Shown: piece by piece, positions 1-32,339 of the stretch
How the letters are laid out: each line of letters starts with the position of its first letter
How positions within the stretch are numbered: the first letter of the stretch is position 1
Source: Alphaproteobacteria bacterium
Lineage (GTDB): Bacteria > Pseudomonadota > Alphaproteobacteria > Thalassobaculales > Thalassobaculaceae
Assembly (NCBI GenBank): GCA_013203465.1
Contig: JABMNR010000100.1
Span: 1 to 32,339 of the forward strand
Length of the DNA: 32,339 bases
Direction: 5' to 3'
Made by a program: the position numbers and the translations under genes
Notes under the pieces: model-generated
The model's database searches: none
The model's input: only the letters and a program-made list of their open reading frames with translations
Told to the model about the DNA's origin: nothing

Positions 1-44
1 CGCTGATTAAGAGTCAGCTGCTCTACCAACTGAGCTATGCGCCC
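1..44 (-). tRNA. tRNA-Lys (anticodon CUU), 3' part beyond window edge
   Basis: Read on the minus strand from position 44, the sequence gives a 7-nt acceptor 5' strand (GGGCGCA), TA at positions 8-9, a D-arm GCTC/GAGC around AGTTGGTA, and an anticodon arm GCTGA/TCAGC closing the 7-nt loop CTCTTAA. The anticodon is CTT (complement of positions 9-11), which reads AAG lysine codons. The variable loop, T-arm and 3' acceptor strand lie outside the window, so the gene is partial. The visible half has no mismatches in its stems. Confidence 0.93.
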
Positions 45-97
45 ATCCGGGGCGGGGCAGGCGGCGCCAGGCGCCGTCAGGTCCGCCGAAGAGGCGG

Positions 98-126
98 CTT
101 ATAGCCGAGGGGTCGGGCCTTGTCGA
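98..126 (-). promoter_or_regulatory. Sigma-70-type promoter for the tRNA-Lys gene
   Basis: On the minus strand, TCGACA (complement of 121-126) and TATAAG (complement of 98-103) are separated by exactly 17 nt. Each box resembles the housekeeping consensus TTGACA/TATAAT, with one mismatch in each. Directly downstream is a small hairpin (CCGCC/GGCGG arms at 83-87 and 93-97), and then the tRNA begins at 44. The predicted leader would be about 45 nt. The spacing and position make a tRNA promoter likely, but no start site has been measured. Confidence 0.5.
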
Positions 127-290
127 GGTCCGGAAACCCACCGGCCGGCCGGCATGAACGATGTTTGTTTGCGACGGCCGGTTGCGGTGGGGCGGCGCCG
201 GTTGACGGCCGCCGCGCCGGGGGCGACCCTGGCGCTCCGCTCGCGGTCGCGAGGGGGTCACCGCCGATGCACACCATGTGGAGAAACAGC

Positions 291-401
291 ATGCGGGGCG
301 CGCGCTATCTCGTGGACGGCCGCCCGGCCTGGGGGCGGGTGGCCGGTCTGGCGGCGGCGGCCGTCGGATTCCGGCTGAACGGCGCGGTGGTTGCCGCGTG
401 A
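291..401 (+). CDS. Possible 36-aa small ORF, FAH-N-terminus-like remnant or leader
   Basis: A 36-codon ORF starts with ATG at 291 behind a good Shine-Dalgarno (GGAG at 280-283). It ends with TGA at 399-401, overlapping the GTG start of the CoA-transferase as GTGA. The first residues, MRGARYLVDGRPAWGRV, look to me like the N-terminus of fumarylacetoacetate-hydrolase-family proteins, but the rest (Ala/Gly-rich, AAAAVGF) does not continue that fold. It may be a translational-coupling leader, a decayed gene start or chance. Function unknown; low confidence. Confidence 0.25.
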   Translation: MRGARYLVDGRPAWGRVAGLAAAAVGFRLNGAVVAA

Positions 402-1579
402 ACGAGGGCGCATCTCCTGACGGTCCATCTGCCGGGGCGCCGCTGGCCGGCGTGCGAGTGGTCGAGCTGGGCGGCAGCGTGGCGGTACCCTATGCCGGCT
501 GGATCCTGGCGACGATGGGGGCCGAGGTGGTGAAGGTCGAGCGCCCGGACGGCGGCGACGACGCGCGGGCCTGGAAACCGCCGGAGCGGGCCGGTGGGGT
601 CGGCGCGATCTTCACCGCGCTGAACGCCGGCAAGCGCTCGGTGACGGTCGATATGAAGGACCCCGATCAACTGGCGCGGTTGACCCGGCTGATCGGGCGG
701 TCCGACGTGGTGATCCAGAACCTGCGCCCCGGCCTGGCGAGCCGCTACGGGATCGGCGCCGAGGCGATGATGGCGGCCAACCCGCGCCTGATCTACTGCG
801 ACAGCGGCGCCTTCGGCCGCGCTGGCCCGCTGGCCGATCGGCCGGGCTACGACCCGCTGATGCAGGCCTTTGGCGGGTTGATGAGCGTCACCGGCCACGC
901 GGACACGGACCCGGTGCGCATCGGCACCTCGTTGATCGACATGGGCACCGGCATGTGGGCGGTGATCGGCATTCAGGCGGCGCTGCGCCGGCGGGACGGG
1001 ACCGGGCGCGGCGGCCGGGTCGACGTCTCGCTGTACGAGACCACGCTGGGTTGGATGACTTATCACGCCTCGGGCTACCTGGCCTCGGGCCGCGATCCGG
1101 TGCGGCGGGGCACCCGGGCGCCCGGCATGGCGATCTACCAGGCCTATGCCTGCGCCGACGGCCATCTGATCATCGCGGCGCCGAACGATCGGCTGTTCGC
1201 CAAGGCGGCGGCGGTGCTCGGCCATCCCGAATGGCCGAAGGACCCGCGTTTCGCCAGCAACGAGCAACGCTGGGAGAACCTGGAAAGCATCAACGCCGCG
1301 ATCGAGGCAGTGACCACCACCCGGCCGCGCGCGCATTGGCAGATCGCGCTGGACGCCGTTGGGGTGCCATCGGCGCCGTTGCAGAGCGTGAGCGAGGTGC
1401 TGGCCCACCCCCAGACCAAGGCGCTGGGCCAGATCGAGACCACGGCCGATGGCTGGGAGCTGGTGGGGCTTCCCCTGTCCCTCGACGGGGTGCGCCCGCC
1501 GCAACGCGCGGGGCCGCCGTCGCTGGGCGCCGATACCGAGGCTGTTTTTCACGACGAGACGATGGAGACCGACCGATGA
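398..1579 (+). CDS. CaiB/BaiF (class III) CoA-transferase
   Basis: A 393-aa protein, the usual length for family III CoA-transferases, which move CoA between carboxylic acids through mixed-anhydride and thioester intermediates on a catalytic Asp. It opens with PLAGVRVVELGG near residue 15, then GAEVVKVERPDGGDDAR (42-57) and NAGKRSV (76-82). It keeps the catalytic Asp181 in SLIDMGTGMWA, and the GRGGRVDVSLYE element follows. GTG at 398 is chosen because an earlier in-frame ATG at 278 would add about 40 low-complexity Gly/Arg residues with no family match. The stop overlaps the next start as ATGA (1576-1579), so it is translationally coupled to the hydratase. It probably activates the substrate of this operon; the acid used is not visible from sequence. 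Confidence 0.92.
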   Translation: MNEGASPDGPSAGAPLAGVRVVELGGSVAVPYAGWILATMGAEVVKVERPDGGDDARAWKPPERAGGVGAIFTALNAGKRSVTVDMKDPDQLARLTRLIGRSDVVIQNLRPGLASRYGIGAEAMMAANPRLIYCDSGAFGRAGPLADRPGYDPLMQAFGGLMSVTGHADTDPVRIGTSLIDMGTGMWAVIGIQAALRRRDGTGRGGRVDVSLYETTLGWMTYHASGYLASGRDPVRRGTRAPGMAIYQAYACADGHLIIAAPNDRLFAKAAAVLGHPEWPKDPRFASNEQRWENLESINAAIEAVTTTRPRAHWQIALDAVGVPSAPLQSVSEVLAHPQTKALGQIETTADGWELVGLPLSLDGVRPPQRAGPPSLGADTEAVFHDETMETDR

Positions 1580-2379
1580 GCGTGGACGCGCTGTCCTTCA
1601 AGACCCTGACGCTGGAGCGTCCGGCCGAGCACCTGCTGTGCGTGACCCTGGACCGGCCCGAGGTGCGGAACGCCCTGGACACCCAGATGGGCTTCGACCT
1701 GCGCGATCTGTGGGTCGAGCTGTACCGCGATCCGGCGGATGTGCGCTGCGTGGTGCTGACCGGGCGGGGGGACAAGGCGTTCTGCGCCGGCGGCGACCTC
1801 AAGGAACGCAACGGCATGACCGACGCGGATTGGCGCCGGCAGCACGCGCTGTTCGAGCAGATGGTCCGCGCGCAACTGGATTGTCCAGTGCCGATGATCG
1901 CGGCGGTCAACGGCGCGGCCTACGCCGGCGGGTTGGAGATCGTCATGGGCTGTGACTTCGCCTATGCCGCCGCCGGTGCGCGGTTCGCGCTGACCGAGGT
2001 GACCCTGGGCATCATGCCGGGGGCGGCGGGCACCCAGAACCTGCCCCGCGCCGTCGGCTTGCGCCGGGCCAAGGAGATCATTCTGACCGGCACGCCATTC
2101 TCGGCCGAGGAGGCGCTGGCCTGGGGCGCGGTGAACCGGGTCTGCGCCGAGGGCCAGTTGGTGGCGGAGGCGTTGGCTACGGCGGCCAAGATCGCCGGCA
2201 ACGCCCCGATTTCGGTGCGCCAGGCCAAGAAGTCGATCAACGCTTCGGCCCAGATGGACCTCAAGAACGGCTACGACTTCGAGATCGAGGCCTACAACCG
2301 CACCGTCGGCACCGAGGACCGCCAGGAGGGCATCCGCGCGTTCAACGAAAAGCGCCCACCGGTCTACAAGGGCCGGTGA
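1576..2379 (+). CDS. Enoyl-CoA hydratase/isomerase family protein
   Basis: A 267-aa crotonase-fold protein. The oxyanion-hole segment FCAGGDLKER (69-78) and the GGLEIVMGCD helix (118-127) are present. Both catalytic glutamates of the hydratase subgroup can be placed: Glu121 in GGLE and Glu141 in LTEVTLG, followed by IMPGAAGTQNLPR. True hydration of an enoyl-CoA is therefore plausible, rather than a Glu-less crotonase reaction. It overlaps the CoA-transferase stop by 4 bp and is followed 1 bp later by the AMDase-like gene, so it is cotranscribed. The CaiB-plus-hydratase pairing resembles CaiB/CaiD of carnitine metabolism in arrangement, but crotonobetaine as the substrate is only a possibility. 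Confidence 0.93.
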   Translation: MSVDALSFKTLTLERPAEHLLCVTLDRPEVRNALDTQMGFDLRDLWVELYRDPADVRCVVLTGRGDKAFCAGGDLKERNGMTDADWRRQHALFEQMVRAQLDCPVPMIAAVNGAAYAGGLEIVMGCDFAYAAAGARFALTEVTLGIMPGAAGTQNLPRAVGLRRAKEIILTGTPFSAEEALAWGAVNRVCAEGQLVAEALATAAKIAGNAPISVRQAKKSINASAQMDLKNGYDFEIEAYNRTVGTEDRQEGIRAFNEKRPPVYKGR

Positions 2380-2380
2380 G

Positions 2381-3121
2381 ATGACGATCCCTTCTACCGC
2401 CACATCCGTGCGGCTGGGCATGATCACCCCGTCGTCGAACACGGTGCTGGAGCCGATGACCGCCGCGCTGCTGGCGTCCACACCCTCGATCACGGCGCAC
2501 GCGGCGCGCATTCGGGTGACGGAGATTTCCCTGGACGCGGGTTCGGCCGGGCAGTTCGACCAGACGCCGATGATCGCGGCGGCGCGCCTGCTGGCCGAGG
2601 CCAAGGTGGCGTCGATCTGTTGGAACGGCACCTCCGCCGGATGGCTCGGCCCCGATCGGGACCGGGCGACGGCCGCCGCCATCACCGAGGAGACGGGCAT
2701 TCCCGCGACCTCGGCCGTGCTGGCGACGCTGGACGCCCTGAAGGCGCTTGGGAGCGACGGCTTCGGCCTCGTCACCCCCTATGTGGCCGAGGTGCAGGAC
2801 CGCATCCGCGCCAATTTCGCCGCCGAAGGCTTCCCTTGCGTCGCCGACCGGCGGCTCGACATCACCGAGAATTTCGCCTTCGCCGAGGTTGAGCAGGCGA
2901 CGGTCGAACGGATGATCCGCGCGGTGGCGGACGACGGCGCGCGGGCGGTCATCGTCCTTTGCACCAATGTGCGCGGCGCCCGGCTGGCCGACCGGTTGGA
3001 GGCCGAGTTGGGCATCACGCTGCTGGATTCGGTATCGGTGGCGCTGTGGGGCGCGTTGCGAGCCGCCGGTGCCGATCCGGGTGTGGTGCGCGGCTGGGGC
3101 CGGTTGTTCGATCTGCGCTGA
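2381..3121 (+). CDS. Arylmalonate decarboxylase / maleate isomerase-like protein (Asp/Glu racemase superfamily)
   Basis: A 246-aa two-domain Asp/Glu racemase-superfamily protein. It begins RLGMITPSSNTVLEPM (11-26), has WNGTSAGW at 81-88 and VLCTNVRG at 192-199, and ends GWGRLFDLR. Maleate isomerases and racemases use two cysteines. Here the second is present (Cys194), but the first site reads Gly83-Thr84-Ser85. That is the pattern of bacterial arylmalonate decarboxylase, which also has a GTS motif, a single Cys near 188 and a GYGRLFD-like C-terminus. The chemistry could be cofactor-free decarboxylation of a malonate derivative or a one-cysteine isomerisation. The ATG lies 1 bp after the hydratase stop. 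The fold is confident; the exact reaction is inferred. Confidence 0.8.
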   Translation: MTIPSTATSVRLGMITPSSNTVLEPMTAALLASTPSITAHAARIRVTEISLDAGSAGQFDQTPMIAAARLLAEAKVASICWNGTSAGWLGPDRDRATAAAITEETGIPATSAVLATLDALKALGSDGFGLVTPYVAEVQDRIRANFAAEGFPCVADRRLDITENFAFAEVEQATVERMIRAVADDGARAVIVLCTNVRGARLADRLEAELGITLLDSVSVALWGALRAAGADPGVVRGWGRLFDLR

Positions 3122-3209
3122 CGATTAACCCGGCTTGACGGCATCCGGGCTTGGCGGGCGGGCCGACGGAGTGCTGATATGGCGCAAGAAAACGCGCGGG
3201 GAGGTAACG

Positions 3210-4163
3210 ATGGCACGCTATCGGGAGTATGACGCGGTCAAGCGGATCGCGGTTCTGGGCACCGGCACGATCGGGGCCAGCTGGTGCAGCTACTTCCTGG
3301 CGCGCGGCTATGACGTGGTGGCCTGGGACCCTGCTGAGGGGTGGCGGGAACGGCTGACGGCGTTTATCGACACCGCCATGCCGCAGCTCCGCGATCTGGG
3401 CACGGCGGTGGCCAAGGAAGGCGCGCTCGTCACCGCCGACACCCCGGAAGCGGCGGTGGCCGAGGCCGATTTCGTGCAGGAGAATGCGCCCGAACGCGCG
3501 CCGATCAAGCAGGAGCTGTACGCCCGGATCGATGGTGCCGTGCCGGAGCAGACCATCGTCGCCACCTCGACCTCGGGCCTGATCCTGTCGGATTTGCAAG
3601 GTGGGCTCGGTTTCGCGCCACGCCTTGTCGTCGGCCATCCGTTCAACCCGCCGCACCTGATCCCGCTGGTCGAGGTGGTGTTGGGCAAGGCGACCGACCC
3701 CGGGGCCGGGGCCTGGGCGCATGGCTTCTACGGCCACATCGGCAAGCACGCGATCTACGTCAACAAGGAGGTGCCGGGGCATCTGGCCAACCGGCTGCAG
3801 GCGGCTTTGTGGCGCGAGGCGGTGAACGCCGTGGCCGAGGGCTTGGCCAGCGTCGAGGACGTCAACGCCGCCGTCGCCCAGGGACCGGGGCTGCGCTGGG
3901 CGCTGATGGGACCCCACATGGTGTTCAACCTGACCGGCGGCAAAGGCGGCATGCGGGCGACCTTGGAGCAGTTCGGCCCGCCGATCGAATCCTGGTGGAC
4001 CGATATGCAGATCACGCCAACCCTGACCGACGATCTGAAGGCCAAGCTGATCGCGGGCATCGAGGATGAGATGGGCGACCGCAGCATCGACGATCTGGAG
4101 CATGAACGGGATACCCGGCTGATCGGGCTGCTGAAGATGCTGCGCGCGACGGAGCGGGCATGA
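3210..4163 (+). CDS. 3-hydroxyacyl-CoA dehydrogenase family, L-carnitine dehydrogenase-like
   Basis: A 317-aa NAD-dependent dehydrogenase. The Rossmann motif GTGTIG is at 17-22, with Asp40 closing the second strand (NAD preference). APER (93-96), TSTSGL (119-124) and HPFNPPHLIPLVEV (143-156) follow, with catalytic His143. The C-terminal part (KEVPGHLANRLQAALWREA, then GLRWALMGP and a GG..GM segment) matches the roughly 320-aa L-carnitine dehydrogenase / short 3-hydroxyacyl dehydrogenase group, not the longer FadB proteins. ATG 3210 has a strong Shine-Dalgarno (GGGAGGT at 3199-3205); an in-frame ATG 75 bp upstream lacks both family similarity and a ribosome site. The stop overlaps the next start. 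It presumably oxidises a 3-hydroxy acid, 3-hydroxyacyl-CoA or carnitine-like alcohol in this pathway. Confidence 0.88.
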   Translation: MARYREYDAVKRIAVLGTGTIGASWCSYFLARGYDVVAWDPAEGWRERLTAFIDTAMPQLRDLGTAVAKEGALVTADTPEAAVAEADFVQENAPERAPIKQELYARIDGAVPEQTIVATSTSGLILSDLQGGLGFAPRLVVGHPFNPPHLIPLVEVVLGKATDPGAGAWAHGFYGHIGKHAIYVNKEVPGHLANRLQAALWREAVNAVAEGLASVEDVNAAVAQGPGLRWALMGPHMVFNLTGGKGGMRATLEQFGPPIESWWTDMQITPTLTDDLKAKLIAGIEDEMGDRSIDDLEHERDTRLIGLLKMLRATERA

Positions 4164-5449
4164 TGGCGCCGCCGAAGCCCTCCTCGACCGCCGCACGCGC
4201 CTCGATAACCCCGAAACGCATCGTCGTCGTCGGCGCCGGCATCGTCGGTGTGGCGACCGGCCTGCACCTGCAACGGGACGGCCACCACGTCACCTTGATC
4301 GACCCGACGCCGCCGGGTCATGGCACCTCGTTCGGCAACGCCGGCTCGATCGCCATCGGCAGCGTCTATCCCACCGGATCGCCCGGCAACTGGAAACAGA
4401 TGCCGCGGATGCTGGTTGACCCGGCCTCGCCGTTGAACATCCGCTGGTCGTACCTGCCGCGCATGGCGCCGTGGCTGCTGCGGTTCCTGGCGGCCAGCAC
4501 GCCGGGCCGGGTGGAGGAGATTTCCAAGCATCTGTGGGCGCTGTCGAAGGACGCCATGGCGGCGCACAAGACGCTGATCGATCTGTCGGGCGCCCACGAT
4601 ATCGTCCGTCCGGTGGGCTGGCTGAAGGTGTATTCGAGCCAGGCCAGCTTCGATAAGACGGCGGACGAGCGGGCGGTGAAGACCCGGCGCGGGGTGAACA
4701 TCGAGATCCTGAGCGCCGACGAGCTGCGCCAGCTCGAACCGGGCCTGTCGCCCCGCTTCACCCACGCCGCGTACGAGCCGGACAACGGCTTCGTCTCGCA
4801 GCCGGTCAAGCTGACCGAGGCGTATTTCAAGCGGTTCCGCGATCTGGGCGGCTCCTGGGTCGCCGAGACGGTGCGGCGGTTCGACATCGGCCCGGACGGC
4901 GTGGAAAAGGTCGTGACCGACCTCGGCATGCACGCCTGCGACGCGGTGGTGGTCTGCGCCGGCGCCCGCAGCCACAGGATCGCCGCCATGCTGGGCCGCG
5001 CGGTGCCGCTGGACACCGAACGCGGCTATCACCTGAACCTGAACGTCACCGCCGGTCCGGAGCTGCGCCGCCCGACGGTGTTCGGCGACCATGGTTTCGT
5101 GCTGGCGCCGATGCGGGACGGCTTGCGGCTGACCACCGGGGCCGAGTTCGCCGGGGTCGACGCGCCGCCGGACTTCCGCCGGGTCTACCGCATGCTGCCG
5201 CACGCCAAGGCGGCGCTGCCGGGGCTGGAGGTCGAGGTGACGCGGGAATGGCTCGGCTTCCGCCCGTCGACCCCGGACAGCGTGCCGGTGATCGGCCGGT
5301 CGCCGGAGCAGGCCAACGTCTATTACGGCTTCGGTCACGGGCACATCGGGCTGACCCTGGCGGCGCGAACCGGAGAGTTGATCGCCGATCTGGTCGCCGG
5401 CCGCGACCCCGGCCTCGACCTGACGCCGTATCGGATCGACCGGTTCTAA
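4160..5449 (+). CDS. FAD-dependent oxidoreductase, D-amino acid dehydrogenase (DadA)-like
   Basis: A 429-aa DAO-fold flavoprotein. The dinucleotide motif VVVGAGIVGVATGLHLQRDG (22-41) is followed by SFGNAGSIA, typical of DadA. The C-terminal FAD/substrate signature runs FRPSTPDSVPVIG and YYGFGHGHIGLTLAARTGEL. Family members oxidise amines or D-amino acids (D-amino acids, glycine derivatives, hydroxyproline) and pass electrons to the respiratory chain. The start overlaps the dehydrogenase stop (4160-4163), with a second possible ATG at 4163. It is the last gene of the plus-strand operon and converges on the minus-strand amidohydrolase with a 4-bp gap. The substrate is unknown; an N-containing substrate would fit the carnitine-dehydrogenase-like neighbour. 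Confidence 0.9.
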   Translation: MMAPPKPSSTAARASITPKRIVVVGAGIVGVATGLHLQRDGHHVTLIDPTPPGHGTSFGNAGSIAIGSVYPTGSPGNWKQMPRMLVDPASPLNIRWSYLPRMAPWLLRFLAASTPGRVEEISKHLWALSKDAMAAHKTLIDLSGAHDIVRPVGWLKVYSSQASFDKTADERAVKTRRGVNIEILSADELRQLEPGLSPRFTHAAYEPDNGFVSQPVKLTEAYFKRFRDLGGSWVAETVRRFDIGPDGVEKVVTDLGMHACDAVVVCAGARSHRIAAMLGRAVPLDTERGYHLNLNVTAGPELRRPTVFGDHGFVLAPMRDGLRLTTGAEFAGVDAPPDFRRVYRMLPHAKAALPGLEVEVTREWLGFRPSTPDSVPVIGRSPEQANVYYGFGHGHIGLTLAARTGELIADLVAGRDPGLDLTPYRIDRF

Positions 5450-5453
5450 GGGT

Positions 5454-6314
5454 TTAGCGGAGCTGATCGCGGGCGAAGCCCTCGACCGTGCCGATCATGC
5501 GGGTGATGGCCGACTGGGTGGCGCCGAAGCGCTCGGACCGGGTAATCGCGGTCTCGTCCATGTAGATGCCGCGATTGACCTCGATCTGCAGCGACTCGCG
5601 GCCTTGGCTCGGGTCGGAATAACGGCGGATCAGCTCGACGCCCTTGAACTTGTCGTTGACGGCGACCCCGTAGCCCGAGGCGCGCAGGCTTTCCACCACC
5701 ACCTCGGTGAACGCCGTTGACGCGGTGGTGCCGTCCCGGGTGCCGACGATGAAATCGGCCCGGCGCGTGCCCTCGTCGCCCCAGCGGGCGTCGCCCCATT
5801 CCGGCATCGAGTGGCAGTCGACGTGATAGACCCGGCCAAACCGCGCGTGGACCTCGTCGAGCGCGCCGCCCAGCGCCTGATGATACGGCCGCCAATAGGT
5901 CTCGATCCGGTGGCGCACCTCGTCGACCGTCAGCTTGCGGCCGTACACCGGCGTCTCGCCGTCGATCAGCTTCCAGATCAGCGACGCGCCGCGCGTGGTC
6001 TTCTCGGTGGCGTCCACCGGGCCGGGCCAGGCACCGTCGATCATGGCGATATCCAGATCGGCCTCGTCCCGGTTCGGGTCGATGTAGGCGCGCCGGTACA
6101 GGGCTTCGAGAAAGATCGCGCCGTGGCGGGGGGCCGCCTCGAACAGCTCGTCGACAAACCAGTCGCTGACCCGCGCGCATTGCTCCATCGGGATCGCCGG
6201 GTCGAAATCGCCGGGATAGAGAAGCCCGGTATGCGGGCTGTCGAACACCAGCGGCGCCGGGTCTCCGGTCGGGTCCGTCCGGCGCAGAACGTCGGGGATT
6301 TCCAGGTCAGCCAT
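5454..6314 (-). CDS. N-formylglutamate amidohydrolase family protein
   Basis: A 286-aa protein of the N-formylglutamate amidohydrolase family (HutG-type), zinc enzymes that release formate from N-formylglutamate in histidine breakdown, with relatives on other N-acyl amino acids. Visible motifs are FDSPHTG (24-30), the YIDPNRDEADLD segment, HVDCHSMP and a late LQIEVNRGIYMDE. ATG 6314 (MADLEIPD) is chosen because family similarity begins there and a GGAG lies 9 nt upstream. A longer reading from 6383 would add 23 unrelated residues and overlap the DinB remnant. No other hut genes are in the window, so the substrate may not be formylglutamate. It may belong with the adjacent convergent catabolic operon. 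Confidence 0.88.
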   Translation of the reverse strand: MADLEIPDVLRRTDPTGDPAPLVFDSPHTGLLYPGDFDPAIPMEQCARVSDWFVDELFEAAPRHGAIFLEALYRRAYIDPNRDEADLDIAMIDGAWPGPVDATEKTTRGASLIWKLIDGETPVYGRKLTVDEVRHRIETYWRPYHQALGGALDEVHARFGRVYHVDCHSMPEWGDARWGDEGTRRADFIVGTRDGTTASTAFTEVVVESLRASGYGVAVNDKFKGVELIRRYSDPSQGRESLQIEVNRGIYMDETAITRSERFGATQSAITRMIGTVEGFARDQLR

Positions 6315-6379
6315 GCGAGCGCGCTCCGGCGGGTGGTGGTCAGCGGGTTCTACTGTGGCGTACCACCGCCGGGCAAGCG

Positions 6380-6490
6380 TCATTGGCGGTACGCGTCATC
6401 CGGCAGCCGGGCGACCGCGTCGTAGAGGATTTTGTTGGCGCCGGCGTTGTAGGCCGCCATCAGCCGCCAATGGGCGATGGCCGCCATCAT
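6380..6490 (-). pseudogene. N-terminal remnant of a DinB-family protein
   Basis: A 36-codon minus-strand ORF whose residues 7-35 (HWRLMAAYNAGANKILYDAV, then ARLPDDAYR) match the opening helix of DinB/YfiT-like four-helix metal-binding proteins, which often read HFRxMAAYNxWANxRLYxAxxxLPDAxYR. Full family members are about 160-170 aa. Here a TGA (6380-6382) stops the frame after YRQ and nothing DinB-like follows. The usual Trp of the AYNxWAN motif is Gly. It lies between the DUF2817 gene and the amidohydrolase gene on the same strand, so it is best read as a deletion relic. Recognition is from memory of the family pattern. Confidence 0.6.
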
Positions 6491-6497
6491 ACGGCCA

Positions 6498-7604
6498 TCA
6501 TACGAAGGTCTCCAACCCGTTCAGGGTTTGCCGGATCACCTGGCGCGACCGCCACAGCACCATCTCCTTCCAGGCGTCGGTCGCCGGGTAGTAGTGGTGC
6601 TTGATGGCGTCCTTGATTGCGCGGCTGCGCGGATCGTCCCAGTCGACCGGGCCCTGGTTGTGCAGCCAATGATCGGCCCGCAGGGTCTTGCGGCTATTGT
6701 CCTGGCTGAAGGTGCCGAACTCCAGCGCGACATAGGTGTAGGCGTCGCCGAGGCGCGGTTGCCAGAACTCCCGCTGCGTGCCCGACAGCGGGATCGAGAA
6801 CGACGCCCCCTCGGACGGCAGGCCGGTCGACTCGCCGTACATCGCCAGCACCCGGTCGAGGCCGACGGTGCCGCGCTTGTGGCCGCAGATCGGCTCGCCA
6901 TAGCCGAACGGGCCGAGGCCGGTGTGCACGTCGATCACCGACACCAGCGCGCGGCCGGCCAGATCGTGGTGCTCGACGATCGCCGCCAGCGTGTTCCGCG
7001 CCCAGCTCGGCGCGGCCCCGCCGAAGAACATCGAGTGCGGGTGTTTGTACTGCCCGGCCTTGCGCGCGGCGTGGAACGCGGCGTCGCCATGCTCGGCCCG
7101 CCAGGCGGCGATCCTTGCCTCGGCGATGGCCAAAACATCGGGCTCCAGCGACGCCGGCACGAAGGCGTCGGCCAACGCGTCGTGGCCCGGATTCTCCGGC
7201 AGCGGCTTGCTGAAATCGACGAAGTTGCGGTTCAGGTCGCAGCCTTCCTCGGTCACCCGCCGCCACCAAGCGAAGCCGTGGCAGTTCAAGCCGTGCACCA
7301 ACAACGCGGCGGTGTCGGGCGGCAACCGCTCCGGGCCGCCGTCGCGCAACCAGTCGACCTGCACCCCGGAGCCGCAGAACCCTTCCACCCCGTGGGTGGC
7401 CGCGATCAGCACCAGCACCCGCCGCGCGTCGGCCGGGCCGATCCAGGCGACGTCGGTCGCCACCGGCTCGCCGCGCGGGCCGGGGTTTGGGTTACCCCAG
7501 GGCGCGGCGGCAGCGCCGACAGCGGCCACCGCGTCGAGAAATTTGCTCCGCGCCTCGGGATAGTCGTCGGCGAAGCTGCGAGCGAGCGAGCTCAGAACAT
7601 CCAT
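6498..7604 (-). CDS. DUF2817 family protein (M14-like zinc carboxypeptidase fold)
   Basis: A 368-aa protein of the DUF2817 family, related to M14 zinc carboxypeptidases and aspartoacylases. Likely zinc ligands are His71 and Glu74 in ATHGVEGFCGSG and His227 in VIDVHTGLG. DLNRNF (123-128) would give substrate-binding Asn/Arg, and the late ALEFGT supplies the probable catalytic Glu. No signal peptide is evident, so it should be cytoplasmic. The family is uncharacterised; hydrolysis of a peptide or N-acyl bond is inferred from the fold. The start at 7604 agrees with the family N-terminus (SSLARSFADDYPEAR). It lies between the dehydrogenase gene and the amidohydrolase gene on the same strand, possibly as part of one amide-hydrolysing locus. 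Confidence 0.85.
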   Translation of the reverse strand: MDVLSSLARSFADDYPEARSKFLDAVAAVGAAAAPWGNPNPGPRGEPVATDVAWIGPADARRVLVLIAATHGVEGFCGSGVQVDWLRDGGPERLPPDTAALLVHGLNCHGFAWWRRVTEEGCDLNRNFVDFSKPLPENPGHDALADAFVPASLEPDVLAIAEARIAAWRAEHGDAAFHAARKAGQYKHPHSMFFGGAAPSWARNTLAAIVEHHDLAGRALVSVIDVHTGLGPFGYGEPICGHKRGTVGLDRVLAMYGESTGLPSEGASFSIPLSGTQREFWQPRLGDAYTYVALEFGTFSQDNSRKTLRADHWLHNQGPVDWDDPRSRAIKDAIKHHYYPATDAWKEMVLWRSRQVIRQTLNGLETFV

Positions 7605-7727
7605 GCAACCCGCCTATCACCGCCCGATGGGCGCGACAAGCCTATCGCCGGAACGGCAGCGGTGCTCACGAGGCCACATCCCGGCCCCTCTTCGCGTCCC
7701 CGGTCGCCGGGACCACCTCGATCGCCC

Positions 7728-8618
7728 TTAGCCCTTGTCGCTCAACGACACCCCGGCCCAGTGCTCCCACAGTTTGGCGATGGCAGCGTAGTCGAGCTCG
7801 CCCATGCCGGTGCTCTCGGCGATCTCGTAGGGGGTGTGGGCGGCCATGTGGGCGAACAGCGGCACCCCCAGCTCCTGGGCGGTTTCCAGTGCCAGAACCG
7901 AATCCTTGCGGGCGTTGCTGACCGACATGCCGGCGGCGTAGTCGCCGCCCCGGATGCGCTCGCCGACCCGGTGCTCCAGCGGGCGCATCAAGCCGTCCGG
8001 CCGCGACAGGATGTCGATCATCGTCGGCACCGCGATGCCGAGCTTGGTCGACACGGCGAAGGCCTCGGCCAGCACCACCATGACCGCGTGCATCACCCCG
8101 TTGTTGACCACCTTGGCCCCCATGCCGGCGCCGATCGGGCCGAGCTCGAAAATCCGCTGCGCCAGCAGATCGAGCACCGGCCGCGCCTTGGCGATGTCGT
8201 CGGCGGAGCCGCCGAGGAAAAAGGTGATCTCGGCCGCCGCCATGCTGGCCACCCCACCGGCGATGGCGGCGTCGACGAAGGCGACCCGGTGCGGCGCGCA
8301 GCGGGCGTGACAGGCGATCACGGTCTTGGGTGTGACGGTGCTGGTCTCGATGATCACGGTGGGCCGATGCTCCGCCGCCATCAGCGCCTCGACCGTGGCG
8401 AGGGAGGCTTCCGGTTTCGGCAGCGACAGGATGATGCGATCGGCCTGGGCGGCGACGGCGGCCGGGGTGTCGACCACCACGACACCCAGGGTCCGGGCGG
8501 CGTCCTGGCGCGCGGGGGCGAGGTCGACGCCGATGACGCTCACCCCCTTGCCGATCAACGCTCGGCACATGGCCGCCCCGGCGTTGCCGAGCCCGATGAT
8601 GCCGATGCTCTTCGTCAT
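7728..8618 (-). CDS. NAD(P)-dependent oxidoreductase, 3-hydroxyisobutyrate dehydrogenase family
   Basis: A 296-aa beta-hydroxyacid dehydrogenase. The N-terminal Rossmann motif GLGNAG is at 9-14 and Asp32 ends strand 2 (NAD-type). The substrate loop DAAIAGGVASM (116-126) stands in place of DAPVSGG, and catalytic Lys169 lies in GAGMGAKVVNN. The C-terminal helical dimerisation domain is complete. The divergent substrate loop argues against a strict 3-hydroxyisobutyrate enzyme, so another short hydroxyacid is likely. ATG 8618 follows a GGAG and overlaps the methyltransferase stop as ATGA, so the two genes are coupled. The downstream DUF2817 gene begins about 120 bp later with no obvious terminator between. 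Confidence 0.9.
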   Translation of the reverse strand: MTKSIGIIGLGNAGAAMCRALIGKGVSVIGVDLAPARQDAARTLGVVVVDTPAAVAAQADRIILSLPKPEASLATVEALMAAEHRPTVIIETSTVTPKTVIACHARCAPHRVAFVDAAIAGGVASMAAAEITFFLGGSADDIAKARPVLDLLAQRIFELGPIGAGMGAKVVNNGVMHAVMVVLAEAFAVSTKLGIAVPTMIDILSRPDGLMRPLEHRVGERIRGGDYAAGMSVSNARKDSVLALETAQELGVPLFAHMAAHTPYEIAESTGMGELDYAAIAKLWEHWAGVSLSDKG

Positions 8619-9220
8619 GCTCCGTCTCCTTGTTCGTTCACCCGTGAGGATGCCACGGATCGGCCGGCGACGTAGCGGTAGACCCACACCGACCCGACGT
8701 CCCGCACGATCGCCACCGTCTCCGGCTCCCACCCAGGCAGCGCGAAGGCGTGGCTGACGACCACGGTACCGGGTTCGAGCTCGTCCGACAGCTTGACGGC
8801 GAGCCGCGTCATCGCGCCGATCATCAGGTAGCAGGTGATCGCGCCGGCATCGCCCAACGGCATCGTCAGGAAATCGCCGCGCCGGAAGATCAGGTTCGGA
8901 CGCGGCCGCAGCGCCAGCCGCAGCCGGCTCCACAGCCAGGGCAAGGGCGACAGCTCGATGCCGATCACCGGGTTGCCCGGATAGCGGTCGGCCAACGCCA
9001 CCGCCACCCCGCCCCAGCCGGAGCCGAGATCGTACACCGTGCCGTCGACCCGTTCGGGTAGGAAATCGAACATCGCCCGCCGCACCGTCGGCCCGGTCGG
9101 CATCGGCGGCACCCCGGTGCGGATCGCATAGCCAAGGATCAACCCGCCGCCGAGCAGCAGGGCGATCAGAATCACCCCCTCGGCCGGTTGCGCCAGCAGG
9201 TTGGTAAACCAGGGTGCCAT
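8615..9220 (-). CDS. Membrane-anchored class I SAM-dependent methyltransferase
   Basis: A 201-aa protein with one N-terminal transmembrane helix (about residues 14-33, EGVILIALLLGGGLILGYAI) and then a class I methyltransferase core. Motif I is VYDLGSGWGG, an acidic residue in VIGIELS marks the end of strand 2, and RRGDFLTMPLGDA is the motif II/III region. Later parts are short, so the fold is compact. Proteins of this layout occur in alphaproteobacteria, but the methyl acceptor is unknown; a lipid or membrane quinone-like substrate is suggested only by the membrane anchor. It is the first gene of the minus-strand run and diverges from the MFS gene at 9376. Its stop overlaps the dehydrogenase start. 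Confidence 0.8.
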   Translation of the reverse strand: MAPWFTNLLAQPAEGVILIALLLGGGLILGYAIRTGVPPMPTGPTVRRAMFDFLPERVDGTVYDLGSGWGGVAVALADRYPGNPVIGIELSPLPWLWSRLRLALRPRPNLIFRRGDFLTMPLGDAGAITCYLMIGAMTRLAVKLSDELEPGTVVVSHAFALPGWEPETVAIVRDVGSVWVYRYVAGRSVASSRVNEQGDGA

Positions 9221-9375
9221 GCTAAACCCTTATCCATTGAGCCGATTTATCCCGCTTCCCCGCCCGCCCGCCGTTCCCGCATCCTTGGCTGAGACATGGA
9301 GCGGGATGTCGTTGATATCGCGCCGGCGCGGAACGCGGTACGCTTGCCGTTCCACCACCCGCCGGTGCCATCCCC

Positions 9376-10599
9376 TTGTCGATTACCGAACGGCTTACCG
9401 GGCTTTCCGTCCGCGACAACGCGCCCATCGTCCTGGTCGGTCTCGGCCACGGCGCCACCCATTGGATCGCGGCGACCTTCTATCTGTTGCTGCCGGCACT
9501 GTCGACGGCGTTCGGGCTGGACTACGCCGCCACCGGGCTGTTGGTCTCGGTGCTGCATGTCAGCGCCTTCGTCGCCAATTTCGGCTCCGGCCCGATGACC
9601 GACGTGACCGGCCGGCGGGTGCTGCTGCAAGTGATCGCCCTGCTGATCGGCGCCACCGCCTTGGCGGCGCTGGGGATCGGCGGCGGCTTGGTCGTCCTGG
9701 TTGGGTTGGTGGTGCTGATCGGGGTGTCGAACAATCTGTGGCACCCGCCGGCGATCAGCTACCTCTCGGCGCGGTTTCCCGGGCAGCGCGGCTGGGCGCT
9801 GTCGGTGCACGCGTTGGGCGCCAGCCTGGGCGACGCGATCGCACCCTTGGCCGCCGGGGTCATGCTGGTCTACTTGACGTGGGAGCAGACGGCGGCGGTC
9901 TCGGCCCTGCCGGTGCTGTTGGTCGCCGCGCTGCTGATGCTGGGGCTCGGCCGGGCGCCCGCGTCCAGCCATGGCGCCGGTGCCGGCGGCGTCGCCTTCG
10001 GCGCCTATGTGTCCGGCCTGCTGACGGTGATCAAGGACCGCGACGTGCTGGGCCTGTGCCTGATGTCGGCGTTCCGGGCGATGGCGCAAAGCGGGTTGCT
10101 GGTGTTCCTGCCGCTGTATCTGGCCAACGAGATGCAGGTGTCGCCGCTGGTCATGGGCGCCTCACTGGCGGCATTGCAGGTCGGCGGCCTGATCGCCACG
10201 CCGATCGCCGGACGGCTGTCCGACCGGATCGGCCGCCGCTCGGTCGTGATGGCGGGGCTTGGGGTGTCGACCGTGGCGATCGCGGTGCTCACCCTGCTGG
10301 GTGACGAGATCGCGTTCATCGCCGGGGTGTCGGTGCTGGGCTTCGCGCTGTTCGCGGTGCGGCCGGTGGTGCACTCCTGGATGATGGATTTGACGCCGCC
10401 GAGCCTGGGCGGCTCGGCCACCAGTTTGATGTTCGGGGCACAGACCGGGCTGTCGATCCTGGCCCCGGCGCTGGGCGGGGTGATCGCCGACGCCTACGGG
10501 CTCGCCGCCACCTTCCACGCGCTGGCCGTCATCATGCTGATCACCAACCTGCTGGCCTGGCGGTTGCCGAACACCCGGCCGGGGGAAGACGGAAGCTGA
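9376..10599 (+). CDS. MFS transporter, fosmidomycin-resistance (Fsr)-like
   Basis: A 407-aa polytopic membrane protein with about 12 hydrophobic segments. The N-terminal HGATHWIAATFYLLLPALS and the DYAATGLLVSVLHVSA segment resemble the Fsr-like branch (H..xD/A..LLP.L, then AGLLV). Conserved MFS loop motifs occur as SGPMTDVTGRRVL and AGRLSDRIGRRSV. The best in-frame start is the TTG at 9376 (TTGTCGATTACC). The reading frame offers no convincing nearby ATG or GTG, so the start is uncertain. It diverges from the methyltransferase gene across about 155 bp that must hold both promoters. Transport substrate unknown; drug or metabolite efflux is the family expectation. Confidence 0.87.
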   Translation: MSITERLTGLSVRDNAPIVLVGLGHGATHWIAATFYLLLPALSTAFGLDYAATGLLVSVLHVSAFVANFGSGPMTDVTGRRVLLQVIALLIGATALAALGIGGGLVVLVGLVVLIGVSNNLWHPPAISYLSARFPGQRGWALSVHALGASLGDAIAPLAAGVMLVYLTWEQTAAVSALPVLLVAALLMLGLGRAPASSHGAGAGGVAFGAYVSGLLTVIKDRDVLGLCLMSAFRAMAQSGLLVFLPLYLANEMQVSPLVMGASLAALQVGGLIATPIAGRLSDRIGRRSVVMAGLGVSTVAIAVLTLLGDEIAFIAGVSVLGFALFAVRPVVHSWMMDLTPPSLGGSATSLMFGAQTGLSILAPALGGVIADAYGLAATFHALAVIMLITNLLAWRLPNTRPGEDGS

Positions 10600-10800
10600 C
10601 AGCGATGGTGTTTGCAAGGTCGTTCCGCACCTTGGAAACCGGGAAGAGAGCCCGCGCATGGAGTTCCCTGTGTCGGCCTTGAGCCAATGCCTGCCCGGCG
10701 TTGACCGTCGCGGCCGGTGTCGCGGAACATTTTGTAGTTTATCAATTGTTAAAACAAATCAGAGATAACTTGCGCCGCCGCCGCGAGAAGAAAGGGGCCG
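10600..10800. promoter_or_regulatory. AT-rich upstream region of the diguanylate cyclase gene
   Basis: This 200-bp gap shifts from GC-rich to AT-rich at about 10725-10770 and carries a perfect 12-bp inverted repeat TTGTTAAAACAA at 10746-10757 (arms TTGTT/AACAA). It lies about 45 bp before the start codon, a plausible position for a promoter or operator. I could not find a convincing -35/-10 pair. A good ribosome site (AAGGGG) precedes ATG 10801. No terminator for the upstream MFS gene is apparent. Confidence 0.3.
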
Positions 10801-11739
10801 ATGGTGATCGGAGCGCACGTCGATGTTGGTTTGGAGTTTCAAAACGCGGCCCTGTGCCGCGACATCATCGAACATTGCGCTGATGCGATTTTAATTCTGA
10901 GCGCCGATCAGCGGATCACCTACATCAACAAGGCGGCCGAGATCATGTTTGGTCGGCCTATCGAAGCAAGTATCGGAAAACCGCTGGATATCCTGATTCC
11001 AGCGGGTTTTAAAGCAAGACATCGCGCGTTGTTTGATGGGTTTCGCGACTCCAGCGAGATGGCAAAATTCATGGGGAGACGGGGGGTGGACATTCTCGGC
11101 CTGCGCGCCGACGGCACCGAATTCCCCGTGAGTATTTCGATCCTCAAATCACTCAGCGGCGCCGATGCCAAGCTCGTGGCGATCGTTCGAGATGTCAGTG
11201 AGCACAAGAAGCTTGAAGGGGATCTTAGGAAGCTCGCGAGCACCGACTCGCTTACGGGAATTCTGAACCGCCGCACGTTCCTGCAGCGCACCGAGGAAGA
11301 GTGCGCGCGATCATTGCGTCACGGTAATTCGCTGTCGCTGGCCATGGTCGATATCGATCATTTCAAGCGGATAAACGATCGATTTGGCCATCAGGTGGGC
11401 GATCAGGCGATCCGGCATGTTGTCGGTATTGTGGTCTCCGGGCTTCGGAAGCCGGATGTCTTGGGCCGATGGGGCGGCGAGGAGTTTACCGTGATCCTCC
11501 CCGAAACCGATGAAAAGGCGGCGGTTATTACGATGGAGCGTCTCAGACAACGCTTTGAAGACACGGCGTTTGTCCACGAGGCGTCGTTGAATGAACCCAT
11601 CAACTTAACGGTAAGCATCGGGGTCGTGGAGTTCAGGCCCGGCCAGGAAACGGCCGACGATCTCATCAATAGAGCGGACCGCGCGCTGTACGCGGCCAAG
11701 CACGCGGGACGCAATAAGGTGTGCTCCGCCACCGACTGA
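10801..11739 (+). CDS. PAS-GGDEF diguanylate cyclase
   Basis: A 312-aa signalling protein predicted to make cyclic di-GMP from two GTP. An N-terminal PAS domain (about 15-135: IIEHCADAILILSADQRITY, then the ADGTEFPVSISI core and VRDVSEHKKLE exit) is joined to a GGDEF domain (about 145-308). The active-site loop is intact as GGEEF at 225-229. The product-inhibition I-site RxxD (Arg216-Lys-Pro-Asp219) sits exactly five residues upstream. DIDHFKRINDRFGHQVGD gives the metal and substrate residues. It lacks membrane segments, so it is cytosolic with a PAS-sensed input. It is monocistronic, with its own AT-rich leader; codon use is less GC-extreme than its neighbours. Confidence 0.95.
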   Translation: MVIGAHVDVGLEFQNAALCRDIIEHCADAILILSADQRITYINKAAEIMFGRPIEASIGKPLDILIPAGFKARHRALFDGFRDSSEMAKFMGRRGVDILGLRADGTEFPVSISILKSLSGADAKLVAIVRDVSEHKKLEGDLRKLASTDSLTGILNRRTFLQRTEEECARSLRHGNSLSLAMVDIDHFKRINDRFGHQVGDQAIRHVVGIVVSGLRKPDVLGRWGGEEFTVILPETDEKAAVITMERLRQRFEDTAFVHEASLNEPINLTVSIGVVEFRPGQETADDLINRADRALYAAKHAGRNKVCSATD

Positions 11740-11796
11740 TCGACGGCTTGTCGCGCGGCGATCACGGGGGTGCGCATGGCCCGGTTTCCCGCGCCG

Positions 11797-12603
11797 TCAG
11801 CCCCCGGGATACCAGCTCGGATGCCGTTTCTCCAGGAAGCTGGCCAGACCTTCGACCGCCTCCTCGGAGGGGCGTTTGGCGGCGTGCTCGCGGACCAGGG
11901 CGTCGATGTGCCCTTCCCCGAGCAGCAGCCCCGCCTCGATCAGCGCCCGGTGTTTGGTCTGCATCACCGCCTCCGGTGCCGACAGCAGCAGGCCGTCGAT
12001 GATCGGCGCCGCGGCGGCGTCCAGCGCGCCCACCTCGCACACCTGATGCACCAGCCCCATCTCTTTCGCCTGCTCGGCGCCGAACCGCTCGCAGCTCAGC
12101 GCCCAGCGCCGGACGTTGCGCACGCCGATGGCGGCGTTCAGGTGCGGGATGATGATCCCGGCCATCACACCCCAGCGCGCCTCGGTGATGGCGAAGATGG
12201 CGTCCCGGCTGGCGATGGCGATGTCGACCGCCGCCACGATACCGGTGCCGCCGCCGAAGCAGCCGCCATGGATCAGCGCCACCGTCGGTTTCGGGAACTC
12301 CGTCAGCCCCTGGATCGCCGCCATGGTGCGGGCGGAGACCGCGACGTTCTGCTCCGGCGACAGTTTGCCGATTTCCTTAAGCCAGGCGAGGTCGGCGCCG
12401 GCCTGGAAATGCTTGCCGTTGCCCCGGATCACCACCACGCGCACGGCGTCGTCGCCATCGAGCCGGCCGAACGCGTCCAGCAGCCCGCCGATGACATCAT
12501 CGTTGTAGGCGTTGTTCCGTTCCGGCCGGTTGAGGGTCACCGTGGCGACGCCGCGCCCGTCGACCGCCAGCAGGACGGTGCCGTTGCCGAATGTGTCGCT
12601 CAT
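11797..12603 (-). CDS. Enoyl-CoA hydratase family, methylglutaconyl-CoA hydratase (LiuC)-like
   Basis: A 268-aa crotonase-fold protein. The oxyanion segment is HFQAGADLAWLK (65-76). The helix GGCFGGGTGIVAAVDIAIAS has Gly121 where classical hydratases have the first catalytic Glu, while the second (Glu141 in ITEARWGVMAGIIIPHL) is kept. That pattern, with the following RRWALSCERFGAEQAKEMGL, is what I associate with LiuC-type methylglutaconyl-CoA hydratases of leucine breakdown. No other liu genes are nearby, so the assignment is to the subfamily, not to the pathway. The start ATG overlaps the stop of the upstream esterase gene as ATGA (12600-12603), indicating coupled translation. Confidence 0.85.
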   Translation of the reverse strand: MSDTFGNGTVLLAVDGRGVATVTLNRPERNNAYNDDVIGGLLDAFGRLDGDDAVRVVVIRGNGKHFQAGADLAWLKEIGKLSPEQNVAVSARTMAAIQGLTEFPKPTVALIHGGCFGGGTGIVAAVDIAIASRDAIFAITEARWGVMAGIIIPHLNAAIGVRNVRRWALSCERFGAEQAKEMGLVHQVCEVGALDAAAAPIIDGLLLSAPEAVMQTKHRALIEAGLLLGEGHIDALVREHAAKRPSEEAVEGLASFLEKRHPSWYPGG

Positions 12604-13583
12604 CGGCCGACCCCATCCAGGGCGGCGGTCACGTCTCGGGCGATGCCGTCGATCATGGCGTGGGCCTTGGGCACCATGCGGGTCAGGCCCATGAAGCCGT
12701 GGGTCACCCCTGCGTGCACCACCAGATCGCCGGGCACCCCGGCGGCGCGCAGCTTGGCGTCGAACCGGACCGAATCGTCGCGCAGCACGTCGACCCCGGC
12801 GCAATGCAGGAAGCTTGGCGGAAAGCCGGTCACGTCGGCCTTCATCGGCACCGCGCGCGGATCGTCGTAATCGTCGGGGCCGCGCAGATAATGGGTGAAA
12901 TAGCTCTTCATGTCGGCGGTGGTCAGCGCCCACGGGCCGTCGAATTCTTGATAGCTCCCGGTCGCCAGATCGTCGCCGAACACGCCATAGATCAGCCCGA
13001 GCGCGCCGATCGGCGAGGCCCCGCGATGCCGCAGCTCCAGCACCGCGCCAACCGCCAGATTGGCCCCGGCGCTGTCCCCGGCAAGCGCGATCCGCGCGGG
13101 GTCGGCGCCCCAGTCGCCGCCGCGCGCGACCAGATGCTCGACCACGGCGACCGTCTCCTCGATAGCGACTGGAAACTTGGCTTCCGGCGCCCGGGAATAG
13201 TCGACGGCCGCCACCAGGCAGCCGGATTTCAGCGCCAGGTAATGCATGCCGCGGGCGTGGGTTTCGAGCGAGCCGACCACCCAACCGCCGCCGTGCAGGT
13301 AGACGATCACCGGCAACGGGCCGGTCGGCGCGACCGGGTACAGCAGCCGGACCGCCACGTCGCCCCCCGGGCCGGGCACGGCGGTGTCGACGATCCGGGC
13401 CAACTCCGGGCGATCCTCGTTCCACCAGCCCCGGTCGAGTTCCATCCGGCGCCGGGCCTGCTCCGGGGTCAGGACCGAGCGGTCGGCCGGCAGATCGTAC
13501 TGCGTGGCGATCTCGGCCATGCGCGCGAAGGCGCGTTGCATGTCCGGATCGATCCACACGTTGTCGTTGGCTTGGCTGGCCAT
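12600..13583 (-). CDS. Alpha/beta hydrolase, HSL-type esterase
   Basis: A 327-aa esterase of the hormone-sensitive-lipase family. The HGGGW oxyanion motif is at 97-101, the nucleophile Ser171 in GDSAGAN, an acid Asp near 265-269 in CAGVDVLRDD, and catalytic His295 in AGVTHGFM. It cleaves short acyl or aryl esters in the cytoplasm, with no signal peptide. ATG 13583 (MASQANDN) is chosen because the longer frame from 13700 begins with 39 Arg/Pro-rich residues that run into the repeat-bearing spacer. It is coupled to the downstream hydratase by a 4-bp overlap, suggesting that an ester or lactone is opened and the acid then enters CoA-linked breakdown. Confidence 0.92.
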   Translation of the reverse strand: MASQANDNVWIDPDMQRAFARMAEIATQYDLPADRSVLTPEQARRRMELDRGWWNEDRPELARIVDTAVPGPGGDVAVRLLYPVAPTGPLPVIVYLHGGGWVVGSLETHARGMHYLALKSGCLVAAVDYSRAPEAKFPVAIEETVAVVEHLVARGGDWGADPARIALAGDSAGANLAVGAVLELRHRGASPIGALGLIYGVFGDDLATGSYQEFDGPWALTTADMKSYFTHYLRGPDDYDDPRAVPMKADVTGFPPSFLHCAGVDVLRDDSVRFDAKLRAAGVPGDLVVHAGVTHGFMGLTRMVPKAHAMIDGIARDVTAALDGVGR

Positions 13584-13710
13584 GCCGGGTCCTCGCGGTT
13601 TGCTGAAACCCGCCCGTGGCGGGATAGGGACGCGCCATGGTCTCGACTTTCGTCCGCCGGGGCAAGAGCGGGATCGGGTCGCGCCGATCGATACCGCCAC
13701 GCTCCCGCAT

Positions 13711-13729
13711 CCCCGGGCTTGACCCGGGG
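13711..13729. repeat. REP-like inverted repeat, copy 1
   Basis: The sequence CCCCGGGCTTGACCCGGGG has perfect 7-bp arms around a CTTGA loop and is followed by TCCAGC. The same 19-bp core recurs at 31924-31942, and a variant occurs at 31831-31851. All three are intergenic. Similar CCCGGG-CTTGA-CCCGGG palindromes are common between genes in alphaproteobacteria. This copy lies between the esterase gene and the end of the hydratase-like gene, both read on the minus strand. Confidence 0.8.
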
Positions 13730-13747
13730 TCCAGCGGCGTTACCAAT

Positions 13748-14542
13748 TCAGACAAACCGCACCGCCGCCTCGCCGAGTCCGTCGAAGCGGACGCGGACCG
13801 AGGCCGGGGCGTCGATGAACACGGTCTTGACCACGCTGCCGAGCATCACGAACTCACCGGCGCGCAACGGTACCCCCCGCGCCGCCCGGTGATCGGCCAG
13901 CCAGGCCAGGGCGTTGAGCGGGTGGCCGAGGATATCGGCGCCCCGGCCACGCCCGACCTCGGCGCCATCGATGATCATCGCGCCCGCGATCGCCTCCAGG
14001 TCCAAATCGCGCCAAGCCGTGACCTCGGGGCCGAGCACGACCCCGGCGTTGAAGAAATCATCGGCGATCAGCGTCGGCGCCGACAGGCTGGGGTAGTCGA
14101 CGTAGCGGTCGTCCACCAGCTCGATCCCGGCCATCAGCGCGCCGACCGCGCCCGCCACGCTGTCCCGTGTATGGCCGCCGTCGCGGGCCGGCAGGTCGGC
14201 GGCGAGCCGGGCGGCGATCTCGCACTCGACACCGATGCGGTGGTAGCGCGCCAGCGGCAGCTCGGCCGAGCCCTCGAACACCGTGGTCGCGAACACCTCG
14301 CCGGCGCAGGGGTGATCGATGCTCAGATAGGCCTGCATCACCGCCGTGGTGCAGCCGATCTTGTGCCCGACCCGGGCGCCGAACCCGGCGCGTTCCAGCG
14401 CGGCGTGCACCGCGTCTTGCAGCGCGTAGCCCTCGACGATGCTCGCCGGTGTCAGATCGTCGGGCGGGCTCGGCGTCGGCGGGCCGGACAGCCGGGCCCG
14501 GGCCAGGAATTGCGCGGCCTCGCGTCGCTGCTCGAGGGTCAC
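13748..14542 (-). CDS. 2-keto-4-pentenoate hydratase / fumarylacetoacetase-family protein
   Basis: A 264-aa FAH-superfamily protein similar to MhpD-type 2-hydroxypenta-2,4-dienoate hydratases. Helical start (ASIVEGYALQDAVHAAL), then ARVGHKIGCTT, the acidic metal-site segment VECEIAARLAADLP (Glu-x-Glu type), GIELVDDRY, a DFFNAGVVLG strand, and the C-terminal LGSVVKT substrate loop. The family hydrates dienols or decarboxylates oxo-acids in meta-cleavage and related pathways using a divalent metal. No ring-cleavage genes are near, so the substrate is unknown. It begins just after the membrane-repeat protein gene (stop 14557), so it is probably cotranscribed with it. Confidence 0.87.
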   Translation of the reverse strand: MTLEQRREAAQFLARARLSGPPTPSPPDDLTPASIVEGYALQDAVHAALERAGFGARVGHKIGCTTAVMQAYLSIDHPCAGEVFATTVFEGSAELPLARYHRIGVECEIAARLAADLPARDGGHTRDSVAGAVGALMAGIELVDDRYVDYPSLSAPTLIADDFFNAGVVLGPEVTAWRDLDLEAIAGAMIIDGAEVGRGRGADILGHPLNALAWLADHRAARGVPLRAGEFVMLGSVVKTVFIDAPASVRVRFDGLGEAAVRFV

Positions 14543-14556
14543 GGGGTCCTCCTTGG

Positions 14557-15699
14557 TCAGATGCGGAACCGGTTGCGCAGCCCGAGACCGATCAGGAACA
14601 GAAACACCACGCCAAGCACGCCCTGGATCAGGATCGCGGCATCGATCCAGAAGCCCGGATCGGCGCCGAACAAGGCGTCGAGGGCATCGCCGCGCACGGC
14701 TTGCGCCGCCGGAACGAACGGCACGATGTTGGCGAGCGACAGGCTGCTGGCGTCAAACAGGGTGTCCCAGAGCGGGCACGGCGTGATGCCGCAGCGTGTC
14801 GCCGTGGGCGCGGCCGACAGCGCGTAGCCGCCGGCGAACACCACGAACGTGCCGAGGAGCCAGACCGCCGGCCAGAAGACCGACTGGCCATAGTTGCACA
14901 GCATGTCGTAGCTCCAGTCGAGCAGCGACGCGGCGGCACCGTACTCATTCCAGCGCGTCGCCCGTTTTTCATCGGCGTGATAGCGCAACGCCGCGTCGTG
15001 GTGGCGGTTCGCTTCGGCGATTTCCTTGAGCCGCCGAAGCGCCGCAGCATGCCATCGCTGCGTCGTCCGTCGTGCCCATGGCCACCAACCGGCGTTCTCC
15101 CAGGGAGATACCCTCAGGCCCTGCAAGTCGACATGGGCCTTGGTCGTCGTGCCGCGCAGATCGGGAATGCAGGTGAAGTCGCCACCGAGGGTTACCGCAC
15201 TTTCGAAAATACAGCCGTAAAACGACAAGGCGGAGATCCGATGCGAACTTTCGGAACCGAGTAGAAAGAAGTGCCCGCCGAACCTGGCGCTGCTGAAGTT
15301 GGCGCGACCGTCGCCGAACGTGGCTTTGAAGAAGTAGACCTCACCATCGCCGAACCTGGCGCCGGAGAAGTCGACGCGACCCTTTCCGAACGTGACGTTG
15401 GCAAAGTTGACGCGACCCTCCCCGAACCTGGCGCCGGAGAAGCTGACGTCACCATCCCCGAACCTGGCGTAGCGGAAGTCGACGTCCCCATCGCCGAACC
15501 CGGCGTTGGAGAAGTCGACTCGGCCCGTTGGAAACCCGTACCCGGCGAATGAAACGCTCTCGAACTCTGAAAAATCGGCCCCACTGAAGCTGACGTCCGC
15601 CACCGGATTCTCTGCGACCCAGGCGTTCCAGGCCTCTTTCCCCTGCCGCCAGAGCTTGATCGCGTCCTGGCCCTCAAGCGTTACCGGTGGTGGCGTCAC
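14557..15699 (-). CDS. Pentapeptide-type repeat protein with C-terminal membrane/ion-channel-like region
   Basis: A 380-aa protein. Residues about 1-30 (LWRQGKEAWNAWVAENP) form a leader helix typical of these proteins. Residues 56-139 hold seven consecutive 12-residue repeats of pattern FGxGxVxFxxAx (for example FGDGDVSFSGAR), flanked by SFSGADFSEFESVSF; this predicts a right-handed beta-helix. A charged helical linker (RRLKEIAEANRHHDAALRYH) follows, then hydrophobic segments near 272-296 and 346-372 with a pore-loop-like SLSLANIVPF between, ending LRNRFRI. This arrangement resembles pentapeptide-repeat proteins carrying a two-helix ion-channel domain. Ligand and ion are unknown. It lies 25 bp from the M20 gene upstream. 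Confidence 0.82.
   Translation of the reverse strand: MTPPPVTLEGQDAIKLWRQGKEAWNAWVAENPVADVSFSGADFSEFESVSFAGYGFPTGRVDFSNAGFGDGDVDFRYARFGDGDVSFSGARFGEGRVNFANVTFGKGRVDFSGARFGDGEVYFFKATFGDGRANFSSARFGGHFFLLGSESSHRISALSFYGCIFESAVTLGGDFTCIPDLRGTTTKAHVDLQGLRVSPWENAGWWPWARRTTQRWHAAALRRLKEIAEANRHHDAALRYHADEKRATRWNEYGAAASLLDWSYDMLCNYGQSVFWPAVWLLGTFVVFAGGYALSAAPTATRCGITPCPLWDTLFDASSLSLANIVPFVPAAQAVRGDALDALFGADPGFWIDAAILIQGVLGVVFLFLIGLGLRNRFRI
15283..15534 (-). repeat. Seven in-frame 36-bp repeats encoding a 12-residue beta-helix unit
   Basis: Within the membrane-repeat protein gene, seven units of 36 bp encode FGxGxVxFxxAx (residues 56-139). The units differ at many third positions and at the x residues, so the array is old and under protein-level selection, not a recent slippage product. 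It also produces an artefactual open frame on the plus strand rich in EPGAGEVD. Confidence 0.75.
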
Positions 15700-15724
15700 G
15701 GCCGTGGGTTTCCGACGGTCGTCG

Positions 15725-16960
15725 TCACGCGTTCCGCCGCTCCCGCAGAATACTCGCCGCCGCGTCGGCCAGCACCCGGCAGCCGATCACGATATCCTCG
15801 CGGTCGCTGTCCTCGGCGAAGTCGTGGCTGATGCCGCCGATCGACGGGATGAACAGCATGGCGCACGGCAGCTTGTGGGAAATGATCATCGGGTCGTGGC
15901 CGGCGGCCGACGGCATGCGCTGCCACTTGCCGGGCACGGCGGCCTCGGCGGCGGCGGCGATATGCTCCTGGAAGCCCTCGTCCATCAGCGACGGATGCAC
16001 CGGCGCCCGGGCCGGGTCGACATCGACCTTGACCTTGCCGCGCCCGGCGATGTCCTGGGCGATCGCGGTGGCGATGTCGCGAAAACGCTCCAGGATGGCT
16101 TCGTCGCGGTCGCGGAACTGCAGATCGAGCTCGGCATAGCCCGGCACGATCGACGGCGCCCCCGGCTCGATCCGCGCCCGGCCCATGGTCCATACCGTGC
16201 GGTCGTTGGCGACGCTTGGGAATTCCTGGTTGATCCGGTGGGCCAGCTCGTACAGCGCCGCCGACGCGTCCTTGCGCCGGGCCATGGTGGTGGTGCCGGC
16301 GTGGTTCTGCTCGCCATGGAACCGGAAGCGCATGGCCTGGATGCCGACGATGGCGGTGACCACGCCGATATGCTCGCCGGCCTGCTCCAGATAGGCGCCC
16401 TGCTCGATATGCGCCTCCAGGTAGCCGAGGTAGCGGTTCGGCTCGATGGTCAGGCGCGGCACCCCGGTCAGCCCGGCCGCCTCGATCGCCTCGGCGACCG
16501 ACACCCCCTCCTTGCTGGCGGCGGTCTTCTCGACCTCGGGGTCGAGGGTGCCGCACCAGGACCGGCTGCCGAGGCAGGACATGTAGGTGCCCTCCTCGTC
16601 CTGCCAGGACACCACGTCGACCGCCAGCTCGGCGGTGTCGGGGTCCTCGGCCAGGGCGCGGGCGATCTCCAGGCCGTAGATCACCCCGAGCGCGCCGTCG
16701 AGCCAGCCGCCGCGCGGCTGGGTGTCGGAGTGCGAGCCGATCAGCAGCACCGGCCCCGGCTTCGGCGACCGCCCGAGCACGTTGCCGACGCCGTCGATCG
16801 TGGTGTCCAGCCCGGCGTCCTCGAAGCGTTGCTGCAGCCAGCGCCGCGCCTCCATGTCCTTGTCGCTCAACGCCGGACGGACGACGCCGGTCTCGACGGC
16901 GCCGATGCTGCGCAGGTGATCCAAATCGGCTAACAGGCGGGCGGCGTTGATCGCGGGCAT
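15725..16960 (-). CDS. M20 Zn-dependent amidase, N-carbamoyl-L-amino-acid hydrolase / allantoate amidohydrolase family
   Basis: A 411-aa hydantoinase/carbamoylase-family amidase. Metal ligands are visible: His77 and Asp88 in GSHSDTQPRGGWLDGALGV, the Glu pair 122-123 in SWQDEEGTYMSCLGSR, His184 in YLEAHIEQG, and a final His in GGISHDFAEDSD. GEQNHAGTTTMARRKDA is the lid/dimerisation-domain signature. The family hydrolyses N-carbamoyl amino acids, ureidoglycolate or allantoate, releasing CO2 and ammonia in the cytoplasm. Neither hydantoinase nor allantoinase is in the window, so the substrate is undecided. It diverges from the SIS gene across about 128 bp. Confidence 0.92.
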   Translation of the reverse strand: MPAINAARLLADLDHLRSIGAVETGVVRPALSDKDMEARRWLQQRFEDAGLDTTIDGVGNVLGRSPKPGPVLLIGSHSDTQPRGGWLDGALGVIYGLEIARALAEDPDTAELAVDVVSWQDEEGTYMSCLGSRSWCGTLDPEVEKTAASKEGVSVAEAIEAAGLTGVPRLTIEPNRYLGYLEAHIEQGAYLEQAGEHIGVVTAIVGIQAMRFRFHGEQNHAGTTTMARRKDASAALYELAHRINQEFPSVANDRTVWTMGRARIEPGAPSIVPGYAELDLQFRDRDEAILERFRDIATAIAQDIAGRGKVKVDVDPARAPVHPSLMDEGFQEHIAAAAEAAVPGKWQRMPSAAGHDPMIISHKLPCAMLFIPSIGGISHDFAEDSDREDIVIGCRVLADAAASILRERRNA

Positions 16961-17088
16961 GGGAGGTCTCCGTTGGTGTGGTGCGGCAAGCCTAGCGTGG
17001 ATTTTGCCGATGTGAAATCGACCCCGTCCCCTTGCCTCCCGCGCGCGATACGCCTAAAGCGGGTCGGCACTCTGCCGGAGCCCGCCCG

Positions 17089-17685
17089 ATGACCACCACC
17101 GCCCGCATCCGCGCCATTCTCGACGCCGAGGCCAAGGCCATCCGCTCGATCACCGTCGACGATACCTATGCCCGCGCGCTGGACGCCATGGCGACCTGCT
17201 CGGGCAAGATCATCACCGTCGGCATGGGCAAGGCGGGCTATGTCGCCCGGCGGTTCGCCGCCACCCTGGCATCGACCGCCACACCGGCGTTTTTCGTGCA
17301 CCCGAGCGAGGCGGCGCACGGCGATCTCGGCCACGTGGAAGACGGCGATTGCATCCTTGCGTTCTCCACCTCGGGCAAGACCACCGAAGTGGTCGAATTC
17401 ATCGACATGGCCCGGCACCTCAACCCCTCGGGCGTGGTGATCGGCATCACCAGCCATCCGGATTCCAGCCTGCGCGACCGGGCCGACATCGTGCTCGACA
17501 TGGGGGTGATCGAGGAGCCGTGCCCGCTCGGCCTCACGCCCACCGCCAGCATCGCCGCCATGAGCGCCATCGCCGACGCCCTGACCCTCACCCTGATGGA
17601 GCGCAAGGGCGTGACCCGCGAGCAGTACGGCGTCCGCCACCACGGCGGCTATCTCGGCCGCAAGGCGCGCACCGACAACGTGTGA
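17089..17685 (+). CDS. SIS-domain sugar-phosphate isomerase, KdsD-like without CBS domains
   Basis: A 198-aa single SIS domain. TVGMGKAGYVARRFAATLAS (residues about 44-63), VHPSEAAHGDLGHV and the phosphate-binding FSTSGKTTEVVEF match arabinose-5-phosphate isomerase (KdsD/GutQ). LGLTPTASIAAMSAIADAL supplies the catalytic-site helix, and EEPCPLGLTPT is typical of that family. KdsD proteins are about 320 aa with two CBS domains; these are absent here, so it corresponds to the SIS-only form. ATG 17089 follows CCGGAG; an upstream in-frame ATG at 17032 would add non-conserved residues. Role in Kdo synthesis or another ketose/aldose phosphate interconversion is inferred. Confidence 0.87.
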   Translation: MTTTARIRAILDAEAKAIRSITVDDTYARALDAMATCSGKIITVGMGKAGYVARRFAATLASTATPAFFVHPSEAAHGDLGHVEDGDCILAFSTSGKTTEVVEFIDMARHLNPSGVVIGITSHPDSSLRDRADIVLDMGVIEEPCPLGLTPTASIAAMSAIADALTLTLMERKGVTREQYGVRHHGGYLGRKARTDNV

Positions 17686-17701
17686 GCGCGGAGACCCTCG
17701 C

Positions 17702-17948
17702 TTAGGCCCGCACGCCGAGGGTCCGGTCGAGCCAGGAATAGACCCGTTCGTCGAACATCTCGCGCCCCATGCCCTCGCAATGCCCGCCGGCACCCTCCGC
17801 CGCGGTGAACACCACGACCTCGACCCGCGCGCCGGTCATGGCGCCGGCGAGCCGCGTGCCCTGGCCGGTCGAGACGACGTCGACCTCGTTGTCGCAAATC
17901 AGGCTGGGACAGGTGATGCCCGCGACCCTGGCCAAGGCCAACGCCGCG
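17702..17948 (-). pseudogene. C-terminal fragment of an alpha/beta hydrolase, 5' part lost at an IS junction
   Basis: The last roughly 80 codons of an alpha/beta hydrolase: VAGITCPSLICDNEVDVVS (strand with the acid residue), TGQGTRLAGAM, and FTAAEGAGGHCEGMGR with the catalytic His, ending SWLDRTLGVRA. These motifs match the C-terminus of acyl-peptide-hydrolase-like family proteins. The nucleophile elbow and the whole N-terminal half are missing. At about 17948 the sequence becomes IS5-type transposase on the opposite strand. An open frame does continue to 18064, but its extra residues are the antisense of the transposase. The gene is therefore broken. Confidence 0.72.
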
Positions 17949-18095
17949 CGCTCGGCGGTCCGCTCCGCCGTCGAGCATGTCTTCGCCCACCAGAAGGGAG
18001 CGATGGTGCTCTGCGTTCGGACCATCGGGGTCGCCCGGGCCAGGGCCAAGATCGGCATGGCCAATCCGGCCTACAACATGCGCCGTTTCCTCTAG
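17949..18095 (+). pseudogene. C-terminal remnant of an IS5-family transposase with a premature amber codon
   Basis: The frame reads RSAVRSAVEHVFAHQKGAM, then VLCVRTIGVARARAKIGMAN and PAYNMRRFL, then TAG, then LEGRA. This matches the end of IS5-family DDE transposases (VEHVFAxQK, RTIGxARAxxKIGxANLAYNxRRxxWLEGR), where the residue after the FL/LV position is usually Trp. TGG to TAG would explain the stop at 18093-18095. The catalytic D and E regions are absent upstream, where the sequence is the hydrolase fragment instead. It cannot encode an active transposase. Confidence 0.72.
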
Positions 18096-18256
18096 CTCGA
18101 AGGCCGCGCCACGCCGAAACGGTCGGACTGGCCGTCCGAACCGATCAAAGCGACGCGAAACCTTCCGAAACGTGGGCCGAAAACCGCCCGTGCCGGCGCG
18201 GGCGCACGTCGAAATCATGCCTCAAACACGCAAAACGGCGGTTATTCGAGGTGTCC
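17949..18256 (+). mobile_element. Decayed 3' end of an IS5-type insertion sequence
   Basis: The element consists of the transposase tail plus about 150 bp of noncoding sequence up to GGTTATTCGAGGTGTCCAG at about 18240-18258. After that the base composition changes abruptly to AT-rich. I take that point as the approximate right end. The left end and most of the transposase gene are gone, so terminal inverted repeats and target duplications cannot be paired. The boundary is approximate. Confidence 0.55.
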
Positions 18257-18283
18257 AGTCAGTATCAACCTGGGAAATGCGAG

Positions 18284-19309
18284 CTAAATATACTGAGCTT
18301 GTCGTCCCGCAATCACCAGGCGTCGGTCCTCGTCAGTAGGATGTATGATCGAGCCCCTCGCATAAGCGTTGTTCTTATTTTGCCGGCTCCCGAAAAAACC
18401 ACTATTTTTTATCAAACTAAATTGGTCAACTTCCCAGAAAAGAACATGGTCATCTGGTTGATAGGGATAAATAAGTGGGTTTGAAAATAAAACTTCTCCG
18501 TTTGACTGCTCAGCCTTACCATCTCTATTAACATTAAAATGTAAAGATGATGGTCTCGATGTTCTGTATATTTGTTCAAAATAATACTTTACAGTAAAAT
18601 TATCCATCTCTGCAAATGAGTTAATATTTATACTTAAGTCGATACTCTGGCGCGGTAGTTCCATCAATTCATCGGGCGTTAGAAATCGAAATTTTTGTTG
18701 GCAACCGACCCCAAATCCTATGTTGTCAATTCCAAAATGATGAGCGATCCAGTAGGCTGAAAACGGCAACATTTCGGGGAGATCTACGAAAGTAAACGAC
18801 CGTATGCACCCTGTCCAAATTAAACAGGTGGCCATGTAGCCGGAGCCAGCGCCGATTTCCAAAGCATCGCACGGGCTGTGCGATCGGCGGCTCACCATCG
18901 AATTTGTAATACGAGAATACAACCAAGCCCTCGCAGCTGTTGTTCCGTAGTCTATAAGGTTTCGAGACCTCAAAAACTCGCGAAATTCTTCCAATACGCC
19001 TAACGAATGTAACGATAAATAGTCTGTCTGCGACGCAGTTAGAGATGTGTAGGCAGCAATGCCGCGGTCAAAGATTGCCTGGAGGGAATCTGAAGATAGG
19101 TCTGTTAAGTACGATGAATTACTTTCATCCTTAGGAACGGGCGCGGCAATGCTCAAGTAGGCCCCACTCTCTATTCGCCGCATTGTCCCTTTGATGTATG
19201 AGTTTTTAGGAACGGAGTTTTCGATAATTCTACGCCAACCGCCGGTTTTCGTCGCGTATTTGTCGGCATGGGTTTGTTCCATAAAACGTCGAATTTTATC
19301 AGGAAACAT
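18284..19309 (-). CDS. Putative sugar O-methyltransferase (SAM-dependent), AT-rich island
   Basis: About 341 aa. A central class I SAM-binding motif, ALEIGAGSGYMATC, is followed by FTFVDLPEMLPFSAYW (acidic residue for SAM ribose) and the late NINSFAEMDNFTVKYYFEQI. This combination is that of the putative sugar O-methyltransferase family found in polysaccharide and O-antigen loci. Codon use is strongly AT-biased against its GC-rich surroundings, so recent transfer is likely. The start is uncertain: ATG 19309 is used here, TTG 19327 is in frame, and the frame is open to a stop at 19349-19351, so the N-terminus may be truncated. No other sugar genes accompany it, and whether it is expressed is unknown. 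Confidence 0.75.
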   Translation of the reverse strand: MFPDKIRRFMEQTHADKYATKTGGWRRIIENSVPKNSYIKGTMRRIESGAYLSIAAPVPKDESNSSYLTDLSSDSLQAIFDRGIAAYTSLTASQTDYLSLHSLGVLEEFREFLRSRNLIDYGTTAARAWLYSRITNSMVSRRSHSPCDALEIGAGSGYMATCLIWTGCIRSFTFVDLPEMLPFSAYWIAHHFGIDNIGFGVGCQQKFRFLTPDELMELPRQSIDLSININSFAEMDNFTVKYYFEQIYRTSRPSSLHFNVNRDGKAEQSNGEVLFSNPLIYPYQPDDHVLFWEVDQFSLIKNSGFFGSRQNKNNAYARGSIIHPTDEDRRLVIAGRQAQYI

Positions 19310-19838
19310 ATCAACCAAAATCTCCAAGGCGACTATAAATCGAGTTATTCAGCCGGGATTGCCCATATGGCTTCTTCCAACTTTATCGGCGAGAGGAATA
19401 CCGTGCAGCGGCAATACCGTGCAGCGGCCCAGGGGCTTTACAGCCTTAAGCTCAGCTTCCTGCCGCCGCCTCGCGAAGCGCCGTCTCACGGGTAACCGTG
19501 ATGAAACTGTTGAGGCTGTTCTGAACCGGGATTTCCCATTTTAGCCCCGTTTTGGCGCTTGATTTTGCCTCCGAATGGCTCGATGTACAAGCCAATCGGC
19601 ATCGGGCGGTTAAAAGTTCGCCACTCGGACCGAAAGAACGCCGATATAAGGCGTGGCCCACAGAAAGTGGCCCGCTCGTTGATGTTACGGACGCACCTGC
19701 CCTGTCGCCGCGTCGCATGAACAGTCTTTCTCTCGTCATGTGGGAAGTGGCCTCGGTCTGAGCCGATCGATGCGGCGCAGGATGTCGGCGAGGGCGTGAA
19801 GCTGGAGGTGGCCCGCTCATGGTACCGGAATATACCCC
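19310..19838. other. Gene-free stretch of about 530 bp with scar-like sequence
   Basis: No convincing gene. Composition moves from AT-rich (methyltransferase side) back to GC-rich. It contains a 16-bp tandem duplication at 19397-19428. A 26-codon minus-strand open stretch near 19740-19816 reads LQLHALADILRRIDRLRPRP between stops and could be the tail of a lost gene. The motif GAGCGGGCCAC occurs twice on the minus strand (near 19680 and 19815). ORFs of 65-122 codons here lack recognisable motifs and start signals. I interpret it as debris from insertion and deletion, without a firm identification. Confidence 0.45.
19397..19428. repeat. 16-bp perfect tandem duplication
   Basis: The unit AATACCGTGCAGCGGC occurs twice in direct succession (19397-19412 and 19413-19428). 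It lies in the gene-free stretch upstream of the AT-rich methyltransferase gene. It is probably a replication-slippage product; no function is visible. Confidence 0.85.
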
Positions 19839-20267
19839 CTACCGCTCCATCAGCTTGAGAGGCCGGTCGGGGCAGCGGCGGAACAGCAGGGTGGGGGTCG
19901 GCTCGGCCCGGCGCAGGGTGCCGGACACCGGGTCCCAGCGGAAGATCTGCCGCGGCTCCGGCCGGCCGTACGACAGCGACGGCTCGATCTCGATGCGGTC
20001 GCCCGAGATCGTGTAGCGCGAGGTGCCGAACACGCTGTCGCGCAAGCCCTTGGTGGTCCCCAGGTCGAGCATCACCTTCTGGTAGGCGCCCTGGCGCAGC
20101 ACCATCACCAGCCCCTTGCAGTTGACGTCCTCGCCGTTCGCCACCCCCCAGATGCCGTCGACCGAGGCCTGGGCGCCCGGGGCCAGGGCGCCCGAGGCGG
20201 CGGCGGACATGGCGAACGCGGCGGCACCCAGCAGCACCGCCCGCCGGGCACGCGCCGGCCCGGTCAT
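19839..20267 (-). CDS. Secreted hypothetical protein
   Basis: A 142-aa protein with a clear Sec signal peptide: Arg-rich start (ARARR), hydrophobic AVLLGAAAFAMSAAASGALA, and a probable cleavage after AQA around residue 34. The mature part starts SVDGIWGVANGEDVNCKGLV and has one Cys pair candidate (NCKG and FRRCPDRP). No known domain is recognised. Its ATG overlaps the stop of the enoyl-CoA hydratase gene (20264-20267), so it is translated from the cinA-like operon. A periplasmic location is predicted; function unknown. Confidence 0.75.
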   Translation of the reverse strand: MTGPARARRAVLLGAAAFAMSAAASGALAPGAQASVDGIWGVANGEDVNCKGLVMVLRQGAYQKVMLDLGTTKGLRDSVFGTSRYTISGDRIEIEPSLSYGRPEPRQIFRWDPVSGTLRRAEPTPTLLFRRCPDRPLKLMER

Positions 20268-21058
20268 GGTTTGCCTCCCAGAACCGCCGCCATGCGCGCG
20301 CGCGGCGCGGCGGTGCGGTAGCTGTCGGCGAACGGGCGGACCCCGGCCTCGATCGCGGCCTCGACCGGCAGCGTCTCCCAGCGCCGCATCAGCGTCTTCT
20401 GCGCCCGCACCGCCCGGGGATCGGCGGCGGCGATCGCCTCGGCCAGCGCCCGGGCGCGATCCTCCAGCGCGTCGGCATTCAGCGGGCCGGCATTCAGCGC
20501 GTCGGGTGGCGCCACCACCTCCTCGACCAGGCCCCAGCGCTCGGCGGTGGCGGCGTCGATGGTCTCGCCGGTGAGCAGCAGCCGCGCGGCGCGGCCGCGG
20601 CCGATCAAGCCGGGTAGCAGGGCGGCCTCGATCACCGAGGGGATGCCGACCAGCACCTCGGGCATGGCGAACCGCGCGTCGGCCGCCGCCAGCCGCAGGT
20701 CGCAGCCCGCCGCCAGCTCGACCCCGGCCCCCAGACAGCGTCCCCGGATCGCCGCGATCACCGGCACCGGACAGCCGCGCACCGCCTGGATCGCGCCGTG
20801 CAGGCCGCGAATGAAGGTCTCGGCCGAGGTCTCATCGAGCGCCGCCATCTCGGCCACATCGGCGCCGGCGCAGAAGCTCGGCCCCGCCCCGTGCAGAATC
20901 ACCGCCCGCAGATCGCCGTCCGCCGACAGGCGCGCGAACGCCGCGCCCAAGTCGGCGATCATGGCCGACGACAGGGCGTTGCGCTTGGCCGCACGGCTCA
21001 GGGTGACGGTAGCGACCGGCCCATCGCGGCTCACCTCGATCATGCCCGCCGCACTCAT
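20264..21058 (-). CDS. Enoyl-CoA hydratase/isomerase family protein
   Basis: A 264-aa crotonase-fold protein. The oxyanion segment is [11 protein letters not shown] (61-71), and [13 protein letters not shown] carries Glu114. [22 protein letters not shown] has Glu134 but replaces the usual GGTQRL stretch with VIEAALL, as seen in several non-canonical hydratases. A small internal duplication ([13 protein letters not shown]) sits in the loop before the C-terminal helices. ATG 21058 overlaps the cinA-like stop by 4 bp; ATG at 21043 is an in-frame alternative. The substrate is unknown, and the pairing with a CinA-domain gene gives no clear pathway. Confidence 0.9.
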
Positions 21059-21837
21059 GCCGCGCTCTCGTCGTCGATCAGCTCGCCGCCGAACGAGCGC
21101 ACCAGATCGCGCACCTCCTCGGCCGCGGCGTCCAGCAGCACCGCGTCGGTGCCGCGCAGCACCAGGCTGGTGCCGAACACTCCGCCGGGCCGGAAATACG
21201 GGTAGCTGCCGATCTCGACCGCCGGATAGCGCGCCTGGATGGCGCCCAGCCCCTCGGCCACCGTGCCCTCGCCCACCGTGCAGGCGACCGTGCGCGACAG
21301 CACCTGCGGCCCGCCGACCAGGCCCGGCTTCAGCCCGGCGACCATGGCCTGCAGGATGCGCGGCACCCCGGGCAGCACGTGCACGTTGCCGAGAATGAAC
21401 CCCGGGGCGGCCGAGACCGGGTTGTCGATCAACGTGGCGCCGACCGGGATCTCGGCCATTTTCTTGCGCGCCTCGTTGAACTCGACCCCGGAGTGGGCGT
21501 AGTGCGCGGTCAGCCGGCGCATCGCCTCGGGGTGGCGCGCGACCTTGGCGCCGAACGCCTTGGCGATGCAGGCGGTGGTGATGTCGTCATGGGTCGGCCC
21601 GATGCCGCCGGAGGTGAAGACGTAGGTGTAGCGTTCCGACAGCGACCGCACGGCGGCGACGATCTCGGCCTCGTCGTCGCGCACCACCCGCACCTCGGCC
21701 ATCTGGATGCCGATGCCGGTCAGCTCCTCGGCCAGGAAGCCGATGTTCTTGTCCTTGGTCCGCCCGGACAGGATTTCGTTGCCGATGATGCAGAGCGCGG
21801 CGGTGACGGGCGCGGCGGGGACGGTCTCGGTGGACAT
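21055..21837 (-). CDS. CinA-like molybdopterin-binding (MoCF) domain protein
   Basis: A 260-aa protein with the MoaB/Mog fold: [15 protein letters not shown] (17-31) and the phosphate-loop [12 protein letters not shown] (74-85), then the [14 protein letters not shown] segment. This is the N-terminal half of CinA/YfaY proteins. Full CinA is about 410 aa and carries a C-terminal nicotinamide-nucleotide amidase, which is absent here. Short versions are common in alphaproteobacteria. Activity is therefore likely limited to the ADP-ribose/NMN pyrophosphatase-like or cofactor-binding part; this is inferred. It is the first gene of a three-gene overlapping operon and diverges from sfsA across about 80 bp. 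Confidence 0.9.
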
Positions 21838-21915
21838 GCGGGGCTCCGGTGGCTAGCAAGGACGGGTCAGAATGCCACAAGTTCCGCCCCCGCCCATAGC
21901 CCGTGCACCGCTCCC

Positions 21916-22656
21916 ATGCTTCTGCCGCCGCTCACCGAAGGCCGCCTGATCAAGCGCTACAAGCGCTTCCTCGCCGATGTCGATCTGTCGGGCGGTCGGG
22001 GGGACGGCGAGACCGTCACCGCCCATTGCCCGAACCCCGGCGCGATGACCGGCCTCGCCACCCCGGGGATGCGGGTGTGGCTGTCGCGCTCCGACAACCC
22101 GAAACGCAAGCTGGCCCACACCTTGGAGCTGGTGGAGGTGTCGTCGGAGGTCGGCGGCGAGCTGGTCGGCCTGCACACCGGCCGGCCGAACGCCATCGTC
22201 GCCGAGGCGGTGGCGGCGGGGGTGATCCCGGAGCTGGCGGGCTACGCCAACCTGCGCCGCGAGGTGCGTTACGGGGTGAACAGCCGCATCGACCTGCTGC
22301 TGGAAGACCCCGGCGGCACCCGCCCGCCCTGCTACGTCGAGGTCAAGAACGTGCACCTGTTCCGCCCGGACGGCCCGAATCCCGGGGCGGCCGAGTTTCC
22401 CGATTCGGTCACCGCGCGGGGGGCGAAGCATCTGGACGAGCTGGCGGCGATGGTGCGGGACGGGCACCGGGCGGTGATGCTGTTCTGCATCCAGCGCGGC
22501 GACGGCGACCGCCTCGCCCTGGCCCGCGACATCGACCCCGGCTACGGCGCCGCCTTCGACCGGGCGCGGGCGGTGGGGGTGGAAATGCTGGCCTGGGACT
22601 GCGCCGTGACGCGCGAGGCGATTACACTGCGGCGGACGGTCGAGGTGGCGGGGTGA
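21916..22656 (+). CDS. sfsA: SfsA family protein (sugar fermentation stimulation / predicted nuclease)
   Basis: A 246-aa SfsA homologue: [13 protein letters not shown] (10-22), [15 protein letters not shown] (37-51), an RIDLLLED strand and [11 protein letters not shown] with the acidic-Glu-Lys signature of PD-(D/E)XK nucleases, then [16 protein letters not shown] and [10 protein letters not shown]. Length matches the family (about 235-245 aa). The E. coli protein binds DNA and affects maltose genes; the nuclease activity is a fold-based prediction. ATG 21916 gives the family N-terminus; longer in-frame readings cross the divergent promoter. In alphaproteobacteria sfsA is often followed directly by map and radC; here a foreign gene intervenes. 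Confidence 0.93.
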
Positions 22657-22857
22657 GAAACCGCTCATAAACTACCGATCTCGGATAAGCAGCATCACTA
22701 AAGGCTAATTCGTTGGGCAAGGGAAATGAGAAATGTTAAATTACGAGCTGCATGTTCAAAATACCACAGAGGCATGCAAAACAATGGAAATTGAGTTCTG
22801 CATTGTCATTTGGGTGGTAGTTAAAAAAAATAGCTTGATTGTCAACGGGTTGGTTAA
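22657..22857. promoter_or_regulatory. AT-rich leader of the foreign AlbA_2 gene
   Basis: GC content falls sharply within a few bases of the sfsA stop (22654-22656) and stays low to the ATG at 22858. The region presumably arrived with the gene and holds its promoter. Runs such as AAAAAAAATAGCTTGATTG are present, but I could not choose a single -35/-10 pair. No integrase, tRNA or repeat is visible at this junction. Confidence 0.35.
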
Positions 22858-24255
22858 ATGATAGAAAAAAAAGAGATGTCATCAGAAGAGTCGCAAAAAG
22901 TAATTGACCTAGAAGAAGGACATTATCTTGACGTTAAACGTATAGATATTAAGCCTTCGAAACTGACAGAAACAATTTCTGCTTTTGCTAACACCTCTGG
23001 AGGTGAAATATTTCTAGGTATTCGCGAAGAAAATAAAAATGGAGAGAAATTACGTAGCTGGCTTGGCTTCGAGGACATGGAAGCCGCAAACGCTCATATA
23101 CAAGTTCTCGATCAGATAGGGGGATTAGGAAATCATTATCGTGCTATTTTCCTATCATGTTCAGAAAATATTGGCCATGTTCTGCATCTCACTATATTAA
23201 AAACCAAGGATATTTTAAAGGCGAGCAATGATCATCCTTACATTCGGCGAAACGCACAAAATATAAAAATAAAAACTCAAGAAGAGATTCAGAGATTAAA
23301 ATTAGATAAAGGAATAGTCACATTTGAAGACGAAACACTGAATATTGATAAAATAATAATTAGCAATTCTAACAGCATAATTGAATTTTGTCTAAATGTA
23401 ACGCCGAGTTCCGAACCGGAACCATGGCTGAGATCACAGTTTTTAATCAACAATGAAAACCCAACCGTAGCTGGAGTTCTTTTATTTTCTGATGAACCGC
23501 AGGCTGCTCTACCCAAACGATCCGCTATAAAAATTTATCGGTATAAATCAAGAGAAGACGAAGGAACAAGAGACACTTTAGCTTTCCCTCCGATCACAAT
23601 AGAAGGATCACTATATTCGTTAATTTATAAATCTGTAGCAGAAACAAAAAAAATAGTAGAAGACATAAAAAAATTAGGTACAGATGGCCTTGAATCTATA
23701 TCTTACCCAGATGAAACTCTACATGAAGTAGTAACCAATGCCGTTCTTCACCGAGATTATAGTATTGCTTCTGACATTCATATAAGAATATATGACAATC
23801 GTATAGAAGTTGAGAGTCCCGGAAAACTTCCGGGCCATGTAACTGTTAGCAATATACTTCATGAGCAATCAGCAAGAAATCCAAAAATAGTCAGAATCAT
23901 CAATAAATTTCCTGACCCACCAAATAAAGATGTTGGAGAGGGTTTAAACACAGCATTTGAAGCAATGAAAAAACTAAGACTCCGAGAACCACAGATTCAA
24001 GAACATGATAATTCTCTTGTCGTTCATATTGCCCACACTCCTCTCGCTTCTCCTGAAGATACCGTTATGAAATACCTAGAAAGCCACGAAACTATTACAA
24101 ATGGAGTAGGCCGTGTACTTACCGGAATCAGATCGGAAAACACTATGAAAGATGTCTTTCTTCGCCTAAACAAACGTCAGCTGCTGGAAAGAGTACCTGG
24201 CTTACGTGGCAATGCTGCGGCTTGGCGTCGCTATTCGAGTACAGCAAACGATTAG
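22858..24255 (+). CDS. AlbA_2 (Schlafen-type) DNA-binding domain protein with GHKL-type ATPase domain
   Basis: A 465-aa protein. Residues about 18-140 form an AlbA_2/Schlafen domain: LEEGHYLDVKRID, AFANTSGGEIFLGI (42-55), HPYIRRNAQ (126-134). The C-terminal half has a divergent GHKL ATP-binding domain: YPDETLHEVVTNAVLHRDYS (283-302, N-box), IYDNRIEVESPGKLPG (311-326, G1 box) and VGEGLNTAFEAMKK (359-372). Such proteins act as DNA-binding regulators or occur in defence and mobile islands. It is strikingly AT-rich, with Ile/Lys/Asn-biased codons, between the GC-rich sfsA and map genes. ATG 22858 is used; ATG 22876, behind an AAAGAG, is an alternative. It is apparently monocistronic. Function cannot be set from sequence. 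Confidence 0.88.
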   Translation: MIEKKEMSSEESQKVIDLEEGHYLDVKRIDIKPSKLTETISAFANTSGGEIFLGIREENKNGEKLRSWLGFEDMEAANAHIQVLDQIGGLGNHYRAIFLSCSENIGHVLHLTILKTKDILKASNDHPYIRRNAQNIKIKTQEEIQRLKLDKGIVTFEDETLNIDKIIISNSNSIIEFCLNVTPSSEPEPWLRSQFLINNENPTVAGVLLFSDEPQAALPKRSAIKIYRYKSREDEGTRDTLAFPPITIEGSLYSLIYKSVAETKKIVEDIKKLGTDGLESISYPDETLHEVVTNAVLHRDYSIASDIHIRIYDNRIEVESPGKLPGHVTVSNILHEQSARNPKIVRIINKFPDPPNKDVGEGLNTAFEAMKKLRLREPQIQEHDNSLVVHIAHTPLASPEDTVMKYLESHETITNGVGRVLTGIRSENTMKDVFLRLNKRQLLERVPGLRGNAAAWRRYSSTAND

Positions 24256-24277
24256 GGTGCAATGTAAGAACTGAATT

Positions 24278-24318
24278 TTCGGTTATAGTTTTTAAACTCA
24301 TTTATTCGAGTAACCGAA
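24278..24318. repeat. Inverted repeat downstream of the AlbA_2 gene
   Basis: Arms TTCGGTTA (24278-24285) and TAACCGAA (24311-24318) are perfectly complementary around a 25-nt loop. The loop contains its own palindrome AGTTTTTAAACT (24287-24298). It starts 23 bp after the stop codon of the AT-rich gene, so it may act as a transcription terminator in either direction, or be a relic of the element that brought the gene. There is no U-run immediately after it, so a classical terminator is not certain. Confidence 0.45.
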
Positions 24319-24465
24319 CATGACACCAAAAAACGCTCGACCAAAATAAAACGAAACTACCTGATTATACTCTTTGGTACGTTGCCAACTAACATCAACA
24401 CCCCACCCTTGACCACAGCGCTAGGTCTGACCAGATTGCGGGGTTATCACTGTTAGGGTCGCACC

Positions 24466-25266
24466 ATGAACCAGCTCGCCGAAGCGCGGCAGATCGTCCG
24501 GCACCGGGCGGAGGATTTCGACGGCATGCGCCGGGCCGGGCGGCTGGCCGCCGAGGTGCTCGACATGATCACCGAGCACGTGGTGCCCGGCGTGACCACC
24601 GAGGAGCTCGACCGGCGCTGCCACGACATGACCCTGGCGCACGGCGCGGTGCCGGCACCGCTCGGCTACAAGGGCTATCCCAAGTCGATCTGCACCTCGA
24701 TCAACCACGTGGTCTGTCACGGCATTCCCGGCGTCCGCCGGCTGGCCGAGGGCGAAATCCTCAACATCGATGTCACCGTGGTGCTGGACGGCTGGCACGG
24801 CGACAGCAGCCGGATGTATCTGGTCGGCGACAAGGTGGCGGTGAAGGCGCGGCGGCTGGTCGACGTCACCTACGAGGCGATGATGCGCGGCATCGCGGCG
24901 GTGCGGCCGGGGGTGCATCTGGGTGCGGTCGGCCACGCCATCCAGAGCTACGCCGAGGCCGAGCGGTTCTCGGTGGTGCGGGATTTCTGCGGCCACGGCC
25001 TGGGCCGGACGTTCCACGCCCCGCCCAGCGTGCTGCACTACGGCAAGCCCACGGACGGGCCGGTGCTGGAGCCGGGGATGTTCTTCACCATCGAGCCGAT
25101 GATCAACGCCGGCAAGTACCCGGTGAAGATCCTGGAGGACGGCTGGACGGCGGTGACCCGCGACCGCTCGCTGTCGGCGCAGTTCGAGCATTCGGTCGGC
25201 GTCACCGAGGACGGGGTGGAGATCTTCACCCTGTCGCCCAAGGGCTACACCAAGCCGCCGTACTGA
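24466..25266 (+). CDS. map: Methionine aminopeptidase, type I
   Basis: A 266-aa pita-bread metalloprotease that removes the initiator methionine from nascent proteins. All five metal ligands are present: Asp102 and Asp113 (NIDVTVVLDGWHGDSSRM), His177 (CGHGLGRTFH), Glu210 (FTIEPMI) and Glu241 (AQFEHSV), plus His85 in CHGIPG. There is no zinc-finger or SH3-like N-terminal extension, as usual for bacteria. It lies upstream of a small secreted gene and radC. The stop codon is embedded in the first unit of a 17-bp tandem repeat. An essential housekeeping gene in bacteria with a single copy. Confidence 0.97.
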   Translation: MNQLAEARQIVRHRAEDFDGMRRAGRLAAEVLDMITEHVVPGVTTEELDRRCHDMTLAHGAVPAPLGYKGYPKSICTSINHVVCHGIPGVRRLAEGEILNIDVTVVLDGWHGDSSRMYLVGDKVAVKARRLVDVTYEAMMRGIAAVRPGVHLGAVGHAIQSYAEAERFSVVRDFCGHGLGRTFHAPPSVLHYGKPTDGPVLEPGMFFTIEPMINAGKYPVKILEDGWTAVTRDRSLSAQFEHSVGVTEDGVEIFTLSPKGYTKPPY

Positions 25267-25311
25267 GCGGGCCGCCGTACTGAGCGGGTCACCGTACTGA
25301 GCGGGCCACCG
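25261..25311. repeat. 17-bp tandem repeat, three units, spanning the map stop codon
   Basis: Units TACTGAGCGGGCCGCCG (25261-25277), TACTGAGCGGGTCACCG (25278-25294) and TACTGAGCGGGCCACCG (25295-25311) follow head to tail, and the next base pair begins another TA. The map stop TGA is at 25264-25266 in unit 1. Since 17 is not a multiple of 3, the duplicated TGA appears in all three frames. The array ends just before the ribosome site of the next gene. Confidence 0.9.
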
Positions 25312-25327
25312 TAAGGGGAGAACACCG

Positions 25328-25801
25328 ATGGGCTGGATGCGGGTGGTTCGGGCTGTGCTGGCGGCGGGGCTGCTCTGGGCCGCCTCGACGGGCGTCTTGG
25401 CGCAAAGCCCGGAGCAAGACGCCGCCGCCGTCGAGAAGGCGCTGCGCGACTGGACCGAGGCCTTCAACACCGGGCGGGTCGACCGGGTGTGCGATCTGTT
25501 CGCCCCGGAGCTGATCGCCCACTATCGCGGCCAGCCGGAGAAAACCCACGACAGCCTGTGCACCGCGCTTCAGGCCGACCTCGGCGGCGGGCCGAAGCAG
25601 TACCGCTACGAGCTCGACCTGCACGAGATCATCGTCTCGGGCGATCTGGCGGTGGCGCGGTTCATCTGGACCCTGACGGCGCGCGACCGGGCCGGCGGCG
25701 CGACGGAGCGGTCGGCCGACCGGGGCATTGACATCTTCCGCCGCCAGCCGGACGGCGCCTGGCGCATCATCCGCTTCATCGGCTACCCGATCGCGGACTG
25801 A
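25328..25801 (+). CDS. Secreted SnoaL/NTF2-like (ketosteroid-isomerase fold) protein
   Basis: A 157-aa protein with a signal peptide (WMRVVRAVLAAGLLWAASTG, predicted cleavage after VLA at about residue 25). The mature domain has the cone-like NTF2 pattern: AVEKALRDWTEAFNTGRVDR then CDLFAPELIAHYRG, ending IDIFRRQPDGAWRIIRFIGY. The family includes isomerases, hydrolases and structural lipocalin-like proteins; no catalytic Asp/His set can be assigned here. ATG 25328 follows AAGGGGAG at a spacing of about 7 bp. It lies between map and radC, and a short tandem repeat flanks it on each side. Periplasmic role unknown. Confidence 0.82.
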   Translation: MGWMRVVRAVLAAGLLWAASTGVLAQSPEQDAAAVEKALRDWTEAFNTGRVDRVCDLFAPELIAHYRGQPEKTHDSLCTALQADLGGGPKQYRYELDLHEIIVSGDLAVARFIWTLTARDRAGGATERSADRGIDIFRRQPDGAWRIIRFIGYPIAD

Positions 25802-25802
25802 G

Positions 25803-25840
25803 CGGGCGATTGCGGCAAAGCCGGGCGATTACGGCAAAGC
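25803..25840. repeat. 19-bp tandem repeat, two units
   Basis: CGGGCGATTGCGGCAAAGC (25803-25821) is followed directly by CGGGCGATTACGGCAAAGC (25822-25840), one mismatch apart. The array starts 2 bp after the stop of the secreted-protein gene and lies in the radC leader. It mirrors the 17-bp array just past the map stop. Confidence 0.88.
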
Positions 25841-25913
25841 CGGGGCAAACCGGCGGCGAAACCGGCCCTCCGCGTGCCATAACCCGCCGAAACACGGCGA
25901 TGGGGTGGCAATC

Positions 25914-26609
25914 GTGACCGATCCGGGCATCGACGACGACGCCCTGCGCGCCGGGCACCGGGCGCGGTTGCGGCGGCGCTTCCTGCGCGCCGGGCCCGAG
26001 GCGCTGGCGGATTACGAGCTGCTGGAGCTGCTGCTGTTCGGCGCCCAGCCGCGCGGTGACGTCAAACCCTTGGCCAAGCGGCTGATTCTGCGATTCGGGT
26101 GTTACGCCGAGGTAATAGCCGCGTCGGTTGAGCGGCTGTCCGCCGTCGACGGCCTGGGCGAGGCCTCGATCGCCGCCCTGAAGATCGCCCAGGCCAGCGC
26201 GGTCAAATTGCTCGGCGACACCCTGCGAAGCTGTCCAATCCTGTCCAACACCCCGGCGCTGCTCGCCTACTGCCGCGCCGCCCTGGCCCGCCTGCCGGTC
26301 GAGGAGGTGCGGGTGCTCTACCTCGACCGCAAGAACCGGCTGATCGGCGACGAAGCCCACGGCCGCGGCACCGTCGACCACACCCCGCTATACCCACGCG
26401 AGGTGTTCAAGCGCGCCCTGGAGCTGGGGGCCTCGGCGTTGATCGTGGTGCACAACCACCCCTCCGGCGATCCGACCCCCTCGTCCGCCGACATCGCCGC
26501 CACCCAGCAGCTGCGCGACGCGGCGGCCGCCCTCGGGCTGGTGCTGCACGACCACCTGATCGTCGCCCGCCATGGCCATGTCAGCTTGCGGGAACGCGGC
26601 CTGTTCTAG
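25914..26609 (+). CDS. radC: RadC family protein (JAB/MPN metalloprotease-like)
   Basis: A 231-aa RadC. An N-terminal helical part (LADYELLELLLFGAQPRGDV) with a helix-hairpin-helix (LSAVDGLGEASIAALK, 75-90) is followed by the JAMM domain: VHNHPSGDPTPSSAD with His180, His182 and Asp193 and the conserved Ser. The product was named for DNA repair, but a repair role in E. coli is disputed; JAMM metal binding is clear here. GTG 25914 (or GTG 25905) is the likely start, because the open frame further upstream is the antisense/alternative frame of the secreted gene and its repeats. Its stop TAG (26607-26609) shares a CTAG with the stop of the convergent MFS gene. Confidence 0.93.
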   Translation: MTDPGIDDDALRAGHRARLRRRFLRAGPEALADYELLELLLFGAQPRGDVKPLAKRLILRFGCYAEVIAASVERLSAVDGLGEASIAALKIAQASAVKLLGDTLRSCPILSNTPALLAYCRAALARLPVEEVRVLYLDRKNRLIGDEAHGRGTVDHTPLYPREVFKRALELGASALIVVHNHPSGDPTPSSADIAATQQLRDAAAALGLVLHDHLIVARHGHVSLRERGLF

Positions 26610-27889
26610 GCCTCGCGCTCCTCCAAGGTCCGGCCGTGGGTCTCGCGCAGCAACAGGGCCGCCAGCACCCCGGCGGCACAGGTCGCCGGCAGGATCAGGA
26701 ACGCGGTCTCGTACGCCGCGACGGAATACACCCGGGCGCCCGCCTCGACCCGGCCATCCCACAGCGTGTCCAGCGCCCAACCGAGCAACGGCTGCATGAT
26801 CGCGCCGGAGCCGACGACCAGCGTGTTGACGATCCCCAAGGTCGCCCCGCCGGCCCAGGCCGGGGTGTTCTCGCGGGCGACGGCGAAGCACAGCACCATC
26901 GACGACGCGCCCAGGCCTTGGACGAACAGGATGGCACCCAGCCACGGCGGCGTGATGCCCGGCGTGTAGATCGCCGCCGCGATCCCGAGCGTGGCCAGCG
27001 TCCCGCCCGCCAGCACCAGCGCCCGGCGGCGGCGCAGGCGGTCGGACAGCCACCCCAACAACGGCGCGCCGATACCCCAGCCGACGAACAGGATCGAGAC
27101 CAGACCCGCCGCCTCGGCCTTGGTCAGGTCGTGCGCCTCCATGATGTAGGGCACCCCCCACAGCCCGGCGAACGCCAGCATCGAAGCGGTCATCGCCATG
27201 CCGAACCCGCCGGCGAGCCACACTTGCCCGGTCCCCGCCGCTCGCCTCAACCCGGCGAGCATGCTGCCGGCGACGCCGGCGCCATCGACGGCGCGCGGCT
27301 TGTCCCGCAACACAACGCCGAAGGCGAGCGTCAGGCCCACGCCAAAGACCGCCAACACCATCGTCACCGGACGCCAGCCGAACGCCTCGACCGCCGCCCC
27401 GGCGGGCGCCTGGCCGGCGATGCCGCCGACCACGCCCAACATCTGCGCCCAGCCGCCCAGGGTGGCGAAGCGGCCCGGCGGCAGCCACAGCGCGGCGTAG
27501 TTCAAGGCACCGGCGAAACTGAAGGCGCAGCCAAAGCCGATCATCAACCGGCCCAGGTTGGCCAGCCACAGGGTCTCGGCGGTGGCGAACACCACGCTGC
27601 CCAACACGACCACGGCGCCGGCGGCGGTGATCAGGCGTCGCGGGCCGAAGCGATCAAACAGCACACCGACCGGGATCTGCGAGCCGGCGTAGGCGTAGTA
27701 GTAGAACGCCGAGAGGTTACCCAAGGCCGCGCCGCCGACCGCGAAGTCGCGCATCAGATCGTCGACCATGACCGACGGCGCCACCCGGTGCACGAAGGCG
27801 TACAAGAAGAACACCGCGCACAGGAACCAGCCGGCGTACAGCAGGCCGCCGGCCGGTCGGTCGGATGGGGTCGGCGAAGTGACTGTCAC
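26606..27889 (-). CDS. MFS transporter
   Basis: A 427-aa membrane protein with about 12 hydrophobic helices. The family motif A variant is GVLFDRFGPRRLI in loop 2-3, and GWLSDRLRRRRAL is the equivalent in loop 8-9. The N-terminus ends in HRVAPSVMVDDLMRDF, characteristic of the anion:cation symporter / nitrate-sulfonate-like branch seen in proteobacteria. Substrate unknown. It is transcribed toward radC and the two stop codons overlap in a shared CTAG (26606-26609). The spacer upstream (27890-28078) shows no other gene. Confidence 0.9.
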   Translation of the reverse strand: MTVTSPTPSDRPAGGLLYAGWFLCAVFFLYAFVHRVAPSVMVDDLMRDFAVGGAALGNLSAFYYYAYAGSQIPVGVLFDRFGPRRLITAAGAVVVLGSVVFATAETLWLANLGRLMIGFGCAFSFAGALNYAALWLPPGRFATLGGWAQMLGVVGGIAGQAPAGAAVEAFGWRPVTMVLAVFGVGLTLAFGVVLRDKPRAVDGAGVAGSMLAGLRRAAGTGQVWLAGGFGMAMTASMLAFAGLWGVPYIMEAHDLTKAEAAGLVSILFVGWGIGAPLLGWLSDRLRRRRALVLAGGTLATLGIAAAIYTPGITPPWLGAILFVQGLGASSMVLCFAVARENTPAWAGGATLGIVNTLVVGSGAIMQPLLGWALDTLWDGRVEAGARVYSVAAYETAFLILPATCAAGVLAALLLRETHGRTLEEREA

Positions 27890-28078
27890 GGGACACGCGT
27901 GCGGTGGTTAGTGGTCTGATCGAGACACTTGGTTCCCAAGCGTCTGGTGACTCAGCCCACAAGACGCCTGATCTGATGGGGCGATGCACCAAACGGACAA
28001 AACCCATCGGTGTCGATCACACCACCAGGAGCCGCACGCTAGGCGGGTGTGATACGGCGGGTCAACACCCCGGAGGGA

Positions 28079-28345
28079 TTAAACCACGATGTCGAGAATA
28101 CTGCCGCGCGGGGCGTTGGGATTCAGTTGGCGGACCTGCTCGGCGGTCTCTTCCAGATTGAACTGGCGCCGCTCGTCGTCGTCGACCGGTTCGGCGCGCA
28201 AAATATCATCGGATGGCGCCGGTCCCTGGTGCCCGCCGATGTTGGCGCGCGCGAGATCGCGGCTATCGCGCGAGGGGACGATCGACCCGCCCGGCCCGGT
28301 GGGTACCGGAGGGAGGGGGTTGGTGCCGGTAGGGCCGATCGCCAT
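28079..28345 (-). CDS. Small hypothetical protein with Pro-rich N-terminus
   Basis: An 88-aa protein. The N-terminal half is rich in Pro, Gly and Thr (PTGTNPLPPVPTGPGGSIVP) and likely disordered. The C-terminal half is acidic and helical (ERRQFNLEETAEQVRQLNP) and ends with NAPRGSILDIVV, a hydrophobic tail. ATG 28345 has a GAGGAG 9 nt upstream; a GTG at 28351 lies too close to that site. I do not recognise the family. An AT-rich stretch at about 28400-28440 upstream could carry its promoter. Confidence 0.6.
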   Translation of the reverse strand: MAIGPTGTNPLPPVPTGPGGSIVPSRDSRDLARANIGGHQGPAPSDDILRAEPVDDDERRQFNLEETAEQVRQLNPNAPRGSILDIVV

Positions 28346-28459
28346 GGTCACACACTCCTCGGGATCGGGACGCTGTGTCGGACAGTGCCCGCCACACTAT
28401 TAGAGCATATTTAAATGGAATTTTAAACAAATTAGTTTTAACGGCGGATTCACCCACCA

Positions 28460-28795
28460 TCAGGCCAGGATATCGATGACCTTCGCCAGCATGTGCTGTT
28501 TGGCGGCATTGCCAACTTGTTGAAGATACTCGGACCGGTCCTTGGCCGGCAGATCCGCGACCTGCTGCAGCGAGCGGATCTGAATGACCTTTTGACGGGC
28601 CGGCTCGCTGTTCGCGGCGGCCGCCGGTGATCGGCCGATCACCACCTTATCGGGGGTTGGAATCTTGGAATCGAAGATCGGCGCCAGCAGTCCCGGGAGC
28701 ATCGCAGGGATCCAACGGTAACGTCGTGAGAACTCAGTATAGCGCGCTTGGCCGCAAATCGGAACAAACAGCAGTTTCGCACCAACCGCCGACAT
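28460..28795 (-). CDS. Small hypothetical protein, start uncertain
   Basis: Up to 111 aa. The C-terminal region (SLQQVADLPAKDRSEYLQQV then GNAAKQHMLAKVIDILA) looks like a genuine amphipathic helical protein. The first 31 residues from 28795 look poorly protein-like and lack a ribosome site. ATG 28702 would give an 80-aa protein that starts MLPGLLAPIFDSKIPTPDK. No family is recognised. It is the same strand as the Pro-rich small gene downstream, 115 bp away; joint function is possible but unsupported. Confidence 0.5.
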   Translation of the reverse strand: MSAVGAKLLFVPICGQARYTEFSRRYRWIPAMLPGLLAPIFDSKIPTPDKVVIGRSPAAAANSEPARQKVIQIRSLQQVADLPAKDRSEYLQQVGNAAKQHMLAKVIDILA

Positions 28796-28949
28796 GACGA
28801 TCGGTATCTATAGCAGGACAGGCCATCGGCTTTTTCAACAGCCTGCTCGTGGCGAGAATTTGACCGTAACCGGCCGGTTACGCCCCATACGCCGCCCAGC
28901 CATCGATGTGCCGATAGGACCACAGGGCGGAAGGCATGGCGGGCCGGCT

Positions 28950-29408
28950 CTAGAGAATTTGAAACACATCGTATACCGCGTGGTCAGGCATACGCCGACC
29001 GACCCCGACAGAAACGATTCTATTGAGCCAATCATACTTGGGAGACGACGTCTCAAAATACGGTGTGTTGCGCAGATAGTATTCCGCGGGGTCCACGGCC
29101 TCCCCCGCGGCGATGCGATCCATCACCTCCGGCGATCCATAGCGAACGCCCGTATAATGCATATAAATGAGCGCATCATCATCGGTCCTCAGGATAAGCC
29201 GTACATTTGGAGTCATCGCCCCGTCCGTGCGGAAAATCTTTTGATCGATACCGCCCGGCAACACCTCACCTGCCAAGCGGGGGCCTTCGAAGTGACCCTT
29301 GCCAAGCATATCGAGATGACGCACGCCCAAAGGAACGCTCCCGACATCGTGCAGCGCGTCAACGGTCACGGTTATGGTGAACAGGTACTCCGACCGAAGC
29401 TCTGGCAT
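28950..29408 (-). CDS. DUF3237 domain-containing protein
   Basis: A 152-aa single-domain protein. PELRSEYLFTITVTV opens the fold, with GPRLAGEVLPGGIDQKIFRT, RLILRTDDDALIYMHYTGVR and a late YYLRNTPYFETSSPKYDWLN, the recurrent pattern of DUF3237 beta-barrel proteins. No biochemical role is established. ATG 29408 is chosen: a GTG at 29426 would overlie its Shine-Dalgarno (GGAG 9 nt upstream). It lies alone on the minus strand between the small genes and the aminotransferase run, with gaps of about 50-155 bp. Confidence 0.85.
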   Translation of the reverse strand: MPELRSEYLFTITVTVDALHDVGSVPLGVRHLDMLGKGHFEGPRLAGEVLPGGIDQKIFRTDGAMTPNVRLILRTDDDALIYMHYTGVRYGSPEVMDRIAAGEAVDPAEYYLRNTPYFETSSPKYDWLNRIVSVGVGRRMPDHAVYDVFQIL

Positions 29409-29465
29409 GCGCGTCTTCTCCTTCACGCCGCGATGAGAGGTTGCCAGATCAATCGCTTATCGGCG

Positions 29466-29726
29466 TTACCGCCGCTTATCGTCGTCGCGATCCGGCGGCA
29501 GCAGGCGCTCGTGAAACCGCTTGGCGTATTCCAGCGGATTGTCACCCGGCCTGACCTCGGCGGCGGTCTCGCGCGCGGTCTCCACCACATGGCGGCCGGC
29601 GTTCTCGATCGCCGGCTTGGCCCGGCGGTACGCCTCCCCCGCGAGTTCGGTGGCCTTGGCCCGTATGCGTGGATCCTGGGCGGCCCGGCGAACCGCTTGA
29701 CCCAAAAACCGTCCCAACAGGCTCAT
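29466..29726 (-). CDS. Small hypothetical helical protein, coupled to the aminotransferase
   Basis: An 86-aa basic protein, almost wholly predicted amphipathic helix (RFLGQAVRRAAQDPRIRAKA, then EAYRRAKPAIENAGRHVVET) with an acidic-basic tail (DRDDDKRR). The ATG overlaps the aminotransferase stop as ATGA (29723-29726), so translation is coupled. No known domain. It may interact with membranes or nucleic acid, judging only from its charge; function unknown. Confidence 0.72.
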   Translation of the reverse strand: MSLLGRFLGQAVRRAAQDPRIRAKATELAGEAYRRAKPAIENAGRHVVETARETAAEVRPGDNPLEYAKRFHERLLPPDRDDDKRR

Positions 29727-31048
29727 GACACCCCCTCACCCGCCGCCAGAATGACCGAGCGGCGGACATCGAGAAACTCCTCGAACGCGGCGGCGAGACG
29801 GTCGAACTCCGCCGCCCCCATGGGCAGGGACAGCACCACCATGCCACGCCGGGCGGTGTAGATGCCCGCCGCGATCAAATCCAGGTGCAGCAGATCGATC
29901 AGCCGCCGGTTCCGGGCCGAGGCCTCGGGCGCCGAGGTCGGAGGCGCCGAGCCGGCGTGCACCGCCATCATCGAGCCGCGGCCGGTCACCACCATCGGCA
30001 GGCCGCGACGGATGATGGCGTCGTTCAGCCGGCCGCGCAGGCTGTCGCCCGCCGCGTTCAGCATCACCGCCCGGTCGGGCGTGTACACATGGGTCAGCCC
30101 GGCCAAGCCCGCCGCCATGGTGAAGACGTTGTTGTTGAAGGTACCGGCGTGCGGCCAGGCATCGGCGCGGCGCGGATCGAACCGGGCCAGGATATCCTGC
30201 CGGCCGCCGAACGCCCCGAAGCTCAGCCCGCCGCCCAGGTACTTACCCAGGGTGATCAGATCCGGGGTGATCCCCAGCAGGCCGTGCAGCCCCTCGGCCG
30301 ACAGCCGCGAGGTCATCACCTCGTCGAAGATCAGCAGCGCCCCGGTCTCGGCCGTCGCCTCACGCAACGCACCCAGGAACGCATCCGTCCCGGAGATGCA
30401 GCCGCCGGAGCCGCTCATCGGCTCGACCAGCACCGCCGCCAGCCGGTCGCCCTGGGCGCGGATCAGCGCCGCCGTCCCCTCGGCGTCATTATAATCGGCC
30501 ATGACGTAATCGAACGGCGCGTTCAACGGCGAACCGGCGAAATACAGCACCCCGCCGTGATAGGCGCCCTTGAACACCATGATCCGGTCGCGCCCGGTGA
30601 ACGCCCGCGCCGCCGTCAGCGCCATCAAATTGGCCTCGGTGCCGGAATTGGTGAACCGCACCCGCTCGACCGCCGGAAAGCGGTCGACCACCGCCTGGGC
30701 CAGCCTTGCCTCCAACAGGTTCGGCCCGCCCAGCACCCAGCCGTCATCGGCCGCCTGCTTGATGGCGTCGCGGATCACCGGCTCGGAATGGCCGTACAGT
30801 CCAGCGGTGTACTCGCCGAGGAAATCGACCAGCTCATGGCCGTCGGCGTCCCACAGCCGGCACCCCTCACCCCGGGCGAAGCGCAGCGGAAACGGGTCGT
30901 AGTGCAGCACCGTGCGGGTGTTGCCGCCGGGCATGGCGGCCAAGGCCTGATCCTGGATCGCCGCACTCTTGGGGTTCGCCGCCACGAACCGCTCCGCCGC
31001 CTCGGCATAGGCGGTCTCCAGATCGATGTTGGCGAGCGTCGTGGTCAT
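29723..31048 (-). CDS. Class III PLP aminotransferase, glutamate-1-semialdehyde aminomutase-like
   Basis: A 441-aa fold-type I PLP enzyme. PGGNTRTVLHYDPFPLRF (40-57) opens the HemL-like family; the phosphate-cup SGTEAN is at 135-140; FDEV with Asp242 contacts the pyridine N; and Lys269 in TLGKYLGGGLS forms the Schiff base. THAGTFNNNVF-type sequence and a GRGSMMAVHAG strand follow. The sequence looks more like aspartate-aminotransferase-family aminomutases or transaminases outside tetrapyrrole synthesis than true HemL. It is between the class II aldolase and the small helical gene, with 4-bp overlaps on both sides, so it is in one operon. An amine or amino-aldehyde substrate is inferred only. 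Confidence 0.9.
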   Translation of the reverse strand: MTTTLANIDLETAYAEAAERFVAANPKSAAIQDQALAAMPGGNTRTVLHYDPFPLRFARGEGCRLWDADGHELVDFLGEYTAGLYGHSEPVIRDAIKQAADDGWVLGGPNLLEARLAQAVVDRFPAVERVRFTNSGTEANLMALTAARAFTGRDRIMVFKGAYHGGVLYFAGSPLNAPFDYVMADYNDAEGTAALIRAQGDRLAAVLVEPMSGSGGCISGTDAFLGALREATAETGALLIFDEVMTSRLSAEGLHGLLGITPDLITLGKYLGGGLSFGAFGGRQDILARFDPRRADAWPHAGTFNNNVFTMAAGLAGLTHVYTPDRAVMLNAAGDSLRGRLNDAIIRRGLPMVVTGRGSMMAVHAGSAPPTSAPEASARNRRLIDLLHLDLIAAGIYTARRGMVVLSLPMGAAEFDRLAAAFEEFLDVRRSVILAAGEGVS

Positions 31049-31728
31049 GCCGCACCCTTCTTGTCGACCACACCATAGCCCATGGTACCGAATTTCTCAC
31101 CCACCCGGGCGATCTCGTCGTCGGGCAGGATCACCGGCGTGCCGGCCTGCAAGGTGCGCCAGTACATCGCCGCCAGGGTCTCGACCTCGACCGCCAGAGC
31201 CAACGCCTTCTTCAAAGTCGGGCCGATGGCGATCATCCCGTGATTGGCCAGCAGACACGCCCGCCGGCCCTCAAGCGCCTCAAGGGCCGTGTCCGACAGC
31301 TCCTGGGTGCCGAAGGTGGCGTAGTCCGAGCACCGGATGGTCGGCCCGCCGGCCTGGGCGATCATGTAGTGAAAGGCCGGGATTTCCATCCGCAGGCAGG
31401 CCAGCGTGGTGGCGAACATGCCGTGGGTGTGGACGATGGCACCGCAATCCGGCCGGTGCTTCATGATGTCGAGATGAAACCGCCACTCGCTCGACGGCCG
31501 GCGGTTGCTCGAATGGCTGCCGTCGAGCTCCATGCGCACGACATCCTCGGGCGCGATCTCCTCGTAGGGGATCGCCGACGGGGTGATGAAGAACCCGGAG
31601 CTCGGATCGTCCTCGACCCGAACGCTGGCGTTGCCCGCCGTACCCTGGTTGATGCCGAGCGCGTTCATCTTGAGGCAGGTGTCGATCACCTGTTGGCGTA
31701 GGGCGCGTTCGGCGGCGGGCATGGGCAT
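31045..31728 (-). CDS. Class II aldolase/adducin family protein, possible methylthioribulose-1-phosphate aldolase
   Basis: A 227-aa FucA-like zinc aldolase. Zinc-binding His100 and His102 (IVHTHGMFATTLA) and His163 (LANHGMIAIG) are present, with catalytic Glu81 in SSEWRFHLDI. GTAGNASVR (29-37) is the phosphate-binding signature. The family cleaves ketose-1-phosphates to dihydroxyacetone phosphate and an aldehyde. Because mtnA lies just upstream, the substrate could be 5-methylthioribulose-1-phosphate, as in the DHAP shunt of Rhodospirillum rubrum. MtnB dehydratases belong to the same fold and are an alternative. Start 31728 (or 31722) is chosen over 31770, which has no ribosome site. It overlaps the aminotransferase by 4 bp. 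Confidence 0.87.
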   Translation of the reverse strand: MPMPAAERALRQQVIDTCLKMNALGINQGTAGNASVRVEDDPSSGFFITPSAIPYEEIAPEDVVRMELDGSHSSNRRPSSEWRFHLDIMKHRPDCGAIVHTHGMFATTLACLRMEIPAFHYMIAQAGGPTIRCSDYATFGTQELSDTALEALEGRRACLLANHGMIAIGPTLKKALALAVEVETLAAMYWRTLQAGTPVILPDDEIARVGEKFGTMGYGVVDKKGAA

Positions 31729-31830
31729 GGACGGGTTCCAGCGATGGTTCGCGGTCGCTGGTGCCATCATACGCCCGCGACATCGCCAACGTCATCCCGT
31801 GGAATCGCCACCCCGCAGCAAGGCTAGATC

Positions 31831-31851
31831 CCCCCGGGTCGAACCCCGGGG
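31831..31851. repeat. REP-like inverted repeat, variant copy
   Basis: Arms CCCCGGG (31832-31838) and CCCGGGG (31845-31851) enclose TCGAAC. It is a variant of the copies at 13711 and 31924, and reads as the reverse orientation of that family. It lies in the 248-bp gap between the aldolase gene and mtnA, about 70 bp from the second copy. Confidence 0.7.
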
Positions 31852-31923
31852 CAAGCTAACATCGCTACACGTCCGGGAATGCGATTGAGGGTAAAACGAG
31901 GAGCTGCCACACCCTCCTCGTAT

Positions 31924-31942
31924 CCCCGGGCTTGACCCGGGG
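31924..31942. repeat. REP-like inverted repeat, copy 2
   Basis: CCCCGGGCTTGACCCGGGG is identical to the copy at 13711-13729, with the same flanks (ATC before, TCCAGC after). It could form a strong stem in RNA reading out of mtnA and so might attenuate or protect the transcript in this spacer. Confidence 0.8.
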
Positions 31943-31976
31943 TCCAGCCAATGCTCCAGCGTCGATCAAAAATAAA

Positions 31977-32339
31977 TCATTCCCCCGCCATGCGGCGTTC
32001 CGGGAACAGGCCGAGCAATCCCTCGGGCGTCGCCTTCGCCACCCCGCGTTCGGTGATCAGGCCGGTGACCAGCCGCGCCGGGGTCACATCGAAGGCCGGG
32101 TTGGCGGCCGGACTGCCCTCCGGCGTGATGGTCACCGAGGCCACCGTGCCGTCGTCGAGCCGGCCGGGAATGCGGGTCACCTCGGCGGGGGAGCGCTCCT
32201 CGATCGGGATGGCGAAGCCGTCATCCAGGGTCCAGTCGATGGTCGGGCTCGGCAGCGCCACGTAGAACGGCACGCCGTTGTCGCGGGCGGCCAGCGCCTT
32301 CAGATAGGTGCCGATCTTGTTCGTCACGTCGCCGTTGGC
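31977..32339 (-). CDS. mtnA: S-methyl-5-thioribose-1-phosphate isomerase, C-terminal part (runs off window)
   Basis: The last 120 residues of Mtn[19 protein letters not shown] opens at the window edge, with [17 protein letters not shown] and a proper C-terminus ([16 protein letters not shown]). MtnA opens 5-methylthioribose-1-phosphate to the ribulose form in methionine salvage. The Asp of [10 protein letters not shown] and the PxPTIDW segment are conserved active-site parts; the preceding catalytic Cys lies outside the window. It is on the same strand and upstream of the class II aldolase, separated by 248 bp with two palindromic repeats. About two thirds of the gene is beyond 32339. Confidence 0.93.

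Follow-up and report, generated by a model that had tools for sequence, protein, structure and literature searches.

A horizontally acquired, stand-alone gene for a putative Schlafen-type RNase with GHKL-like and winged-helix domains between sfsA and map in an alphaproteobacterium

According to PMC12839542 (citing 10.1101/2025.07.24.666596), a Schlafen RNase with a C-terminal minimal histidine kinase and a wHTH has been reported with BREX. Long-B Argonautes carry an N-terminal Schlafen AlbA_2 domain (PMC6299218). In rat SLFN13, mutation of the three acids E205, E210 and D248 abolishes or diminishes tRNA cleavage (PMC5862951). The lysine at the position of K212 in rat SLFN13 is present in the active proteins SLFN13 and SLFN12 and absent from SLFN5 and mSlfn2, neither of which shows cleavage, and SLFN5 is inactive even though it retains the acidic triad (PMC8789055). 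The gene described here lies in a window of 32,339 nucleotides (the whole stretch of DNA that was analysed), and its product is a stand-alone member of the already reported Schlafen/GHKL-like/wHTH kind. By their description in PMC12839542, the BREX-linked Schlafen proteins have the same domain order (Schlafen, GHKL-like, winged helix) and a link to phage defence; in contrast to them, the window gene stands alone without BREX genes. Positions 52–433 of the PADLOC pAgo profile PDLC02394 match residues 31–390 of the window protein, which, unlike the long-B Argonautes, has no Argonaute part, and PADLOC holds no model for a stand-alone member. The uncharacterised protein DIP2311 of Corynebacterium diphtheriae (3LMM) resembles the window protein in consisting of AlbA_2 and GHKL-like domains over most of its length. 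The two share about 18% identity and superpose in VIA with Z 22.4 and an rmsd of 14.1 over 333 residues, a value so high that the domains of DIP2311 must be arranged differently.

The features of the locus, in window coordinates, are as follows.

21916..22656 (+), sfsA, the left flank (TIGR00230).
22657..24407 (no strand), foreign AT-rich insert; its right edge is accurate to a few bases, its left edge inferred.
22657..22857 (+), the insert's AT-rich leader.
22803–22831 (+), weak promoter-like site TTGTCA-17-AAAAAT, 9/12, a consensus match only.
22858..24255 (+), Schlafen AlbA_2/GHKL-like/winged-helix protein of 465 aa (ORF, Pfam, AlphaFold2 model).
22915..23271 (+), SLFN_AlbA_2, residues 20–138, with putative catalytic residues E20, D25, E57 and K27 (Pfam, conservation, fold matches).
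23770..24027 (+), HATPase_c_4 (GHKL-like), residues 305–390; the fold starts from about residue 220, with N-box E290/N294 (Pfam, model).
24046..24243 (+), C-terminal winged helix-turn-helix, residues 397–462 (model and structural matches).
24408..24438 (+), map promoter-like element CTTGACC-N18-AGATTG, host DNA, kept in relatives.
24466..25266 (+), map (type I methionyl aminopeptidase), the right flank (TIGR00500).

The AT-rich gene is a foreign insertion of about 1.75 kb, at about 22657–24407, between genes that NCBIfam models identify as sfsA on one side and map and radC on the other. The window has about 70% GC overall; across the insert GC falls from 70–75% to 36–43%, and GC3 is 26% in the intact, ATG-initiated ORF versus 93–95% in sfsA and map. 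Four genomes of the same family have an sfsA-map gap of about 70 bp with no intervening gene; the gene is thus not present at this locus in all relatives, a finding that would have counted against an insertion. The sequence CTTGACC-N18-AGATTG just 5′ of map is common to the window and its closest same-family relatives (map identity 83–87%). The window holds a single occurrence where 0 are expected, no shuffle contains one, and by sequence the element looks like the map promoter. Since this element is intact at 24408–24438, the insert ends at about 24407, and the right boundary of 24420 given in an earlier note on this DNA lies about 13 bp too far right, in host DNA. Three findings bear out the foreign origin by insertion that the same note proposed: the site is empty in relatives, the composition departs from that of the neighbours, and the map element is retained. 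Neither the stop codon of sfsA nor the promoter-like element of map was damaged. The insert does not have the marks of an autonomous mobile element, namely its own recombinase, terminal repeats or a target duplication: no integrase or other recombinase appears in its ORF list, as the note had said of integrases, and a search of its ends found neither terminal repeats nor a target duplication. No tRNA was found with the insert, and the genome carries a single copy of the AlbA_2-GHKL gene.

In another genus of the same family (G002, G013 and G022; L057–L059), the sfsA-map gap is filled by another gene, about 1.3 kb long and with host-like GC, whose translation reads as a putative FAD-dependent oxidoreductase. 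The gap has therefore taken up genes more than once and is a repeated entry point. A second AT-rich islet, 18284–19327 (−), lies 3.5 kb from the insert (44% GC and GC3 43% in surroundings of 70% GC). Its single gene is for a putative sugar O-methyltransferase (TIGR04371, NanM-like, 65.9 bits), and the islet is probably another single-gene acquisition. At the window's left end, positions 1–44 (−) belong to a tRNA that is cut off by the window boundary (Rfam RF00005).

Two Pfam domains are found in the 465-aa protein, for which NCBIfam has no model: SLFN_AlbA_2 (PF04326) at residues 20–138, with E 7e-10 and 39.9 bits against a gathering cut-off of 25.3, and HATPase_c_4 (PF13749) at residues 305–390, with E 3e-18 and 66 bits, above the curated cut-off. 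The AlbA_2 and GHKL assignments of the earlier note therefore hold; what it lacked were the winged helix, the nuclease signature and the AT-richness of the whole family. An AlphaFold2 model built from a 100-sequence alignment (mean pLDDT 91.6) comprises an AlbA_2 lobe, a GHKL-like domain and a winged helix. In VIA-align, residues 3–123 match the C-lobes of SLFN11, SLFN13, SLFN14 and SLFN5 and the tRNase domain of SAMD9 (Z about 9–9.7), residues 220–396 match GHKL kinases and SpoIIAB (Z about 9), and residues 397–462 match winged helices (Z about 9). The description of PF13749 ("RecG C-terminal") and the label of phrog_12156 ("DNA helicase") would make the protein a RecG-like DNA helicase, but Pfam finds no helicase domain anywhere in it and the fold is GHKL, not RecA-like. 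We regard a helicase as extremely improbable, and the name as an inherited, misleading annotation contradicted by domain content and fold.

Conservation in the AlbA_2 lobe follows the pattern of active Schlafen RNases. E20 and K27 are invariant in 113/113 full-length sequences, position 25 always holds D or E, and residue 57 is acidic in 110/113, giving a near-invariant active-type signature, E-x4-D/E-x-K ... D/E (E20-D25-K27-E57). Position 1 of PF04326 corresponds to E20 in the window protein and to E206 in SLFN14, and through this shared register E20, D25, K27 and E57 are the counterparts of E205, E210, K212 and D248 in rat SLFN13. When HMMER itself aligns the protein to SLFN14, the stretch around E20 is shifted by three residues, and hhalign against the SLFN14 segment aligned the FAN-x-GG block alone; the E20 register, which rests on the PF04326 model and the motif, is strong but not final. 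With the register set by motif and HMM, the catalytic carboxylate triad and lysine of a Schlafen RNase are present. The function, which the earlier note had called unknown, is narrowed by this active-type carboxylate/lysine signature to that of a putative Schlafen-type RNase. Animal SLFN11/12/13/14 share with the window protein the AlbA_2 C-lobe fold and the signature, there E-x4-E-x-K ... D. They differ from it in having two lobes where it has one, and in having a linker and helicase part where it has the GHKL and winged-helix domains. The model and structural matches place one AlbA_2 lobe in each chain, and the two-lobed, pseudo-dimeric core of animal Schlafens is absent. On the model, the protein is not an animal-type Schlafen itself; that it works like one is tenable, since a homodimer could replace the two-lobed core.

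The remaining domains are less canonical. The central domain has Bergerat-fold matches and an invariant N-box (E290/N294), as expected of GHKL proteins. Its G1 motif lacks the adenine-contacting Asp: S320-P-G322 replaces D-x-G, with S in 111/113 sequences. Because of this replacement ATP binding is uncertain, and we describe the domain as a GHKL-like fold with putative ATPase activity, for which nucleotide gating is plausible from the sequence. The best fold matches of the C-terminus (residues 397–462) include Zalpha domains, with ordinary winged helices scoring equally. Zalpha domains are recognised by an N and a Y of the recognition helix and a W of the wing. In a hand alignment to this signature only the W is kept (W456, a position that is either W or Y across the family), and a Zalpha reading of the C-terminus draws no support from the fold scores, given that ordinary winged helices match equally well.

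Single-sequence searches at E 1e-30 found the gene in 4/385 genomes of the class and 5/398 of the phylum, the window's own included, and a single-sequence search of genome contigs gave no match. An eight-sequence profile recovered at least 568 related stretches in genome contigs, of which the best 80 were kept (47–62% identity). It also recovered 38 viral contigs, and in 29 of these the match is near full-length at 34% identity or more. Full-length homologues overall are 34–62% identical and occur in viral contigs and in many phyla, among them Pseudomonadota, Acidobacteriota, Actinomycetota, Bacteroidota, Bacillota, Chloroflexota and Cyanobacteriota. The homologue tree requires 26 changes of phylum versus a minimum of 13, which suggests transfer across phyla, although paralogy and mis-binned contigs can inflate the figure of 26. 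The sporadic distribution within class and phylum would also suit a foreign gene that was passively fixed and has no present function, but the 465-codon frame is intact and every invariant family residue is kept, making this a very unlikely reading. A more distant homologue at L082:8831–10411 (G445) is spread over two frames, of 170 and 355 aa, and represents a decayed or divided copy.

Low GC is shared across the family. Over 106 loci, the window included, the gene lies on average 12 GC points under its flanks. It is more than 5 points under them in 91% of loci versus 5% of controls, which were 400 other large ORFs from the same loci with a mean 3.4 points above their flanks. With AT-richness in 91% of loci, it is a family trait and not the mark of one recent donor. 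Across the 106 loci the low GC of homologues recurs in hosts of very different composition (for example L083–L191). One other alphaproteobacterial family has homologues in two genera (L056 and L080, in G179 and G671) that both adjoin the 3′ end of uvrA. The two proteins are far apart in sequence despite the common neighbour, and either a shared locus or repeated insertion may account for the placement.

Neighbourhoods offer no recurrent partner. In 22/111 loci a gene on the same strand lies close upstream, in 10/110 one lies close downstream, and a scan of 146 neighbours gave no family with more than four members. A toxin-antitoxin partner or operon is rejected for want of a conserved neighbour in about 110 loci, and for the same reason the gene is likely to act on its own or together with host factors; its earlier description as a single-gene, self-sufficient module is well supported. 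The neighbourhoods bear equally on the idea of a transcriptional regulator, in which the AlbA_2 domain and winged helix would bind DNA, the GHKL domain would sense a ligand and RNA would go uncut. Database records do label such proteins as transcriptional regulators or as proteins with a DNA-binding or RNA-binding domain, and a winged helix is present, but a pure DNA binder would have no need of an invariant acidic triad and lysine, and no conserved neighbour offers itself as a target. We consider a regulator unlikely, if the most credible of the competing explanations.

The neighbours that do recur are phage genes. In six viral loci (L183, L184, L186, L188, L189 and L190) the gene stands in the order gpA-type replication protein, gene, portal; in L189 PHROGs identifies the genes on both sides, in L184 and L188 the gene on one side, and the rest were assigned by clustering with these. 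In P2-like phages the gpA-gpQ interval, home of old/tin, is a hotspot for anti-phage systems (Rousset et al., PMC9122126). Family members in six P2-like prophages thus occupy a known defence hotspot, the gpA-portal slot of the old/tin cargo; the window copy, in contrast, is chromosomal and outside any phage. Other copies adjoin CI-like prophage repressors, type I R-M genes or TIR genes, and some are on plasmids; the PADLOC neighbour tallies have no background rate and are not a measure of enrichment. Many homologues stand alone amid housekeeping genes, outside defence islands. The suggestion that such genes often lie in defence or mobile regions accordingly holds for the P2-like hotspot, the repressor, R-M and TIR neighbours and the plasmids, but not for the many copies amid housekeeping genes. 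A phage-borne gene that helps the phage itself, whether through counter-defence, through replication or by controlling superinfection, and that stayed on in this chromosome could account for the 29 near full-length viral-contig matches and the CI-like repressor neighbours. We judge this improbable: far more matches are in ordinary genome contigs, some amid housekeeping genes, the slot in P2 takes accessory defence genes, not genes of the phage core (PMC9122126), and no phage remnant is seen around the window copy.

We favour, with reasonable though not high confidence, a horizontally acquired, stand-alone bacterial Schlafen: a self-sufficient RNase, inferred to be active, that would sense infection and act by abortive infection. 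From location and homology, the gene probably serves phage defence; proteins of this type are not mentioned in the main text of PMC9519451, a functional-selection study. The AlbA_2 lobe would be a Mg/Mn-dependent RNase, most likely acting on tRNA, and would be expected to dimerize, having one lobe where animal Schlafens have two. The GHKL-like domain, through nucleotide binding, and the winged helix, through binding of nucleic acid or a partner, would keep the RNase inactive. An infection signal would release it, translation would stop and the phage cycle would be aborted. More tentatively, and with a likelihood well below even, the gene could encode an immune sensor and effector in one protein, in which an altered GHKL domain and a winged helix gate a Schlafen tRNase; it would then form a minimal defence cargo that crosses phyla and is AT-rich nearly everywhere. 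A GHKL domain without the adenine-contacting Asp may read a nucleotide other than ATP.

Two libraries miss or misname this gene, PADLOC reaching it through pAgo alone and PHROGs calling it "DNA helicase". Our observations suggest that defence cargo may insert singly beside essential genes, outside islands, and so be missed by island-based screens. Schlafens are antiviral factors in animals, and a compact bacterial relative, borne as a one-gene cargo in prophages and in chromosomes from many phyla, would provide a simple system for studying how a Schlafen RNase is switched; a stand-alone Schlafen would also allow the role of the GHKL domain in immunity to be examined.
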